Shown here piece after piece: positions 1 through 64,000 of a stretch of DNA of 64,000 nt; positions within the stretch are counted from its first letter, which is position 1, and the number at the start of each line of letters is the position of its first letter. Source of the DNA: Tetragenococcus koreensis (GTDB lineage Bacteria; Bacillota; Bacilli; Lactobacillales; Enterococcaceae). A program made the translations under genes and the position numbers. Where the stretch lies: the NCBI RefSeq assembly GCF_003795145.1, contig NZ_CP027786.1, forward strand, positions 2,108,001 to 2,172,000, given 5' to 3'. The notes beneath the pieces are model-generated. The model was not told the DNA's origin. It was given only the letters and a program-made list of their open reading frames with translations, and did not search any database.

Positions 1-604
1 TAAAAATTAAAGGCAACGAGGCCCAGATAAGAGCTAGAACCCCCCATAATTGTCCTGTCAGCAAGAAGTTCCCTTGAGCAAAATCAAGGGTTAGATGAAA
101 AACTTGCTGTTTAATGGTGTTGAGATAAATTGTAATAGCAAATATACCTAAGCCCATCGTTACACCGCTAAATATTTCACCTAAGGGCATACGTGATAAA
201 GGAATGGGACCAAATGTGTAGAAAACGCCAATAAAACAAACGGCTCCACCCATAAGGAGCATCATCCAACCAGTTTGTATACTTAAAACCAGACCAATCA
301 AAAGCGTAGCCGCTAGCATAGCTAAAATCATCCATTGGATTTTTTTAGGTGAAAGTCGCTCACGACCGATCACATTTTCTTGATACTTATAGGTTTGCGA
401 TTTGGCTTTTTTAAAGTCCATGAAATTATTAATGGCCGTTGTAGACATGTCAAAAATAATCATACCAATAAAAAATAATAAAGTGAGTCCCCAATGTATT
501 TCGTGAAAATAAGAAATTGAGAACAGTATACCTATAATGAAAGGAAACACACTGGCTACCTTAGTTTTAATTTCAACAACTTCCCAAAAAACTTTTAATG
601 ACAT
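1..604 (-). CDS. menA: UbiA-family prenyltransferase, DmkA/MenA type (partial; 3' end outside window)
   Basis: Open frame read on the minus strand from ATG at 604 (RBS AGGAGAAG just upstream) to the window edge, 201 codons with no stop. The peptide starts MSLKVFWEVVEIKTKVASVF, contains the prenyl-diphosphate-binding type motif NNFMDFKKA (UbiA NxxxD) and several hydrophobic helices. Family role: attaches a polyprenyl chain to 1,4-dihydroxy-2-naphthoate to give demethylmenaquinone in the membrane. It lies 24 bp downstream of fmnB in the same direction, matching dmkA of the Listeria EET locus. A general menaquinone MenA is the alternative; context favours the EET-dedicated copy. The C-terminus cannot be checked. 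Confidence 0.88.
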   Translation of the reverse strand, partial: MSLKVFWEVVEIKTKVASVFPFIIGILFSISYFHEIHWGLTLLFFIGMIIFDMSTTAINNFMDFKKAKSQTYKYQENVIGRERLSPKKIQWMILAMLAATLLIGLVLSIQTGWMMLLMGGAVCFIGVFYTFGPIPLSRMPLGEIFSGVTMGLGIFAITIYLNTIKQQVFHLTLDFAQGNFLLTGQLWGVLALIWASLPLIF

Positions 605-628
605 AATCTTCTCCTAAACAACTATTTA

Positions 629-1729
629 TTACAATTTGCTGCGGTCACCCAGGGTATAACCTGACTCTTCATCCAATTGAAAGCTATCTTTGATGTCGTC
701 TGTCATATATACTTGATCATCCTTGGTCACAAAGATGGCAGAAGTTCCTTCAGGCGTATCATTTTCAATATACTCCAAACCCTCTTTAACTCCCTTATCA
801 AAGATTACTGTCGTCAAACCATCGCCATCAATCGATTTATCAGTAATGACTGTCGCACTAGCAATGTCATTATCGTAAGGGTAGCCCGTTTTTGAATCAA
901 AAATGTGATGATACGTTTCTCCATCTTCCTCTAAATAACGTTCATAGATTCCTGAAGTAACGATCGTTTTATCCGATTCCTCGATAGTACCTAAAACGGC
1001 CCCTCGATCATTATTGGGATCTTGAATTCCTACATTCCAAGCTTCATTTTCTCCACGATTACTATGGCCAACTACAAAAATATTGCCTCCCAAATCCACA
1101 ATAGCAGACTCAACGTTATGATCTTTTAGTACCGCAACGGCTTCGTCAGCAATATAGCCTTTGGCGATGGCTCCAAGGTCGATAATCATGTCTTCATCTT
1201 CCAAATAAACAGTTTGCTCATCATCATCAAACTCTATTTTGTTATAATCAATATGTTTTAATGCTTCATCAATTTCATCTTGTGATGGTTTACGAGCATC
1301 GTCAAAACCGATCCGCCAAAGTTGTGTGATTGCCCCAATCGTTAAGTTAAACCCACCTTTAGACTCTTCACTATAGTCACGAGATTTTTTTAACAGATCG
1401 TAGATATCTTTTGATACTTTGACTGGCTTTTCCCCTGCGTTTTCATTAATTTCGTCAATCTCAGAGCCAGGCTCATTGATCGTAATCTTATCCCCTAACT
1501 CTTTAATCCGGTCAAATGCGGGTTGCAATGCATCTTCTTTATCTTGATCAAAAATACGTATGCGTGTATATGTTCCTAGTAGAAATTCTTCTTCTGTATA
1601 AGGCTCTTTTTTCATTCCTTGCGCATAAGAAGATTCTGTTGTTTGATTTGTCTCACCCTCGTTGCTACATGCCGTACTAAAAACAAAGACAGCAAGAAGC
1701 ACAAGAAAAATTCCCGTTTTTCTTTTCAT
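629..1729 (-). CDS. fmnB: FAD:protein FMN transferase lipoprotein (ApbE family)
   Basis: 366 aa. ATG at 1729 is chosen because GGAGGTT lies 6 bp upstream; a longer reading would start inside that RBS. N-terminal signal with lipobox FSTAC, then an ApbE domain: LLGTYTRIRIF near the start, DLGAIAKGYIAD and VDLGGNIFVVG in the middle, and the metal-binding DGDGLTTVIF segment near the C-terminus. ApbE enzymes transfer FMN from FAD to Thr in FMN-binding domains outside the membrane. The substrate is presumably PplA, encoded just upstream on the same strand. Full length for the family; nothing broken. Confidence 0.93.
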   Translation of the reverse strand: MKRKTGIFLVLLAVFVFSTACSNEGETNQTTESSYAQGMKKEPYTEEEFLLGTYTRIRIFDQDKEDALQPAFDRIKELGDKITINEPGSEIDEINENAGEKPVKVSKDIYDLLKKSRDYSEESKGGFNLTIGAITQLWRIGFDDARKPSQDEIDEALKHIDYNKIEFDDDEQTVYLEDEDMIIDLGAIAKGYIADEAVAVLKDHNVESAIVDLGGNIFVVGHSNRGENEAWNVGIQDPNNDRGAVLGTIEESDKTIVTSGIYERYLEEDGETYHHIFDSKTGYPYDNDIASATVITDKSIDGDGLTTVIFDKGVKEGLEYIENDTPEGTSAIFVTKDDQVYMTDDIKDSFQLDEESGYTLGDRSKL

Positions 1730-1841
1730 AATAACCTCCACTTTCTTCTCATTTTCTTATGATAGCTTGTTTCATCTAGAATGAAAAGATTTTTAGTGAA
1801 TTTAGCCACATTTATCTTTTAGGGTCTTACTTTAAATACAG

Positions 1842-1882
1842 CAAAAAAGAGTCGGAACATCGCGATCCAACTCCTTTTTTTG
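1842..1882 (-). terminator. Intrinsic terminator between pplA and fmnB
   Basis: On the minus strand a GC-containing 8-bp stem (GAGTTGGA pairing with TCCGACTC) with a loop around TCGCGATG is followed by TTTTTT. It lies 17 bp after the pplA stop. Because fmnB follows in the same direction, it may act as a partial terminator that makes pplA mRNA more abundant than fmnB mRNA. Confidence 0.7.
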
Positions 1883-1898
1883 CCTGTTATTTCAGCGC

Positions 1899-2819
1899 TT
1901 ATTCTTCCACATAGTTATCAACTTCGATTGTGTCTGTATCGCCTTTTTCAGCAGCGTTTACTAATTGTTCAGCGTAAAGGACAAATGATTCAGAACTGTG
2001 GGTTGCACCGGATACGACTTCGACATCCCCAGGAGCAGCCTCTTCATCATCCATTGTTTCAACGAGTTCATCATTCAAAGTATCGATATATTCATCTGGA
2101 CCAACACCTGCTTCATCTTCCATGGCTTCGTTATATTCTTCATCATCTTTTTTCGAATTGCCATCTTCATCTACGTTATCAAAGTCAGATTCAGTAATTT
2201 TTCCATCTTCTACCTCAATTGAGAATACTGTACGATAGCCATTGCTATAATTCTTTTCTTCTAAGGTATAAGTGCCATCTTGTAGGTCAGCGCCATTATC
2301 GATTTCGATTTCATCGGTATTGCCTTCTTGCGCTGCTTGTACTAACTGTTGCGCATAATTTTGGAATGAATGCGAACTATGAGTTGCTCCAGATACGACT
2401 TCAACATTTTCTGGATTTTGTTCATTCTCAAGTTCTTCATTTAATTGTGGGATAAATTCTTCAGGTGCAATGCCTGCTTCTTCTTCCATTTGTTCATTAT
2501 ATTCATCATCATCTTGTTTCGATTCTCCATCAGCGTTCACATAATCATAATTAGACTCTGTAATTTCGCCATTTTCTGTTGTGATCGAAAATTCGACATG
2601 ATACCCATTGTTATCATTTAATTCTTTCAATGAATAGGTACCATCTTGCATTGAAGCTCCTGATACCGCTTCAGTTTCTTCAGATGATGACTCTTTTGTA
2701 GACGTTTGTGAAGTTCCTTCGTCATTTCCTTCATCTGCATTATCTGCAGAACATGCACCCAACACAATCGTAGAAAATGCCAACGCAGCAAACCCTGTCA
2801 TAAACTTTTTAGTTTTCAT
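1899..2819 (-). CDS. pplA: EET flavo-lipoprotein with two FMN-binding repeats (PplA-like)
   Basis: 306 aa. ATG at 2819 is chosen: AAGGTGG is 8 bp upstream. A signal peptide with lipobox VLGAC (lipidated Cys) is followed by an acidic Ser/Thr/Glu-rich linker, then two roughly 100-residue homologous repeats that each open with a DGTY segment (QDGTYSL, QDGTYTL) and end with a VSGATHSS motif. In FMN-binding domains the Thr of SGAT is the residue that ApbE enzymes flavinylate, so two covalent FMNs are predicted. Role from the Listeria family: extracellular membrane-anchored electron carrier of flavin-based EET. Divergent from ndh2 across about 265 bp. The strongly acidic composition is notable. Confidence 0.93.
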   Translation of the reverse strand: MKTKKFMTGFAALAFSTIVLGACSADNADEGNDEGTSQTSTKESSSEETEAVSGASMQDGTYSLKELNDNNGYHVEFSITTENGEITESNYDYVNADGESKQDDDEYNEQMEEEAGIAPEEFIPQLNEELENEQNPENVEVVSGATHSSHSFQNYAQQLVQAAQEGNTDEIEIDNGADLQDGTYTLEEKNYSNGYRTVFSIEVEDGKITESDFDNVDEDGNSKKDDEEYNEAMEDEAGVGPDEYIDTLNDELVETMDDEEAAPGDVEVVSGATHSSESFVLYAEQLVNAAEKGDTDTIEVDNYVEE

Positions 2820-2850
2820 TTTGTTACCCACCTTACCCTTATATTATTTT

Positions 2851-2868
2851 TCACAAAGAAGTTTGTGA
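2851..2868. promoter_or_regulatory. 18-bp inverted repeat in the pplA/ndh2 divergent region (candidate operator)
   Basis: TCACAAA-GAAG-TTTGTGA: perfect 7-bp arms around 4 bp. On the pplA strand it lies just upstream of the AT-rich TAATAT that could serve as -10, so a bound protein could block the promoter. TTTGTGA resembles half-sites of Rex and CRP/FNR-type regulators, but arm order and spacing do not match a consensus I know. No regulator gene is adjacent. Confidence 0.4.
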
Positions 2869-3009
2869 TTCACATAACATTCTATAGTAATTTTTAAATA
2901 AGTCAACCTTTTCCTTAAAAAAACTCTAAAAAAGGGCTATAATTTTTTACCCTATTGAAAATTAAAAGAAAAATTGTAGAAATTTTTTTGTGAAATTTTT
3001 AAAAAAGTT

Positions 3010-3038
3010 TAGACAAATGAAAGATTTAACTATATAAT
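3010..3038 (+). promoter_or_regulatory. Promoter of ndh2
   Basis: TAGACA at 3010-3015, 17-bp spacer, consensus TATAAT at 3033-3038. The transcript would start about 40 bp before the ndh2 start, whose RBS AAGGAGAG is at 3070-3077. Confidence 0.7.
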
Positions 3039-3084
3039 GATTACGATTGTGTAATTATTACGTTTATTTAAGGAGAGATTTTCA

Positions 3085-5022
3085 ATGGCTAAGCAAAACA
3101 TTGTCGTTGTTGGAGCGGGTTATGCTGGCGTTTCAGCTACAAAATTCATGGCCAAAAAGTTTAAAAAAAATGACGATGTCTCAATCACTTTGATTGACCG
3201 TCATTCTTATCATACAATGATGACTGAACTTCATGAGGTAGCTGCTGCGCGCGTTGAACCAAATGCGATTCAGTATGATTTACAACGGCTTTTTTGTCGC
3301 AAAAAAAATGTGCAATTAGTAACAGACACTGTAACAAGTATTGATAAAGATCAAAAAATGGTCCAAACTAAAAATGGACAGTACCCTTTCGACCACTTAA
3401 TTATTGGTATGGGCGGTGAACCAAATGACTTTGGTACGCCTGGCGTTAAAGAAAACGGCTTTACACTTTGGTCTTTTGAAGATGCTTTGCGCATTCGTGA
3501 GCATATCGAAAAAACGGTAGCAAAAGCTGCCTTAGAACCTGATGCCAAACTTCGAAAAGCGATGTTAACATTTGTGGTTTGTGGTTCCGGATTTACTGGA
3601 ATCGAAATGGTTGGTGAGCTGATTGATTGGAAAGAACGTCTTGCTAAGGATAACAAATTAGACCCTAATGAAATTAGCTTAAAAGTCGTTGAAGCATTAC
3701 CAACTATTTTGAATATGTTATCCAGAAATGATGCAGCCAAAGCAGAACGTTACATGAAAAAGAAAAACGTGGATATTCTAATAAATTCACCGATCGTTGA
3801 AGTGGCACCAGATCATATTAAATTAAAAGATGGTTCAACAGTTGCTACCCATACCTTGATATGGACAGCAGGTGTCAAAGCAACTTCAGATGCTGCTGAC
3901 TTTGGTCTAGAAACAGCACGTGGTAATCGTTTAGTTGCTAATGAATATATGCAAGCAAGAGGTTACGAAGATAAAAACATTTATATTGTCGGGGATTTAG
4001 TCTACTATGAAGAATTTCCCAACACACCAACTCCTCAGATTGTACAAGCAGCTGAACAAACTGGACACACTGCTGCTAACCACATCGTCAGCGCAATCAA
4101 CGGAGGAGAAAGTCATAAATTTAAAGGGAACTACCAAGGCTTTATGGTATCTGTCGGCGCTAAGTGGGGCGTAGCTAACTTATTTGATAAAATTCATTTA
4201 AGCGGTTTTCTTGCAATGGTAATGAAACACATTGTGAATTTAAAATATTTCTTTGATATTCGCACTGGTTATTACATGTTCCAATATATTATGCATGAAT
4301 TCTTCCGTGTTAGAGATGACCGTAATGTCGCTCGTGGTCATACTTCACGTAACAGTAATGTATTATGGAGTGTTCCTTTACGAGTTTTCTATGGGTTGGT
4401 ATGGTTTTTAGAAGCCTTCAAAAAAATTGTGGGCGACGGCAAATGGTTTACTCCTAGTACTTGGTTTGGCGAAGAGTCTTGGTTTAAAGGCGATAGTGTT
4501 TTTCCTTGGACTTGGGATTATCAATCTGCTGCTGATGCTGCTAGCGGCGCAAGTGAAGCAGCCGACGCAGCTAGTGGAGCAACTGACGCAGGTGCTGATG
4601 CTGCAGTTGAAGCAGGAAATACCATTTTCGGTTTAAGTTATGCTTATGGTGAAGAACCAATGGCTGTCATTGAAAATTCTCCTGAATGGTTTATGAACAT
4701 TATGAAAACAATTATGCCGAATATGGAAGTTGCAATGTTTTTCCAAAAAATGATGGTTTTTATCGAAATTGGTATTGCGCTTTGTTTAATGGCAGGTTTA
4801 TTTACTTGGTTATTTAGTGGTGCGACCATTGTTCTTGTAGCAACTTTTTGTTTATCGGGAATGTTTTATTGGGTAAACATTTGGTTTATTCCAGTAGCAT
4901 TTGCCTTAATGAATGGTTCAGGACGTGCTTTAGGTTTAGATCACTGGGTAATCCCATGGTTACAACGTACATTAGGAAAATGGCGATATGGTAAACCGAA
5001 ACCACTATATGGACAAAAATAA
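3085..5022 (+). CDS. ndh2: EET-type NADH:quinone oxidoreductase (type II) with C-terminal membrane extension
   Basis: 645 aa, much longer than ordinary type II NADH dehydrogenases (about 400 aa). N-terminal half: FAD-binding GAGYAG at residues 10-15, NADH-binding GSGFTGIE, and the flavin motif YIVGDLVYY. The C-terminal part has hydrophobic helices (VFYGLVWFLEAF; FIEIGIALCLMAGLFTWLF; the region after ATIVLVATFCLSG) and a repeated Ala/Ser/Asp-rich linker containing DAASGASEAADAASGA. This extended form is characteristic of the EET-dedicated Ndh2, which passes electrons to demethylmenaquinone. RBS AAGGAGAG upstream. A palindromic repeat follows 13 bp after its stop. Confidence 0.93.
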   Translation: MAKQNIVVVGAGYAGVSATKFMAKKFKKNDDVSITLIDRHSYHTMMTELHEVAAARVEPNAIQYDLQRLFCRKKNVQLVTDTVTSIDKDQKMVQTKNGQYPFDHLIIGMGGEPNDFGTPGVKENGFTLWSFEDALRIREHIEKTVAKAALEPDAKLRKAMLTFVVCGSGFTGIEMVGELIDWKERLAKDNKLDPNEISLKVVEALPTILNMLSRNDAAKAERYMKKKNVDILINSPIVEVAPDHIKLKDGSTVATHTLIWTAGVKATSDAADFGLETARGNRLVANEYMQARGYEDKNIYIVGDLVYYEEFPNTPTPQIVQAAEQTGHTAANHIVSAINGGESHKFKGNYQGFMVSVGAKWGVANLFDKIHLSGFLAMVMKHIVNLKYFFDIRTGYYMFQYIMHEFFRVRDDRNVARGHTSRNSNVLWSVPLRVFYGLVWFLEAFKKIVGDGKWFTPSTWFGEESWFKGDSVFPWTWDYQSAADAASGASEAADAASGATDAGADAAVEAGNTIFGLSYAYGEEPMAVIENSPEWFMNIMKTIMPNMEVAMFFQKMMVFIEIGIALCLMAGLFTWLFSGATIVLVATFCLSGMFYWVNIWFIPVAFALMNGSGRALGLDHWVIPWLQRTLGKWRYGKPKPLYGQK

Positions 5023-5035
5023 AAACAAAAATGAA

Positions 5036-5188
5036 GCTGTGACATAAGTAAAAACAAGACAAAAATACCCGGACTATATTTGATGAAATTGCCAACTGTC
5101 GTGAATTTGCGACGAAGGCCTGCCAGACCGCAGGAGCAATCTCTCTATAGTTCGGATATTTTATTATCGAAATAACTTATGTCATAGC
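5036..5188 (+). repeat. Palindromic dispersed element, copy 1 (153 bp)
   Basis: Terminal inverted repeats GCTGTGACATAAGT (5036-5049) and ACTTATGTCATAGC (5175-5188) pair at 13 of 14 positions. An inner arm ATAGTTCGGATATTTT faces a weaker left partner around CCCGGACTATATT. Shares CAGGAGNAATCTCTCTATAG with copy 2 in the same orientation. It starts 13 bp after the ndh2 stop and its right end runs into CTCCATTTTT, so it could terminate ndh2 transcription. It occupies the place where eetA is found in related EET loci. Confidence 0.85.
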
Positions 5189-5231
5189 TCCATTTTTAAA
5201 AGAAACCAAAGATCATAGCCTACTAAAATTA

Positions 5232-5356
5232 TGCTAAAATAGAACGAGGTATGAAGTCAAATGTCAGGTAAAGCTAACCGCTATCTTATCAAAAGAACGC
5301 CAAACAGCAGTTGGGAGGGACAAATGCGATCTGAGTTATTGGTCGTTTCTTTATGA
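5232..5356 (+). promoter_or_regulatory. Leader of eetB-dmkB with extended -10 and a tiny coupled ORF
   Basis: TGCTAAAAT at 5232-5240 looks like an extended -10 box. The roughly 105-nt leader holds a good RBS (GGGAGG, 5314-5319) followed by ATG at 5324, which opens a 10-codon ORF (MRSELLVVSL) whose TGA overlaps the eetB ATG as ATGA. The same frame is open back to an ATG at 5261 (31 codons). eetB has no RBS of its own, so it is probably translationally coupled to this short ORF. I see no similarity to a NusG-like EetA and no known riboswitch. Confidence 0.45.
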
Positions 5357-5907
5357 GTAATTTAAGAAAATTAATTTTTATTTCGCTTTTGATTGCCCAA
5401 GGGGTAGTCATTGGACTAATTGAAAACATGATCCCTTATCCATTTTCCTTTGCTCCTGGCGCTAAATTAGGTTTAGCAAATCTAATTACAATTATTGCTT
5501 TATTTACCATGCCCAAAAAAGATAGCTTTTTACTGGTCTGGATGCGTTTGATTTTAACCACGCTTTTAGGTGGCACTTTATCGACATTTTTATATAGTAT
5601 GAGCGGCGCTATGTTAAGTTATTTGGGTATGCTATTAGTAAAAAAATTAGGTCCAAAATTTGTTAGTATCATTGGCATTAGCGCGACTGGTGGATTTATG
5701 CATAATGTTGGCCAATTACTCACTGCCTCTTTTATCGCTCAATCCTGGAGTGTCCTACTTTACTTACCAATCCTATCTTTTTTTGGAATCTTATCAGGGA
5801 TTGCTATTGGTATCGCCGCAAATTATTTACTACAACGTGTTGATACCTTACGGCGCTTTCAAAATGAACATGAACAACATACACATGAAAAATGGTCAAT
5901 GCATTGA
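5353..5907 (+). CDS. eetB: EetB-like membrane protein (Gx transporter / HepPP synthase component I family)
   Basis: 184 aa with four to five hydrophobic helices; starts MSNLRKLIFISLLIAQGVVIG and carries the family features ENMIPYPFSFAPGAKLGLANL and GISATGGFMHNVGQL. The family resembles ECF S-components and is fixed in EET loci, where EetB works with EetA downstream of Ndh2; exact chemistry is unknown. The usual EetA partner is not next to it. Its ATG overlaps the stop of a 10-codon ORF. The C-terminus is short, polar and His-rich (EHEQHTHEKWSMH). dmkB follows after 40 bp. Confidence 0.88.
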   Translation: MSNLRKLIFISLLIAQGVVIGLIENMIPYPFSFAPGAKLGLANLITIIALFTMPKKDSFLLVWMRLILTTLLGGTLSTFLYSMSGAMLSYLGMLLVKKLGPKFVSIIGISATGGFMHNVGQLLTASFIAQSWSVLLYLPILSFFGILSGIAIGIAANYLLQRVDTLRRFQNEHEQHTHEKWSMH

Positions 5908-5947
5908 ATGCTAACTGTGTTTTGTTTTTGAAACAAAGGAGACAACT

Positions 5948-6934
5948 ATGGAACTTCACCCTATATGGAATGATTATCCGCAATTACAACCTGAATTAAC
6001 ACAAACGCTAGAATTAATGGAAAAATCAATTCAATTGAAAAATGAACCCGTCAAAAAAGCTTTGTTGGAGATGATCGGTGCAGGAGGAAAACTGCTTCGT
6101 CCAGCTTATCAGCTGCTTTTTTCCCAATTTGGTCCTGAAAAAGACCGGCAAAAAGCGATCGCCTTAGCAGCCGCTATCGAAATGTTGCATACAGCAACAC
6201 TGATTCATGATGACATTGTAGATGATGCTTCTTTAAGACGCAACCTACCCACAATTCGTGCTGAATTCGATAATAATACTGCTGTTTATGCTGGAGATTA
6301 TCTTTTTGTAACCTGTTTTAAATTGATGTCTGATTATACCGGTTCTTTACGCAGTTTACAAAAAAATGCTGTTAGTATGGAAAAAATATTATCTGGTGAA
6401 TTGGGCCAAATGGAAGACCACTATAACTTAGCAATCACCGTTGACGAATACCTAGCAAACATCTCGGGAAAAACAGCAGAGTTATTCGCATTAAGCTGTT
6501 CTGCTGGTGCATTTGAAAGTGGAACAAGTCAACTATTTGCCAAAAATGTTTCAGATATTGGCCATAACATAGGTATGGCTTTTCAAATCGTCGATGATAT
6601 TTTAGATTATACTCAACCACGAGCAGAAATTGGCAAACCAGTATTAAAAGATGTGCGACAAGGCATCTATACTTTACCTTTAATCTATGCCTTACAAACA
6701 GAAGTCAAACAATTAACTCCCTTACTAGAAAAAAAAGAACTGATGACAGAAGACGATACCCAAAAAGTATACCAATTGGTTAATGAGTTAGATGGCGTTA
6801 ATAAAGCTCAGCAATTGGCCAATAGATACACTAAAAAAGCATTAAAAAGAATTGACAACCTACCAAATAACCCCGAAAATACAAAAATAATTTTGCAACA
6901 GCTCACCCAAACGTTGTTAACTCGAACGAATTAA
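5948..6934 (+). CDS. dmkB: Polyprenyl diphosphate synthase (DmkB-type)
   Basis: 328 aa, usual length for trans-isoprenyl diphosphate synthases. First Asp-rich motif DDIVDD (residues 88-93), second DDILD (216-220), plus GGKLLRP for substrate binding. Condenses isopentenyl diphosphate units into the long prenyl tail used for demethylmenaquinone. RBS AAAGGAGA upstream. Placement after eetB matches the EET gene order and argues for a quinone dedicated to Ndh2; a general heptaprenyl/octaprenyl synthase role is the alternative. Confidence 0.93.
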   Translation: MELHPIWNDYPQLQPELTQTLELMEKSIQLKNEPVKKALLEMIGAGGKLLRPAYQLLFSQFGPEKDRQKAIALAAAIEMLHTATLIHDDIVDDASLRRNLPTIRAEFDNNTAVYAGDYLFVTCFKLMSDYTGSLRSLQKNAVSMEKILSGELGQMEDHYNLAITVDEYLANISGKTAELFALSCSAGAFESGTSQLFAKNVSDIGHNIGMAFQIVDDILDYTQPRAEIGKPVLKDVRQGIYTLPLIYALQTEVKQLTPLLEKKELMTEDDTQKVYQLVNELDGVNKAQQLANRYTKKALKRIDNLPNNPENTKIILQQLTQTLLTRTN

Positions 6935-6959
6935 AAAAGTTTCACGTGAAACTTTTTTT
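6932..6959 (+). terminator. Terminator of eetB-dmkB
   Basis: A perfect palindrome AAAAAAGTTTCAC / GTGAAACTTTTTT starts at the dmkB stop and ends in a T-run. The fully self-complementary centre leaves a minimal loop, so it is short for a hairpin. Its core is also a parS-like sequence (separate entry). Confidence 0.6.
6938..6953. promoter_or_regulatory. Candidate parS (ParB-binding) site
   Basis: AGTTTCACGTGAAACT matches the Bacillus-type parS TGTTTCACGTGAAACA at 14 of 16 positions; only the outermost base on each side differs. parS sites cluster near the origin, and the gene content here (gltX, cysS, radA, purR, ispE) is typically origin-proximal. A coincidental terminator palindrome is the alternative. 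Confidence 0.5.
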
Positions 6960-7034
6960 GTTCGAATGGGTTATAAAAACAATTGCCCTTTAATGTTATA
7001 ATTTTTAAAAAGATAAGCGCATTGAGAACAAAGA

Positions 7035-7084
7035 AAACCACCAGAAATTCATGATTATTTCATGAAACCTCTGATGGTTTTTTA
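7035..7084. terminator. Bidirectional terminator between dmkB and gor
   Basis: AACCACCAGA pairs with TCTGATGGTT around a central ATTTCATGA/TCATGAAT stem. TTTTTT follows on the plus side and TTTTCTTT on the minus side, so it can end both convergent units. Confidence 0.75.
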
Positions 7085-7119
7085 TTACTTAAAAACACTT
7101 TTAACTTAACATTAAGGCT

Positions 7120-8466
7120 TTAGGTCATGGTTACAAATTCTTCTGCACCAGTTGGATGAATAGCTACTGTGTTATCAAAATCTGCTTTGGTTGCGCCCAT
7201 TTTAATGGCAACGGCAAACCCTTGTAACATTTCATCTACATCTACTCCGATTGCATGTAAGCCAATAATTTTTTCTTCTTTGCCTAAGCAAACTAATTTC
7301 ATTTCGCATTTTTGTCGATACTCATTCAAAGCAAAATACATTGGTGTAAAACGAGAATGATATACCTTGATTTCGTCTTGGCCATATTCAGCTAATGCTT
7401 GTTCTTCTGTCCAACCAATCGTAGCAATCGGTGGATGCGTAAATACGACACTAGGAACAAAATTATAATCTAGGTAAAGGTCCGTTTGCCCATTAAAGAG
7501 ACGCTCAGAAAGCCTACGACCTGCTGCGATAGCCACTGGAGTTAATTCCAATTTACCAATCACATCGCCAATCGCATAAATTCCTTTAGCGGTTGTGTTT
7601 TGGAACTTATCTACCTGTATAAAACCTTGATCATCTAGTTTTACCTCGGTATTACCTAAGCCAAAACCACTCACATTGGCGCTTCTTCCACCGGCGAATA
7701 ACACACAATCCCCAGTGGTTTTTTCCCCATTTTCAAAAGTGACAGTATATTGCTCGCCGTTTTTTTCAATTGCTGAAGGAATGCACTCTTTATAAATGGA
7801 CAGCCCCTCTTCTTCATATATTTGAACCAAATTATCAGCCAGCATTTGGTCAAACTCCCGAAGAGGTCGTTCTTTACGAAAAGCCCAAGTAACTTTACTA
7901 CCCAGGCCATTTACCACTCCTGCGAGTTCAGCAGCAATATAACCTGCTCCCAATACAATCATATGTTGAGGTGCTTTTTCTAAGGCAAAAAAGCCATCAG
8001 AATCAATTGCATAGTTACCACCAGGGATATCTAGCGTATCTGCATGTCCCCCAGTCGCAATTAAAATATGAGGTGCAGTATATTGCTCTCCAGCTACCTC
8101 AACTGTATTATCATCTACAAACTGAGCATACCCCTTTAAGAACTCAACACCATTACTGTCGAGTCCTCTTTGGTAAGCTCCATGTAAGAAATCAATATAA
8201 TTTTCTCTATTTTTAACTAAAGTTTTAAAATCAAAAGTCATATCTTTGGCTTGAATGCCGTAACCTGACGCATCTCTTTGAATCGTTTGATAGGCATCAC
8301 TAGCTTGCCACATCACTTTCTTTGGCACGCAGCCGACATTAACACAAGTTCCACCAAGCTCTTTGGCTTCAATCAGCAGTACCTTGGCACCGTGCATACC
8401 AGCGCGATTAGCTGAAGCAATTCCGCCGCTGCCGCCGCCAATGACGATATAATCATAGGTTTTCAT
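7120..8466 (-). CDS. gor: Glutathione-disulfide reductase
   Basis: 448 aa. ATG at 8466 is chosen for GAGGAGG just upstream; the longer frame lacks an RBS. FAD-binding GGGSGG near residue 10, redox-active disulfide CVNVGC (C41, C46), second nucleotide-binding GAGYIA, flavin motif YAIGDV, and the C-terminal HPTGAEE carrying the His-Glu pair of the active site. This layout fits glutathione reductase rather than lipoamide or mercuric reductase. Cytosolic, NADPH-dependent recycling of glutathione. Probably its own unit or read from the GNAT gene, which ends 67 bp upstream. Confidence 0.9.
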
Positions 8467-8533
8467 CGTATCCTCCTCTGAAATTTTATGTCTCAAATAA
8501 AAGCTACCACTCCCATATCTATCCGTCAAGATT

Positions 8534-8992
8534 CTAAACTGCTTGGCTTAAACGTACCATGTCTTTGAGTTGTAAGCCATTTTCAAAAATGGGCTGTTCA
8601 TAATGGTTAATGAAAAAATCACGTTCTATGTGAGACATACGAAATCCACATTTTTGGTATAAATATAGTTGTTCAAAACCAGTCGATCCCGTACCAACTT
8701 CAACTACCTCATATTGATTTTCCTTAGCAAATGTCAGAGCAAAATAAAGAAGTGTTTGACCTATTTTTTGCCCACGAAAATCTTTTTGAACAGCGAGATT
8801 AACAACTTCCAAAGTAGTAGGTCTCGTTGGTAACAAGATAATTACGCCCACCAATTGGCCTTCTTCTTGCGCTGTAAAACAAAAACTACGAGGCAAGTAA
8901 TCATCAATTATTTTTTTGGAGGGATCTGCTTCTAATAACAAATCATAATGTTTTTCTACTACCTTATGCAGCTTTTGTATTTCTATACTCAA
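8534..8992 (-). CDS. GNAT-family N-acetyltransferase
   Basis: 152 aa with a GNAT core: the acetyl-CoA-binding segment around [12 protein letters not shown] and the C-terminal YLYQKCGFR motif. The start appears to be TTG with AAGGAG upstream (moderate certainty). The substrate cannot be read from sequence. It follows the U32 pair by about 40 bp on the same strand, but no functional link is evident. Confidence 0.8.
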
Positions 8993-9035
8993 GTCAAAAC
9001 TCCTTGTTCTCCGTAAAAATGCAGCTAATAAGCGA

Positions 9036-10274
9036 CTATTTTCGTTTTCTTACCATATCTCCTACTTGAACTGGCTGTGTAACAGGCATCGTTAATAGCA
9101 TCATGGGATGGGGCGCGCGGTCAATTATTTCCTGTTGTTCATTGCGCATTTCGGTCACCTGCTGTGTAAAATGACGTAACCCAGGTCCATAAAACTCAAT
9201 ATCATCCCCCACGCTAAAAACATTACGCTGTCTAATGGTTGCAATGTGTGTATCTTCATCATAGTTTAGCACTTCGCCGATAAATTTATACTGTGGAATT
9301 TTCCGACGTGGCCCAAATAACTGTTCATTTTCTGTAGGCGTATGGTAATAAAAACCAGTTGATAGCTCACGTTGAGCGACTTTCCATAACTCATCAATCC
9401 ATTCCTGTTTACAAATATAATTCTTTGGATCATCCATATAACTATCAACTGCCTTTTTATAGACATTGGCCACTGTTGAAACGTAGTGGATTGATTTCAT
9501 ACGGCCTTCAATTTTTAAGCTATCAACGCCGTTTTCGATCAAATCAGGTAAATGCTCAATCATGGATAGATCGACTGCACTCATTGAAAATTTTTCTGAA
9601 ACTGAACTAGGAGTCAAACGATTACGTTCTGTCCCAAAGGGTAAATCAAATAATTCATATTTCCAACGACATGATTGTGAGCAACCACCACGATTCGCAT
9701 CACGCATCGACATATGATTGGATAAGGTACAGCGCCCAGAGTAAGAAATACACATTGCACCGTGAATAAAGGCCTCCAACTCAACCGATGTATGCTTACG
9801 GATTTCTGCTACTTCTTCCATTGAAACTTCGCGCGCTAAAACTACTCGTTCTAAACCTTCTTCCCGCCAAAATTCCAAGGTTTCATAGTTAGTAGCAGAT
9901 GCTTGAGTAGAAAGATGAACTGCAAGCCCTGGTGCTTCTGTGATACAAATTTCAACCAATGCTGGATCTGAAATAATGACGGCAGAAATCCCTAGGTCAC
10001 GGATTTCTCGGAAAAATTCACCCGCTCCTGCTTGGTTTCCTTCATGTGTTACCATGTTTGCGGCAACGTATACTTTGGCATGATGGTCGTTAGCATACTT
10101 GATTCCTTCTGCCATTTCTGCAAAAGAAAAATTTCCCGCTCGACTACGTAGTCCATAAGCGTTCCCACCAATATAAACGGCGTCAGCCCCATAACTGATT
10201 GCTGTTTTTAATTTTTCTAACGTTCCGGCTGGCGCTAGGATTTCTGGTCGTTTTAGTGCTTGTTTTACCGTCAT
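9036..10274 (-). CDS. trhP2: U32 family protein, TrhP2-like tRNA U34 hydroxylation factor
   Basis: 412 aa. Peptidase-U32 family: starts with PEILAPAGTLEKLKTAI and YGADAVYIGG, contains the signature ELEAFIHGAMCISYSGRC and Cys residues CSQSCRW expected for a metal cluster, plus a C-terminal beta-barrel-like region. Bacillus homologues (yrrO/trhP2) act in prephenate-dependent 5-hydroxyuridine formation at tRNA position 34; earlier annotations call them collagenases. Paired with a shorter U32 gene ending 11 bp upstream, as in Bacillus. RBS GGAGC. Confidence 0.85.
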   Translation of the reverse strand: MTVKQALKRPEILAPAGTLEKLKTAISYGADAVYIGGNAYGLRSRAGNFSFAEMAEGIKYANDHHAKVYVAANMVTHEGNQAGAGEFFREIRDLGISAVIISDPALVEICITEAPGLAVHLSTQASATNYETLEFWREEGLERVVLAREVSMEEVAEIRKHTSVELEAFIHGAMCISYSGRCTLSNHMSMRDANRGGCSQSCRWKYELFDLPFGTERNRLTPSSVSEKFSMSAVDLSMIEHLPDLIENGVDSLKIEGRMKSIHYVSTVANVYKKAVDSYMDDPKNYICKQEWIDELWKVAQRELSTGFYYHTPTENEQLFGPRRKIPQYKFIGEVLNYDEDTHIATIRQRNVFSVGDDIEFYGPGLRHFTQQVTEMRNEQQEIIDRAPHPMMLLTMPVTQPVQVGDMVRKRK

Positions 10275-10285
10275 TTTATTGCTCC

Positions 10286-11206
10286 TTATTTAATTTCCGC
10301 TGGATCGACAGCATAAAAACCAGTCGATAATGTCCGCTGATGTGAATGTAACTGCACAACTTTGCTAGCATATTGTTGTGCTTGTTCTGGTTGCCAAGTA
10401 TTCGTTTCAATACCTTTTCTAGCAGCATCAAATAATCGGACGATTTCGACAAAATTTTCCCCAGGAGAAAATATACCATCAAGTTTCCAAGTTTGATAAC
10501 CAATTGTGGCTAATTCAGCTAACTCATTCATTAGACAAATATCATCATTTGCAAAAATATGAGTACCATGCATATCTTCAAAAATCGAATAGTGAGTATC
10601 TTTACGTTTAGGCTCAGCCAAAAATAGGCCTTGTCCTTTATCGCTTGCTTCTTCTTGTTTAGTATAATGAAAATAGTTTTGCAAAAGCGGACGTTTAGAC
10701 TGATGGATACAGGTTGCGCCATAAACTAAGACTTCTGCTGGGATAGCTAAATTTTCCGACATAATTTCCATTTCAGTAAAAGGTACTTCCCGCGCTAAAA
10801 CAGCTCCGCTTGCTCCTTTTCTTCCCCAAAAATTAATCTGTCTAGTGTTAGTAACTAAAGTTTCGCCATCATAAATAAAGGGAAGCGCTAGTTCTGGATG
10901 TTGCTTCATTACAAAAATGATGCCAGGATCACCTAATGAGATTTTATCGACCTGAATAGCTTTTAGAAAACGCAAATATTCAGGGATTTCCTTCATTTTG
11001 GCAGGATGCATGATGCCATTAACAGCAACCATTGCTTGTTTACCTGCTTCATGTGCAGCAATCACAAGTTCTTTTTGTTCTTTTCTAGTAAAGGAATGGG
11101 GCAAACGTAAGCCAAATTTTTCTTCGCCAAAAAATATCGTATCAACGCTTGGTAAGAGTTCGGTTGCTTGATGGGTAGTTTCAACTGTTGTGATGATTTC
11201 AATCAT
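10286..11206 (-). CDS. trhP1: U32 family protein, TrhP1-like
   Basis: 306 aa. ATG at 11206 is chosen: AAGGAGAG is 8 bp upstream; the longer frame is not supported. A shorter U32 protein resembling Bacillus YrrN (TrhP1): DTIFFGEEKFGLRLPHSF near the start and VLVYGATCIHQSKRPLLQNYF in the catalytic-type segment. It lacks the full Cys set of its larger partner. Thought to act with TrhP2 in tRNA wobble hydroxylation. First gene of the pair. Confidence 0.82.
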   Translation of the reverse strand: MIEIITTVETTHQATELLPSVDTIFFGEEKFGLRLPHSFTRKEQKELVIAAHEAGKQAMVAVNGIMHPAKMKEIPEYLRFLKAIQVDKISLGDPGIIFVMKQHPELALPFIYDGETLVTNTRQINFWGRKGASGAVLAREVPFTEMEIMSENLAIPAEVLVYGATCIHQSKRPLLQNYFHYTKQEEASDKGQGLFLAEPKRKDTHYSIFEDMHGTHIFANDDICLMNELAELATIGYQTWKLDGIFSPGENFVEIVRLFDAARKGIETNTWQPEQAQQYASKVVQLHSHQRTLSTGFYAVDPAEIK

Positions 11207-11384
11207 TACTTTTCTCTCCTTATATTCCAATATGCTATCACAAGCAATTACGTTTTCCAATAGAATAGTGCAACATTTCACGATTACTTTGTTTCTAATT
11301 TCTTATTAACTAGATATTGGTACTTTATGTATTTATAAGTAAGGTTTAGACCAGGCAAAAATCAATAAGTTGCTTCATTTAAAA

Positions 11385-11411
11385 AACTGTCTACCAAAAA
11401 AGTAGACAGTT
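11385..11411 (-). terminator. Terminator downstream of the HAD gene
   Basis: Perfect 10-bp stem AACTGTCTAC / GTAGACAGTT with an A/T loop, followed on the minus strand by TTTTTTAAAT. It separates the HAD gene from the U32 pair. Confidence 0.85.
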
Positions 11412-11445
11412 GATTGAAGCTTATTTTGTTTTTAAGGGACAATTT

Positions 11446-12141
11446 TTATAGCACTGAGATAATTTCAGACAAGGTATGGTTGGGCTCAATTACTTGATCA
11501 AATAAAAATTTTGATTGGGGTTTTTTTCTCCCCCGGTGATTGCGCCAAATAGCTTTCCATCCTGCATTTTTAGCGCCATTTATATCATTTTCGTAAGAGT
11601 CACCAATATAATATGTATCCCTTTTATCTAACCCCATAGCTTGTTCTGCGTATTCAAATAATTTAATATCCGGTTTGCTAAATCCAATGGCTGAAGAAAT
11701 AAAAATATTTTCTTCTGCGATCCAATTTGCCAAACCTAATTGTTGCACTTTTGCCCATTGATGATCCGTTGGCCCGTTAGTAATCAAGCCGACAGGTATA
11801 TTATACTGCTGACAATAAGAAAGGGTCTCTTTCGCATCTTCAAACAATTCGATCTGTCCTTGAAAATAAGCATAATCTTCTTGAAAACGCAACGCTTGTT
11901 CAAGCGTTAAATTCATGCCAAATTGTGCACAAGCATTTTGCATACGATAAATATGCATGTCTTCTACTTTCATCTTTCCTGTATGTGTCAGATGAAATAC
12001 TTCATCGCTGAAACGACGGCTGAACAAGTACAGATCTTCTATTTGAGCTTCAGGAAAAAGAAGGTCCTTTTGGACAGCTCTTTTAAATGGTTCTAGTTGG
12101 TCATACAATGTATCATCTAAATCAAAAATTACAGCTGACAT
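11446..12141 (-). CDS. HAD-superfamily hydrolase, YjjG-type
   Basis: 231 aa. All HAD motifs: FDLDDTLYD (nucleophile and acid Asp), ITNGP (motif II), KPDIKLF (motif III Lys) and YIGDSYENDINGA (motif IV acidic pair), with a helical cap after the first motif. Resembles pyrimidine-nucleotidase YjjG and related phosphatases; substrate not determinable. Monocistronic between two terminators; RBS AGGAGG. Confidence 0.87.
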   Translation of the reverse strand: MSAVIFDLDDTLYDQLEPFKRAVQKDLLFPEAQIEDLYLFSRRFSDEVFHLTHTGKMKVEDMHIYRMQNACAQFGMNLTLEQALRFQEDYAYFQGQIELFEDAKETLSYCQQYNIPVGLITNGPTDHQWAKVQQLGLANWIAEENIFISSAIGFSKPDIKLFEYAEQAMGLDKRDTYYIGDSYENDINGAKNAGWKAIWRNHRGRKKPQSKFLFDQVIEPNHTLSEIISVL

Positions 12142-12266
12142 GCTTTGCCTCCTAAGAATTCTCTCAAGGTTTCATTATAAAGAAAACGATTAAGAAAAGC
12201 AAAAGCAAGTCTTGAATTAATAACTTGTTTAATATAGAAATTTACAAACTCACCCGTTTAAATAAA

Positions 12267-12306
12267 AAAGGCATGCAAGAACTCTGATTATGTCCTTGCA
12301 TGCCTA
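12267..12306 (-). terminator. Terminator of ctsR-clpC
   Basis: Stem AGGCATGCAAG pairing with CTTGCATGCCT around about 18 nt, then TTTTTTATTT on the minus strand, 30 bp after the clpC stop. Confidence 0.9.
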
Positions 12307-12335
12307 TCCATTATTTAAGCTAGTTATTCAAATAA

Positions 12336-14834
12336 TTATACTTCTTGTAATACTTCCTTTTCTTTGGCTTTGGGCACTCTTACATTTAACGTAATCTTGC
12401 CTTTTGAAGCACCAATCGTTACTCGGCTGCCAAAATAAATCTCGCCAGACAATAACGCTTCACTCAAACGGTCTTCGACTTCTTTTTGCAAAGCACGACG
12501 AATAGGACGTGCACCATATTCTGGATCAAAACCAGATTTACCAATAACATCAATGGCTGCCGGTGTAATTTTGAGCTGAATATCTTGTTCTTCCATCCGT
12601 TTAACGACTGATTTACTCATAATTTTTACAATTTCATGAATTTCATCTTCTTCTAACGAACGGAACACGACAGTTTCATCAACGCGGTTCAAGAATTCTG
12701 GACGAAAAGCTTTTTTCAGTTCTTCTAAAATTCGCTTTTGCATGGCTTCATGGTCTTGTTTAATATCTACCACATTAAAACCAACGTTTGTTTCTTCACG
12801 CAATTCTTGAGCGCCGATATTTGAAGTCATAATCAAAATCGTATTGCGAAAATCAACGGCTCGTCCTTTTGAATCCGTCAATTGACCATCATCCAGTACT
12901 TGCAATAAGGTATTGAAAACGTCCGGATGTGCCTTTTCAACTTCATCAAGTAGAATAACTGAATAAGGTTTAGAGCGAACTTTTTCTGTTAATTGACCGC
13001 CTTCATCATAGCCCACATAGCCTGGAGGTGAACCAATCAAACGACTCGTACTGTATTTTTCCATATATTCACTCATATCCACCCGAATCATAGCATCTTC
13101 TGTTCCAAACATTGCATCAGCTAATGCTTTAGCTAATTCGGTTTTCCCAACTCCAGTGGGACCTAAGAACATAAAAGAACCAATAGGTCGGTTAGGATCT
13201 TTTAATCCACTACGAGCACGACGGATAGCACGAGCAACTGCACTAACTGCTTCATCTTGGCCAATAACTCGTTCATGTAAAACTTTTTCTAAGTCTAATA
13301 AACGTTCGCTTTCTTTTTTCTCCATTTGTTCCAATGGTACACCTGTCCATTGTGAAACCACAGCTGCAACGTCTTCTTCTGTTACTTTATCAGTAAAACC
13401 AGAAGCGGCTTTAGCTTCTTTATAAGAAACATCTTGCAATTGTTTGTTCAAAGCTTGTTCTTGTATACGTAAGCTAGCTGCTTTTTCAAAATTTTGGTTT
13501 CTGATGGCGGCTTCTTTTTCTTCTACAATTGCCAATATTTGATCTTGCACAACCGCTGTTTCAGATACTTCATCAGATTGATCCAAACGAACTTTGGCAG
13601 CTGATTCATCCATCAAGTCAATTGCTTTATCTGGTAATTGCCGTCCGTTGATATAACGAACAGAAAGCTGTACACAAGCCTGTAATGCTTCATCAGTAAT
13701 TTCTACATTATGATGCTTTTCATAGCGGGCACGTAGACCTCTTAAAATTTCTACTGCTTCATCAGGCGTTGATTCGTCTACTTGCACTCTAGCAAAACGA
13801 CGCTCTAACGCAGAATCTTTTTCGATATATTTTTGATATTCATCAGAAGTTGTCGCTCCGATAGTTTGCAGCTCGCCTCTAGCTAAGGCTGGTTTTAAAA
13901 TATTGGAGGCATCAATCGCACCTTCTGCGCCTCCTGCACCAATCAAAGTATGCAATTCATCAATAAACAAAATAATTTGTCCATCTTGATAAATTTCGTC
14001 AATAATTTTTTTCATTCGATCTTCAAACTCACCACGGTATTTCGTACCCGCAACTAACGCACCCATATCAAGCATCATCAGTCGTTTTGTTTGCATATCT
14101 TGCGGAACTTCTCCGTTAATAATCTTTTGGGCTAGTCCTTCAGCAATTGCTGTTTTACCAACACCTGGTTCACCTACTAGAGCCGGATTATTTTTGGTGC
14201 GTCGACTTAATATTTGAATTAACCGTTTCACTTCTTTACTGCGACCGACCACTGGATCCAACCGTTTTTCACGTGCTAGTTTCGTTAAATCACGTGCTAG
14301 TGAATCTAAGGTTGGCGTACCTTCTTGTGCTTGTTGCTGTCTGCTTTGGACTGGACGACGACGATTAACTCCATTAGTCCCTTTATTTTGGTTCACACCC
14401 ATTTTTTTCTTCAATAATTGGCGCATTTTAGCTAAACTTAATCCTAAATTCAGCATGATACGAGAAGCTAAAATCTCTTCGTCACGTAACAGCCCTAAAA
14501 GCAAGTGTTCAGTACCAACTTGTGGTGAACCTAGTCGCTTAGCTTCATCGCCTGCATAAGCAAAAATTTGCCTAGCTCGCGGCGAATAAGGCAAATAACC
14601 ATTTACTGGATAACTAGTCATGGTACCATAACCCGTTAGGTGTTCAATTTCTTCGCGAATATCCTCTTCATTAACATTCATTTCACGTAAAGTTTTACCA
14701 GCAATGCCGTTAGGCTCGATTAACAAAGCCAACAAAATGTGCTCTGAGCCTACGGTTTGATGTTTAAAACGTTTAGCTTCTTCTTGCGCAATTTGCAAGA
14801 CGTCTTTAGCACGCTGTGTAAATAATTCATCCAT
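12336..14834 (-). CDS. clpC: ATP-dependent Clp protease ATPase subunit ClpC
   Basis: 832 aa. Two N-terminal Clp repeats (about residues 1-145), first AAA+ module with Walker A GEPGVGKT (221-228), a UVR-type coiled region ([19 protein letters not shown]), second AAA+ module with GPTGVGKT, and a C-terminal helical domain. Unfolds substrates for ClpP and acts in protein quality control. The second gene after ctsR (19-bp gap), as in other Firmicutes, though mcsA and mcsB are absent, as in many Lactobacillales. Repressed by CtsR through the operator before ctsR. Confidence 0.97.
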
Positions 14835-14853
14835 AAATTTTCACTTCCAATCT

Positions 14854-15315
14854 TCATAATTCGTAACTTAATCGTTCTAATATCCCGTGCATGATATTTG
14901 CTCGCATATTTTCTTCTTTAACAGATTTTCCTAAAACGACTTTACTGATGGTCACTAATAATAAATTACCTTCTCTTTTGGAAAGAATCCCTTCTTCGTA
15001 TAATTTTTGAATGATTGCTATAGCATCTTTTTCTGAGAGTATTTGGTCGAATAATTGATTCACTTGTTCTAAAAATTGATGATAATTGGAGACTTGAACT
15101 TTTTCAATTCGAATATAGCCACCACCGCCTCGTTTACTTTCAACAGTATAGCCCCGTTGTACAGTAAACCGTGTATTAATGACATAATTGATTTGCGAAG
15201 GTACACAATTAAATAAATCTGCCATCTCAGCGCGACGAATTTCAATCATCTCGCTTTCTTCCAGAATCTTTTTCAAATAGGCTTCAATCATATCAGAAGT
15301 ATTTTGATGACTCAT
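14854..15315 (-). CDS. ctsR: Class III stress repressor CtsR
   Basis: 153 aa, full length. N-terminal winged helix (residues about 1-70) with NCVPSQINYVINTRF as recognition region, followed by the wing RGGGGYIRI with the conserved Gly-rich heat-sensing loop, then a dimerisation domain. Represses its own operon and other clp genes, releasing DNA on heat. First gene of ctsR-clpC; the operator covers the promoter. RBS AAAGGAGG overlaps the operator edge. Confidence 0.97.
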   Translation of the reverse strand: MSHQNTSDMIEAYLKKILEESEMIEIRRAEMADLFNCVPSQINYVINTRFTVQRGYTVESKRGGGGYIRIEKVQVSNYHQFLEQVNQLFDQILSEKDAIAIIQKLYEEGILSKREGNLLLVTISKVVLGKSVKEENMRANIMHGILERLSYEL

Positions 15316-15331
15316 CTGCTCGTGACCCTCC

Positions 15332-15357
15332 TTTGACTATTATTGACCTTTATTATA
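15332..15357 (-). promoter_or_regulatory. CtsR operator and -10 box of ctsR-clpC
   Basis: On the minus strand TATAAT (15352-15357) is followed by GGTCAATAATAGTCAAA (15332-15348), a near-perfect match to the CtsR heptad direct repeat GGTCAAA-NNN-GTCAAA. Autoregulation is therefore expected. The -35 region is weak. Confidence 0.88.
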
Positions 15358-15416
15358 ACGGATTTTTTAGCTCTTGGAAAGAAGAAGGACTTGTTATAAT
15401 CAAAGACTTAGCAAAA

Positions 15417-15460
15417 AAATAAAAGACGACCGATGTTATTTTGCTATCGCTCGTCTTTTA
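15417..15460 (-). terminator. Terminator of prkC operon
   Basis: AAAAGACGA on one arm pairs with TCGTCTTTT on the other, extended by CGAT/ATCG, then a T-run on the minus strand, just after the prkC stop. It ends the long gmk-to-prkC gene row. Confidence 0.8.
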
Positions 15461-15466
15461 TTAGAA

Positions 15467-17665
15467 TTAAGGGACTTGTACAGTATCAGCTTTATCTATA
15501 TCTTGACTGACCTTATCTTCGTCATCACGTTGAACGGTAATTGTTGCTTCTTCTCCTTCTTCTACTGTAATAGGAACTTCGATTGTTTCACTATCATCTT
15601 CTGAATCTAAAACGATCTGTTCATACTGTTCGTCATCATGATCCATATCTGTAAGCCAAACGGTGATTGTCTGACTTGCCGAATCATCTTCGTCTTCATT
15701 GTCCTCGTCGTCTCCATCACCTTTAAAAGAAGCTTCTACATCTACCGTAAAACTCTTGGTTTCTGGCTCTTCCTCTTCTTCTTCACCTTTTGAAACAACC
15801 ATGCTTACCGTACTTCCTTTATCTTCGGTTGAACCAGCAGATGGATCAGTGCTAATGACATCTCCTTCTTCAACTGAATCGTCAAATTCTTCTTCTTTTT
15901 CCACTTCAAAGCCGGCGTCTTTCAAGCTTTTTTCTGCTTCTGCCTCAGAATCCCCTTCTACATCAGGCACATCTACTTGTTCAGTCCCCGCGCTCACAGA
16001 AAAGACGATGGTGGTTTCACCTGGAATAACTTCTTCGCCTTCGCTAGGTGTTTGACCGATAATCGTCCCACTCGTTTGATCACTATAGCTTTGCTGGACC
16101 TCGACAGAATTATCTCCTAATCCCATCCCTCGCAAACTATTCTTAGCAGCATCTTCTGTACTACCCACAAAGTTAACCATAGATACCGGCGCAGGCCCTT
16201 GACTTACCACAAACGATACTTCAGTTTCTTCAGGTACTACTTCTTCACCTGCATCTGGGCTTTGGCTAATGATTTGCCCGGCTGGTACCGAATCATCAAA
16301 TTCTTCTTCTGAGGAAATATTACTCTCTTTGAATTCTAATTCTTTTAATTTGTCTAAGGCATCATCATACGTTTGTTCTGTATAATCATCCATTTCTACT
16401 TCTGGACTACCAGAGCTGATATACAAAATAACTTCGTGAGTTCGTCTGACCTCAGCGCCTTCTTCTGGATTCGTCTTGACAATACGTCCTTCGTCTTGGT
16501 CATCACTAGGATATTCCCTTGTCTGATCGGCTGCCTGTAACCCACTTTCACGTAACTTTTCTCTAGCCGCAGATTCTGTTAACCCAGCGACTTCCGGAAT
16601 AGCTACTTCCCCTCTCGAACCAGCAGAGGAAAGATACGTGCCTAAGCCGATCATAGCTAGTAATACGACTAAAATTGCTAAAAAAAGTAACCATTTTTTC
16701 TTTGGTTTTTTGGGCTTTTTTTCTTCTTTTGCTTCAGCCGCGTCCTCTTCTTTTTTAGAAGACACAGTATCTGTGATAGGCGTCAGCGCTTTTGTTTCGT
16801 TTGTCATTGCTTGTGGATGCCAAGGCGCCTCATTTCTTCGCTCAGGTGACAAAACAGTCTCTAAGTCTTTACTCATTTCTTCTGCACTTTTATAACGATC
16901 TGTGGGCTCCTTAGCCGTTGCTTTTAATACAGCATTTTCTAACGGCTGTGGTATGTTTTCATCACGAGAACGCAGCGCCGGAATCTCATCTTGAAAGTGT
17001 TTTAAAGCAATTGTTACCGCAGATTCGCCATCAAAGGGCACACTGCCAGTCAACATTTCATATAGAATAATTCCAATGGCATAAATGTCAGACTGGCTCG
17101 TTGCCATGCCTCCTCTAGCTTGCTCTGGAGAAAGATAGTGAACCGAGCCTAACATACTATTTGTTTGTGTAATTGAAGTTTCCGACAAAGCAATTGCGAT
17201 CCCAAAATCGGTGATTTTTACCACGCCTTCTTCATTGAGTAAGATATTTTGTGGCTTTAAATCCCGATGAATAATTCGGTGCTCATGTGCCAAAGCAACG
17301 GCAGAAAGAATCTGTTGCATAATATTGATAATGACTGAATAATCCATGGGATAATGGATCTGGATATAGCGTTTTAAGTCCATTCCTTTCACATATTCCA
17401 TGACTAAATATTGCATTCCATCTTCTTCACCTACATCATAAACAGAAACAATATTAGGATGAACTAATTCTGTAGCTGCTAGTGCTTCTCTTTGAAAGCG
17501 GCGAATCGCGTCTTGATCGTTTTGGAAGTCATAACGTAAAACTTTAATTGCTACTTCCCGATCTAAAATCAAATCGTCAGCTAAAAAGACATTGGCCATT
17601 CCGCCCATGCCAACATTGCCTTTGATTAAATATCGGCCACTCAATTTTTTGCCAATATCAAGCAT
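15467..17665 (-). CDS. prkC: PASTA-domain serine/threonine protein kinase
   Basis: 732 aa. ATG at 17665 is chosen for GGAGGT 8 bp upstream; it overlaps the stp stop by 8 bp. Hanks-type kinase domain (1-270): [12 protein letters not shown], catalytic Lys41, HRDLKPQN with Asp135, DFGIA. A Lys-rich juxtamembrane stretch, one helix (about 325-345), then four extracellular PASTA repeats. After them comes an unusual acidic region (Glu/Asp runs) and a beta-rich tail of about 90 residues. Senses cell-wall fragments and phosphorylates envelope and division targets. Paired with the phosphatase encoded immediately before it. Confidence 0.95.
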
Positions 17666-18401
17666 CAGCAGCACCTCCAAAATCGATCATAAGTACAGTA
17701 ATATTATCGACACCGCCATGATCGTTTGCTGTATCAATCATTTTTTCGACCGCTTCATCAGTAGTCGAACTAGACAAAATAAATTGGGCAATCTCATCTT
17801 CAGAAACCATGTTGGTCAAACCATCTGAGCACAAAAGTATACATTTTTTACTATCAATCAAATGAGTAGAAATATCTACTTCAATTGATCCAGGCATACC
17901 GACACTCCGTGTAACGATATTTTTTTGCGGATGGTTCGCAGCCATTTCTTTTGAAATTTCGCCCGTTTTTACTAATTCATTCACCAATGAGTGATCTTCT
18001 GTTAGTTGCATTAACCGTTGACCCATTAATGTATAAATACGGCTATCGCCTACATGTGCAATTGTAAAATCTTTTTCAAAAACTGCTGCCGCTTCAATAG
18101 TCGTTCCCATTCCAGCAAATTCAGGAGTGGCTTGGCCCTTTTGGTAAATTGCCGTATTTTCTTCTTGAATTGTTTTGATTAACCATTTAGCAGCTTTTTC
18201 ACTATCAGAAATTTTGGTTTTTTTCCACTGGTCGCCAATTTCATTGACCGCTGTTTTACTAGCAACATCTCCAGCTTGGTGACCGCCCATTCCGTCAGCC
18301 AACATTGCAAGCGTATAATCTTTTTTATTTTTGAATACACCAACGTAATCTTGATTGGCACTTCGTATTTTTCCTACATTGCTTTGAAAACTGATTTTCA
18401 T
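17658..18401 (-). CDS. stp: PP2C-family protein serine/threonine phosphatase
   Basis: 247 aa. ATG at 18401 is preferred (GAGGTG 6 bp upstream). Metal-binding motifs [23 protein letters not shown] and DNITVL place it in the PPM/PP2C family. Reverses phosphorylation by the PASTA kinase whose gene overlaps its end. It starts 11 bp after the rsmB stop, so coupled translation of rsmB-stp-prkC is likely. Cytosolic, manganese-dependent by family. Confidence 0.96.
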
Positions 18402-18411
18402 TGCTTTCACC

Positions 18412-19764
18412 TCATCGTTTTTTCCGTAAACAACTGATAAAAAAGCCGTCAGTATAATACTGATGCGGGTATATTGTTACCATCTTATCGTGTAAGCTAG
18501 GTTTCAATTGTTTGTTTAGTGGAACTTCCATTCGTTCAAATTCAGCATGTTTTTGCAAAAATTGGTCGATCACTTGTTGATTTTCTTCAGTTAAAATCGT
18601 ACATGTGCTATAAACTAGAATTCCAGAAGGTTTTAATGTTGGTGCAACACTTTCCAGAATCTCTAATTGAATTTGGGCTAATTTAGGTAAATCATCGGGT
18701 TTTTTCACATATTTTATATCAGGTTTACGACGCATCAAACCTAAACCTGAACAAGGTGCATCAACTAAAATCCGATCAAAAGATGTTGCAGCAAAAGTAT
18801 TGCTTACTTTTCTGGCATCCAATTGCCTAGTATTTACCACATCTTCAACTTGCATCCGAGCAGCATTTTCTTTAATCAATTGGATTTTATGTTCATGAAT
18901 ATCGAGCGCGGTCACACGACCATTTTCTTGCGCATCTAAAAAAGAAGCAATATGAGTAGTCTTCCCACCTGGAGCAGAGCAGGCATCTAACACTTGCTGC
19001 TGCTTTTCAATTTGTAATGCGGGTGCCACCAGCATAGAGGTTTCATCTTGAACCGTCAATAGCCCTTCTTTAAATAACCGACTTTTACCAACAAACCCCT
19101 TTTCTGCTATAATACCATATTCAGAAACTGTACTTTCCGTAGCATCGATTCCTTCTGCTGCTAAACTGTCTAATGCCTCTTCTCGTGAGATTTTACGTGT
19201 ATCCACTCGCAGACTCACATGACTGGGTGAAAATAAAGAAAGGCCTAATTGTTTTGTTTGTTCGAATCCAATTTCTTCTGTCAGTCTTTCGGTTAGCCAT
19301 TTTGGCATACTAATTTGAGTAGCTAGCCGATTTATTGGATCACTTATTTGAGAAGGATCTGGCAGCCCTTGACGTTTAACGTTACGCAAAATACCATTAA
19401 CGAATTTACCAATCCCTGCATTCCCTCGAACTTTGGCAATTTCGACTGCTTCATTTAAAACCGCATGGTCCGGGACGCGGTCAAGATAATAAAGTTGGTA
19501 TAATGATAGTTCTAACAGTAACTTTACCCAAGCGTCTACTTTTTTGGCTTTAGCAATAAAGGGCTGTAAATAAAATTCAAGTAATAACTGCCGACTAACC
19601 GTTCCATATACCAGCTCGGTCAATAATCGACTATCTTGATCGCTAAGTTGCCCTTTTTCAATTTCTTCTTTTAAAAGAAGATTAGAATAGGCGCCACCCT
19701 TTTGGATTCTTTCTAACGCTTGCAGTGCAGCATAACGAACCGTTTTCTTAGCATCATATTTCAT
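18412..19764 (-). CDS. rsmB: 16S rRNA (cytosine-967-C5)-methyltransferase
   Basis: 450 aa. N-terminal NusB-like RNA-binding domain (about 1-140), then a Rossmann methyltransferase with SAM motif LDACSAPGGKTTH, the PC motif DAPCSGLG and the catalytic TC in STCTI. Methylates C967 of 16S rRNA. Its start overlaps the fmt stop by 11 bp, a common fmt-rsmB arrangement. Confidence 0.96.
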   Translation of the reverse strand: MKYDAKKTVRYAALQALERIQKGGAYSNLLLKEEIEKGQLSDQDSRLLTELVYGTVSRQLLLEFYLQPFIAKAKKVDAWVKLLLELSLYQLYYLDRVPDHAVLNEAVEIAKVRGNAGIGKFVNGILRNVKRQGLPDPSQISDPINRLATQISMPKWLTERLTEEIGFEQTKQLGLSLFSPSHVSLRVDTRKISREEALDSLAAEGIDATESTVSEYGIIAEKGFVGKSRLFKEGLLTVQDETSMLVAPALQIEKQQQVLDACSAPGGKTTHIASFLDAQENGRVTALDIHEHKIQLIKENAARMQVEDVVNTRQLDARKVSNTFAATSFDRILVDAPCSGLGLMRRKPDIKYVKKPDDLPKLAQIQLEILESVAPTLKPSGILVYSTCTILTEENQQVIDQFLQKHAEFERMEVPLNKQLKPSLHDKMVTIYPHQYYTDGFFISCLRKKR

Positions 19765-20707
19765 TTTGACCCACCTGTTCGCCCACCATTACTTTTTGTC
19801 CTGTGCCATTTAAAAATTCCGATATTTTTTGCTTAGCTTTCCCGGCCGGTTGCAGTTCCTCAATGGCTAGGACAGTTTGCTGAGCGCATGCAATCCATAA
19901 TTGGCTCTTAGTACGACGAATAATCGTTCCTGGTTGCTCCCTTGATGTTTCTTCTAAAGGAGAAACATCCCAAATTTTCCAACGACTGCCTTGATAGGTC
20001 GTATAGGCAATGGGCCATGGACGCATTCCTCTTACTTTTTGATCAATCTCCTGAGCCGTTTGTTCCCAATTAATTGCTTCTTGTTCTCGTTTGATATTAG
20101 GTGCAAAACTAACCTGTTCTTCATCTTGGGCAACTGAACGTAATGACCCAGCAAGAATTTGTGGTAATGTTTTAAGCAGCAGGTCACGTCCTACAAAACT
20201 TAATTTAGTAAACATCGCTCCTACATCATCATCACTCTTAATTGGTATTGCTTTTTGCGCATAAATGCCGCCTGCGTCCATTTTTTTAACCATATCCATA
20301 ATTGAAACGCCAGTTTCCTCTTCACCATTTATAATCGCATAATGGACCGGTGCACCGCCGCGATATTTGGGCAACAATGAAGCATGAACATTAAGCGCAC
20401 CATGGGCTGGAATTTGCAATAATTTTTCGGGTAAAAATTGACCAAACGCTGCTGTAATAATTACATCAGGCTGCAAAGTTGCAATTTCTTCCATTTCTTT
20501 TGAACCACTGATTTTTTCAGGTTGTAAAACTGAAATACCCAGTTCTAAAGCCTTATTTTTAACAGGAGAAGCAATGATGTTCTTCTTACGACCCACAGGA
20601 CGGTCAGGTTGAGTAACGACCGCAGCTACTTCATAACCAGCAGTTACTAATCCTTCTAAAATAGGTACAGAAAATTCTGGGGTTCCCATAAATACAATTT
20701 TCGTCAT
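19754..20707 (-). CDS. fmt: Methionyl-tRNA formyltransferase
   Basis: 317 aa. Starts MTKIVFMGTPEFSVPIL; formyl-THF-binding region with HASLLPKYRGGAPV and the catalytic Asn/His/Asp context; C-terminal OB-like tRNA-binding domain. Formylates initiator Met-tRNA. 12 bp after priA and overlapping rsmB, in the priA-fmt-rsmB block typical of Firmicutes. RBS GGAGAA. Confidence 0.96.
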   Translation of the reverse strand: MTKIVFMGTPEFSVPILEGLVTAGYEVAAVVTQPDRPVGRKKNIIASPVKNKALELGISVLQPEKISGSKEMEEIATLQPDVIITAAFGQFLPEKLLQIPAHGALNVHASLLPKYRGGAPVHYAIINGEEETGVSIMDMVKKMDAGGIYAQKAIPIKSDDDVGAMFTKLSFVGRDLLLKTLPQILAGSLRSVAQDEEQVSFAPNIKREQEAINWEQTAQEIDQKVRGMRPWPIAYTTYQGSRWKIWDVSPLEETSREQPGTIIRRTKSQLWIACAQQTVLAIEELQPAGKAKQKISEFLNGTGQKVMVGEQVGQNEI

Positions 20708-20719
20708 TTTTATTCTCCT

Positions 20720-23125
20720 TTAAATAAAGTTTACTGGTTCATTGTCAATTGCTACATATAAACCTTTTCGTTGATCTTTTTGTGATTCATTGAGTATTTG
20801 TTTCAGCATTTGAGAAAGTGCGGGTTCTTTTTTATATTTTATAACCATCTGATATTGATAACGGTTCTTCACCCGCGCAATCGAAGCCGGAGTAGGACCT
20901 AAAAGAATACTTTCAGGGCTTAAGCCCGTTTTGACCACTTGGCCAATTTGAAACATTTTTTTAGCAGCTACTTGTTCTTCTTGGTGGCTACAGGTGATTT
21001 TCACGGTAAAATAATAAGGTGAATAACTGCTTTGATGCCGCAAAAACATTTCTTGTTCGTAAAAAGTTTCATAATCTTGTTTTTGTGCTAAAACAATCGC
21101 GTGATGTTCAGGATTAAAAGTCTGAATAAGCACTTCTCCCGCTTTTTTAGCTCGTCCAGCACGACCTGCGACTTGTGTCAACAACTGAAATGTATGCTCA
21201 CTTGCACGAAAATCAGGCAGATTCAAGGCCGTATCTGCATTCAATACACCAACCAAAGTAATATTGGGATAATCTAATCCTTTAGCAATCATTTGAGTCC
21301 CTAGTAAAATATCTGCTTCTTGAGCGCCAAACTTTTGTAAAATTTGTTCATGTGCACCCTTTCGTCGTGTTGTATCAACGTCCATTCGCAAGATACGAGC
21401 TGTTGGAAATAATTCTTGCAATTCTTCTTGTACTTTTTGCGTTCCGGTACCATAGTAACGAATTTTATTACTCCCACATTCTGGACAATGCTGCGGAATC
21501 CGCTCTTCATGCCCACAATAATGGCAGCGCATCGTCTTAGTATCCATATGCAAAGTCAATGAAATATCGCAATTAGGACAAGGTAGTACATATCCACAGT
21601 CGCGACACATAACAAAGGAAGAATAACCTCTACGGTTTAACATTAAGACAGATTGCTCTTTTTTTTCCAAACGATCAGCAATTTTATTTTGTAAATCTTG
21701 CGAGAAATTACTCGTATTTTTTCTTTCATACTCTTCTTTTAAATCAACAACTTCTATACTAGGTAAATTTGCAGCTGGATCTGCCCTTTTGCGCAATAAA
21801 AGTAATTGATAAACATTTTTCTGAGCACGGGCGCGCGATTCCAAGGAAGGCGTCGCACTTCCTAGTACTACCGGACAATGATGGTAGTTTCCACGCCAAA
21901 TTGCTAAGTCTCTGGCATGGTAACGTGGCGCTTCATCTTGTTTATAAGAAGATTCGTGTTCTTCGTCAACAATAATAACACCAATATTCTCCAGTGGAGC
22001 AAAGATAGCTGAGCGAGCGCCCACAACTACTTGAGCTTCGCCGCGTTCAATCTTGCGCCACTCATCATAGCGTTCCCCTTGGCTTAGTCCACTGTGTAAT
22101 ACAGCTACTGCTTCACCTAAGCGGCTTTTAAAACGTTCTACCATCTGAGGTGTCAATGCAATTTCTGGCACCAACATAATCGCCGTTTTGCCTTTATCCA
22201 AAACAGTTGAAATCGTCTGCAGATATACTTCTGTTTTTCCGCTTCCCGTGATTCCTTCTAACAAAAATACATCATCATTAGCCTTTTCTTCAGCTGCAAG
22301 AACCGCTGTTACAGCCTGTTGCTGCTCTTGATTTAACGCTAGTGCTGCTGTCTTTTTAAAGGTTCTTCCTTGATAAGGGTCACGGTAGGCCTCTACCTCT
22401 TCAAAAGATAACCACCCCTTCTTTTCTCCTTGTTTCAATACAGTTGAAGTTATCCCTTGTTTAGTGTAAAAAGCTGCCGGCTGATGAGCATTCACTTTTA
22501 ATAATTCCACTAGTTGTTTTTGACGCAATGCTCGTTGGTTTATTTGTTGATCAATATCTGCTCCATTATTTTGAGTCAATCGGCTATTAACATAGCGAAT
22601 TTTTTTTACCTTATTTTTCTTTTTAACCACATAACGAAGCTCCACAATATTTTCTTGTCTTAGCTTCTTTAGTTGCTTTAGTATGCCCAACTTTTCTGCT
22701 TCTTGCCAATCAATTTCATCGCTTTGCGAGAAATATTGTTGTTTAATCGGATGTGAAGGATCTTTTAATACTATTTTTTTTTCATATTCAGCTTTCATTA
22801 CGCTTGGCAACATCGTTTGAAGACAAGTGATCTTAAAAGCATAGGTTGTCTCTTTCATATAATCTGCTAAAGCTAACAGTTCTTGGTTCAAAACAGGAGA
22901 CAAATCTAACATGCGGATAATTGGTTTAAGTTTTTCTGGATATGTACTTGTTTGCTTCAATACTGTCACAAAGCCTTGGATATGACGATTTCCTTCGCCA
23001 AAAGGAACTTCTACCCGCATCCCTACTTCAATGACATCAGATAGTTCTTCTGGCACAATATAGGTAAACGGCTGATCCGTCTGCATTGTTGGCACATCTA
23101 CAATAACTTCAGCAAATAATGTCAT
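20720..23125 (-). CDS. priA: Primosomal replication helicase PriA
   Basis: 801 aa. N-terminal 3'-DNA-binding domain, helicase Walker A ITGSGKTEVY, DEEH box, zinc-binding Cys pairs between the helicase lobes (CRDCGYVLPCPNC and CHYCGHEERIPQHCPECG) and GRAGRA motif VI. Restarts stalled forks by loading the replisome. RBS AAAGGAGA. A palindromic element separates it from rpoZ upstream, so it probably has its own promoter or depends on readthrough. Confidence 0.96.
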   Translation of the reverse strand: MTLFAEVIVDVPTMQTDQPFTYIVPEELSDVIEVGMRVEVPFGEGNRHIQGFVTVLKQTSTYPEKLKPIIRMLDLSPVLNQELLALADYMKETTYAFKITCLQTMLPSVMKAEYEKKIVLKDPSHPIKQQYFSQSDEIDWQEAEKLGILKQLKKLRQENIVELRYVVKKKNKVKKIRYVNSRLTQNNGADIDQQINQRALRQKQLVELLKVNAHQPAAFYTKQGITSTVLKQGEKKGWLSFEEVEAYRDPYQGRTFKKTAALALNQEQQQAVTAVLAAEEKANDDVFLLEGITGSGKTEVYLQTISTVLDKGKTAIMLVPEIALTPQMVERFKSRLGEAVAVLHSGLSQGERYDEWRKIERGEAQVVVGARSAIFAPLENIGVIIVDEEHESSYKQDEAPRYHARDLAIWRGNYHHCPVVLGSATPSLESRARAQKNVYQLLLLRKRADPAANLPSIEVVDLKEEYERKNTSNFSQDLQNKIADRLEKKEQSVLMLNRRGYSSFVMCRDCGYVLPCPNCDISLTLHMDTKTMRCHYCGHEERIPQHCPECGSNKIRYYGTGTQKVQEELQELFPTARILRMDVDTTRRKGAHEQILQKFGAQEADILLGTQMIAKGLDYPNITLVGVLNADTALNLPDFRASEHTFQLLTQVAGRAGRAKKAGEVLIQTFNPEHHAIVLAQKQDYETFYEQEMFLRHQSSYSPYYFTVKITCSHQEEQVAAKKMFQIGQVVKTGLSPESILLGPTPASIARVKNRYQYQMVIKYKKEPALSQMLKQILNESQKDQRKGLYVAIDNEPVNFI

Positions 23126-23245
23126 GTCGATTTCTCCTTTCTGATCTATTTTACTAAAAAACCACGTGTTTGTCTCTATTGTCTAATAAAATTAAGATTT
23201 GACGGCCTCTTTTCGGTTATTTAACTGTTATTTTTAAAAGAATAG

Positions 23246-23400
23246 GACAGTAATATCGGTAAAGACAAAACAAAAATACCCGAACTATATTTGACGAGAT
23301 TCGCTCCTTGTCTTAAATTACGACAAGGACCTGCTAAAATGCAGGAGTAATCTCTCTATAGTTCGGATATTTTATTCTTAAAAAGACTTATATCACAGCC
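23246..23400 (+). repeat. Palindromic dispersed element, copy 2 (about 155 bp, left end decayed)
   Basis: Same orientation as copy 1: CCCGAACTATATTTGA on the left; on the right CAGGAGTAATCTCTCTATAG, the arm ATAGTTCGGATATTTT, and the terminal repeat ACTTATATCACAGC (23386-23399). The left terminal repeat is too degenerate to place exactly. Begins 9 bp after the rpoZ stop. Confidence 0.78.
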
Positions 23401-23409
23401 TTTAATAGA

Positions 23410-23715
23410 TTAAGATCTATTATCTTCGCGGATACGATCTTCTAAGTCCTTTTGTTCCTGTTCTTTTTGTGCTTGTTTTTCTTCTTCTTGCATTTGTAAT
23501 CTAGCACGTTTTAATTCAGGATTTGGATCATTGACGACCGTTTGTGCATCAATTTCTTCTAAGGCTTTCCCAACATTTTTAACTGAATCAAACTGATCTA
23601 AAGTTGGATTTGCACCCTCATCTAATTCATGAGCGCGTTTACTAGCCAATAGTACCAATGAATACTTGGAATTAACCGATTCGAGTAATGAATCGATTGA
23701 AGGTTTTAACATCAT
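23410..23715 (-). CDS. rpoZ: DNA-directed RNA polymerase omega subunit
   Basis: 101 aa. Conserved N-terminal half [20 protein letters not shown] followed by ASKRAHEL, the omega signature; the C-terminal tail is a charged Glu/Gln/Lys-rich helix. Supports assembly of RNA polymerase. It starts 4 bp after the gmk stop. RBS GAGGAG favours the first of two adjacent ATG codons. Confidence 0.95.
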
Positions 23716-23719
23716 AATA

Positions 23720-24349
<630 letters not shown>

Positions 24350-24553
24350 CTATTGGTCTTGCTTAACGTCTATTTTGCACTTTTTTTCAGCAACTTTCAA
24401 GAATAACTTTATTATAACGGGTTGTACGGTAAAAAACTAGTTTAACATCTTTTTTTAATTGAAACGTTGTTTGTTCGGAAATATCACAGAAATTTTTTGT
24501 TTATTTTTATTAAAGGATAACTAATAAGCTTACTTCAAAAATAAAATTATGCT

Positions 24554-24772
24554 TTACATCGCTGCTACTGCTTGTTTTAACGCCTCAAATTCTTCATTAC
24601 TTAATGTGATTCCTTTGCCCATCTTTTCATGTTCAGGACTCCAGTCACGTAAATCAAACTTAGGCGGCCGGCCATTCCAACTAACAATATTCAATTCCTT
24701 GCGCCAGCCTTTCGCATTTTCTGATAAAACCGCAACTTCTTCTAGGATTTCATACGAAAAATCTTTTGCCAT
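24554..24772 (-). CDS. PC4/YdbC-like single-stranded nucleic acid binding protein
   Basis: 72 aa. Resembles the YdbC family of lactic acid bacteria: EILEEVAVLSENAKGWRKELN, then SWNGRPPKFDLRDWSP, the beta-rich PC4-like fold, and a C-terminal helix. Homologues bind single-stranded DNA/RNA and are likened to eukaryotic coactivator PC4; the cellular role is not established. 41 bp downstream of the patatin gene on the same strand. RBS AGAGGGA. Confidence 0.85.
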   Translation of the reverse strand: MAKDFSYEILEEVAVLSENAKGWRKELNIVSWNGRPPKFDLRDWSPEHEKMGKGITLSNEEFEALKQAVAAM

Positions 24773-24813
24773 TTGCTTTCCCTCTTTTCTTTTTATTCAA
24801 CGTTCATTATTAA

Positions 24814-26463
24814 TTACGCATTTTTTGGTTCTTTCTTTTGTAAAAATCGAAAAAATTTTACTGTAATAAATAAAACCGCAGATTTTTCAACAAACCAACT
24901 AGGAATTTCCGTTTCCTTTTCTAAAAGTTCGTTAATAGTTACAAATTGATTCTTTTTGGAAAGCAAGAAATATTCTTTATGATAAACTTCGACCCATTCG
25001 GTAAAAGAAAGCGCTGCTTCTACTGGTGGGTAGGTTTTTTCTCTTGCAGTAGTAAGTGCAGTCACAAACTGGTCTTTTGTATAGACTTTGTCAGGTAGAA
25101 GCGACAAAAAGCGTCCCATTAGTTCAACAAATGCCATCCCAACTTGTTCTAAAGGAACTTTTTTAGCATAAAGTTTATAAAATTTATGCCAAAAACTCCT
25201 CTCTTGCAGCCAAGCATATTCATGGTCTGGCAATTTTGAGATAAACAATTGCCAATCTGTTTGCCAATTCGTTTCGTTGGTAAAAGTATACCAAAAACCG
25301 GTGTAGTGATGAAAATATTTCATCGTTTCTAAATACCCTAATTGTTCATTTATTGTAGACCGTTTACTATCAAAAATCAAAAAACTCCCCAACGACCAGG
25401 GGGAACGAAGAGTGAGGTTGGCAACATCTTCTGGTACAGTGGTTTTCTTACGAATACCTGGGCCCTTTGCATCCATACAGATGCATTCTGTTGCTCCATG
25501 TGAAAGTGCTACATCCATTGGGAAATCATTGCGGTAACCTCCGTCAATATAATCCTCTCCTTTGATCTGTATCGGCTGCATCGCTGGAAAAAAAGCTGCC
25601 GAAGCTACTAACCATTCCCACGACTGCTTAACTGGTCCAACAGCAACGACCTTTTCCTTTAAGCCCCGCAAACGTGTCGTGCATATAAATAATTGTGCGG
25701 GAAACTCTGCCCATTTCTTCGCATCCAATGTATGACGTAGCAATTCTTGCAGTGGCCGAGCGCTGATCCCTTGTTCTTTAAGTGCTGATATGCTAAGCGA
25801 ACGGAGTTGGCGAACTAACTGATGGAAGGAATGGTTATCAGCAGCAGCTTTAGGAAATGCTAGAATTTGTTCCGTACTGATTTGATACCAAAGCTGTTGG
25901 GCTTTCTTTTCATCATTCATCATCATAAGGGCCGCGTTTAGCGCACCCACAGAAGTAGCTGCAATCAATTCAAAAGTGATGCCTAATTCTTTTAATGCCC
26001 GCCAAGCACCAATCTGATACGCACCCCGCGCACCGCCACCACTTAAAACTAGTGCTGTATGATAATATAACTTTTTTGTTAATCCTTCTTGGTCTTGTTG
26101 GTAACCTTGAGAGATTAGCTCAGTCAGTATGGTTTCTTTAGCTGAAAAAGAAAGCGTCACTGTCTGAACAAATCGACTACGAGCAAATACATCGATAGCT
26201 TGTAAGATCGTATTCCAAGAAGTGTGTTCAAGTGGTCCACACAAAATATTTGTGACCTTTATTTGTCTATCCTCTAACTTTACGTTGAAAAAAATAAGCT
26301 GTTTTTGTACAACCGTGTACCAACAATGTTCTTCGTAAACAGCTTGAGCCATGTCCTTTTTAGCAGCAGAATGAGTGGCATAAAAAGGAAAAATCAACTT
26401 TGTATTATGCAAAAGAGCGGGTTTTTTATTAAGCATGGAAACATACAATTTTTTAAATTTCAC
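24814..26463 (-). CDS. Patatin-like phospholipase with extra N-terminal domain
   Basis: 549 aa; GTG start with GGGGG RBS. Residues about 1-140 form an unassigned N-terminal part. The patatin domain follows: oxyanion hole GGGARGAYQIG, nucleophile segment AATSVGALNA, and catalytic Asp motif DGGYRND. The nucleophile elbow reads A-T-S-V-G rather than the usual G-x-S-x-G. The C-terminal 200 residues carry an acylhydrolase-associated helical region. Expected activity: lipid acyl hydrolysis, membrane-associated; the real substrate is unknown. Confidence 0.85.
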   Translation of the reverse strand: MKFKKLYVSMLNKKPALLHNTKLIFPFYATHSAAKKDMAQAVYEEHCWYTVVQKQLIFFNVKLEDRQIKVTNILCGPLEHTSWNTILQAIDVFARSRFVQTVTLSFSAKETILTELISQGYQQDQEGLTKKLYYHTALVLSGGGARGAYQIGAWRALKELGITFELIAATSVGALNAALMMMNDEKKAQQLWYQISTEQILAFPKAAADNHSFHQLVRQLRSLSISALKEQGISARPLQELLRHTLDAKKWAEFPAQLFICTTRLRGLKEKVVAVGPVKQSWEWLVASAAFFPAMQPIQIKGEDYIDGGYRNDFPMDVALSHGATECICMDAKGPGIRKKTTVPEDVANLTLRSPWSLGSFLIFDSKRSTINEQLGYLETMKYFHHYTGFWYTFTNETNWQTDWQLFISKLPDHEYAWLQERSFWHKFYKLYAKKVPLEQVGMAFVELMGRFLSLLPDKVYTKDQFVTALTTAREKTYPPVEAALSFTEWVEVYHKEYFLLSKKNQFVTINELLEKETEIPSWFVEKSAVLFITVKFFRFLQKKEPKNA

Positions 26464-26662
26464 CAGGTTAACCCCCTAAAAAGAAACTGAAGTTATCACT
26501 TAGTTATTATTATAAGCTTTCCATTAAATATTTGAAAGCGCATTAGGTAAGTATCTATATTACTTTGTGTAATAAACATTTAAACGAAACGAAACAAGCA
26601 TTTTTCTAAAATTTATTGTAAAATATAAGTAGACGGAGTTGGGAAAAGGAGGGACATTTGTA

Positions 26663-27451
26663 ATGGTTGATTTTATCTATGTACATATTGACAACATCAG
26701 CAATGCCGTTTTGACCCAAGGTTTTTCTGCCACTGATTTTCATCAAGGAATCGTTCATCACCCGCAAAACCTATTGTTATTAGACCCTTCTAGTGAACTC
26801 GGTGAATATGAAGCGCACACCGCCATGAAAACCATCCGTGGCAGCGAAGCCGTCAAAAACTATTTTCAAACAGCGGATAAAAAAAGAGTCACCGGCACCA
26901 ATAAATGGATTGATTTTACTGATATCATGATGTTAAAAGAGTTAACTCCTACAGAAATTTCCGAGTTGTTGTATTTTGGTCATATGAAGTCTCATCTTCA
27001 TTCACCTTTTTTTTATAAATTACAAAATAACTTTGCTTATTTTGATCTACAGGAGGAACTTTCACGCGTTTACTATCGTTATCTAGACGAATTTTATCAA
27101 GTTTTATCAAAGAAACTCACCCACCTGGTATCAGAAGTCTTAAATTCAAGACGTTCTCTTTTCCAAAAAAACAAAGCTATTGAACCCTTACCACTTCAAA
27201 TTGTCAAAACGCTGAGTGATATTATGAAAGAAGGGTTGGTCTTTTCTTTCAAACAAACAGAGATTCAAAATAAAAAATATCAGATCCCTCTATTTTTAGT
27301 TGAAGATACTCATATTCGCATGGGGAACCCAACTTTTAAAAATGATGCACTTATTGGATACTTAACTTATTATACTTCTAAAAACATGTGGGACTTGGAT
27401 ATCAATAAAGAAGATTTGGACTTGTGGACCTTACCAAATACAACACATTAA
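26663..27451 (+). CDS. Uncharacterised 262-aa protein
   Basis: ATG at 26663 is chosen because AAGGAGGG sits 8-9 bp upstream. Not recognised. No signal peptide or membrane helix; the composition is that of a cytosolic protein with an aromatic middle (YFGHMKSHLHSPFFYKL) and a Lys-rich second half. The first 60 residues (DFIYVHIDNISNAVL, HPQNLLLLDPSS) vaguely recall NdpA/YejK-like nucleoid proteins, but I would not assign it. Own unit: promoter region upstream, terminator just downstream, convergent with thiD. Confidence 0.75.
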   Translation: MVDFIYVHIDNISNAVLTQGFSATDFHQGIVHHPQNLLLLDPSSELGEYEAHTAMKTIRGSEAVKNYFQTADKKRVTGTNKWIDFTDIMMLKELTPTEISELLYFGHMKSHLHSPFFYKLQNNFAYFDLQEELSRVYYRYLDEFYQVLSKKLTHLVSEVLNSRRSLFQKNKAIEPLPLQIVKTLSDIMKEGLVFSFKQTEIQNKKYQIPLFLVEDTHIRMGNPTFKNDALIGYLTYYTSKNMWDLDINKEDLDLWTLPNTTH

Positions 27452-27455
27452 ATAG

Positions 27456-27490
27456 AAAAAAGGCGGATCATAAATGACACGCCTTTTTTA
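27456..27490. terminator. Bidirectional terminator between the 262-aa gene and thiD
   Basis: AAAAAAGGCG pairs with CGCCTTTTTT, with a loop containing ATCATAAATG. Suitable for both convergent genes. It overlaps the thiD 3' edge only in the trailing T-run. Confidence 0.88.
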
Positions 27491-28315
27491 TTATTCTACA
27501 ATCTCTTTTACCGTTATTTCTTCACTCAATTTCGCCCAATGATTGGTCGGACCATGCCCAGAACCAACTGAAATGCCCTCTTCTATAGCACCTTGGATAA
27601 ATTTTTTAGCTATGATGACTGCTTCTTTAAAGGTGCTATTTTTAGCTAGTTCTGCTGTTATACAAGAAGAAAACGTATCTCCCGTGCCATGGGTATTTTT
27701 TGTTTGAATACGCGGCGCACTCAGTTGAAAAGATGATTTATCTTCCATTAATACAAAATCTGTCGCTTCTTTACCATCTGAATGGCCGCCTTTAATGATA
27801 ACGTTTCTTGCGCCCATCTTTTGTAAAGTAGCGGCTGCTTTGCTAATCTCTTCTTTATTTCTTATCTTACTTCCCGTTAGAACTTCAGCTTCCGGTAAAT
27901 TTGGAGTAATAGCATAGGCTTGTGGCACAAGTTCTGTTTTAATTGTTTGAATGGCTTCTTTTTGTAGTAAAGGATGTCCTCCTTTAGCAACCATAACAGG
28001 ATCTACAATTAACGGCCCAAATGAAAAATTTCGATAATTGTCAGCAACTGCTTGTACATGATCTTGGTCAAACAACATGCCTGTTTTAGCTGCTTGAATC
28101 TGAAAATCATCTGCTAAAGAAGCAAATTGAGCATTAATAAAAGAGCAAGGGATCGGCAAACTTTCTTGCACCCCTTGAGTATTTTGAGCTGTCAGTGCGA
28201 CCAGAATACTCATGCCAAAGACTTTTCTAGCTTGAAATGTTTTTAAATCTGCTTGAATACCTGCGCCTCCGCCCGAATCTGATCCTGCAATTGTTACAAC
28301 TTGCGGTGTTTGCAT
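27491..28315 (-). CDS. thiD: Hydroxymethylpyrimidine / phosphomethylpyrimidine kinase
   Basis: 274 aa. Ribokinase-type fold: TIAGSDSGGGAGIQADLKTF near the N-terminus, DPVMVAKGG in the middle and the anion-hole motif NTHGTGDTFSS with the catalytic Asp. Phosphorylates HMP and then HMP-P for thiamine synthesis. Directly abuts the thiE stop. Last gene of the TPP-riboswitch-controlled operon. Confidence 0.95.
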   Translation of the reverse strand: MQTPQVVTIAGSDSGGGAGIQADLKTFQARKVFGMSILVALTAQNTQGVQESLPIPCSFINAQFASLADDFQIQAAKTGMLFDQDHVQAVADNYRNFSFGPLIVDPVMVAKGGHPLLQKEAIQTIKTELVPQAYAITPNLPEAEVLTGSKIRNKEEISKAAATLQKMGARNVIIKGGHSDGKEATDFVLMEDKSSFQLSAPRIQTKNTHGTGDTFSSCITAELAKNSTFKEAVIIAKKFIQGAIEEGISVGSGHGPTNHWAKLSEEITVKEIVE

Positions 28316-28945
28316 CTAATCTCCCTCCAATTGAGCAAATTTATCTTTCATTTGACGAACTTTTTGGCCAATATTCTTAGCTTGCATGATTTCGCTTACC
28401 ACAGCGATCCCCTGGATTCCTGTATGTTCAAATTCTGCGATTCGCTCTTCTGTTATACCACCGATAGCAACCACAGGAATCGATACTTGCTGAGTAATTT
28501 GTTGCAGTGTTTCTAACGAAGTAGCCTTGGTTGTTACTTTAGTGGTCGTTGGAAATATCGCCCCTACCCCTAAATAATCTGCTCCTGCTGCTTCTACCTT
28601 TTTCGCCTGAGCTACACTTTTGACAGAAACGCCTAGGATTTTATCTCCGATAATTTTTCTAGTCACAGCTGTTGGTAATTCATCATCACCAATATGCACC
28701 CCAGCAGCGTCAACTGCTAAACAAATATCTGCCCGGTCATCAATAATCAATGGAATTTGGTAACGGTCCGTCACTTGTTTCACTTTTTTTGCTAACTCAT
28801 AATAAGCACACGTTGTGAGCTCTTTTTCTCGTAATTGTACCAATGTCATACCATTTTCACAGGCTTCTTCAATTTTTTGTAAAAATACTTCTTCTGTCTC
28901 TTCATAACGAGCAGTGACTAAATATAAATTCAGGTCTGCTTTCAT
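28316..28945 (-). CDS. thiE: Thiamine-phosphate synthase
   Basis: 209 aa. TIM-barrel Thi[13 protein letters not shown] (substrate-binding), [29 protein letters not shown] and [14 protein letters not shown]. Joins HMP-PP and thiazole-phosphate to thiamine phosphate. ATGA overlap with the thiM stop and immediate abutment to thiD indicate tight translational coupling. Confidence 0.96.
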
Positions 28946-29763
28946 TGCTTTCTTCCTTTCGTTTGGTTGAACCAGTTTTGATTTAACGTTTTTAAAAGGG
29001 ATAATTGGTTTAACGTTTCATGACGAAAGTCTGCCAAACCGTATACTGGCCCTAGATTCTCACTAGTATATTCACCACAAATATTCAAATAGCTAAGAGC
29101 AAAAATGACAGCTGATAAGTTATCAATTTGTTCTCCCAGTAAAGCTGCAATCAGTGCGCCTAAAAGATCCCCGCTTCCGATAAAACGTTGCAGTTCCTCT
29201 ACACCGTTTTCCATAACCCAGGTACCTTTTTTTGAAACAATCACATCTTTTTTCCCGGTTGCAAGATAAGTAACAGCCGGATCTTGCTGTTTTAAAGCCC
29301 CAATCAACTCTTCTAACTCATCTTCTGATTGATCAGACGAGCTACTATCGACGCCCTTGCCTGTTGTTTTAAGACCACAAAACGCACGCATTTCTGAAAT
29401 ATTCCCTTTTAAAACATTAGGTTTTTGCCTAGCCAGTTGTTGCGCTAATTGTTGCGCTATGGGTGCACTTGTCGCGCCCACAATATCAACCACAAATGAT
29501 TTTTCTTCTTTTGCCATTTTTGCAGCTGTCAAAAGTGTATTTTCTCTTTCCTTCGATAGGCTGCCAAGATTCAGCAGCAAACTATCCGTTTGCTTAAAAA
29601 GAGCGGGAAATTCCCTAACGTCATTAGTCATAATTGGTTGAGCATCGATATATAACAACGCATTTGCCATTGTCTCTATAGTGACATTGTTTGTTATACA
29701 ATGAACCAACGGAGATTGCCTTAGTGGAAATACTTCTCTTGCCATTTCTGCAAAATGTTTCAT
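28942..29763 (-). CDS. thiM: Hydroxyethylthiazole kinase
   Basis: 273 aa. [18 protein letters not shown] at the N-terminus is the thiazole/ATP-binding signature; DIVGATSAP and the catalytic [13 protein letters not shown] follow. A short acidic/Ser insertion ([13 protein letters not shown]) sits mid-protein. Phosphorylates salvaged thiazole. RBS AAAGGATG upstream; thiW stops 14 bp before. Confidence 0.94.
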
Positions 29764-29777
29764 CTAATCATCCTTTT

Positions 29778-30281
29778 CTAATCAAACAGCGTTTTCATTT
29801 GGCGAAAAATAGATAAATGTTGCGCTTTTTTCCAAATCAATCCAGCAGCAACAGAACCTAACACAGCAGCACCTAAAAAACGCGGAGTATAAAGCAACCA
29901 GTATAATTGATTGCTTGTTCCAGTAAAGAGAATCATGACAGGATAAGATAATAACGACCCAATGATTCCTGTTCCGATAACCTCTCCTGCTATCGAGCCA
30001 TAAATACTGCTGGTCATCCGATAAAATAAACCTGCTAGAAAAGCACCAAACACCGCTCCTGTCAAAGCAAGTGGGGGTGCTCCTAAAAGAATCATACGGA
30101 TAATCCCACAGATAAAAGCCATCCCCGTAGCATACAGTGGTCCCACCAGCGCACCTGCTAACACATTGATAACACTAGACATGGGCGCCATTCCTTCAAT
30201 ACGAAAAATGGGCGATAAAACCACATCTAAAGCAATCATAATTGCCAAATAAGTTAGCTTTCTTACTTTCTTATGTTCCAT
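29778..30281 (-). CDS. thiW: ECF transporter S component ThiW (thiazole precursor uptake)
   Basis: 167 aa. ATG at 30281 is chosen: AAAGGAA is 8 bp upstream; the upstream TTG is within the RBS. Five to six hydrophobic helices with the ThiW-type features LDVVLSPIFRIEGMAPMSS and NVLAGALVGPLYA. Predicted to bind hydroxyethylthiazole and use the shared ECF energising module encoded elsewhere. Located between thiT and thiM under the TPP riboswitch. Confidence 0.9.
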   Translation of the reverse strand: MEHKKVRKLTYLAIMIALDVVLSPIFRIEGMAPMSSVINVLAGALVGPLYATGMAFICGIIRMILLGAPPLALTGAVFGAFLAGLFYRMTSSIYGSIAGEVIGTGIIGSLLSYPVMILFTGTSNQLYWLLYTPRFLGAAVLGSVAAGLIWKKAQHLSIFRQMKTLFD

Positions 30282-30300
30282 TCGTATTATTCCTTTCAAA

Positions 30301-30882
30301 TTAATGCATACTCATAGACTTTTGGTCTTTTGGGATAAATACAGTTGGAAATACTTTTTCAAAAATCAACAAAATAACAATTGCAGCTAAAGCGGTCAGA
30401 AGTGCATTTGTGCCATTTATTACCAAGGAATAAATCACCGGTGACAAGCCCCACATTGCGTACTGTCCCCAAAAAATATACCCCGCTACAAAATGCCAGA
30501 AATAACGAGCAAACGTGCCCACTAGACAGGCACTAATAATAGCAAAGCGAGCTTGTCCGTGATTTTCCGCTTGAATCGATTTGTGTAATCTTGCTGCAAA
30601 AAAGCCAGCAAACCCCGCAAACGGGTAAGCTAAAATATATTCAATCAAAACTTGGGCAACACTTAAATAAATAACTTGACCTAAAGGAAAATGCAAAAAC
30701 CCCCAGATTAGCCCTGCAAGCATCGCAGGTTTCACTCCACGACGCAACGCATACACAGTTAAGGTAATTTGTCCTAACGATATAGAAAAGGTCGTTCCCA
30801 TACCTGTAGGTAAAAAAGAAAGCATAATACTTAATGCAGCAATGATCGTTCCTTCTATCCAAATTTTCGTATTTGAACGCAT
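30301..30882 (-). CDS. thiT: Thiamine ECF transporter S component ThiT
   Basis: 193 aa, six hydrophobic segments. Thiamine-pocket landmarks of ThiT: the GLIWGFLHFPLG region, EYILAYPFAGFAG, and RYFWHFVAGYIFWGQYA. Imports thiamine with the common EcfAA'T module. First gene behind the TPP riboswitch; RBS GGAGGAG. thiW follows after 19 bp. Confidence 0.95.
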   Translation of the reverse strand: MRSNTKIWIEGTIIAALSIMLSFLPTGMGTTFSISLGQITLTVYALRRGVKPAMLAGLIWGFLHFPLGQVIYLSVAQVLIEYILAYPFAGFAGFFAARLHKSIQAENHGQARFAIISACLVGTFARYFWHFVAGYIFWGQYAMWGLSPVIYSLVINGTNALLTALAAIVILLIFEKVFPTVFIPKDQKSMSMH

Positions 30883-30944
30883 AACAAAAAACTCCTCCTT
30901 TTAGAATCATTTCAATTCACAAAGGAGAAGTATATTTTACTTCA

Positions 30945-31042
30945 ACTCGTCACAATTCCTACGTTCGAATGATCGAAACAGGTACGAAGGGTTTAGAGAG
31001 TGTACTCAATCTCAGTCCATATGGACTCCCCTTTGCGAGCAG
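30945..31042 (-). ncRNA. TPP riboswitch (THI element)
   Basis: Minus-strand RNA shows the aptamer landmarks in order: GGGGAG, ACTGAGA (31010-31016), ACCCTTCGTACCTG and CGTAGGAA (near 30955). A downstream GAAGTA...TACTTC stem and the RBS GGAGGAG before thiT suggest control of translation or termination. It fits the thiamine operon thiT-thiW-thiM-thiE-thiD that follows. Confidence 0.95.
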
Positions 31043-31168
31043 ATTCTATTTAATTATTTACAAACACAGCATAACATATTTTTACAAAAAAACACAGTTA
31101 ACTCTTATTTAGGACTTGAAAACATCGTCACTTATTCAAATAAATCGTTTTAAATTCATTCAGTAAAA

Positions 31169-32038
31169 TTAATTTTCTTGGGTCGCTTTTTCCCCTTCTT
31201 CAGCATAACTTGTATCATTAACTGATTCTAATGAATAATTGCCGTCTTTATATTTAACAATACAGACACTTGCGTTGTCTAAACCATCTTCAGGAGCTTT
31301 AAAATCGTCAAATAAGGTGTCTAATAGCGCAGTAATACTAAGCCCATGTGAGGTAACCAAAACATTACCAGATCCGCTTTCTTGTGCTTCATCTGTTACA
31401 ATCTGATCCAAACTTTCCGTCAAACGATCAGTGATCGTTTCATAATCTTCTGCCGGCCAATTTACCCCTTCTTCAACACCTTCTTCTGCCATCTGTTCTT
31501 GATCTAATTCCGCTACACTATCAGCAAAAACTTCTGGATCCATATTCGCTTGAAATTCCTCTAAAGAAACCCCTTGCTTATCGGCAACATCTTGCCACAT
31601 TGAGTCATTTAGATCCCCTTCATAGGTACCAAAATTAAATTCTCGTAGCCCGCTATCTTTTTGTACTTGAAGATCTTTTGATTGCTCATTTTCTGCTAAA
31701 ATCAAATCCGCTGTCTGAATTGCACGACCACTATCACTGGAATAGACACCTTGAAATTCAATATCTTTTAACCCAATCCCGGCATCTGTAACCACTTCTT
31801 CTCCTGCTGGCGTTAATACTGCATCTGACCACCCTTGCACTCGATCAGTGGTATTTAACATGGTTTTCCCATGACGGACAAGATACAATGTCAATTCATT
31901 ATCATCTGAGGCTTGACTTGCCTCTGTAGTCTCTGTAGTTTGCGTTTGTTCTGCTTGTGTACTTTCTCCATTCTGACAACCTGATAATAGCATGACAAAT
32001 GATAATGCAATACTGCTCTTTATTAATAACTTCTTCAT
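31169..32038 (-). CDS. Secreted histidine-phosphatase-family lipoprotein
   Basis: 289 aa. Signal peptide with lipobox LLSGC, a Thr/Glu/Gln-rich linker to about residue 45, then a phosphoglycerate-mutase-like domain: LVRHGKTMLN (catalytic His), SSDSGRAIQTADLI, REFNFGTYEGD and the second His in VTSHGLSI. All catalytic residues are present. Predicted extracellular membrane-anchored phosphatase; substrate unknown. Acidic overall. Preceded by a long leader with a terminator hairpin. Confidence 0.85.
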   Translation of the reverse strand: MKKLLIKSSIALSFVMLLSGCQNGESTQAEQTQTTETTEASQASDDNELTLYLVRHGKTMLNTTDRVQGWSDAVLTPAGEEVVTDAGIGLKDIEFQGVYSSDSGRAIQTADLILAENEQSKDLQVQKDSGLREFNFGTYEGDLNDSMWQDVADKQGVSLEEFQANMDPEVFADSVAELDQEQMAEEGVEEGVNWPAEDYETITDRLTESLDQIVTDEAQESGSGNVLVTSHGLSITALLDTLFDDFKAPEDGLDNASVCIVKYKDGNYSLESVNDTSYAEEGEKATQEN

Positions 32039-32100
32039 TTTCTATTCCCCTATTCTTTTTTTATTTGCCAATAATGAAGACTTCCTTCCTCCTTTCCTGT

Positions 32101-32170
32101 AAAAAAATAAAAAAACCCACAATTAACCCTCAAATAGGGATAATCGTAGGTTATGCTCCTTACGGATAAC
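32101..32170 (-). ncRNA. Structured leader with intrinsic terminator upstream of the lipoprotein gene
   Basis: On the minus strand a small hairpin (GTTAT...ATAAC, 32150-32170, with CC-GTAA-GG inside, a GNRA-type loop) is followed by a strong stem CCTACGATTATCCCT / AGGGTTAATTGTGGG (32114-32152) and TTTTTTTATTTTTTT. The first hairpin shares bases with the terminator's 5' arm. Either an attenuator controlling the lipoprotein gene or simply the terminator of prs read through the intervening element. No known riboswitch class recognised. Confidence 0.5.
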
Positions 32171-32334
32171 ATTCCAGCTTCATTATTAACAATGTACGTT
32201 GAAAAGGCTATCATAATAAATAACGACTGTCAACCCAACTTTACAAAAGAACAAACTTCTAACCATTCTGATCGAGTAGTGAAAAAAGAAAAACATTGTT
32301 CATCCAACCAATAGGTAATTAATCAATACAAAAT

Positions 32335-32466
32335 GTTGTGACATAAGTCTTTTGGATAATAAAATATCCGAACCATAAGAGAGATTCCTCCTGCGATTAC
32401 TCGCCAAATTAAATCTCATCAAATATAGTTCGGATATTTTTGTCTTGGTTTTACTTATGTCACAGT
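32335..32466 (-). repeat. Palindromic dispersed element, copy 3 (132 bp)
   Basis: Terminal repeats GTTGTGACATAAGT (32335-32348) and ACTTATGTCACAGT (32453-32466); inner arms AAAATATCCGAACCAT and ATAGTTCGGATATTTT. Opposite orientation to copies 1 and 2; contains one CTCCTGCGATTACTCG core. Begins 20 bp after the prs stop. Shortest copy. Confidence 0.88.
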
Positions 32467-32486
32467 ACCTTTTTGCCTCTTTATTC

Positions 32487-33461
32487 TTACAAATTAACCT
32501 TTGATTCAAACAATGGGCTCACTGGTTTATTTTCATGGATTCGTTTGATTGCTTCAGCGATCAAATCGCAAACACTGATTTCATCAAGTTTATCAATTTT
32601 ACGTTCTTCTGGTAAATTAATAGAATCTGTTACTACTAAATGTTCAATCGCAGAATCAGAAATACGTTGTAATGCTGGTCCAGACAATACAGGGTGAGTA
32701 CAAGAAGCGTAAACGCTAGTAGCGCCAGCCTCTTTCAGCGCATTCGCTGCAAGGGTAATCGTACCAGCTGTATCAATCATATCATCAATAATCACGCAGG
32801 TTTTCCCTTCAACATCACCTATAATGTTCATTACTTCTGCCACATTTGCACGCGGTCGACGTTTATCAATAATCGCAATAGGCGCTTTTAAGAATTCTGC
32901 TAATTTACGTGCACGAGTTACACCCCCATGATCGGGTGATACAACAACTACGTCATCGCCCTTAATGCCACGATCAATGAAATAATTAGCAATTAATGGT
33001 GCACCCATCAAATGATCAACTGGAATGTCAAAAAATCCTTGAATCTGAGCAGCATGCAAATCTAATGTAACTAAACGATCAGCACCAGCTTTTTCGATCA
33101 TATTAGCCACTAGTTTAGCAGTAATTGGTTCGCGCGCGCGAGCTTTACGGTCTTGCCGAGCGTAACCATAATAAGGCATCACCACATTGATCGTTTTTGC
33201 ACTGGCACGTTTTAAGGCATCAATCATAATCAAGAGTTCCATCAAATTATCGTTGACTGGACTGCTGGTCGATTGAATAATGTATACATGCGCTCCCCGA
33301 ATACTTTCTTCGATGTTAACTTGGATCTCACCATCGCTAAATTGTTTAACCGTACACTTTCCTAATTCTACACCCACAGCTGCAGCAATTTTTTCCGCTA
33401 ATGGCTTATTTGAATTTAGCGCAAAAATCTTTAATCTTGGATCAAAATAATGATTGGACAT
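32487..33461 (-). CDS. prs: Ribose-phosphate pyrophosphokinase
   Basis: 324 aa. ATG at 33461 is chosen for GGAGGT 6 bp upstream. Catalytic flexible loop [14 protein letters not shown], ribose-5-phosphate/divalent metal site [11 protein letters not shown], regulatory [10 protein letters not shown] and PRPP-binding [12 protein letters not shown]. Makes PRPP for nucleotides, His and Trp. Cytosolic. Own promoter; a dispersed palindromic element lies on each side (after glmU and after prs itself). Confidence 0.97.
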
Positions 33462-33529
33462 GAGGACCTCCACTTTCTATACATTCCAACGAACCCTTTA
33501 TTCGTCTTAAATAGTTTGCTTACGTTGCT

Positions 33530-33558
33530 ATTATAATGTTTATAACTGGTTAAAACAA
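33530..33558 (-). promoter_or_regulatory. Promoter of prs
   Basis: Minus strand TTGTTT (33553-33558), 17-bp spacer, TATAAT (33530-33535). Start point would fall about 60 bp before the prs ATG. Nothing resembling a purine riboswitch or PurR box was recognised. Confidence 0.7.
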
Positions 33559-33610
33559 GGTATTAGCAGAAGATTCTTGCAGAGGAAAGTAAAAATAAAT
33601 AAAAAAAGGA

Positions 33611-33819
33611 GCTATGACGTAAGCCCTTTTGATAATAAAATATCCAAACTATAAGAGAGATTGCTCCTGCGATTACTCGTCGCACAAAACACTGCTCCTG
33701 CGATTACTCGTCGCACAAAACACTGCTCCTGCGATTACTCGTCGCAAATCCACAACGATTAGCAAATTTCAATAAATATAGTTCGGATATTTTTAAATTG
33801 TTTTCGCTTATATCACAGC
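33611..33819 (-). repeat. Palindromic dispersed element, copy 4 (209 bp) with three 31-bp tandem units
   Basis: Terminal repeats GCTATGACGTAAGC (33611-33624) and GCTTATATCACAGC (33806-33819); inner arms AAAATATCCAAACTAT and ATAGTTCGGATATTTT. Orientation as copies 3 and 5. Begins 12 bp after the glmU stop; on the glmU strand it ends in CTCCTTTTTTT, a good terminator tail. Longest copy because of the internal tandem repeat. Confidence 0.9.
33663..33746. repeat. 31-bp tandem repeat inside element copy 4
   Basis: Units start at 33663, 33694 and 33725, each beginning GCTCCTGCGATTACTCGTCG; the first two are identical over 31 bp and the third stops after 22 bp. Copy 5 has two such units (38497, 38528) and copy 3 a single, shorter core, so unit number varies between copies. 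Confidence 0.95.
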
Positions 33820-33831
33820 CCCTTTTTATTA

Positions 33832-35205
33832 TTATTGTAAAAAGGGTAACCTTTTAGCATAGCCTTCTTTGTTTACTTGTCGAGCACGAGCAATCGCCAT
33901 ATCATTTTCAAAAACATCGTCTGTAATTGTTGAACCTGCAGCTAGACAAGTATTACTAGCGATATTTACTGGTCCAATCAGATTCACTGCTGAGCCAATA
34001 AAACTATGATCGCCGACCGTTGTATGATGCTTATTTTTACCATCATAATTGACAAAGACAGTTCCACAGCCAACGTTAATTTCTTTACCTAATGTAGCAT
34101 CGCCCACATAGGTTAAATGACCAACTTTAGTCTTTTCGCCAATCACAGCATTTTTTATTTCAACAAAGTTACCAACATGTGCTTGCTGATGAACTTCAGC
34201 TTTAGGACGTAAATGAGCGTAAGGGCCCACATCTGCTCCTGAACGAACAATGCTTTCTTCAACAGTAGAAGTTTTCACGACGACATTATCTTCAATCACG
34301 CTATCAGTAATTTGTGAGTTCTGGGTAATCATGCAATTTTCGCCAATCGTTGTTTTACCCTTTAATGCAACGCCGGGTTCTATCACGGTTTCTGCACCAA
34401 TTTTTACTTCCTCATCAATATAAGAAGTATTTGGATCAATAAATGACACACCGTTACGCATGTGTTTGCGATTAATTCGTTTACGCATGATTTCATTTGC
34501 TTGCGCTAGCGCGACTCGATCATTAACACCAATAGATTCCTCAAAATCATTGGTTTGATAAGCAGCAACTATATGGCCGTTATCTTTTAAAATTTCGATA
34601 ATGTCTGTCAAATAATATTCTCCTTGGGCATTATCAGTCGTGATATTATCTAATGCTTCAAACAAAAGTTCGTTATCAAAACAATAGGTTCCCGTGTTAA
34701 TTTCTTTCACTTGCGCTTCTTCAGGAGAGGCGTCTTTTTGTTCAACAATTTTATCTACAATTCCCACGCGATCACGTAAAATTCGACCGTAGCCGTTTGG
34801 ATCGTCAGCTTGGGCAGTTAAAATCGTTGCTGAAGCATTTTTACCTTGGTGATATTCAAATAATTGATCCAAAGTCTCACTAGTTAAAAGTGGCGTATCG
34901 CCACTAATTACCAAGGTTGTTCCTTTTTTTTCTTTTAAAAAATCAGCAGCTTGCATAACTGCATGCCCTGTACCTAACTGTTCAGCTTGCAATGCATATG
35001 CGCTCCGTGCACCAAGTTGAGCTTTTACTTCATCAGCGCCATGACCAACAATTGTTACAACTTCACGCGGTTTAACTTCTTCGACACGATTCATAATATG
35101 TTCGACCATTGGCTTACCGCAAACTGGATGTAATACTTTATATAGCTTTGATTTCATTCGCGTCCCTTTACCAGCAGCTAGTATAATTGCGTAACGTTCG
35201 TCCAC
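33832..35205 (-). CDS. glmU: Bifunctional UDP-GlcNAc pyrophosphorylase / GlcN-1-P acetyltransferase
   Basis: 457 aa from GTG at 35205 (GGAG 8 bp upstream), matching the usual length; the longer frame adds an unrelated stretch. N-terminal uridyltransferase with [13 protein letters not shown] and substrate residues GTGHAV; C-terminal left-handed beta-helix of hexapeptide repeats ([16 protein letters not shown]) with the acetyl-CoA site. Makes UDP-GlcNAc for wall precursors. Second-last of the purR-ndk-glmU row. Confidence 0.96.
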
Positions 35206-35304
35206 CTGTCTCACTCCATTTTTAATTTTTGCTTGTTTAAGTGTAGCCCACTTGTTTGGACTTTTCAACCAATGAGACAAAATTATAGGTAGACCAATTT
35301 TTAA

Positions 35305-35706
35305 TCAGCCGAAAAAGCGAGTGATCTCTTCGGCAGCTGAATCTACTGAATCCGAAGCATGAATCAGATTTCTTGTCTTATCCATGCCCAGGTCTCCTCG
35401 TAATGTGCCCATTTCTGCTTCCATAGGATCAGTTGCCCCTACAATTTTTCTAGTCTGTAAAACGGCATTATCTCCTTTAAGTACCAACAATAACACCGGA
35501 CCTTCTGTCATGTACGAGACAAGACGAGGAAAAAAAGGCTGCTCTACCAATTGATGATAATGTTCACGCAGTTGCGTTTGCGTCAGTGTCTCTTTTTTAA
35601 TCGAAGAAATTTGCAGCTGTTTATCTTCAAAACGTTGGATGATACGGCCAACCAAGCGACGAGATAAGCCGTCAGGTTTTATAATTACTAAGGTTTGTTC
35701 CGCCAT
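35305..35706 (-). CDS. ndk: Nucleoside-diphosphate kinase
   Basis: 133 aa, slightly short for the family. LVIIKPDGLSRRLVGRII at the N-terminus, catalytic His116 in NLIHASDS. Note MGTLRGDLGMDKTRN in place of the commoner GTIRGDFG...GRN; still compatible with function. Balances NTP pools. Lies between purR and glmU, 99 bp before glmU. Confidence 0.94.
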   Translation of the reverse strand: MAEQTLVIIKPDGLSRRLVGRIIQRFEDKQLQISSIKKETLTQTQLREHYHQLVEQPFFPRLVSYMTEGPVLLLVLKGDNAVLQTRKIVGATDPMEAEMGTLRGDLGMDKTRNLIHASDSVDSAAEEITRFFG

Positions 35707-35759
35707 TAAATTACGCTCCTAATATTTTATTTCATAACCAGGTTTACCATTACATCTTT

Positions 35760-36578
35760 TTAGTCATCAAAGTAATTACCAGGAATTACTTTGATTGTTT
35801 TCGTCTGTGTATCCACATCTTTGACATACAGCAGCGAATCGTAATCAGTGACCGCTCGTTTTCCTTTAAAATTAGCTTCGGCAAAGACACTAACGCCCAC
35901 CAGTTTAGCATCAAATTCATCGATCAAGCCTTGCATTCCATTGATCGTTCCGCCGCCTTTCATAAAGTCGTCAACCACTAACACACGTGAACCTCGTGCC
36001 AAACTACGCTTAGATAACTCCATTTTTTCAATTCGTTCTGAAGACCCAGAAACATAGTTGACACTAACTGTTGATCCTTCGGTAATTTTTGAATCTCTAC
36101 GTACAATTACAAATGGAGCATTTAAATAATAGGATACAGCTTGAGCAATTGGCACGCCTTTGGTCGCCACTGTCATCACAGCATCCACTTTTTCGTTCAC
36201 ATACTTTGAAGCGATAATTCGCCCAACTTGCCGCAGCAACTGGGGTTGTCCTAATAAATCGGTCAAATAAACATAGCCACCTGGTAGCAAACGATCCTGC
36301 TCAGATAAACGTTCAGCTAACGCATCAATATATTCTTTGGCTTCTTTTTTTTCAATGACTGGAACAAAAACCACGCCCCCAGAAGCACCTGGAATAGTTT
36401 CTAAAATACCTGTTCCTCTATCTTTAAATGTTTTTTTTGCGATCGTTAAATCTTCGCTAATTGATGATTTTGCTGATTCATAACGTTTGGAAAAAAACGT
36501 TAGCGGAATTAATTCATGGGGATGTTCCAACAAATAATGCGTCATGTCAATCAATCGTTCACTGCGACGAACCTTCAC
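35760..36578 (-). CDS. purR: Pur operon repressor PurR
   Basis: 272 aa; GTG start with AAGGAG upstream. N-terminal winged helix (MKVRRSERLIDMTHYLLEHP), then a phosphoribosyltransferase-like domain with the PRPP-binding VLVVDDFMKGGGTINGM. PRPP relieves repression of purine genes. The characteristic Bacillus-type PurR, unlike the LacI-type one of proteobacteria. The gene order purR-ndk-glmU-prs is common to enterococci apart from ndk. Confidence 0.95.
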   Translation of the reverse strand: MKVRRSERLIDMTHYLLEHPHELIPLTFFSKRYESAKSSISEDLTIAKKTFKDRGTGILETIPGASGGVVFVPVIEKKEAKEYIDALAERLSEQDRLLPGGYVYLTDLLGQPQLLRQVGRIIASKYVNEKVDAVMTVATKGVPIAQAVSYYLNAPFVIVRRDSKITEGSTVSVNYVSGSSERIEKMELSKRSLARGSRVLVVDDFMKGGGTINGMQGLIDEFDAKLVGVSVFAEANFKGKRAVTDYDSLLYVKDVDTQTKTIKVIPGNYFDD

Positions 36579-36691
36579 ACCCTTCAGCTCCTTTTTTTAG
36601 TTTAGTCTTTTTAATTATAAAGGTTTTTCTAAATTTACGCGAGTATTTTTTGCGTTTTTCTAAAAATTGTTCGTCATTTGTATAAATCAAT

Positions 36692-36728
36692 TAAAAAAAC
36701 AACAGAAAACCTTCGTTTCCTGTTATTT
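36692..36728 (-). terminator. Terminator of the zinc ABC pair
   Basis: AACAGGAAA pairs with TTTTCTGTT around CGAAGG on the minus strand, followed by TTTTTTTAAT; starts next to the permease stop. Confidence 0.8.
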
Positions 36729-36733
36729 TCTCA

Positions 36734-37573
36734 TTAATTTTCTGCTTTTGTTCGTTGCTTCCGTTGAAATAGCATATAGACCTTTTTGAACACATTCACC
36801 ACTAGAAATAACGCAATAAATACTAAGGTAATCGTAGCTCCTGGTGGTGTGTCAATATAAAACGAGCTGATCAAACCGCTCGACATTCCTATAAGTCCAA
36901 TTAAAATACTGATCAAAATCACTGCGTTAAAACTTTTTCCTAAACGCATACTAATAGCGGCCGGCAAAACCATGATGGCCGAAATTAATAACGCTCCTGC
37001 GATCGGAATCATAATAGCAATTGCTACACCAGTCAACACATTAAACAGCATAGACATCCAATGAATTGGTAAGCCATCAACGTGAGCAGTTTCCTCGTCA
37101 AAGGTTAAAACATACATCGGTCGCTTGAATAAAAGAAACAATAGCAATGTTAAAGCAAATAATATACCTAAAAATATAACTTGCGGCTGCGTAATCGTCA
37201 CAATAGAACCAAACAAATAGGATTGAATACTAGCAGAAGAGTTTCCCCCGGTAATGTTCATCAGTACAAGCGCGACTGCCAGGCCGCCTGCCATTAAAAT
37301 TGCAATCGAAATTTCTGAGTATCCGCTGTAGATCATCCGCAAGTATTCTAATAAAACAGCGGCAATGACTACCACAATCATAGTGGTAAATGTGGGGTTC
37401 AAATTAAGAAAAAAGCCCAAAGCTACTCCGGCTAATGATACATGAGATAAGGTATCAGCCATAAGCGATTGTCGGCGAATCACTAAAAAAACGCCTAACA
37501 TGGGAGCAATTCCGGCAATAAAAAGAGCCGCTAAGAAAGCTCTTCTCATGAACTCATATGAAAGCAGCGCCAT
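36734..37573 (-). CDS. znuB: Zinc/manganese-type ABC transporter permease
   Basis: 279 aa with eight or so hydrophobic helices of the ABC-3 family: [43 protein letters not shown] at the start, [15 protein letters not shown], and [12 protein letters not shown]. Overlaps the ATPase gene end by 28 bp. Zinc is the more likely metal, by the ATPase sequence and the Zur-like site upstream. No substrate-binding lipoprotein is adjacent; it must be encoded elsewhere. Confidence 0.9.
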
Positions 37574-38226
37574 TGAGTCCCCTCCTTTCGTACTAAATGA
37601 ATCTGACGTTCAGCATATTCTTTAATGTCTTCATGGTCATGAGTGATCATAAGAACGCCCTTATCGTGTTCATGGGCGCTATGTCGCAATAATCGATAAA
37701 AGTTCGCGCGAGACTCCTCATCCATCCCATTGGTCGGTTCATCCAAAATAAAAAGATCAGGATCCGTAGCAAAAACCCGGGCTAAACTAATCCGTTGCTT
37801 TTGTCCTCCCGATAATTCACCAATCCGTCTATGTCGCATATCCCACATACCAACAGCTTCTAGTGCCTTTTGTACATGATCACGGTCTAATGCAGTAAAC
37901 CGTTTGAACCAACGGCCTTTAGGATAACGGCCAGAACTAACTAACTCATAAACAGTACTAGGAAATCCTACGTTAAACGAAGCAATTAATTGTGGAATAT
38001 AGCCAATACTAAGTTTTTCACCTTCATTATTCTTATCCGAAATATAGATACTACCTGATTCAGGCTTTAATAACCCTAAAGTTGCTTTAACCAAAGTTGA
38101 TTTGGCTGCGCCATTTTCGCCGGTTAAAGTAACAAATTCGCCATCACTCACATGATAATTAATATCTTCCAAAACAGGTTCTTCATCATAGTAAAAAGTA
38201 AGATTTTTCACTTCGATATAACGCAC
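37546..38226 (-). CDS. znuC: Zinc/manganese-type ABC transporter ATP-binding protein
   Basis: 226 aa. Walker [10 protein letters not shown] (Ala where many ABC proteins have Gly-x-Gly, typical for this family), signature LSGGQKQR, Walker B LFILDEPT, switch His in [12 protein letters not shown] at 38226 is in frame and 6 bp after GGAGGG; an ATG two bases earlier is out of frame. Energises the permease encoded next, with overlap. Likely zinc-regulated (see 38340). Confidence 0.9.
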
Positions 38227-38339
38227 ATGTTTCCCTCCTTATTGCTTGCTGACTTTCTTGCTGTACCTAGGTAAAACTATGTACTCTAAAAATTGAGTCC
38301 TATAAGAATACCCAACACTTCTGTATTTTGATTTTCGAC

Positions 38340-38360
38340 AAAACGTATCCGTTACGATTT
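38340..38360. promoter_or_regulatory. Candidate Zur box upstream of znuC-znuB
   Basis: On the minus strand the 21 bp begins AAATCGTAAC and ends TACGTTTT; it agrees with the Bacillus-type Zur palindrome (AAATCGTAAT half-sites) at about 16 of 20 informative positions. About 110 bp upstream of znuC. Promoter boxes near it are not clear, so the call is tentative. Confidence 0.5.
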
Positions 38361-38443
38361 ATTGACAAAGCTTAATGTATCAAATCTTTCAGCTTTCGTC
38401 AAGAAAAATAGGAATATCTAATCAACCTTAACGACATAAAAAA

Positions 38444-38622
38444 ACTATGACATAAGCCCTTTTGATAATAAAATATCCGAACCATAAAGAGAGGTTGCTC
38501 CTGCGATTACTCGTCGCACAAAACACTGCTCCTGCGGTTACTCGTCGCAAATCCACAATGATTAGCAAATCTCAATAAATATAGTTCGGATATTTTTGAC
38601 TTGTTTTTTCTTATGTCACAGT
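38444..38622 (-). repeat. Palindromic dispersed element, copy 5 (179 bp) with two 31-bp units
   Basis: Terminal repeats ACTATGACATAAGC (38444-38457) and TCTTATGTCACAGT (38609-38622); inner arms AAAATATCCGAACCAT and ATAGTTCGGATATTTT. The 31-bp unit starts at 38497 and 38528. Begins 10 bp after the ispE stop; on the ispE strand it ends in TTTTTTT. Confidence 0.9.
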
Positions 38623-38632
38623 CCTTATGTCA

Positions 38633-39484
38633 TTAATTTAATGTTCGTACCATATATACTTCATCACAAAAGCCTTTTACCGCATTTACAATCCGCTTCG
38701 CACGACTTTGCTTTTGACATAAAGCAAATACAGTAGGACCGCTACCGCTCATTAAAGCAGCATCAGCACCATACTTGATCATACGTGTTTTGATCTGTTG
38801 GATCACCTGATGTTTAGGAATAGTTACGTCTTCTAAACTATTTCCCATATAATACAACATCTCTTGATAATCTTGCTTTAAAATTGCTGCAGCTAGATTC
38901 TTCATATCAGGATGTGTGATACGTGTCATATCCACTTGTTGAAAAATTTTCCTAGTTGAAACACTCATACGCGGCTTAACTAAAATAACCCAACAAGGGG
39001 GCATCGGCCTCAATTCTTTAACAATTTCACCCTTACCAGCAATAAATGAAGTAGTGCCATATAGACAATAAGGAACATCTGTGCCAACGTGCATACCAAT
39101 ATCAATCATTTCTTCCATCGAAAGATTTAGTGACCATAAGCGATTTAAACCACGCAAAGTAGCAGCACAGTCTGTACTACCACCACCAAGTCCTGCCGCA
39201 ACTGGAATATTTTTTTGAATAGTAATTTTGATTCCTTCAGTAACATCGTAGCGTTTTTTTATAATAGCGGCTGCTTGGTAAACGTTATTGCGATGATCAA
39301 TCGGTAAAAAAGCTTTATTGGATTCAATAACAATTTGATCTTCAGGCAGGCGCTCAAAACTTAAATGGTCAGCCAAATCAACACTTGACATGACCATTTC
39401 TAACTCGTGATAGCCGTCTTCTCTTTTATGCAGCACATCTAAGCCTAAATTGATTTTTGCCGGTGCTTTTTCAATTATTTCCAT
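38633..39484 (-). CDS. ispE: 4-diphosphocytidyl-2-C-methyl-D-erythritol kinase
   Basis: 283 aa from ATG at 39484 (GGGTGG 5 bp upstream), the normal length; the longer frame is not supported. GHMP kinase: KAPAKINLGLDV, the ATP-binding PVAAGLGGGSTD, MSGSGPTVFAL near the C-terminus. Step of the MEP isoprenoid pathway, although enterococci generally make IPP by mevalonate; the gene is often kept. Own unit. Confidence 0.94.
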   Translation of the reverse strand: MEIIEKAPAKINLGLDVLHKREDGYHELEMVMSSVDLADHLSFERLPEDQIVIESNKAFLPIDHRNNVYQAAAIIKKRYDVTEGIKITIQKNIPVAAGLGGGSTDCAATLRGLNRLWSLNLSMEEMIDIGMHVGTDVPYCLYGTTSFIAGKGEIVKELRPMPPCWVILVKPRMSVSTRKIFQQVDMTRITHPDMKNLAAAILKQDYQEMLYYMGNSLEDVTIPKHQVIQQIKTRMIKYGADAALMSGSGPTVFALCQKQSRAKRIVNAVKGFCDEVYMVRTLN

Positions 39485-39580
39485 GTTTTCCACCCATTCG
39501 AAATAGTCATGTTGTATTTTATCATAGCAGATTTTCCTTGTATAGATACAAGTGACGGTTTTAAAACAAACACAAGAAAA

Positions 39581-39616
39581 GCGCAAAAAACAACGACTAA
39601 TCGCTGCTTTTTACGC
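39581..39616 (-). terminator. Terminator of treP
   Basis: GCGTAAAAAGCAGCGA pairs with TCGTTGTTTTTTGCGC on the minus strand across a 4-nt loop. The T-run lies inside the distal arm, so the inner stem GCAGCGA/TCGTTGT acts as the terminator stem. Confidence 0.75.
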
Positions 39617-39644
39617 AAGTTAAAGGCAAATCTTCGTGCGACTC

Positions 39645-41642
39645 TTAGTTAATTTCAACCTCACCGATCTCCTCTTGAGCGACAACCTCATCTTTATCTT
39701 CAATAGAAAGTGAGCCGATCTTGTCTCCGTTCGTGAATACCGTTAAAACGTCCGTTTGTTTCCCAGCTTCCTCCACCGCTTTTCGGTCCATCGAAGCTAA
39801 TTGAGTATCTGTAGTCACTTGATCATTTTCGTTCACATTAACTGTAAAAGGCGTCCCCTTTAATTCAACCGTATCTAAGCCCATATGAACAAGTACTTCT
39901 GCGCCACCTGGTGTTAAAATACCAATCGCATGTTTAGTTTCAAATACGCTTGATATCGTTCCTACCACTGGTGCGTAGATTTTATCATCCGTTGGTTTTA
40001 CTGCATAACCATCCCCCATCATTTTTTGCGAAAAGACAGGATCATCAACCGCAGTAATAGGAAGTAAATCACCAGAAACCGGAGCAAATAGTTTTTCAGT
40101 TGTTACTGAGTTAGCAGCAGAAGTTGCAGTGGCCCCTTCTTCAGAAGAAGAAAGATCGATACTACCTGATGCTGCAGCATCAGCGGCAATTGCTGGTGCT
40201 GGTTCTTCACGATCTTCCTTATTGAAGATTCCTCGTTTTCTAAAGATAACTGTTAACATAAATGAAACCACAATAGCGATTACCATTGCAATTGCAAATG
40301 ACAAATAACCACCGCCAATTTGGCTATTAATAACTAAAATCCCTGGCAAACCACCAACACCGATGGAATTTGCACGTACATCCATAAAGTTATTAAACAA
40401 TCCAGCAAAACCTGAACCTACCATAGCAGCCACAAAAGGATAGAGATATTTCAAATTAATCCCAAACATTGCAGGTTCGGTGACACCTAGGTAACATGAA
40501 ATCATTGCCGGAATTGACACTTGTTCTTCTTTTTTATCTCCACGGTGCAAGTAAATAACAGCTAATACAGCTGAACCTTGCGCAATATTGGATAAAGCAA
40601 TCATCGGCCACAAACTGGTTGTATGATCTGTTACCTCAGAGGCAATCAGTTGCAAGTCAATTGCATTTGACATGTGATGCAAGCCGGTAATGACCAAAGG
40701 CGAATAAAATAAGCCAAAGGCAAAGCTGAATAGCCAGCTGAGAGAAGATGTTAAACCTGCAAAAATGACGTTAGAAATAATATCACCTAGCCACCAACCA
40801 AATGGCCCTAAGATGACATGAGCGGCAACGATGGTCGGTACTAAGGCAAACAATGGTACAAAAATCATTGAGATGGCTTCTGGAATGTGCTTACGAAAGA
40901 AAATTTCCAAATACGCTAGTAAAAATCCGGCCAACATGGCTGGAATCACTTGACCTTGGTAACCGATCATATCAACCTGGGCAAACCCGAAATCCCAAGT
41001 CGGAATATCTGCAGCAGCCGTGGTTGCTACATCATTTGCATTGAGTAACTGCGGGGAAACCAAGGTAATCCCTAGGACAATCCCTAGAATTTGCGTGGTG
41101 CCCATCTTACGAGTAACACTCCAAGTAATACCTACGGGTAAGAATTGGAAGATGGCTTCACCTGGCAACCACAAAAAATCATTGATAGCCGCCCAAAAAG
41201 TAGAACGATCAACAATCGTTGCTCCGCCAAAATCAACACCTTCTAGAATATTACGGAAACCTAAAATAAGACCCCCGACAATAATGGCTGGGATGATCGG
41301 CGCAAAAATTTCAGCTAAGGCACCAATCGCTCTTTGCAGTGGGTTCTGATTTTTTTTAGCTACTGACTTCGTTTCTTCTTGAGAAGCACCTTCTACCCCT
41401 GAAATTTCCTTAAACTCATTATAAAAAGTAGCTACATCATTACCTATAATAACTTGAAACTGACCCGCATTCGTAAACATTCCTTTTACACTAGGAATTT
41501 CATCGATTGCTTCCTGATCAGCTCTATCTGGGTCATTCAAAACAAAACGCATCCTGGTTGCACAATGGCTGACGGCGTTGATATTTTCTTTGCCGCCAAT
41601 ATCTTTTAGCAGTTGCTCAGCATCTTTTTGATATTTTCCCAT
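39645..41642 (-). CDS. treP: Trehalose-specific PTS enzyme IIBCA
   Basis: 665 aa from ATG at 41642 (GGAGGAGG 8 bp upstream; an in-frame GTG lies inside the RBS). IIB domain with phospho-Cys27 in SHCATRMRF; IIC membrane domain (about 105-470) with GEAIFQFLPVGITWS and GLHHMSNAIDLQLIA; IIA domain at the C-terminus with active His in EVLVHMGLDTV. Imports trehalose as trehalose-6-P. Maltose/sucrose specificity is possible, but the TreR-type regulator and GH65/pgmB context support trehalose. Divergent from the GH65 gene. Confidence 0.92.
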   Translation of the reverse strand: MGKYQKDAEQLLKDIGGKENINAVSHCATRMRFVLNDPDRADQEAIDEIPSVKGMFTNAGQFQVIIGNDVATFYNEFKEISGVEGASQEETKSVAKKNQNPLQRAIGALAEIFAPIIPAIIVGGLILGFRNILEGVDFGGATIVDRSTFWAAINDFLWLPGEAIFQFLPVGITWSVTRKMGTTQILGIVLGITLVSPQLLNANDVATTAAADIPTWDFGFAQVDMIGYQGQVIPAMLAGFLLAYLEIFFRKHIPEAISMIFVPLFALVPTIVAAHVILGPFGWWLGDIISNVIFAGLTSSLSWLFSFAFGLFYSPLVITGLHHMSNAIDLQLIASEVTDHTTSLWPMIALSNIAQGSAVLAVIYLHRGDKKEEQVSIPAMISCYLGVTEPAMFGINLKYLYPFVAAMVGSGFAGLFNNFMDVRANSIGVGGLPGILVINSQIGGGYLSFAIAMVIAIVVSFMLTVIFRKRGIFNKEDREEPAPAIAADAAASGSIDLSSSEEGATATSAANSVTTEKLFAPVSGDLLPITAVDDPVFSQKMMGDGYAVKPTDDKIYAPVVGTISSVFETKHAIGILTPGGAEVLVHMGLDTVELKGTPFTVNVNENDQVTTDTQLASMDRKAVEEAGKQTDVLTVFTNGDKIGSLSIEDKDEVVAQEEIGEVEIN

Positions 41643-41664
41643 GATGATTTCCTCCTCCACAAAA

Positions 41665-41688
41665 TTGTATATACATGTATAATTACAA
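41665..41688. promoter_or_regulatory. TreR-type operator before treP
   Basis: 24-bp palindromic site: TTGTA at 41665-41669 mirrored by TACAA at 41684-41688, with ATACATGTAT between. It begins TTGTATATACA, close to the Bacillus TreR box TTGTATATACAA. Located just downstream of the treP -10. Confidence 0.75.
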
Positions 41689-41692
41689 ATTA

Positions 41693-41721
41693 ATCATACC
41701 TTGAGACGTTCTATATTGCAA
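41693..41721 (-). promoter_or_regulatory. Promoter of treP with overlapping cre-like site
   Basis: Minus strand TTGCAA (41716-41721), 17-bp spacer, TATGAT (41693-41698). The -35 lies within TTGCAAGCGTTTTAG (plus strand from 41716), which matches the cre core TGNAANCGNT, so catabolite repression of treP is plausible. Confidence 0.72.
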
Positions 41722-41864
41722 GCGTTTTAGCCATTTTATTTTATAATATCTCTGTTTTTTCAAGAAAAGTTTTGCCCTAAAATACGAACTTCAACTGATT
41801 TATAAGTTATTTTTTTGCAAATAAAAGTTTACACTCATACTATAAAAAAACTTCCATATTATCG

Positions 41865-41912
41865 TTGTAAAAGCTTTCATTTTTAGTTATAATTAAAATG
41901 CATGTATAGACA
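41865..41912 (+). promoter_or_regulatory. Promoter, cre-like site and TreR-type operator of the GH65-pgmB unit
   Basis: TTGTAA at 41865-41870, 17-bp spacer, TATAAT at 41888-41893. TGTAAAAGCTTTCA (41866-41879) overlaps the -35 and matches the cre consensus but for one base. Downstream ATGCATGTATAGACAAG (about 41898) resembles the TreR operator seen at treP. RBS AGGAGGA precedes the ATG. So both arms of the divergent locus carry repressor and catabolite sites. Confidence 0.72.
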
Positions 41913-41930
41913 AGTCAGGAGGAAGATCTC

Positions 41931-44561
41931 ATGAATCATATCCATATCGAAACTGGAAAACACTGGACAATCAACTGGTCAGATGGAACCACAGAGACAC
42001 TATCCACTCCATTAAACCAACGAATAGACCAACTAAAGGAACAAATTAACACACAAGCTGTTGATGGTGGAACAATCGACCAGGAAGTTATCTTCGAACA
42101 AGAAGAACAAACACTCGAACTAGCACAATATTTAACTGAAGAAACCAATCGACCTTTTGTTTGTGGTCAACCCGAAGATTTTAACGAAAAAGTGGCACAA
42201 ATTCCTTGGAATATCACCTATTATGGCTATAATCCAGGAAAAAACGAATACGCTCAAGAATCACTATTAACTGTCGGCAATGGCTTTATGGGCTTACGGG
42301 GAACGACACCAGAAATGGAGATTAGTGATGCTAACTATCCTGCACTTTATCTAGCAGGACTTTATAATGAGGCTGGTTCACAAGTCGCCGATAAAACCAT
42401 CTATAATGAGGATTTCGTCAATGCTCCAAACCTACAGAAGATGTATTTAATCATCGATGGCAACCGAATTGACATTGAGCATAATCAAGTTTTATATATG
42501 AAACGCCAGCTTGATTTAAAAAATGGAGTGTTAACCTCCTGGGCTACGCTTGGCTTAGCAGATGGAAAAAAAATTGCGATCCAGACTCAAAAAATTGCCA
42601 ATATGGAAAATGTTCATGAATATGTAATTAGCTATACGTTTACCCCGCTTAATTTTACAGGTGAAGTTGTCTTTGTCTCAGAAGCTGATGGACAAGTTTA
42701 CAATTACAATGTTGAACGCTATCGCAGTCTGACAAGTGACCATTTGCAAGTTACTGAATTGCAAGCCGAAAAAGAAACTGTATCACTTCTAGCAAAAACG
42801 AACGCTTCAAATATTACTGTATCTCAACAGGCAAAATTACGTAGTTCCCATCATTTGTTAGCTAATTTAACTGTTGAACAAGAAACAAATAAAATCGTTC
42901 AAAGCGTGCCATTGAAAGTAGAAGAACAAAACTCTTATACTTTTGAAAAAACAGTCCTTGTACAGCAATACCAAAAAGAAGAAACAATACCTGAAATCGA
43001 TCTGCAAGCATTGGCTTTTCCAACGTTTGAGACGTGCTTGCAACAATCTAGTGAACAATGGACGACTCTATGGAAAAAAGCAGGTATCAGCATCACAGGT
43101 GATTTAATGTCACAAAAATTATTAAATCTGCATACTTACCACCTACTGGTATCAGCATCGCCTAATGGAAATCAAGGATTAGATGCTTCCATAGCTGCAC
43201 GTGGTTTACATGGTGAAGCTTATCGTGGACACATTTTCTGGGATGAATTATTTATCTTTCCTTTTTATATTCTCCACTTCCCAGAAACGGTTAAACAATT
43301 ATTGCTGTATCGCTATAAACGCCTCGAAATGGCTAAAAAAGAGGCAAACGAAGCTGGTTACCAAGGTGCAATGTTTCCTTGGCAATCTAGTTTAGATGGT
43401 TCCGAACAATCACAAGAACTACATTTGAACCCAATAAGCAAAAAATGGAAAAAAGATAACAGTCGTTTACAGCGGCATATTTCCTTAGCGATCGCGTATA
43501 ATATATGGTTATACTGGCACAATACGCAAGATGAGTCATTCATGAAATCATATGGTTTAGAAATGCTTTTAGAAATTGCACATTTTTGGGAAAGTGCAGC
43601 CGTTTATAACCCAGTTACTAAGCGTTATGATATCAGTCATGTGATGGGGCCCGATGAATTCCACGAAAGCTACCCCGAAGCAAAAGAAAGTGGCTTAAAA
43701 AATAATGCTTATACAAATATGATGGTCGTATGGTTATTCGAGGAAATCGAACGGATAAAAAACGAATTCTCTACTACAGAGTTTTCCACTATCCAAGAAA
43801 AAACCGGTGTTACTAATAAATTACTAGAAAAAATGGACAACATTAAGCATCAATTAACTTTAGAAATTAATGAAGAAGGTATCATCGCTCAATTTAACGG
43901 CTATTTTGATTTGAAAGATTTAGATTGGCAACATTATAAAGAAAAATATGGCAATATTTATCGAATGGACCGTATTCTTAATGCCGAGGGGAAATCGGCT
44001 GATGATTATAAAGTAGCTAAACAAGCAGATAGCTTGATGATATTTTACAACTTTTCTAAAGAGCAAGTAACAACCATCTTACAAGATTTAAATTACCAAG
44101 TACCAGCCGATTATGTACAAAAAAATCTTAATTACTATCTAGCAAGGACTTCTCATGGTTCAACCTTATCTCGTGTTGTCCACGCCCAGCTAGCTGCTAT
44201 GGTCGACGATCAGGAATTATCATGGAAGTTATACCAAGAAGCGCTGTATTCCGATTATCGCGATATCCAAGGTGGAACCACCGCTGAGGGGATTCACGCC
44301 GGAGTAATGGCAGCAACGTTATATATTCCATTAACTACCTTTGCAGGTTTGGATATTCGTAAAGACGTAATTAGTTTTGCACCGAATTTACCTCAAGCTT
44401 GGACAAACATCCAGTTTTGTATAACTGTTCGAGGCATTGACTTTAGCATTTCTGTTTCACATGAAACAATCACTATTACTGCAACACAAGCTACTGATAT
44501 TGAAGTTAATAATAAGAAAATCAAGTTAACTGCTAATGAAAAAACCACTATTACCTACTAA
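41931..44561 (+). CDS. trePP: GH65 glycoside phosphorylase, probable trehalose-6-phosphate phosphorylase
   Basis: 876 aa. The GH65 start motif (ESLLTVGNGFMGLRG) comes only after about 105 residues, so there is an N-terminal extension relative to the usual 750-775 aa. (Alpha/alpha)6 barrel with GEAYRGHIFWDELFIFPFY and catalytic Glu576 in MGPDEFHES; phosphate-loop region HGSTLSR; C-terminal beta-sheet. Predicted reaction: trehalose-6-P + Pi to glucose-6-P + beta-glucose-1-P. Maltose- or trehalose-phosphorylase is the alternative. Followed at 19 bp by pgmB. Confidence 0.85.
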   Translation: MNHIHIETGKHWTINWSDGTTETLSTPLNQRIDQLKEQINTQAVDGGTIDQEVIFEQEEQTLELAQYLTEETNRPFVCGQPEDFNEKVAQIPWNITYYGYNPGKNEYAQESLLTVGNGFMGLRGTTPEMEISDANYPALYLAGLYNEAGSQVADKTIYNEDFVNAPNLQKMYLIIDGNRIDIEHNQVLYMKRQLDLKNGVLTSWATLGLADGKKIAIQTQKIANMENVHEYVISYTFTPLNFTGEVVFVSEADGQVYNYNVERYRSLTSDHLQVTELQAEKETVSLLAKTNASNITVSQQAKLRSSHHLLANLTVEQETNKIVQSVPLKVEEQNSYTFEKTVLVQQYQKEETIPEIDLQALAFPTFETCLQQSSEQWTTLWKKAGISITGDLMSQKLLNLHTYHLLVSASPNGNQGLDASIAARGLHGEAYRGHIFWDELFIFPFYILHFPETVKQLLLYRYKRLEMAKKEANEAGYQGAMFPWQSSLDGSEQSQELHLNPISKKWKKDNSRLQRHISLAIAYNIWLYWHNTQDESFMKSYGLEMLLEIAHFWESAAVYNPVTKRYDISHVMGPDEFHESYPEAKESGLKNNAYTNMMVVWLFEEIERIKNEFSTTEFSTIQEKTGVTNKLLEKMDNIKHQLTLEINEEGIIAQFNGYFDLKDLDWQHYKEKYGNIYRMDRILNAEGKSADDYKVAKQADSLMIFYNFSKEQVTTILQDLNYQVPADYVQKNLNYYLARTSHGSTLSRVVHAQLAAMVDDQELSWKLYQEALYSDYRDIQGGTTAEGIHAGVMAATLYIPLTTFAGLDIRKDVISFAPNLPQAWTNIQFCITVRGIDFSISVSHETITITATQATDIEVNNKKIKLTANEKTTITY

Positions 44562-44580
44562 ATACGAGGAGATTATAACT

Positions 44581-45231
44581 ATGAAAAAAGGATTTGTATT
44601 TGATTTAGACGGTGTCATCACTGACACCGCTAAATTACACTATGTCGCTTGGAAAGATTTAGCTGCAATGCTCGGAATCGAAATTGACCTCGCCTTTAAC
44701 GAACAACTCAAAGGGGTGGGCCGTATGGATTCTTTAGAAAAAATTTTAGCCTATGGTGGAAAAAAAGATGATCTTTCTTTAGCGCAAAAAGAAACACTAG
44801 CAGAAGAAAAAAATAACCATTACGTAGAATTACTACAAGATTTAGCGCCTAAGGACCTGTTACCAGGATTCAAAGAATTTTTAGATTCTGCTAAAGCACA
44901 TCACATACCTTGTGCTGTGGCTTCAGCTTCAAAAAATGCCCCATTTATCTTAAAAAAATTAGAAGTTTTTACTGAGTTTGATGCTATCGTTGATCCAGCT
45001 ACGTTAGCAAAAGGAAAACCTGATCCAGAAATTTTTATTCGTGCTGCCCAAGCAATTCATATCGCTCCAGAAGAAGCTGTGGGTTTTGAAGATGCGCAAG
45101 CCGGTATTGAGGGGATCAAAGCTTGCGGTATGTTTGCTGTAGGAGTTGAAACAACCGAGCCTTTACATCAAGCAGACTTACGCGTAAAACAATTAAATGA
45201 ACTTTCAGTGGAAGAGTTACTTCAAAAATAG
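44581..45231 (+). CDS. pgmB: Beta-phosphoglucomutase
   Basis: 216 aa from ATG at 44581 (CGAGGAG upstream); an earlier in-frame Met lies inside the GH65 gene. HAD motif FDLDGVITDT (Asp8 nucleophile, Asp10 acid), cap with GVGRMDSLEKIL, motif II ASASKN, KGKPDPEIF and motif IV GFEDAQAGIEGI. Converts beta-glucose-1-P to glucose-6-P, completing the use of the GH65 product. Separated from treR by 57 bp. Confidence 0.96.
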   Translation: MKKGFVFDLDGVITDTAKLHYVAWKDLAAMLGIEIDLAFNEQLKGVGRMDSLEKILAYGGKKDDLSLAQKETLAEEKNNHYVELLQDLAPKDLLPGFKEFLDSAKAHHIPCAVASASKNAPFILKKLEVFTEFDAIVDPATLAKGKPDPEIFIRAAQAIHIAPEEAVGFEDAQAGIEGIKACGMFAVGVETTEPLHQADLRVKQLNELSVEELLQK

Positions 45232-45288
45232 CGAATTGCTTTTCCTTTTTGCTATAGCTATAATAAACGAAAAGGAGGCAACATTCCG

Positions 45289-46005
45289 ATGAATAAGTTC
45301 AAAGAAATATTTCTAGACTTAGAACAAAAAATATTGTCTGAAGAATACCCGCCCCATTCTTTGCTTCCAAGTGAAAACCAACTGATCAAATTATACGATG
45401 TGTCTAGAGAAACAGTACGTAAAGCATTAAATTTGTTACGAGACGCCGGCTATATCCAAAAAAAACAAGGAAAAGGTTCCATTGTTTTAGATATCAATCG
45501 TTTTGATTTTCCAATTTCTGGTCTAACTAGTTTCAAAGAATTGCAGACGACCCAACATATTGCCAGTGAAACAAAAGTTGTCGAATTGCGAAAAATTGCT
45601 GTTTCTGTAAAGCTGCACGAGATTACTGGCTGGCCGGTAGCCAAAGAAGCGTGGAAATTAGTTCGACAACGTAAAATAAATGGTGAAGTTGTCATTTTAG
45701 ATAAGGACTATCTTCTTGCTGATATTGTACCGGACTTACCTAAGGACAAAGCACAAAATTCTATCTATGATTACTTCGAAAAGGATTTGGGCCTAGAGAT
45801 TGCTTATGCCCAAAAGGAAATTGCCGCTGATCCTGTTAATAAAGAGCTCAGAGATTTGATGGACTTGCATTTAGAGGATCGTCATGTTGTTACTGTTAGA
45901 AGTTTAGTCTATTTAGAAGATACGCGCTGTTTTGAATACACAGAATCAATCCATCGTCTAGACAAGTTCCGTTTCGTTGATTTCGCTAGAAGAAGAAAAA
46001 CATAA
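45289..46005 (+). CDS. treR: GntR/HutC-family regulator TreR
   Basis: 238 aa. N-terminal GntR winged helix with LLPSENQLIKLYDVSRETVRKAL, then a UTRA effector domain. Best fits TreR, the trehalose operon repressor that senses trehalose-6-phosphate. It sits at the end of the trehalose genes, and palindromes resembling the TreR box flank both divergent promoters. RBS AAAGGAGG. Confidence 0.92.
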   Translation: MNKFKEIFLDLEQKILSEEYPPHSLLPSENQLIKLYDVSRETVRKALNLLRDAGYIQKKQGKGSIVLDINRFDFPISGLTSFKELQTTQHIASETKVVELRKIAVSVKLHEITGWPVAKEAWKLVRQRKINGEVVILDKDYLLADIVPDLPKDKAQNSIYDYFEKDLGLEIAYAQKEIAADPVNKELRDLMDLHLEDRHVVTVRSLVYLEDTRCFEYTESIHRLDKFRFVDFARRRKT

Positions 46006-46042
46006 AAAAAAGGACAATCTTTAATGTTAAGATTGTCCTTTT
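46004..46042. terminator. Bidirectional terminator between treR and rny
   Basis: AAAAGGACAATCTT pairs perfectly with AAGATTGTCCTTTT across TAATGTT; T-rich tails on both strands. Confidence 0.92.
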
Positions 46043-46054
46043 CTTTATGTTTTA

Positions 46055-47611
46055 TTACTTCGCATATTCAGTTGCTCGTGTTTCCCTTATAACAGTAACT
46101 TTGATATTTCCTGGATAATTCAGTTCGTCTTCAATTTTCTTACGAACATCACGAACCAAACGAATCGCATCCATATCAGAAATTTCTTCTGGTTTAACCA
46201 TGACGCGTACCTCACGTCCGGCTTGAACAGCAAAACTATAAGAAACACCCGCAAAGCTATTAGAAATATTTTCCAAGTTTTCTAAACGACGAATATAATT
46301 TTCTAACGACTCACTACGTGCGCCTGGTCGAGCTGCAGAAAGTGCATCTGCCGCGGCTACTAAAACAGAAATCACAGAAGTTGCTTCTGTATCCCCGTGG
46401 TGTGAAGCAATCGCATTAATTACGATTGGGTCTTCATTATATTTAGCAGCTAATTCAGCCCCTATTTGTACGTGAGAGCCTTCAACTTCATGATCCAAAG
46501 CTTTTCCTATATCATGCAAAAGACCTGCTCGCTTAGCTAATTGAATATCTTCGCCTAATTCAGCAGCCAACACGCCAGTCAATTTTGCCACTTCAATAGA
46601 ATGATTCAAAACATTTTGTCCATAACTCGTTCTAAAATGCATCCGTCCTAAGACTTTAATCAAGTCTGGATGTATGCTATGTATCCCGAGGTCAAAGACT
46701 GTTTGCTCGCCATATTCACGGATACGTCCATCCATTTCTTTACGAGCTTTTTCAACCATTTCTTCAATTCGAGCTGGATGAATACGTCCATCTTGAATCA
46801 ATTTTTCCAGTGCCATACGCGCTGTTTCACGTCGAATTGGATCAAAACCTGATAATACAACTGCTTCTGGCGTATCGTCGATAATTAAATCAATCCCCGT
46901 TAATGTTTCAAGAGTACGAATATTGCGTCCTTCACGACCAATAATACGACCTTTCATTTCATCATTTGGTAAAGTAACTACAGAAACTGTCGTTTCAGAA
47001 ACTTGGTCAGCGGCACAACTTTGAATGGCTAGCGATAGAATATCTTTTGCTTTGCGATCAGCTTCGTCTTTAGCTCGCTGTTCTGATTCTTTCACCATCA
47101 CAGTTAGTTCATGATCCAACTCTTCTTCGGTTGATTTCATGATCATATCTTTTGCGTCTTCTTTTGACAACGCAGCAACTCTTTCAAGTTCACTTTGTTG
47201 TTTTTGAATAATTTCTTCGATCTCTTTTTCTCGCTCGTCAATTAATTGTTGTTTTTCACTGGCGTTATTTTCTTTATCCGTCAATGATTGTTCACGTTTC
47301 TCCAAAGAATCATCTTTTCGATCAAGTAATTGTTCTCTTTGCAGTAAGCGATTTTCTTGCGATTTTAATTCACGTTTATTTTCTTTCAACTCACTTTCAA
47401 TTTCTGACCGGTATTGCTGATTTTCTTCCTTAGCTTCTAACAACGTTTCCTTTTTCAGAGTTTCTGCTTCTTTTTTTGCACTAGACAAAATACTGTCAGC
47501 GCTTTGACTAGCAGCGTCTATCCCTTTTTGATGACGAGATTTTGTATAAAAAACTCCGCATAAAAGTCCGACAATTAAACCGATGATAGCGAGGAGAATG
47601 TTAAGTCCCAT
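46055..47611 (-). CDS. rny: Ribonuclease Y
   Basis: 518 aa. N-terminal membrane helix ([19 protein letters not shown]), long coiled coil to about residue 200, KH domain ([15 protein letters not shown]) and HD domain with HSIEVAK and [12 protein letters not shown]. Membrane-bound endoribonuclease that starts mRNA decay. Own unit, with a 250-bp gap to recA. Confidence 0.97.
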
Positions 47612-47817
47612 TGGTAAATCACCTCCATACTATCTTTTTATTTTCAAATTTTGTAGTTTTTTGATAAACATACTTACAAATAAATTACCAATATGCCTAC
47701 TTGCATATGTGTGTAATACACACAATTTAATTCTAATGTTTGTAGTAAGGAGTGTCAACTTAAAAAATAAGAGATGTTGACTAATTAATTGTCTGCTTTA
47801 CTTATTTCAACCTAAAA

Positions 47818-47858
47818 AAACGCTTTTTATGGTAATTATAGTTACCACAAAAAGCGCA
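47818..47858 (-). terminator. Terminator of recA
   Basis: CGCTTTTTGTGGTAA pairs with TTACCATAAAAAGCG around CTATAA on the minus strand and ends in TTTTTTT, shortly after the recA stop. Confidence 0.9.
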
Positions 47859-47865
47859 ATATTGT

Positions 47866-48924
47866 TTAATTTTTTTCTGCTTGTTCTTCTAATGGAAGTT
47901 CTTCTTGTCCTTCCTCTACTTCTGAGTCATCTTCAGTTCCAATACCAAAAGCATTACGAACACGAGTTGATATTTCAGCAACCATCTCAGGGCGATCTTT
48001 CATATATTTTTTCGCGTTCTCCCGCCCTTGTCCAATCCGGTCTTCCTTATAAGAATACCAGGCGCCAGCTTTATCAATGATGTCTTTTTCTACGGCCATA
48101 TCCAATAATTCACCAACTTGTGAAATACCTTCACCATACATAATATCGACTTCTGCTATTTTAAATGGGGGAGCAACCTTATTTTTTACAACTTTAAGTT
48201 TAGTACGGTTACCAATAATATCTGTACCCGTTTTTAATTGTTCAGCACGACGAACTTCTAAACGAACCGTTGAATAAAATTTTAGTGCACGCCCACCAGG
48301 TGTCGTTTCCGGACTTCCGAACATCACACCGACTTTTTCCCGAATTTGATTAATGAAAAAAGCGATCGTTTTGGTTTTATTAATCGAACCGGACAATTTA
48401 CGTAAGGCTTGTGACATCAAACGGGCTTGTAAACCGACGTGGGCATCTCCCATTTCGCCATCAATTTCAGCTCTTGGAACTAAGGCAGCCACAGAATCGA
48501 CTACCACAATGTCAACTGCCCCACTTGAAACTAACGCATCAGCAATTTCCAAGCCTTGTTCACCAGTATCTGGTTGTGATAATAATAATTCATCAATGTT
48601 AACACCCAAGTGTTCTGCATATTGTGGATCCAGTGCATTTTCTGCGTCAATAAAAGCCGCTGTGCCCCCTTGCTTTTGTACTTCAGCTACAGCATGTAAG
48701 GCAACGGTTGTTTTACCTGAACTTTCAGGTCCATATACTTCTACAATACGACCTCGTGGGTAGCCGCCGACTCCTAATGCAACGTCTAACGCAAGTGAGC
48801 CACTAGGGATAGTTGAAATTCGTTGATCTGCTTTTTCTCCCAATTTCATTATAGCGCCCTTGCCAAAATTCTTCTCAATTTTTTTTAATGCAGTATCTAG
48901 TGCTGCTTTACGGTCATCTGCCAA
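47866..48924 (-). CDS. recA: Recombinase RecA
   Basis: 352 aa. Walker A GPESSGKT (residues 65-72), [11 protein letters not shown]1/L2 loops with [19 protein letters not shown], and an acidic C-terminal tail. Homologous recombination and SOS co-protease. No SOS box was recognised in the 115-bp gap upstream of it. Follows cinA in the common cinA-recA order. Confidence 0.98.
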
Positions 48925-49038
48925 TTAAGATAAACCTCCTTATATTCTTAAAAACTATTTATTTGTTCATTCAATTGTATCCCCATCATAGCTTTTTTTG
49001 AAAAAAAAAGCAAGAAAAAAGCGAACAAATATTCGTAT

Positions 49039-50280
49039 TTATTTTATTAACTTTCTTCTTAACAAATCTAAGCCAGTCATTACTGCACTATTGCGGATAT
49101 AATTCCGATCACGCGCAAAATGGTACAGGTGACTCTCTACTCCATCTTCAGTTGCTAGACCGATCCAAACGGTTCCCGCTTTATGCCCTTCCAATGAGTC
49201 AGGTCCTGCTACCCCTGTAAAAGAAAGCGCAAAGTCACTACCCGCTAGTTTTCTAGCTTGTAGTGCCATGGCTTCGGCACACTCTTTGCTAACCGTACCA
49301 TATTTTTTTAACATTTCTGAATCAAGTTTAAGAAATTGTAATTTAGTCGTTTCTGAATATGTCACAAACCCGCCGGAATAGACTTCAGAAACGCCCGAAA
49401 TACTGCCTAATGTGGCTTGAAAGCTACCTGCGGTTAAGCTTTCGGCTGCACTTACTGTTTTTTGTTTCCTTTTTAGTAGATCAACAACCACTTGCGCTAA
49501 AGAATTGTTTTCTCCATAACCATAAAAGTAGTCGCCTACTCGCTCTAAAATTACTTTTTCCATCTGGTCAAGTTTTTGTTTCCCCTGACCTTCATCTAAT
49601 GTACTCACCGTTAAACGCAAGGTAACTTCGTTAGGCTTAGCATATGATGCAAGTGTTGGATTGGTTTGTTGTTTAATTAGATCGGCTAATTTAGTGACAA
49701 GTTCTGACTCTCCAATGCCATAAAAACGCAGCACACGTGAAATTAAGCGTTCGTCTGATTGAAAATGACGTTGCAATAAAGGAATGGCTTCGTTAAAAAA
49801 CATAGGCTCTAATTCATTAGGTGGACCTGGTAATAGCAAATAAGATTTTCCTGACTCAGACTGGTAGAAAATACCCACAGCTAGACCCGTGCTGTTTTGT
49901 AAAGATTCTCCATCTTTAAAAACGAGTGCTTGCAGGCGATTATTTTCCGTCATCGGACGTTCCCGTTTTTCAAAAAATGCTAATAAATTTTGATAACCCC
50001 TTTCATCAGCCACTAACTCTTGTCCAACATGTTTAGCTGTGACTTGTTTTGTCAGATCATCATCTGTAGGGCCTAAGCCACCACATAAGACAATCAAATC
50101 GCTTCTTTGGTCTGCTAGCCGTAATACCTCTTCCAAACGTCTTGGATTATCACCTACCACACTTTGGTAATAAACTTCGATGCCTAACCCAGCTAGTTCT
50201 TGTGCTAAAAATGTTGTGTTCGTATTATTAATTTGACCCAATAAAATTTCAGTACCTACTGCTATGATTTCTGCTTTCAT
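49039..50280 (-). CDS. cinA: CinA-family nicotinamide-nucleotide amidohydrolase
   Basis: 413 aa. N-terminal MoCF-like domain ([28 protein letters not shown]) and C-terminal CinA domain ([30 protein letters not shown]). The C-domain deamidates NMN in characterised homologues; the N-domain can hydrolyse ADP-ribose. In naturally competent relatives it is linked to RecA; here it directly precedes recA by 114 bp. Confidence 0.94.
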
Positions 50281-50366
50281 TTTCCACGCTCCTATTATTA
50301 AATACGCAAAAAAGTCTCATTTCCATTTTAAAATAAATAAATTTTTTTCTCTAATTTTTTAATTTG

Positions 50367-50404
50367 CTAAAAAAGCAAATGGGCAAACGTTACAATAACG
50401 ATTG
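50367..50404 (-). terminator. Terminator downstream of pgsA
   Basis: GGGCAATCGTTA pairs with GTAACGTTTGCCC on the minus strand (one mismatched pair) with a tiny loop; the following tract is ATTTGCTTTTTTAG, so the U-run is interrupted. Confidence 0.6.
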
Positions 50405-50438
50405 CCCATCCGAACTTTTTTATTTTTCATTCATATTT

Positions 50439-51020
50439 TTACATCGAGCCTTTGAACACGCCCGCATTTTTAATAAAGTAATCCACTCCTGAATATAGAG
50501 TGAAGAACAAACAAATGTATAATAGAATTTGTCCCAATGGTAAAGCGATCAAATTAAATGGTATATTATCAATATATAAAAAGATGATAGCAAACATTTG
50601 AGTGGCTGTTTTAATTTTTCCTGGCCATGCTGCTGCCATTACGCTACCATTTTGCTCAACGATTAGTAAACGTAAACCAGTAATTGCTAGTTCACGACAC
50701 ACAATAATAGCCACGATCCAACCTGGCGCTTTACCCAGGTCAACCAATAAAATAAACGCCGTCATGACCAGCATTTTATCTGCCAACGGATCGGCAAATT
50801 TGCCAAAATTGGTCACCAGTCCTCGTTTACGCGCGATTTCTCCATCAAGCCAGTCAGTAAAACTTGCCCCTGCAAAAACCACTGCTCCTACTAGATTGGT
50901 TATTTCCAACTGTGTATTGCCAACAGTTAATACGCCCCAATCCATCGGGGCAACAACGATTACCATAAAAACAGGGATCAATAACATTCTGATAACAGTA
51001 AGCTTATTTGGTAAATTCAC
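50439..51020 (-). CDS. pgsA: CDP-diacylglycerol--glycerol-3-phosphate 3-phosphatidyltransferase
   Basis: 193 aa, four hydrophobic helices. The CDP-alcohol phosphatidyltransferase motif runs from DWLDGEIARKRG through FGKFADPLADK with all Asp/Gly residues in place. Makes phosphatidylglycerol phosphate in the membrane. In the block ymfF-ymfH-rodZ-pgsA-cinA-recA, conserved across Bacilli. Confidence 0.96.
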   Translation of the reverse strand: MNLPNKLTVIRMLLIPVFMVIVVAPMDWGVLTVGNTQLEITNLVGAVVFAGASFTDWLDGEIARKRGLVTNFGKFADPLADKMLVMTAFILLVDLGKAPGWIVAIIVCRELAITGLRLLIVEQNGSVMAAAWPGKIKTATQMFAIIFLYIDNIPFNLIALPLGQILLYICLFFTLYSGVDYFIKNAGVFKGSM

Positions 51021-51089
51021 TTTATCCCCCTCATATCGCTGATAGAATCAGTGATACATTCCTTTCTTTTTATTATTCAAATTCCTCAC

Positions 51090-51971
51090 TTAATCTTGGT
51101 AGGTTACCTCAAAGTTCAAATCCTTTTGCAACGCTTCGTAGTCAGGGTCGTCAAAATCAACTTCTTCATCATTTACTTTGACCCCCACGTTTCCACTCGC
51201 TCCCAAGGTCATAACAAAATTTTCTGTCCCTTCTGGTAGCGTTGTACTTTCAGATTGTCCTGGTTCTAAGGTCTCCTGTATAGCATAGTCGCCATTAACA
51301 GACACACCCACCCAGCAACGTCCATCTTCTCCTGTTACTTCCAATTCTAATGGGTCTTCGGCATTTGTCACCCGAATTGTTGCTTGTGATTGAGTTGAGT
51401 CTTCCATCGCAACTTCCATTTGTTCTTCTTCAGAAGAACTAGTTGTTGTCTGACTTGTCTCTGTGCTTGCTTGCTCAGACGATTGCTCCTGTTCCGTTGT
51501 AACAGAGCCATCCACTTCTATAGAAGAAGCAGTCTGACCAATTACCGGATCAGAATTACGATCTTGCCAAGCAACATAAGCGATTACACCTACAATCATG
51601 AATGCAATGACGCCCAATAGGACCACTGGTAGATAATCCCGAGTTTTTTTAGCACGAGGGTTTTCTTCGTGTAATGCTTTTCTAGAACCTTGTACAGTTT
51701 CAGGTTTTGCTCGTTTTGACTCTGGCTCAAAACTATCTTTTCCGTCATAAACGTCGACTAAAAAATTACCGTTTTCGCCGACAGCTGAAGCATATTGCCG
51801 GATAAACGAACGTACGTAGTAAGTTCCCGGTAATGCTTCAAAGTTTCCTTTTTCGATCGCTTCAAGGTAACGTTTTTGAATTTTTGTTTTTTGTTGCAGC
51901 TCATCAATACTGATGTTTTTATTCAAACGAGCTTGCCGCAATCTTTCGCCAATTATGATTTCATTGCCCAC
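51090..51971 (-). CDS. rodZ: RodZ-like cell-shape protein (HTH-TM-DUF4115)
   Basis: 293 aa; GTG start with GGAGAAG upstream. N-terminal helix-turn-helix (GERLRQARLNKNISIDELQQKT), one membrane helix (about 117-137, VVLLGVIAFMIVGVIAYVAW), a Ser/Thr/Gln/Glu linker and an extracellular beta domain (DUF4115). Organises elongation machinery. Between the M16 peptidases and pgsA, its usual place. Confidence 0.92.
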   Translation of the reverse strand: MGNEIIIGERLRQARLNKNISIDELQQKTKIQKRYLEAIEKGNFEALPGTYYVRSFIRQYASAVGENGNFLVDVYDGKDSFEPESKRAKPETVQGSRKALHEENPRAKKTRDYLPVVLLGVIAFMIVGVIAYVAWQDRNSDPVIGQTASSIEVDGSVTTEQEQSSEQASTETSQTTTSSSEEEQMEVAMEDSTQSQATIRVTNAEDPLELEVTGEDGRCWVGVSVNGDYAIQETLEPGQSESTTLPEGTENFVMTLGASGNVGVKVNDEEVDFDDPDYEALQKDLNFEVTYQD

Positions 51972-52068
51972 GCGTACATCTTCTCCAGTCTTTTTTTATC
52001 AATACTAATTTTAGAATACCATAAAAAAGCCCGGCAAAGTAAATAATTCCTCTACTTTCAAACAAATT

Positions 52069-53367
52069 TTAAACTTCTTTTTCTGATCTTAAATAAAACT
52101 TTGCAATGGCTTCTTTTTGCAATAAACGCTGTCCTGCATCAAGACAATCTTGCAATTGAATCGAATGAATAATCTCGGGTACATCAAATAAGGTTAATTG
52201 GCCAAAAAGGTCTTGCGTAAATTGGTTTGCAATATATTCTAATGAATTAAGAGATTGAAAATATCTTCCTAACATTTTCTTTTTTAATCGTGCTAAATTT
52301 TCTTCATTGACTTCTTTTTCATTAGCAAAATTTAAAATAATCTGCTCAATTTCGGCAAAGAATTCTTCTGGCCGTTCGGTGTCACTAGAAAAATCAGCCA
52401 AATAAAAACTACGATCAAGTAAAAATTCGAAACCGAAGCTATCATCAATAATGCCTCCTTGGTACAAACGTAAATAATTTTTACTAGTATCTCCTAGAAG
52501 TAACTGTAACAATAGGTTGATTGCCGTCCGGAAACGCAACTGCTCTTTATTTCCTTCAGGTAGATTTTCTTCAAATCCCTTTACACCAAGAACAACTTTG
52601 GGACGACTCACTGGCATAGTAGCAGATGAGTAACTCACAATGTCTTCTGAGGTTTCTTGTGGAAAATACCGCTTGATCTGGCGAATCTCAGGAAAAGTTT
52701 TTGCTACTTGATTTTCCTTAATCCAAGACATTGTTTCTTGTGGATCAATATTTCCTACCACAAAAAGTATCATATTGCTAGGATGATAAAAAGTTTGATA
52801 ACTTTCATATAGATCAGCAGCAGTAATTTTATCTATACTGTCAACTGTACCAGCAATGTCGATATGAAGTGGATGTTTGGGATAAAGGTTTTGTAACAGA
52901 CCAAAAAACAAACGCCAATCCGGATCATCTTGATACATTTGGATTTCTTGACCAATAATCCCTTTTTCTTTTTCCACAGTTTCTGGCGTAAAGTAGGGAG
53001 CTTGAACAAAATCAAGTAGGGTTAATAAGTTTTCTTGGATATGATCTGTGGCAGAAAATAAATAACTCGTTTTAGTAAAACTAGTAAACGCATTAGCTGA
53101 AGCGCCTAAACGGCCAAATTCTTGAAAAATGTCGCCTTCTTTTTTCTCAAACATTTTGTGTTCTAAAAAATGAGCGATACCATCTGGTACTTTTTTACGT
53201 TTTTCACCTTGATAACCAAATTCATTATCAATCGAACCATAATTAGTACTAAATAACCCATAAGTTTTATGAAAAACTCTTTTAGGTAAAATAAACACCG
53301 TCAAGCCATTGGCAAGAACTTCCGTATATAATACTTCATTGAGATCAGGATAAACTTTTTTATTCAT
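52069..53367 (-). CDS. ymfH: M16 metallopeptidase YmfH
   Basis: 432 aa. Keeps the inverted zinc motif HFLEH in GIAHFLEHKMFE and the second Glu in EKGIIGQEI, so catalytic. C-terminal M16 half is present. Works as the active partner of YmfF, whose 3' end it overlaps by 8 bp. Substrate in this family is unclear (peptide processing). Confidence 0.92.
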   Translation of the reverse strand: MNKKVYPDLNEVLYTEVLANGLTVFILPKRVFHKTYGLFSTNYGSIDNEFGYQGEKRKKVPDGIAHFLEHKMFEKKEGDIFQEFGRLGASANAFTSFTKTSYLFSATDHIQENLLTLLDFVQAPYFTPETVEKEKGIIGQEIQMYQDDPDWRLFFGLLQNLYPKHPLHIDIAGTVDSIDKITAADLYESYQTFYHPSNMILFVVGNIDPQETMSWIKENQVAKTFPEIRQIKRYFPQETSEDIVSYSSATMPVSRPKVVLGVKGFEENLPEGNKEQLRFRTAINLLLQLLLGDTSKNYLRLYQGGIIDDSFGFEFLLDRSFYLADFSSDTERPEEFFAEIEQIILNFANEKEVNEENLARLKKKMLGRYFQSLNSLEYIANQFTQDLFGQLTLFDVPEIIHSIQLQDCLDAGQRLLQKEAIAKFYLRSEKEV

Positions 53368-54628
53368 GAGACACCTCCTTATCTATTGTAAAAATTGCTT
53401 GCAATTGGAGATCTTCCGCTACTTTTTTTACATCTGCTTTAGTTACTGCCATAATCTTCTTTTCAAATTCTTCTTCACTTTCTACTAACTTAGACAACCA
53501 CTGTTCTAAATAAGCGATTTCGATTAAACCGCGGGAACTGTCTAAAGAAAGTAAAAACTGATTTTTTAACATAACCTTTGTTTGTTGAAGTTCGCTTTCA
53601 GTAAACTCGCCCTTTTTCAAACTGTCTAATTGTTTTTCAATCAACGAAAGAACGCGTTGGCGATTCTTCCCATCAATACCCGTCTGTACTGTAACAAGTC
53701 CACGAAATGAATCGAATGTACTAGAAGCATAATAGGCTAAACTCGCTTTTTCACGCACATTTATAAACAATTTGGAATGCGGAAAACCACCAAATAAACC
53801 ATTGAAGACTAATAAAGAAAAACGCTGTGGGTCATTATAATAAATAGATGTTTGATAAGCTAAATTCAATTTAGCTTGAATCACAGGTTCATATAAGACT
53901 TCTTCTTGTACCTCTGCCTTTAGTTCTTGTTGATAAAACATATCAGGTTGGTGGAATGTTCGTGATGTAAAAGGTAATGTGCTTATTGTTTTTCTTACTT
54001 TTTCTTCTTCAACATCGCCAACCACAAAAATATCAATCTGATCTTGCGTCATCATTTCTTGATAGGTTTGCACTAAATCATAAGCGCTCAGATCCTTTAG
54101 ATCTTCTTTTGTTCCAAAGCTAGGCGTCTTTTGGTCGATATCATCAGCGAAATAAAGCTCTTGCAAACGTAAAGCAGCTAGTGTTTGTTTATCTTCTTTC
54201 AAGCTTTCTAAATAATCGCTCAAATTTTCTTTTTCTCGTTGAAAAGTATCAAAGTCAAAGGCATTATTTTTTATATTTGGCTGAAATAAAATCTCTTTAA
54301 TAAAGTTCACACCTTCTGCGAAAATCTCTTGGTTATGGATATACTTTCCATTTACCAAATTCATCATTAAATTAACTTGATGAACATTCCCCTTTTTTCC
54401 AACATTTAACCCAAAACTGGCACCATATAGGTCAGCTAATTTTTCGCTTAGTTTTGTATGATCAGGATAATTAAGGCTATTTGTTTCCAGTAGACTAGTT
54501 AATAGCGTCCGTTTAGCAGCAACTTTTTTACTATGTTTAGTCGAAAAACGAAAGAATAAACGAATCGTTTTGAATTTTTCGGTAGGGATAACTGTCAAAT
54601 TTACGCCAGGTTGCAGTGAAATGGCCAT
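53360..54628 (-). CDS. ymfF: M16-family peptidase homologue YmfF (non-catalytic partner)
   Basis: 422 aa. M16 fold but without the HxxEH zinc motif: the equivalent place reads LLTSLLETNS. The second conserved region is replaced too. It is thus the structural partner of YmfH, as in mitochondrial-processing-peptidase-like pairs. First gene of the ymfF-to-cinA block; RBS AAGGAG. Confidence 0.9.
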   Translation of the reverse strand: MAISLQPGVNLTVIPTEKFKTIRLFFRFSTKHSKKVAAKRTLLTSLLETNSLNYPDHTKLSEKLADLYGASFGLNVGKKGNVHQVNLMMNLVNGKYIHNQEIFAEGVNFIKEILFQPNIKNNAFDFDTFQREKENLSDYLESLKEDKQTLAALRLQELYFADDIDQKTPSFGTKEDLKDLSAYDLVQTYQEMMTQDQIDIFVVGDVEEEKVRKTISTLPFTSRTFHQPDMFYQQELKAEVQEEVLYEPVIQAKLNLAYQTSIYYNDPQRFSLLVFNGLFGGFPHSKLFINVREKASLAYYASSTFDSFRGLVTVQTGIDGKNRQRVLSLIEKQLDSLKKGEFTESELQQTKVMLKNQFLLSLDSSRGLIEIAYLEQWLSKLVESEEEFEKKIMAVTKADVKKVAEDLQLQAIFTIDKEVSHE

Positions 54629-54827
54629 TTTCTATGCTCCTTGAATTAATTTATGAATAAGATACGTTCTTATTAAAGGCAATTATAACATACTTAACCT
54701 TTAGAAAAGAAAAAATCAATTTGCTAAACAATCAGCTATTTAATGCTATCTTCTAAGATAAAACAATTTATTTTAAAAAAATAAAGCATTTCGTTATACT
54801 AAGAATCAGAAAATAGGAGGTGTAAGT

Positions 54828-55313
54828 TTGAAAAGAGTTTTTTCGGAATTTAAAGAGTTTATCCTAGCTGGTGACGTGTTAGATTTAGCAGTAGGTGTTG
54901 TGATTGGAAGTGCCTTTACCGCTATTGTTAACCAAGTTGTTGAAGGATTAATCACACCGCTAGTCGGTTGGCTTGTAGCTGCTATTACAGGGACTAAGGA
55001 CCTGGAAAGCTCGTTGTCTGTATTGGATTGGTCACCAAGAGCAGGAGTTACGTTCCAATTTGGCGATGTTGTCAGTGCAATTATTACCTTTATCATTACT
55101 GGCTTTATTTTATTCTTAATTGTCAAAACGGCTAATAAAGCGAACCTTACGCAACAAGAAGAAGCAGCGCCAACTGCTGAAGAGTACTTAGCAGAAATTC
55201 GTGATTTAATGCGTCAAGAACAAGGTTTACCAGTTGAAAGTGACGAAGATAACCAAGTAGAAGAGACTGAAGAAACTGATAAAAAAACAGATTCTGAAGA
55301 TACTCAAGAATAA
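54828..55313 (+). CDS. mscL: Large-conductance mechanosensitive channel
   Basis: 161 aa, somewhat long. TTG start at 54828, with AGGAGG 7 bp upstream. EFILAGDVLDLAVGVVIGSAFTAIV is the pore helix, the second helix is IITFIITGFILFLIV. The C-terminal extension is acidic (Glu/Asp-rich, about 25 residues). Releases solutes on hypo-osmotic shock. Own unit with a strong terminator. Confidence 0.96.
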   Translation: MKRVFSEFKEFILAGDVLDLAVGVVIGSAFTAIVNQVVEGLITPLVGWLVAAITGTKDLESSLSVLDWSPRAGVTFQFGDVVSAIITFIITGFILFLIVKTANKANLTQQEEAAPTAEEYLAEIRDLMRQEQGLPVESDEDNQVEETEETDKKTDSEDTQE

Positions 55314-55356
55314 AAAAATAGGAAAAAGTAGTGAAAACCGCTACTTTTTCCTATTT
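55313..55356 (+). terminator. Terminator of mscL
   Basis: AAATAGGAAAAAGTAG pairs with CTACTTTTTCCTATTT over a loop of about 8 nt. Effective in both directions by symmetry; downstream of mscL. Confidence 0.92.
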
Positions 55357-55402
55357 AACAAAAGAGTCTGCCTTTAAGCAAATCCTCTCTGTCAATCTTA
55401 AA

Positions 55403-55648
55403 TTAGATTGCGTCAGAGAGGAACTCAATTTCTACTGTTTTGGTTAATACATCTGAATAGCTATAAGAAACCCGTTCAAATGAATTTTCTTCTGGGTCCA
55501 AATCCACAACAAAAACTGCTGGATAAGTTTCTGTTAAAACGCCCCGACGTTGTGTCTGACGTTTTCTTCCTGTTTGAGCCACTAGCATAATTTTACTGCC
55601 AATGCGCCCTTCCAATGCTTTTTTAATCGTTGCTAGAGTCGTTGGCAT
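55403..55648 (-). CDS. veg: Veg family protein
   Basis: 81 aa from ATG at 55648 (GAGGTG upstream); the longer frame has no support. MPTTLATIKKALEGRIGSK and RKRQTQRRGVLTETYPAVF are the Veg signature. Small SH3-like protein strongly expressed in Bacillus and linked to biofilm control; biochemical role unclear. A CCTCTCTG/CAGAGAGG hairpin overlaps its stop codon. Confidence 0.93.
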   Translation of the reverse strand: MPTTLATIKKALEGRIGSKIMLVAQTGRKRQTQRRGVLTETYPAVFVVDLDPEENSFERVSYSYSDVLTKTVEIEFLSDAI

Positions 55649-55756
55649 TACATTCACCTCAAACTCCATTATACCACAAATTGTTTGAATTTTAAAGTAT
55701 ACCATAAAAACTAAAAATTTGACAATAACTTTTTGCAAATAATTAACAAAAAATAT

Positions 55757-56320
55757 TCAAAGATCAGGCAAAGCTAACTGCTGTGTAATTTTTCTTTTTG
55801 AGCGGTCATAAGCACTACGCAAAACATCAGATTTGTGTGGTGAGGGAGACGTTACGTTTCCATAAAAGAAGCCGCAGAAAGCTTCACTTTCTAACTCAGT
55901 TAATAGTGATTCACTTTCTTCTAATGTTTCTTGAACAATTAGTTGTTCTAAAGGATCGTCTGTATATGAACGTTGGATGATTCTTTCTTTTAAATTATCT
56001 ACAAAAAAGTTTTGATTGTATGAAACTAAACCTTCTGAGCTTTTTCTCTTATAGGCGCAGTTTTTACGTACTAAACTTACAATTTCATTTTCAAAAGAGC
56101 GTTTAAAAAAACCACCTAATGTTGTTTCTTGTTCCCCTTTGTATTCATATAGACAGCGATTAAATATGATCAGTGCTTCTTGGAACCAATCCTGCTCATC
56201 AAAATCACGCAAAAAATACCTCGCTCTTATAGAACGAATTACGGGTCGATAACGATCAAATAGTTCTAACAAAGCTTCTTCATTTCCTCTTCTGGCTTTT
56301 ACAATCAATGTTTCGTCCAT
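55757..56320 (-). CDS. Sigma-70 family factor, SigH/ComX-like
   Basis: 187 aa from ATG at 56320 (AAGGGAGC 7 bp upstream). Region 2 is clear: GNEEALLELFDRYRPVIRSIRARYFLRDFDEQDWFQEALIIFNRCLYEY with the aromatic DNA-melting segment. Region 4 is diverged: only the ending SAYDRSKRKI resembles a normal recognition helix end. It lies next to yacP-rlmB, where Bacillus has sigH and other cocci have ComX-type competence factors. Whether it controls competence genes is inference. Confidence 0.82.
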   Translation of the reverse strand: MDETLIVKARRGNEEALLELFDRYRPVIRSIRARYFLRDFDEQDWFQEALIIFNRCLYEYKGEQETTLGGFFKRSFENEIVSLVRKNCAYKRKSSEGLVSYNQNFFVDNLKERIIQRSYTDDPLEQLIVQETLEESESLLTELESEAFCGFFYGNVTSPSPHKSDVLRSAYDRSKRKITQQLALPDL

Positions 56321-56428
56321 AAAAAAAGCTCCCTTCATTCTCATATCGATGAAAAGAGCGTATCATTGAAAAAAGCCAGCGTCTCTCATTTGCCTATGCA
56401 ATTTTTTACCAGGCTTTTAATAAAATAT

Positions 56429-56959
56429 TCAGCTTAATTCTTTTAGTTTTTTTTCTAGTTCTTTTAACTGTTCTTCATTCCAAGGTGAGTTCCGACGATA
56501 GTCAGTGTACTTTATTGATTCTTGATGTCGCTGAATTGCTTCTTGGGTTTTTTTTACTGTTTTATATAATTCTCTAGCAGGAACGCGTAAGGCACCTTGT
56601 GAGAAGACGACCCATTGTTCAGCTAAATCACTTGTAGCTACGGATACTTGAGTCATAATATCATTGAGCTCACCAGCAATTCTTTCAATATAACTATCGG
56701 CAGTTTCTCCTTCCTCAGTAAAAACAACTTCTAGTTGATATTTCGCATAATTTTGCGTAATTCCAGGAACAAACTGGGCATCAAACACAACAATAATCGG
56801 TAACTTTTCATATTTTGCATAATTTGATAGCACTTGTAACAGTTCTTCTCGAGCATCTTCCATCAAATCTTTATTTTTTAACTGAACAAGTTCAGGCCAA
56901 GAACCAATCATATTATAGCCGTCAACGATCAATAATGGTTTTTTCATGGTCTCACTCAT
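56429..56959 (-). CDS. yacP: NYN-domain ribosome-associated endonuclease YacP (Rae1-like)
   Basis: 176 aa. PIN/NYN fold: LLIVDGYNMIGSWPEL with the first metal Asp, IVVFDAQFVPG, and ADSYIERIAGEL; C-terminal helical tail. Bacillus Rae1 cleaves mRNA in the ribosomal A site. ATG overlaps the rlmB stop by 8 bp; an internal ATG at 56947 is a possible alternative start. Confidence 0.92.
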   Translation of the reverse strand: MSETMKKPLLIVDGYNMIGSWPELVQLKNKDLMEDAREELLQVLSNYAKYEKLPIIVVFDAQFVPGITQNYAKYQLEVVFTEEGETADSYIERIAGELNDIMTQVSVATSDLAEQWVVFSQGALRVPARELYKTVKKTQEAIQRHQESIKYTDYRRNSPWNEEQLKELEKKLKELS

Positions 56960-57743
56960 TTCGTTTTACGAAAGCTTCATACATTAGTATACCGCTTGCC
57001 ACCGAAGCATTTAAACTTTGTACATGTCCTGTCATAGGAATAGTCAGCATTTCGTCCACTTGTTTTTTTAATCCAGTATTCATCCCGTGTCCTTCATTAC
57101 CAACAATTAGACCAATTGCCCCTGTAGCGTTCCATTTATGATAAGAAGTACCATTCAAATCTGTTCCAAAGATCCAGAATCCTTTTTCTTTTAATTCAGC
57201 AACTGCCTGCGTTAAATTTGTCACACGTGCTACCGGTACATATTCAACTGCACCCGTTGAAGTTTTGACAACAGCAGGTGTAATACCGCAAGCTCGATGC
57301 TTAGGAATAATTATTCCATCTACTCCTGAAGCATCCGCTGTTCTTAAAATCGAGCCAAAATTATGCGGGTCTTCAATATGGTCTAACAACACAAAAAATG
57401 GTTCTGGTTTACTTTGCTCGATTAACTCATTTAATGACAGGTATTGGTAAGGCGTAACTGCTAAAACAACTCCCTGGTGAACACCGCCTTCACTCATTTG
57501 ATCCAATTTTTGCTTAGGCACCCATTTCACGGGTACAGAATGTTCTTTTGCGAGTGTTTTCAATTCTTCAATTTTTGTTCCACCGGCATCTTTTAACAAG
57601 AATAGTTTATTGCCTCTAGCTTTTTTTAACGCTTCTTGTGCTGCATGGTGGCCAAACACAAAGTCCGTATCATTTGGTTCGGTATTTTGCATTTTTGTTT
57701 CACGTGTAACTTTTTTTGCTGGTTTCTTTTTTTCTTTTTTCAC
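56952..57743 (-). CDS. rlmB: 23S rRNA (guanosine-2251-2'-O)-methyltransferase
   Basis: 263 aa. Lys-rich N-terminal tail, substrate-binding domain (FVFGHHAAQEALK), SPOUT methyltransferase with LDHIEDPHNFGSILRTADA, IVGNEGHGM and SLNASVASGILMYE. Modifies G2251 of the P-loop. Between mrnC and yacP as in other Firmicutes. The 200-bp gap from mrnC contains two hairpins and probably a promoter. Confidence 0.95.
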   Translation of the reverse strand: MKKEKKKPAKKVTRETKMQNTEPNDTDFVFGHHAAQEALKKARGNKLFLLKDAGGTKIEELKTLAKEHSVPVKWVPKQKLDQMSEGGVHQGVVLAVTPYQYLSLNELIEQSKPEPFFVLLDHIEDPHNFGSILRTADASGVDGIIIPKHRACGITPAVVKTSTGAVEYVPVARVTNLTQAVAELKEKGFWIFGTDLNGTSYHKWNATGAIGLIVGNEGHGMNTGLKKQVDEMLTIPMTGHVQSLNASVASGILMYEAFVKRNE

Positions 57744-57905
57744 TTTACCACCTTCTCAAAAAGTGGGTTGAGAAAGCTTATCTCTTCTCTTAACCACTTA
57801 CAATTACTTATTAATTTTATATCACTTGATCGTCTACATCATATCACTTTTTGTTATATCAAGCCATTTAACGGATGTAATAGAAGACTAGTCCCTTATG
57901 CAAAC

Positions 57906-57941
57906 AAAGCAGACAATTGCTACACTTATCTGCTTTGTTAT
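57906..57941 (-). terminator. Hairpin after mrnC
   Basis: AACAAAGCAGA pairs with TCTGCTTTGTT around about 15 nt on the minus strand, starting 8 bp after the mrnC stop. The tail TTTGTTTGC is a poor U-run, so termination may be partial. A second stem (AAGTGG...CCACTT, 57759-57797) lies in the rlmB leader. Confidence 0.6.
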
Positions 57942-57948
57942 TGCTAAA

Positions 57949-58338
57949 CTACGATTCTTCAATTTTTTTAATACACCAAGCAATTAATTCTTCTAAACGC
58001 TGCGTTTGTTTTGATAAATGCAGATACCCCATTAAGCTTTCAAATCCAGTAGACATACGGTAAGTTTTAATATCTGTATTTTTGGCGCTCGTATGGCTTT
58101 TACTATTACGACCACGGCGATAGTAGTTGTCTTCTTCTTCTTGTAAAATCTGTTCATCTAACATCTGTTGAATTAAAAAGGCTTGTGCTTTAGCTGATAC
58201 ATAGTAGGTCGCAAAACGATGAAGTTGGCTTGGACGTGTTTTACCAGCGGCCACCAAATGATCGCGGATATAAACTTCATAAATCGCATCGCCAACATAA
58301 GCTAAAGCTAAACCATTTAATTGTTGATAATCTGTCAT
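57949..58338 (-). CDS. mrnC: Mini-ribonuclease III
   Basis: 129 aa from ATG at 58338 (GGAGAA 7 bp upstream), overlapping the cysS stop as ATGA. RNase III catalytic core only: [19 protein letters not shown] and RRGRNSK; no dsRBD. Processes 23S rRNA ends with ribosomal protein L3. Located between cysS and rlmB. Confidence 0.95.
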
Positions 58339-59744
58339 GATTTTCTTCTCCATCTAGTCCCTTGTGGCGTATCTTCTAAAATAATTCCTTGCTCTTTTAA
58401 CTGATCGCGAATTTCATCACTGCGGGCAAATTCTTTATTTTTTCGGGCTTCATTACGTTCTATAATCAATTGATCGACTTGCTCATGAGCTAAGTTTTCT
58501 TCAAAAACAATCCCAAAAATAGCGATTAATTCCACAAAATGGTCTAAAGCAAACTTTAATACCTCATAGGAAACAACTGCTTGATCAACATAACGGTTAA
58601 TCCATTTAGCTATTTCATAAACGACTGTAATGCCATTTGCCGCATTAAAATCGTCATCCATTTCTACAATGAATTGATCAACTAATTGGCTAAACTCACT
58701 TTTTTTGCTCCTATCATCAGCTAAACTGGTTGTTGCATCATTTAACCGAAACACAGCATTTTCATAAGCATTTTTTAGGCGTTGCAAGTTATTGCTTGCT
58801 TCTGTTAAGGTTTTTTGACTGTAGCGAATAGGACGTCGATATTGTGTAGTTGATAGGAAGAAACGAATAACTTGTGGGTCTATTCGTTGCACAATTTCAT
58901 GAACTGTCACAAAATTCCCCAATGATTTACTCATTTTCTCATCATCTTCACCGATAGTCACATACCCATTATGCATCCAATAATTAGCAAATGTTTGGCC
59001 TGTTTTAGCTTCACTTTGTGCAATTTCATTTTCATGATGCGGAAACTCTAAATCTTGCCCGCCACCATGGATATCAATTGTATCTCCTAGTAATTGAGTT
59101 GCCATCACAGAGCACTCGATATGCCAACCAGGTCGCCCATCTCCCCAAGGAGCTTGCCAAGATATCTCGCCTTTTTTTGCGTTTTTCCATAAGGCAAAAT
59201 CCAAAGGATCCTCTTTTAATTGCTGTTCGGCGCCCGTGCGTTTACTAGCGCCCACTTCCAATTCATCAACCGATTGGTCACTTAAACGGCCGTATTTAGA
59301 AAACTTACGGGTCCGATAGTAAACGTCGCCATCAATTACATAAGCATATTCTTTATCAAGCAAAACTTGAATGAAATGAATGATATCTTGCATATAATCA
59401 ACAACACGCGGGTGATGTGTTGCTGGTTTTACGTTCAATTTGGTTGTATCTTCTTCAAAAGCCTTAATAAACCGTTCGGCGACCTCAGGCGTTGTTATCT
59501 CTAATTCCTTAGCTGCTCGGATGATTTTGTCATCGACATCAGTAAAATTCGATACATAATTTACTTCATAACCACGAAATTCCAAATAGCGGCGGATAGT
59601 ATCAAAAGAAACCGTACTTCTGCCATTACCAATATGAATATAATTATAGACAGTTGGTCCACAAACATACATCTTAACCTTGCCTGCTGTAATCGGATGA
59701 AACTCTTCTTTTTCTCTAGTCAGTGTATTGTATATTTTGATCAT
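58335..59744 (-). CDS. cysS: Cysteinyl-tRNA synthetase
   Basis: 469 aa. Class I signature [14 protein letters not shown], zinc ligands around [21 protein letters not shown] and HHENE, KMSKS loop [11 protein letters not shown]-terminal anticodon-binding helices. RBS AAAGGAG. Controlled by the Cys T-box just upstream. The usual cysE between gltX and cysS is missing. Confidence 0.98.
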
Positions 59745-59779
59745 TTAAAATACTCCTTTCCTACTAAGTTGTTAAAAAT

Positions 59780-60000
59780 AAGCGCCTTTCAAGTAGGTTA
59801 AACTAACCTATCCGAAAGACGCTTATACACGTGGTTCCACTTTCATTTGCAATTATTTCCTCATGAAAAGCGTAACGAACTTTCTCCGTCTTTGGTTTTG
59901 CCAAAGCCACTTACAGGTGCATTTCTTAAACTTTTTTTGACCGCCTCGCAGCAAAAGCCGTCTCTCTGTGAAAAAAAGATTAATACTTCGTCTGTTCATC
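59780..60000 (-). ncRNA. T-box riboswitch sensing tRNA-Cys, controlling cysS
   Basis: Between gltX and cysS on the minus strand. The stem-I specifier region reads AGAAATGCACC with codon TGC (59919-59921, Cys). The T-box bulge GAAAGTGGAACCACG (about 59829-59843) carries TGGA, whose A would pair with the U73 discriminator of tRNA-Cys. A terminator follows. Both ends of tRNA-Cys thus match. Uncharged tRNA-Cys would allow cysS expression. Confidence 0.93.
59782..59826 (-). terminator. T-box terminator of cysS
   Basis: On the minus strand AAGCGTCTTTC (59819-59827) and GAAAGGCGCTT (59780-59791) pair around an inner AGGTTAGTTTAACCT stem, followed by ATTTTTAAC. The alternative antiterminator uses the T-box bulge just upstream. 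Confidence 0.88.
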
Positions 60001-60004
60001 GTGT

Positions 60005-61462
60005 TTACAGTATTTCATTCAAATGTGCTAATGCTTTTTCTCTACCTAATAATTCAATAGTATCCGGTAATTCTGGTCCATGCATCGCACCAGATACCGC
60101 AATTCGAATCGGCATATATAAATTCTTGCCTTTTGAACCTGTTTCTTTTTGGACATCCTTAATTGCTTTTTTAACAGTCGGAGCATCTACTATCTCCAAT
60201 TGTTCTAATTGCGCTTTAAATGCATTAAGAACTGCCGGAACATTTTCACCTGCCAACACCTCTTTAGCTGTATCATCTAAAATAGGATGTTCGTCGAAGA
60301 AAAGATAAGTTAAATCAACAATTTGAGCAGCATAGCTCATTTGGGGTTGATACAAGCTAACTAGTTTTTTCACCCATGCCAAGCGTTCAGAACTAGGGTT
60401 TTTTTCTATACGTCCATCTGCTTGTAAATAAGGTAAACACATATTTGTTAGTGTATCGATATCTAATTGTTTAATATAATAATTTCCGATCCATTCTAAT
60501 TTTTTAGCGTCAAATGAAGCCGGCGATTTACTTAAACGACTTGATTCAAACATATCAATAATTTCTTGTTTTGAAAAAATTTCGTCTTCGCCTTTAGGCG
60601 ACCAACCAAGTAAGGCAATGAAATTCAACATTGCTTCAGGTAAGTAACCTAGCTGACGATATTCTTCAATAAATTGCAAGATTGATTCATCACGTTTACT
60701 CAATTTTTTGCCCGTATCGGCATTGATAATCAACGTCATATGGCCAAACTTCGGAATGGGCCAGCCAAATGCTTCATAAATCATCATTTGCTTGGGTGTA
60801 TTCGCAATATGATCGTCGCCGCGTAAAACATGCGTAATTCCCATCATATGATCATCTACAGTTACCGCAAAATTATAAGTCGGCATGCCATCTTTCTTTT
60901 GAATAATAAAGTCGCCACCTACATTATCTGATTCAAAAACAATTTCATCTTTTACCAGATCATCAAAACGATATTCAGTATTCTTCGGCACACGGAAACG
61001 GACAACTGGAACGATTCCTTGAGCTTCTTTTGCAGCTTGTTCTTCTACGGATAGATGAGCACATTTACCGCTATAATGAGGAATTTCACCTCTTGCTTTT
61101 TGAGCGTCTCTTTCTTCTTCTAATTCCTCTTGCGTACAATAGCATTTATATGCTCGATTACTAGCTAACAACTGTTCAATCAGTGGCAAATAGATATCTT
61201 GCCGTTCTGACTGACGATAGGGACCATAATCGCCCGGTTTTTCTGGTGATTCATCCCAGTCAACGCCTAACCAAGCTAGGTTATCCAATTGGCTTTTTTC
61301 TCCGTCTTCAATGTTTCTTTTTTGGTCGGTATCTTCGATGCGAATAATAAAATCGCCATCCATATGGCGAGCGTATAAATAATTAAACAAAGCGGTTCGA
61401 GCATTGCCTATGTGTAAGTGCCCCGTGGGGCTTGGTGCGTACCGCACACGTACTTTCGTCAT
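60005..61462 (-). CDS. gltX: Glutamyl-tRNA synthetase
   Basis: 485 aa; ATG at 61462 is preferred over 61468 because GAGG is better spaced (9 bp). [22 protein letters not shown], zinc-type CYCTQEE...GKCAHL segment, KLSKRDES loop. Charges tRNA-Glu (and by family in Firmicutes also tRNA-Gln). First of gltX-cysS-mrnC-rlmB. Confidence 0.98.
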
Positions 61463-61546
61463 TTTCATCTTCCTCTTCTTTTTAAATCTTAAAGGTTTAT
61501 TATTTGATATAAGAATAACTATTCAGCTAAAATTGTACATTTAAAC

Positions 61547-61582
61547 GGCGGATTAGTAAAGCCTAACGGCTACCTAATCCGC
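61547..61582 (-). terminator. Hairpin after yacL
   Basis: GCGGATTAG pairs with CTAATCCGC on the minus strand around about 18 nt, 24 bp after the yacL stop; no strong U-run follows, so termination is uncertain. Confidence 0.5.
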
Positions 61583-61605
61583 ATTTATCTCGTAGTTACT
61601 TCACT

Positions 61606-62727
61606 TTATTTTTCTGAGTTTTGATTGTCAAGACCTCGTCCGGCATGGGCCGGCTTAGCAAAAATCATACGGCCAGCAGCGGTTTGCAGGGCACTCGTTA
61701 CAATAACACGCAATCGTTCGTTCATATAATGCATGCCTTCTTCTACCACGACCATCGTGCCATCATCTAAATAAGCCACTCCTTGCTGTCGTTCCGTCCC
61801 TGCTTTTATGATCATAACTTCCATTGATTCTCCAGGGATAACTACCGGTTTAACTGCATTTGCCAACTGGTTAATATTTAGTATTGGCACATTTTGAAAC
61901 TCAGCCACCTTGTTTAAATTATAGTCATTTGTTACCACGATACCATCTAACAATTTGGCAAGTTTTAACAGCTTACTGTCAACTTCTGAAATATTTTCAA
62001 AATCACCATCATACATTTCAACAGCAATGCCATCTTCTTTTTGTAAAGAATTTAAAATATCTAACCCTCTACGACCACGAACCCGTTTTAAACTATCACC
62101 AGAATCGGCAATATACTGCAGCTCGTACAATACAAAATTAGGAATCAGAAGTGTTCCTTCAATAAAACCAGTTTGTGCGATGTCATAAATACGCCCGTCA
62201 ATAATAACACTGGTATCTAATATTTTATATTTATGAAAAGGATCTTCTACCTTACGATCAAGTAATTGCTGGCTTTGCTGCTCATTTTTCTTTCCACGGG
62301 GAGCAAAAAGCTTCTTCCATTCCTCAATTCTGGTCACCCCGACTTGAAAACCAAAATAGCCGAATATAATCATCAACATGAAAGGTACAATACTGTTAAC
62401 AAAGGGCACTTCCCAATTATAAAACGGAATTGAGACTATCACACCCATAATCAATCCCAAAATCGTCCCGATAACGCCAAACAAAAGATAGGTCAAGCTA
62501 AATCCACTCAGCCATTTTTCGATTTTTTGAATCCCGGTTGAAATCATATTAGTTACCAATAATGAAAACAAATAAAAAATAAGTGCACCAATCAAACTAT
62601 TGGTTACATTATTATTCAACCAAGCATTTTGCTGCTGTCCGATCATTTCCCAACCTAGGGGCAATGAAGAAATACCCAAACTGGCACCAGCTAATACCAT
62701 TAAAACAGTAATGACTCGTTTTTGCAT
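61606..62727 (-). CDS. yacL: PIN/TRAM-domain membrane protein YacL
   Basis: 373 aa from ATG at 62727 (GGAGG 7 bp upstream). Four N-terminal membrane helices, then a PIN domain (KILDTSVIIDGRIYDIAQTGF, GRRGLDILN, VTNDYNLNKVA) with catalytic Asp residues and a C-terminal TRAM segment (GVAYLDDGTMVVVEEG). Predicted membrane-anchored RNase; target unknown. Follows radA by 24 bp. Confidence 0.93.
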   Translation of the reverse strand: MQKRVITVLMVLAGASLGISSLPLGWEMIGQQQNAWLNNNVTNSLIGALIFYLFSLLVTNMISTGIQKIEKWLSGFSLTYLLFGVIGTILGLIMGVIVSIPFYNWEVPFVNSIVPFMLMIIFGYFGFQVGVTRIEEWKKLFAPRGKKNEQQSQQLLDRKVEDPFHKYKILDTSVIIDGRIYDIAQTGFIEGTLLIPNFVLYELQYIADSGDSLKRVRGRRGLDILNSLQKEDGIAVEMYDGDFENISEVDSKLLKLAKLLDGIVVTNDYNLNKVAEFQNVPILNINQLANAVKPVVIPGESMEVMIIKAGTERQQGVAYLDDGTMVVVEEGMHYMNERLRVIVTSALQTAAGRMIFAKPAHAGRGLDNQNSEK

Positions 62728-62751
62728 ATACACACCTCCGTTCGTCTACTC

Positions 62752-64000
62752 TTAGCGAAATACACGTTTTAATGCTTCATCCAGCGTCGCTACACCCACA
62801 ACTTCGATGCCTGCTGGCGCTTGCCAGCCGCTTAAATTATTTTTGGGTAGATAAACTCTTTCAAAGCCTAATTTTTGTACTTCTTTTACACGTTGCTCAA
62901 TGGCACTGACACGACGGATCTCTCCTGTTAGTCCAATTTCGCCAATAAAGCACTCCGTGGGTTTTGTTCCTTTTTCTTTATAACTAGAAGCAATGCTAAT
63001 AGCTGTGGCTAAATCAATTGCCGGTTCATCTAATTTTACCCCACCGGCTGCTTTTAGATAAGCATCTTGGTTTTGTAAAAGTAAACCTGCTCGCTTTTCT
63101 AACACCGCCATAATTAAAGAAACCCGGCTAAAATCAAGGCCAGTCGTAGTTCGTTTAGCATTACCAAACATCGTTGGAGTAACTAATGCTTGAATCTCAA
63201 CTAAAATAGGACGAGTACCTTCCATTGCTACAACAATAGCTGAACCGCTAGTCCCTTCCAGTCGTTCTTCTAAAAAAACTTGCGAAGGATTACTAACTTC
63301 TTTTAATCCTTGTTCATACATCTCAAAAATACCAATCTCATTCGTTGAACCAAAACGATTTTTTACTGCCCGTAAAATGCGAAATGATTGATATTTATCC
63401 CCTTCAAAATATAAGACAGTATCGACCATATGCTCAAGCATGCGAGGACCAGCAATCGATCCTTCTTTAGTCACATGGCCCACCACGAAAATGGCGATTC
63501 CATTTGACTTAGCAATTTTTAATAATTCAGCCGTCGTTTCTCGAACTTGACTAACACTTCCAGCGACGCTTGAGATATCTGGCTGTGTCATAGTCTGTAT
63601 AGAATCAATAATCACATAGTCTGGCTGCAATTTTTCGATCGTATCACGAATATCTTGCATATCTGTCTCAGCAAATAGATAAAAGTCATTATCTTCATCG
63701 CCTAAACGCTGCGCGCGCATTTTTATTTGTTCTGCACTTTCTTCTCCAGAGACGTAAAGCACTTTACCGCCAGTTGCTGCCAGTTGTTGTGACACCTGTA
63801 AAAGTAAGGTAGATTTACCAATACCAGGATCGCCGCCTAACAGAATCATCGAACCTGGGACAACACCGCCACCTAACACACGATTTAACTCATCTAAAGA
63901 AGTTTTTACTCGCGGTTCCTTTCTAGGCGTGACATCTTTTAAAAGAGTCGCTTGCATTTTTTCTCCAGTCAACGTGGATCTTGTTCTGCGATCAGTAGTA
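62752..64000 (-). CDS. radA: DNA repair protein RadA (partial; 5' end outside window)
   Basis: The frame stays open to the window edge, 416 codons seen. The missing part should hold the N-terminal four-Cys zinc finger. Seen: Walker [16 protein letters not shown] motif (AVKNRFGST) and a Lon-like C-terminal domain ([19 protein letters not shown]). Branch-migrating helicase acting with RecA. The Met reading at 63972 is an internal TTG, not the start. Confidence 0.95.

Follow-up and report, generated by a model that had tools for sequence, protein, structure and literature searches.

A variable array of hairpin modules at the apex of a palindromic element in Tetragenococcus koreensis

The window analysed here is a stretch of 64,000 nucleotides from Tetragenococcus koreensis (contig NZ_CP027786.1, positions 2,108,001 to 2,172,000 of the forward strand). 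It contains five copies of a palindromic element, two of which carry short hairpin units in tandem: copy 4, between prs and glmU, and copy 5, flanked by an ABC transporter ATPase gene and ispE. The features are given below in window coordinates; R is the base of the unit that is either A or G.

5061..5197, minus strand: copy 1 of the element, longer core form (TGCTCCTGCGGTCTGGCAGGCCTTCGTCGCA), without the short unit
23341..23399, minus strand: copy 2 of the same element, longer core form, without the short unit
32339..32441, plus strand: copy 3 of the same element, with the degenerate core TCCTCCTGCGATTACTCGCCAAA
32487-33473, minus strand: prs, left of copy 4
33594..33836, plus strand: whole palindromic element, copy 4 (inverted repeats)
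33594-33624 and 33806-33836: outer arms of copy 4, with A-/T-rich ends; they could form a terminator-like stem
33637..33653, plus strand: left arm of the inner stem of copy 4, AAAATATCCAAACTATA, 94% complementary to 33777-33793
33662..33684, plus strand: hairpin unit 1 of copy 4 (23-mer, R=A)
33693..33715, plus strand: hairpin unit 2 of copy 4 (R=A), after the spacer CAAAACAC
33724..33746, plus strand: hairpin unit 3 of copy 4 (R=A)
33777..33793, plus strand: right arm of the inner stem of copy 4 (inverted repeats)
33832-35280, minus strand: glmU, right of copy 4, its last bases overlapping the right outer arm
37546-38226, minus strand: ABC transporter ATPase gene, left of copy 5
38443..38625, plus strand: whole palindromic element, copy 5 (ends approximate; inverted repeats; fold z -7.91)
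38496..38518, plus strand: hairpin unit 1 of copy 5 (R=A)
38527..38549, plus strand: hairpin unit 2 of copy 5 (R=G)
38633-39586, minus strand: ispE, right of copy 5

The hairpin unit and its palindromic element

The hairpin unit consists of the 23-nt sequence TGCTCCTGCGRTTACTCGTCGCA plus a short spacer, and is present in 0 to 8 copies at the apex of the element. In copy 4, three identical 23-mers recur with an exact period of 31, separated by CAAAACAC; both direct reading and Tandem Repeats Finder place them at 33662-33746, where the latter reports period 31 with 100% matches and a score of 170, its top value among 5 rows for the window. A first-pass annotation of the window had counted three units in copy 4 and two in copy 5, and both counts hold, the second by direct reading at 38496-38518 and 38527-38549. 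The period that it gave was right, but each of its unit starts falls one base inside the unit. Its statement that the remaining copies have at most one core is also borne out: the three contain no unit at up to 3 substitutions, and the degenerate core of the copy at 32339 scores as one unit at 3 errors if gaps are allowed.

Elsewhere in the window, on the minus strand, a TPP riboswitch and a T-box leader were found at 30939-31042 and 59812-60008, respectively. By eye, the TPP riboswitch is near genes that resemble thiamine transport and salvage genes.

The best score against solved structures, 272.8 bits over 273 aa to the E. faecalis protein 3dzv, is far lower than an identical protein would give, and speaks against Enterococcus faecalis as the species of the window. 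In the T. koreensis genome (2,732,026 bases in 2 contigs) a search for the element gave 46 matches, which were grouped into 31 loci. The 17-nt hairpin occurs 42 times at up to 2 mismatches, against a single occurrence of the reversed control pattern. When up to 3 substitutions are allowed, 15 of the 31 loci contain no unit, 8 contain one, 3 contain two and 2 contain three, with one locus each at 4, 6 and 8 units; those with 6 and 8 are at G000:C1 1146425-1146713 and 1376824-1377157. The first-pass annotation had proposed that unit number differs between otherwise similar elements, and had named identical counts in all strains and all other copies as the observation that would speak against this; over the 31 loci the counts vary from 0 to 8, a wider range than could be seen in the window.

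The element has a nested layout. Outer arms such as GGAGCTATGACGTAAGC / GCTTATATCACAGCCCC adjoin A- and T-rich ends, an inner stem (e.g., AAAATATCCAAACTATA / TATAGTTCGGATATTTT) lies inward of them, and the apex bears the unit or units. Locus L231 is a simple case, with a single unit tipping the inner palindrome. Some members without units have a longer core, such as TGCTCCTGCGGTCTGGCAGGCCTTCGTCGCA at copy 1, and at three loci in T. solitarius (L241, L242, L245) the final member of the array is the longer core form. Three loci of the T. koreensis genome (L216, L232, L234) have units, with no palindromic backbone seen by eye.

Reading by eye also identified at least six loci in which the core is reversed relative to the arms (L215, L218, L222, L226, L243, L246). 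At the locus of copy 3, T. koreensis and the related genome G220 (L205) differ in that the arms are swapped round a degenerate core of the same orientation; this arm swap between two Tetragenococcus species suggests inversion or separate insertions. Reversed cores may result from inversion of the core between its own inverted repeats, or from separate insertions. Nothing clear was seen by eye regarding a replication-strand bias of the motif in this genome.

Unit number, terminator position and folding

In this genome, 21 of 22 pairs of adjacent units within an array have the same base, A or G, at R, compared with a mean of 11.9 after shuffling (p 3e-5). The spacers, which are 8-11 nt long, are identical or near-identical inside each array. 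A similar analysis of the 120 loci listed from other Bacilli found equal A/G states in 64 of 81 adjacent pairs (shuffled mean 42.5), a level of agreement reached in 0 of 20000 shuffles. In these other Bacilli, adjacent spacers are identical within arrays in 26 of 44 cases, compared with 22 of 666 first-spacer pairs between arrays, and the arrays at the loci listed extend to at least 12 units, with periods from 31 to 41. Arrays are uniform inside and differ one from another.

Seven orthologous comparisons, between species with one genome per species, were available at six loci. Two of them show a difference: L218/L243, where one side is a 5'-truncated remnant with 0 units and the other has 4, of which two are exact and the remaining two have one error and two errors, and L233/L194, where 0 units (longer core) are set against 1 (one mismatch). 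No clear difference is seen for L225/L209, for copy 2 against either L208 or L201, for copy 3/L205, which have a degenerate core in both, or for L215/L214, which have no units on either side and in which L214 is without an apex. The orthologues of copy 2 in G217 and G218 are, like copy 2, without the short unit. The pair L190/L191, near-identical with 3167 matches over 3173 aligned bases and 64 gap columns, has equal counts.

The uniform arrays and the species differences at shared loci therefore support local duplication and deletion of units. The slippage suggested in the first-pass annotation is thus supported in part, as regards local expansion or contraction, with uniform arrays and orthologues of 0 versus 4 and 0 versus 1 units in its favour; on the other side, five of the seven orthologous comparisons are without clear difference, in the 0 versus 1 case a longer core form is compared with a short unit, and the near-identical pair has equal counts in two genomes. 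As a strain-typing locus, a use that the same annotation proposed, the array is a candidate, the differences at shared loci being those between species. In Enterococcus sp. BWB1-3, two arrays of 10 and 8 units (L059 and L018) are composed mostly of units sharing a variant: loop TTTCTC for TTACTC; stem TTCGG for TGCGG. These shared variants are a further sign of in-place amplification.

The two gene gaps that contain the arrays were compared with those of sister genomes, of which 8 of 8 were resolved for the ABC-ispE gap and 7 for the prs-glmU gap (all but G221). In five sisters (G223, G222, G216, G217, G218) the ABC-ispE gap contains a plain hairpin, AAAAAAGC(T/C)GGG...CCCAGC. In G219 a unit-less member of the family lies in this gap inside GCTGGGA...TCCCAGC, in the opposite orientation, while G220 has a different palindrome and G221 an unlike sequence. 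The prs-glmU gap contains a plain terminator-like hairpin in G222, G223 and G220, a unit-less family member in G219, and a longer, unlike sequence in G216, G217 and G218. No unit was found at up to 3 substitutions in any of the 7 prs-glmU and 8 ABC-ispE gaps resolved.

Several sister gaps hold plain terminator-like hairpins; the element thus takes the place of the terminator, either by entering the loop or by replacing the stem. At copy 4 the terminator stem of the sisters is replaced without a visible split, and no empty site with a target duplication could be defined in the sister gaps read. A scan with a terminator consensus identified one site in the copy-4 element, at the left arm on the minus strand, and no site in the copy-5 element.

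As minus-strand RNA, the sense in which the flanking genes are read, copy 4 has a predicted folding energy of -85.1 kcal/mol (z -6.69) and copy 5 of -71.2 kcal/mol (z -7.91), in each case with 0 of 200 shuffles as good. The predicted folds of both have outer and inner stems that enclose the units. Folding with different unit numbers had been suggested as a check in the first-pass annotation; when it was carried out, the outer and inner stems persisted around 2 and 3 units. The accompanying idea of an expandable hairpin arm is correct in that the units are hairpins at the apex, and incorrect in that they do not extend the arms.

Eight natural elements with 1, 1, 2, 3, 3, 4, 6 and 8 units were folded with 40-nt flanks. 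In this order, the minus-strand energies are -64.5, -68.7, -80.5, -97.5, -88.1, -97.3, -120.6 and -147.8, and the plus-strand energies are -57.6, -72.3, -59.4, -82.9, -81.9, -94.1, -96.7 and -97.5; the former drop roughly with unit number, whereas the latter are less regular. A lone unit has a predicted RNA energy of -5.7 (plus) and -4.7 (minus) in the A form, and of -3.1 (plus) and -3.3 (minus) in the G form. As DNA, the G-form hairpin has energies of -2.6 and -2.5 on the two strands. For the G form the two strands thus differ little in energy, which singles out neither of them.

The 23-mer across Bacilli

An exact match to a 21-nt part of the unit occurs in at least 120 stretches of named genomes. 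The matches listed cover at least 18 named genera of Bacilli, including Enterococcus, Tetragenococcus, Lactococcus, Anaerobacillus, Evansella, Psychrobacillus, Paenisporosarcina, Caryophanon and Solibacillus, as well as a Streptococcaceae MAG. One Aquisalimonas MAG contig is also among the matches listed, and we think that it is mis-binned.

Conservation among the 120 loci listed extends over 23 nt only, followed by an A-rich tail, in a table that is partly ascertained in that each locus needed one exact 21-mer. At these loci, the first two positions of the unit, which the search pattern does not cover, are T in 231 of 233 and G in 229 of 233 units. The sole freely varying base is A in 74 and G in 159 of the 233, with a T opposite in 230. 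When the pattern was relaxed so that only the 11-nt loop and the two end bases were fixed, 22 of the 24 genomes searched gave matches, with 199 places in G200 and 142 in G202 (controls 0 in both); the full canonical 23-mer is present at 134 of the 150 places listed, which are from two Anaerobacillus genomes. At four loci (L009, L053, L095, L122) the same 11-nt loop is closed by a different 6-bp stem that is fully paired, and a fifth (L068) combines another alternative paired 6-bp stem with one loop change. In such variant-stem hairpins R is unable to pair with T, yet A and G both occur.

The distribution of the motif is patchy. It was found in 4 of 200 Bacilli genomes at up to 1 mismatch, T. 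koreensis included, and, within the family, in 19 of 105 genomes at up to 2 mismatches, with 0 to 40 places in sister Tetragenococcus. The 23-mer sits in different backbones among Bacilli. A search of plasmids and phages gave no match, and two stretches of viral contigs have the exact pattern.

Most motif clusters at the loci listed (110 of 128) are outside ORFs of at least 90 aa, with 18 of 128 inside. The 101 clusters at these loci for which both neighbouring genes could be read are in tandem (67), convergent (25) and divergent (9) settings. No family stood out among the neighbour proteins (846 ORFs in the 120 loci listed), and neighbour clusters read by eye comprise ABC ATPases, sensor kinases, ordinary genes, and open frames made of repeats. 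In Evansella halocellulosilytica (L087:989-1436, L109:3173-3776) units are arranged in long arrays with open frames of about 110-200 codons.

Protein families that might mobilise the unit were sought in motif-positive genomes. PF01797 (Y1) has a match in 13 of 20 such genomes and none in the other 7, five of which hold 48-142 motif places. Among 15 genomes, PF00078 (RVT_1 reverse transcriptase) has no match in G222 and G208, and PF01548 (IS110) has none in G222, G203, G211, or the motif-free G217. These two sets contain one genome twice (G309 = G202) and two motif-free genomes (G217, G221), which leaves 12 distinct motif-bearing genomes. Among 12 genomes, PF07282 (TnpB) has no match in G222, G201, G202, G204 and G208. 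Absence from these searches is not absolute because many of the genomes are drafts. In T. koreensis itself (G000:C1 966008-967486) a Y1 transposase match is beside a TnpB-type match, in an IS200/IS605-like arrangement.

Interpretation and comparison with known systems

The array is probably a series of locally duplicated hairpin modules at the apex of a non-coding, MITE-like (EFAR-like) nested palindrome, each module comprising the 23-nt TGCTCC + TGCGR-TTACTCG-TCGCA and a short spacer. Once an element is in place, slippage or unequal exchange between the direct repeats would add or remove units, and the outer arms might continue to end transcription whatever the unit number. More tentatively, the module may have passed from one backbone or genus to another, perhaps as a one-strand hairpin. 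This form is proposed because a T lies opposite the one position that varies freely between A and G, and the argument is a weak one.

Other origins and roles for the array were considered. That a Y1 (RAYT/TnpA) transposase moves each unit as a REP-like sequence, with arrays built up by repeated targeted insertion, seems highly improbable: the unit is a small hairpin with conserved GCTCC on its 5' side, is mostly intergenic and of high copy number, and shares the tandem, convergent and divergent gene-setting preference (67, 25 and 9) described for REPs in the available part of PMC3733652, but PF01797 is missing from 7 of 20 motif-positive genomes despite 48-142 places in five of them, the terminal GTAG or CGTC tag is missing, and no protein family stands out beside the motif in the 120 loci listed. 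In addition, the likeness of units within arrays fits in-place copying better than new insertions. It is quite unlikely that the units are under selection as sites to which a conserved protein or RNA binds (a regulator, chromosome organiser or uptake signal) rather than selfish DNA. The near-invariance of the 23-mer across families and the few loci with a changed but paired stem round the same loop would suit such a function, but not the patchy occurrence (4 of 200 Bacilli and 19 of 105 family genomes; 0 to 40 places in sister Tetragenococcus), the prs-glmU and ABC-ispE gaps without units in all resolved sisters, or the inconsistent gene neighbours.

A role at transcript ends, in which units in RNA tune the stability of or read-through from the glmU and ispE messages and array length acts as a dial, would be in keeping with the strong gene-sense folds (z -6.69 and -7.91) and with the minus-strand energy that drops roughly with unit number. 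Yet the units are at the apex, distant from the outer stem, and the energies of a lone unit are small (-3 to -6 kcal/mol); this role is very unlikely. More speculative, and in our estimate unlikely, is a hairpin cassette of about 31 bp that spreads horizontally across Bacilli by an undescribed mechanism, enters existing palindromes of unrelated backbones and amplifies in place, being mobilised in trans by none of Y1, RVT_1, IS110 and TnpB. If true, such a self-contained mobile cassette would be among the smallest mobile DNA units.

On the preferred reading, local amplification in an EFAR-like palindrome, the variable-number repeat itself is ordinary, and the near-invariant hairpin module common to Bacilli is the part worth following. 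A 23-letter core that recurs nearly unaltered, often in tandem, in many related Gram-positives hints at a common mechanism of spreading or maintenance. Its near-invariance across families, together with its absence or rarity in close sisters and up to about 200 places elsewhere, implies shared copying or recognition machinery, of which no description was found in the open-access literature. Finding this machinery could explain a class of orphan bacterial palindromes, and the arrays, with 0 to 12 units, provide a natural range of lengths in which hairpin number could be related to transcript ends and genome stability. A text search for the unit sequence in open-access papers gave a 13-letter string in a crayfish study as its sole match, and nothing useful was found in open-access literature on Firmicutes RAYT, TnpA-REP, or Bacillaceae-1 as a repeat.

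REPs are described in the available part of PMC3733652 as hairpins of 20-40 bp in high copy number, mostly intergenic and sometimes in tandem with flanking DNA, that have GT pairs in their stems and whose changes in organisation serve for genotyping. The 23-mer hairpin differs in having no unpaired GTAG/CGTC end tag; it is flanked by GCTCC and an A-rich tail, and the CGTC that it contains falls within the loop and 3' arm rather than at the end. Its stem is about 5-6 bp and its loop 5-7 nt, compared with 8-9 bp and 4-5 nt in CGTC REPs according to the same part of that source, in which the term Firmicutes is absent. The Y1 gene expected in genomes with REPs of the GTAG (RAYT) type was not found in 7 of the 20 genomes searched with PF01797. 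Palindromic repeats at a constant period also recall CRISPR arrays, but the spacers here are 8-11 nt and the same or nearly so within an array, not unique.

Rfam covariance models gave no match to the element at the gathering score, nor at E <= 1 over 33560-33880. Bacillaceae-1 RNA (RF01690) was hit in 11 of 48 selected loci, in 7 of these within 150 nt of the motif, and is part of the setting of the 23-mer at some Bacillaceae and Planococcaceae loci. None was found in the T. koreensis genome or listed for the motif-bearing G089, and the alignments inspected contain no RF01690 match over the 23-mer. Matches within about 30 nt of the 23-mer are at L031:3651-3717, L034:970-1036, L026:1777-1841 and L084:7100-7166. 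RF01690 is dispersed, occurring in 45 of 200 Bacilli genomes, 9 of them with at least 20 hits (with no more than 24 candidates scored per genome). Bacillaceae-1 may belong to a mobile repeat and not to a single RNA gene.

EFAR elements are modular in length and insert into stem-loop targets. The T. koreensis element is in a terminator position at two loci, and its family member in G219 is inside a stem. Like EFAR, it is an intergenic palindrome with stem-loop folding and variable length, and the two can be likened by description, rather than by sequence, as small MITE-like palindromes found in one bacterial family. The enterococcal EFAR repeats (De Gregorio et al. 2009, FEMS Microbiol Lett 292:7) are cited in PMC3733652, and PMC2267715 describes Efa-1 as an intergenic pair of adjacent stem-loops; Efa-1 and EFAR may be identical. 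Apical arrays of a 23-mer common to other families do not figure in the available parts of these two descriptions (PMC3733652, PMC2267715). In architecture, the element resembles both enterococcal EFAR and tandem REPs, with EFAR the nearest in kind.
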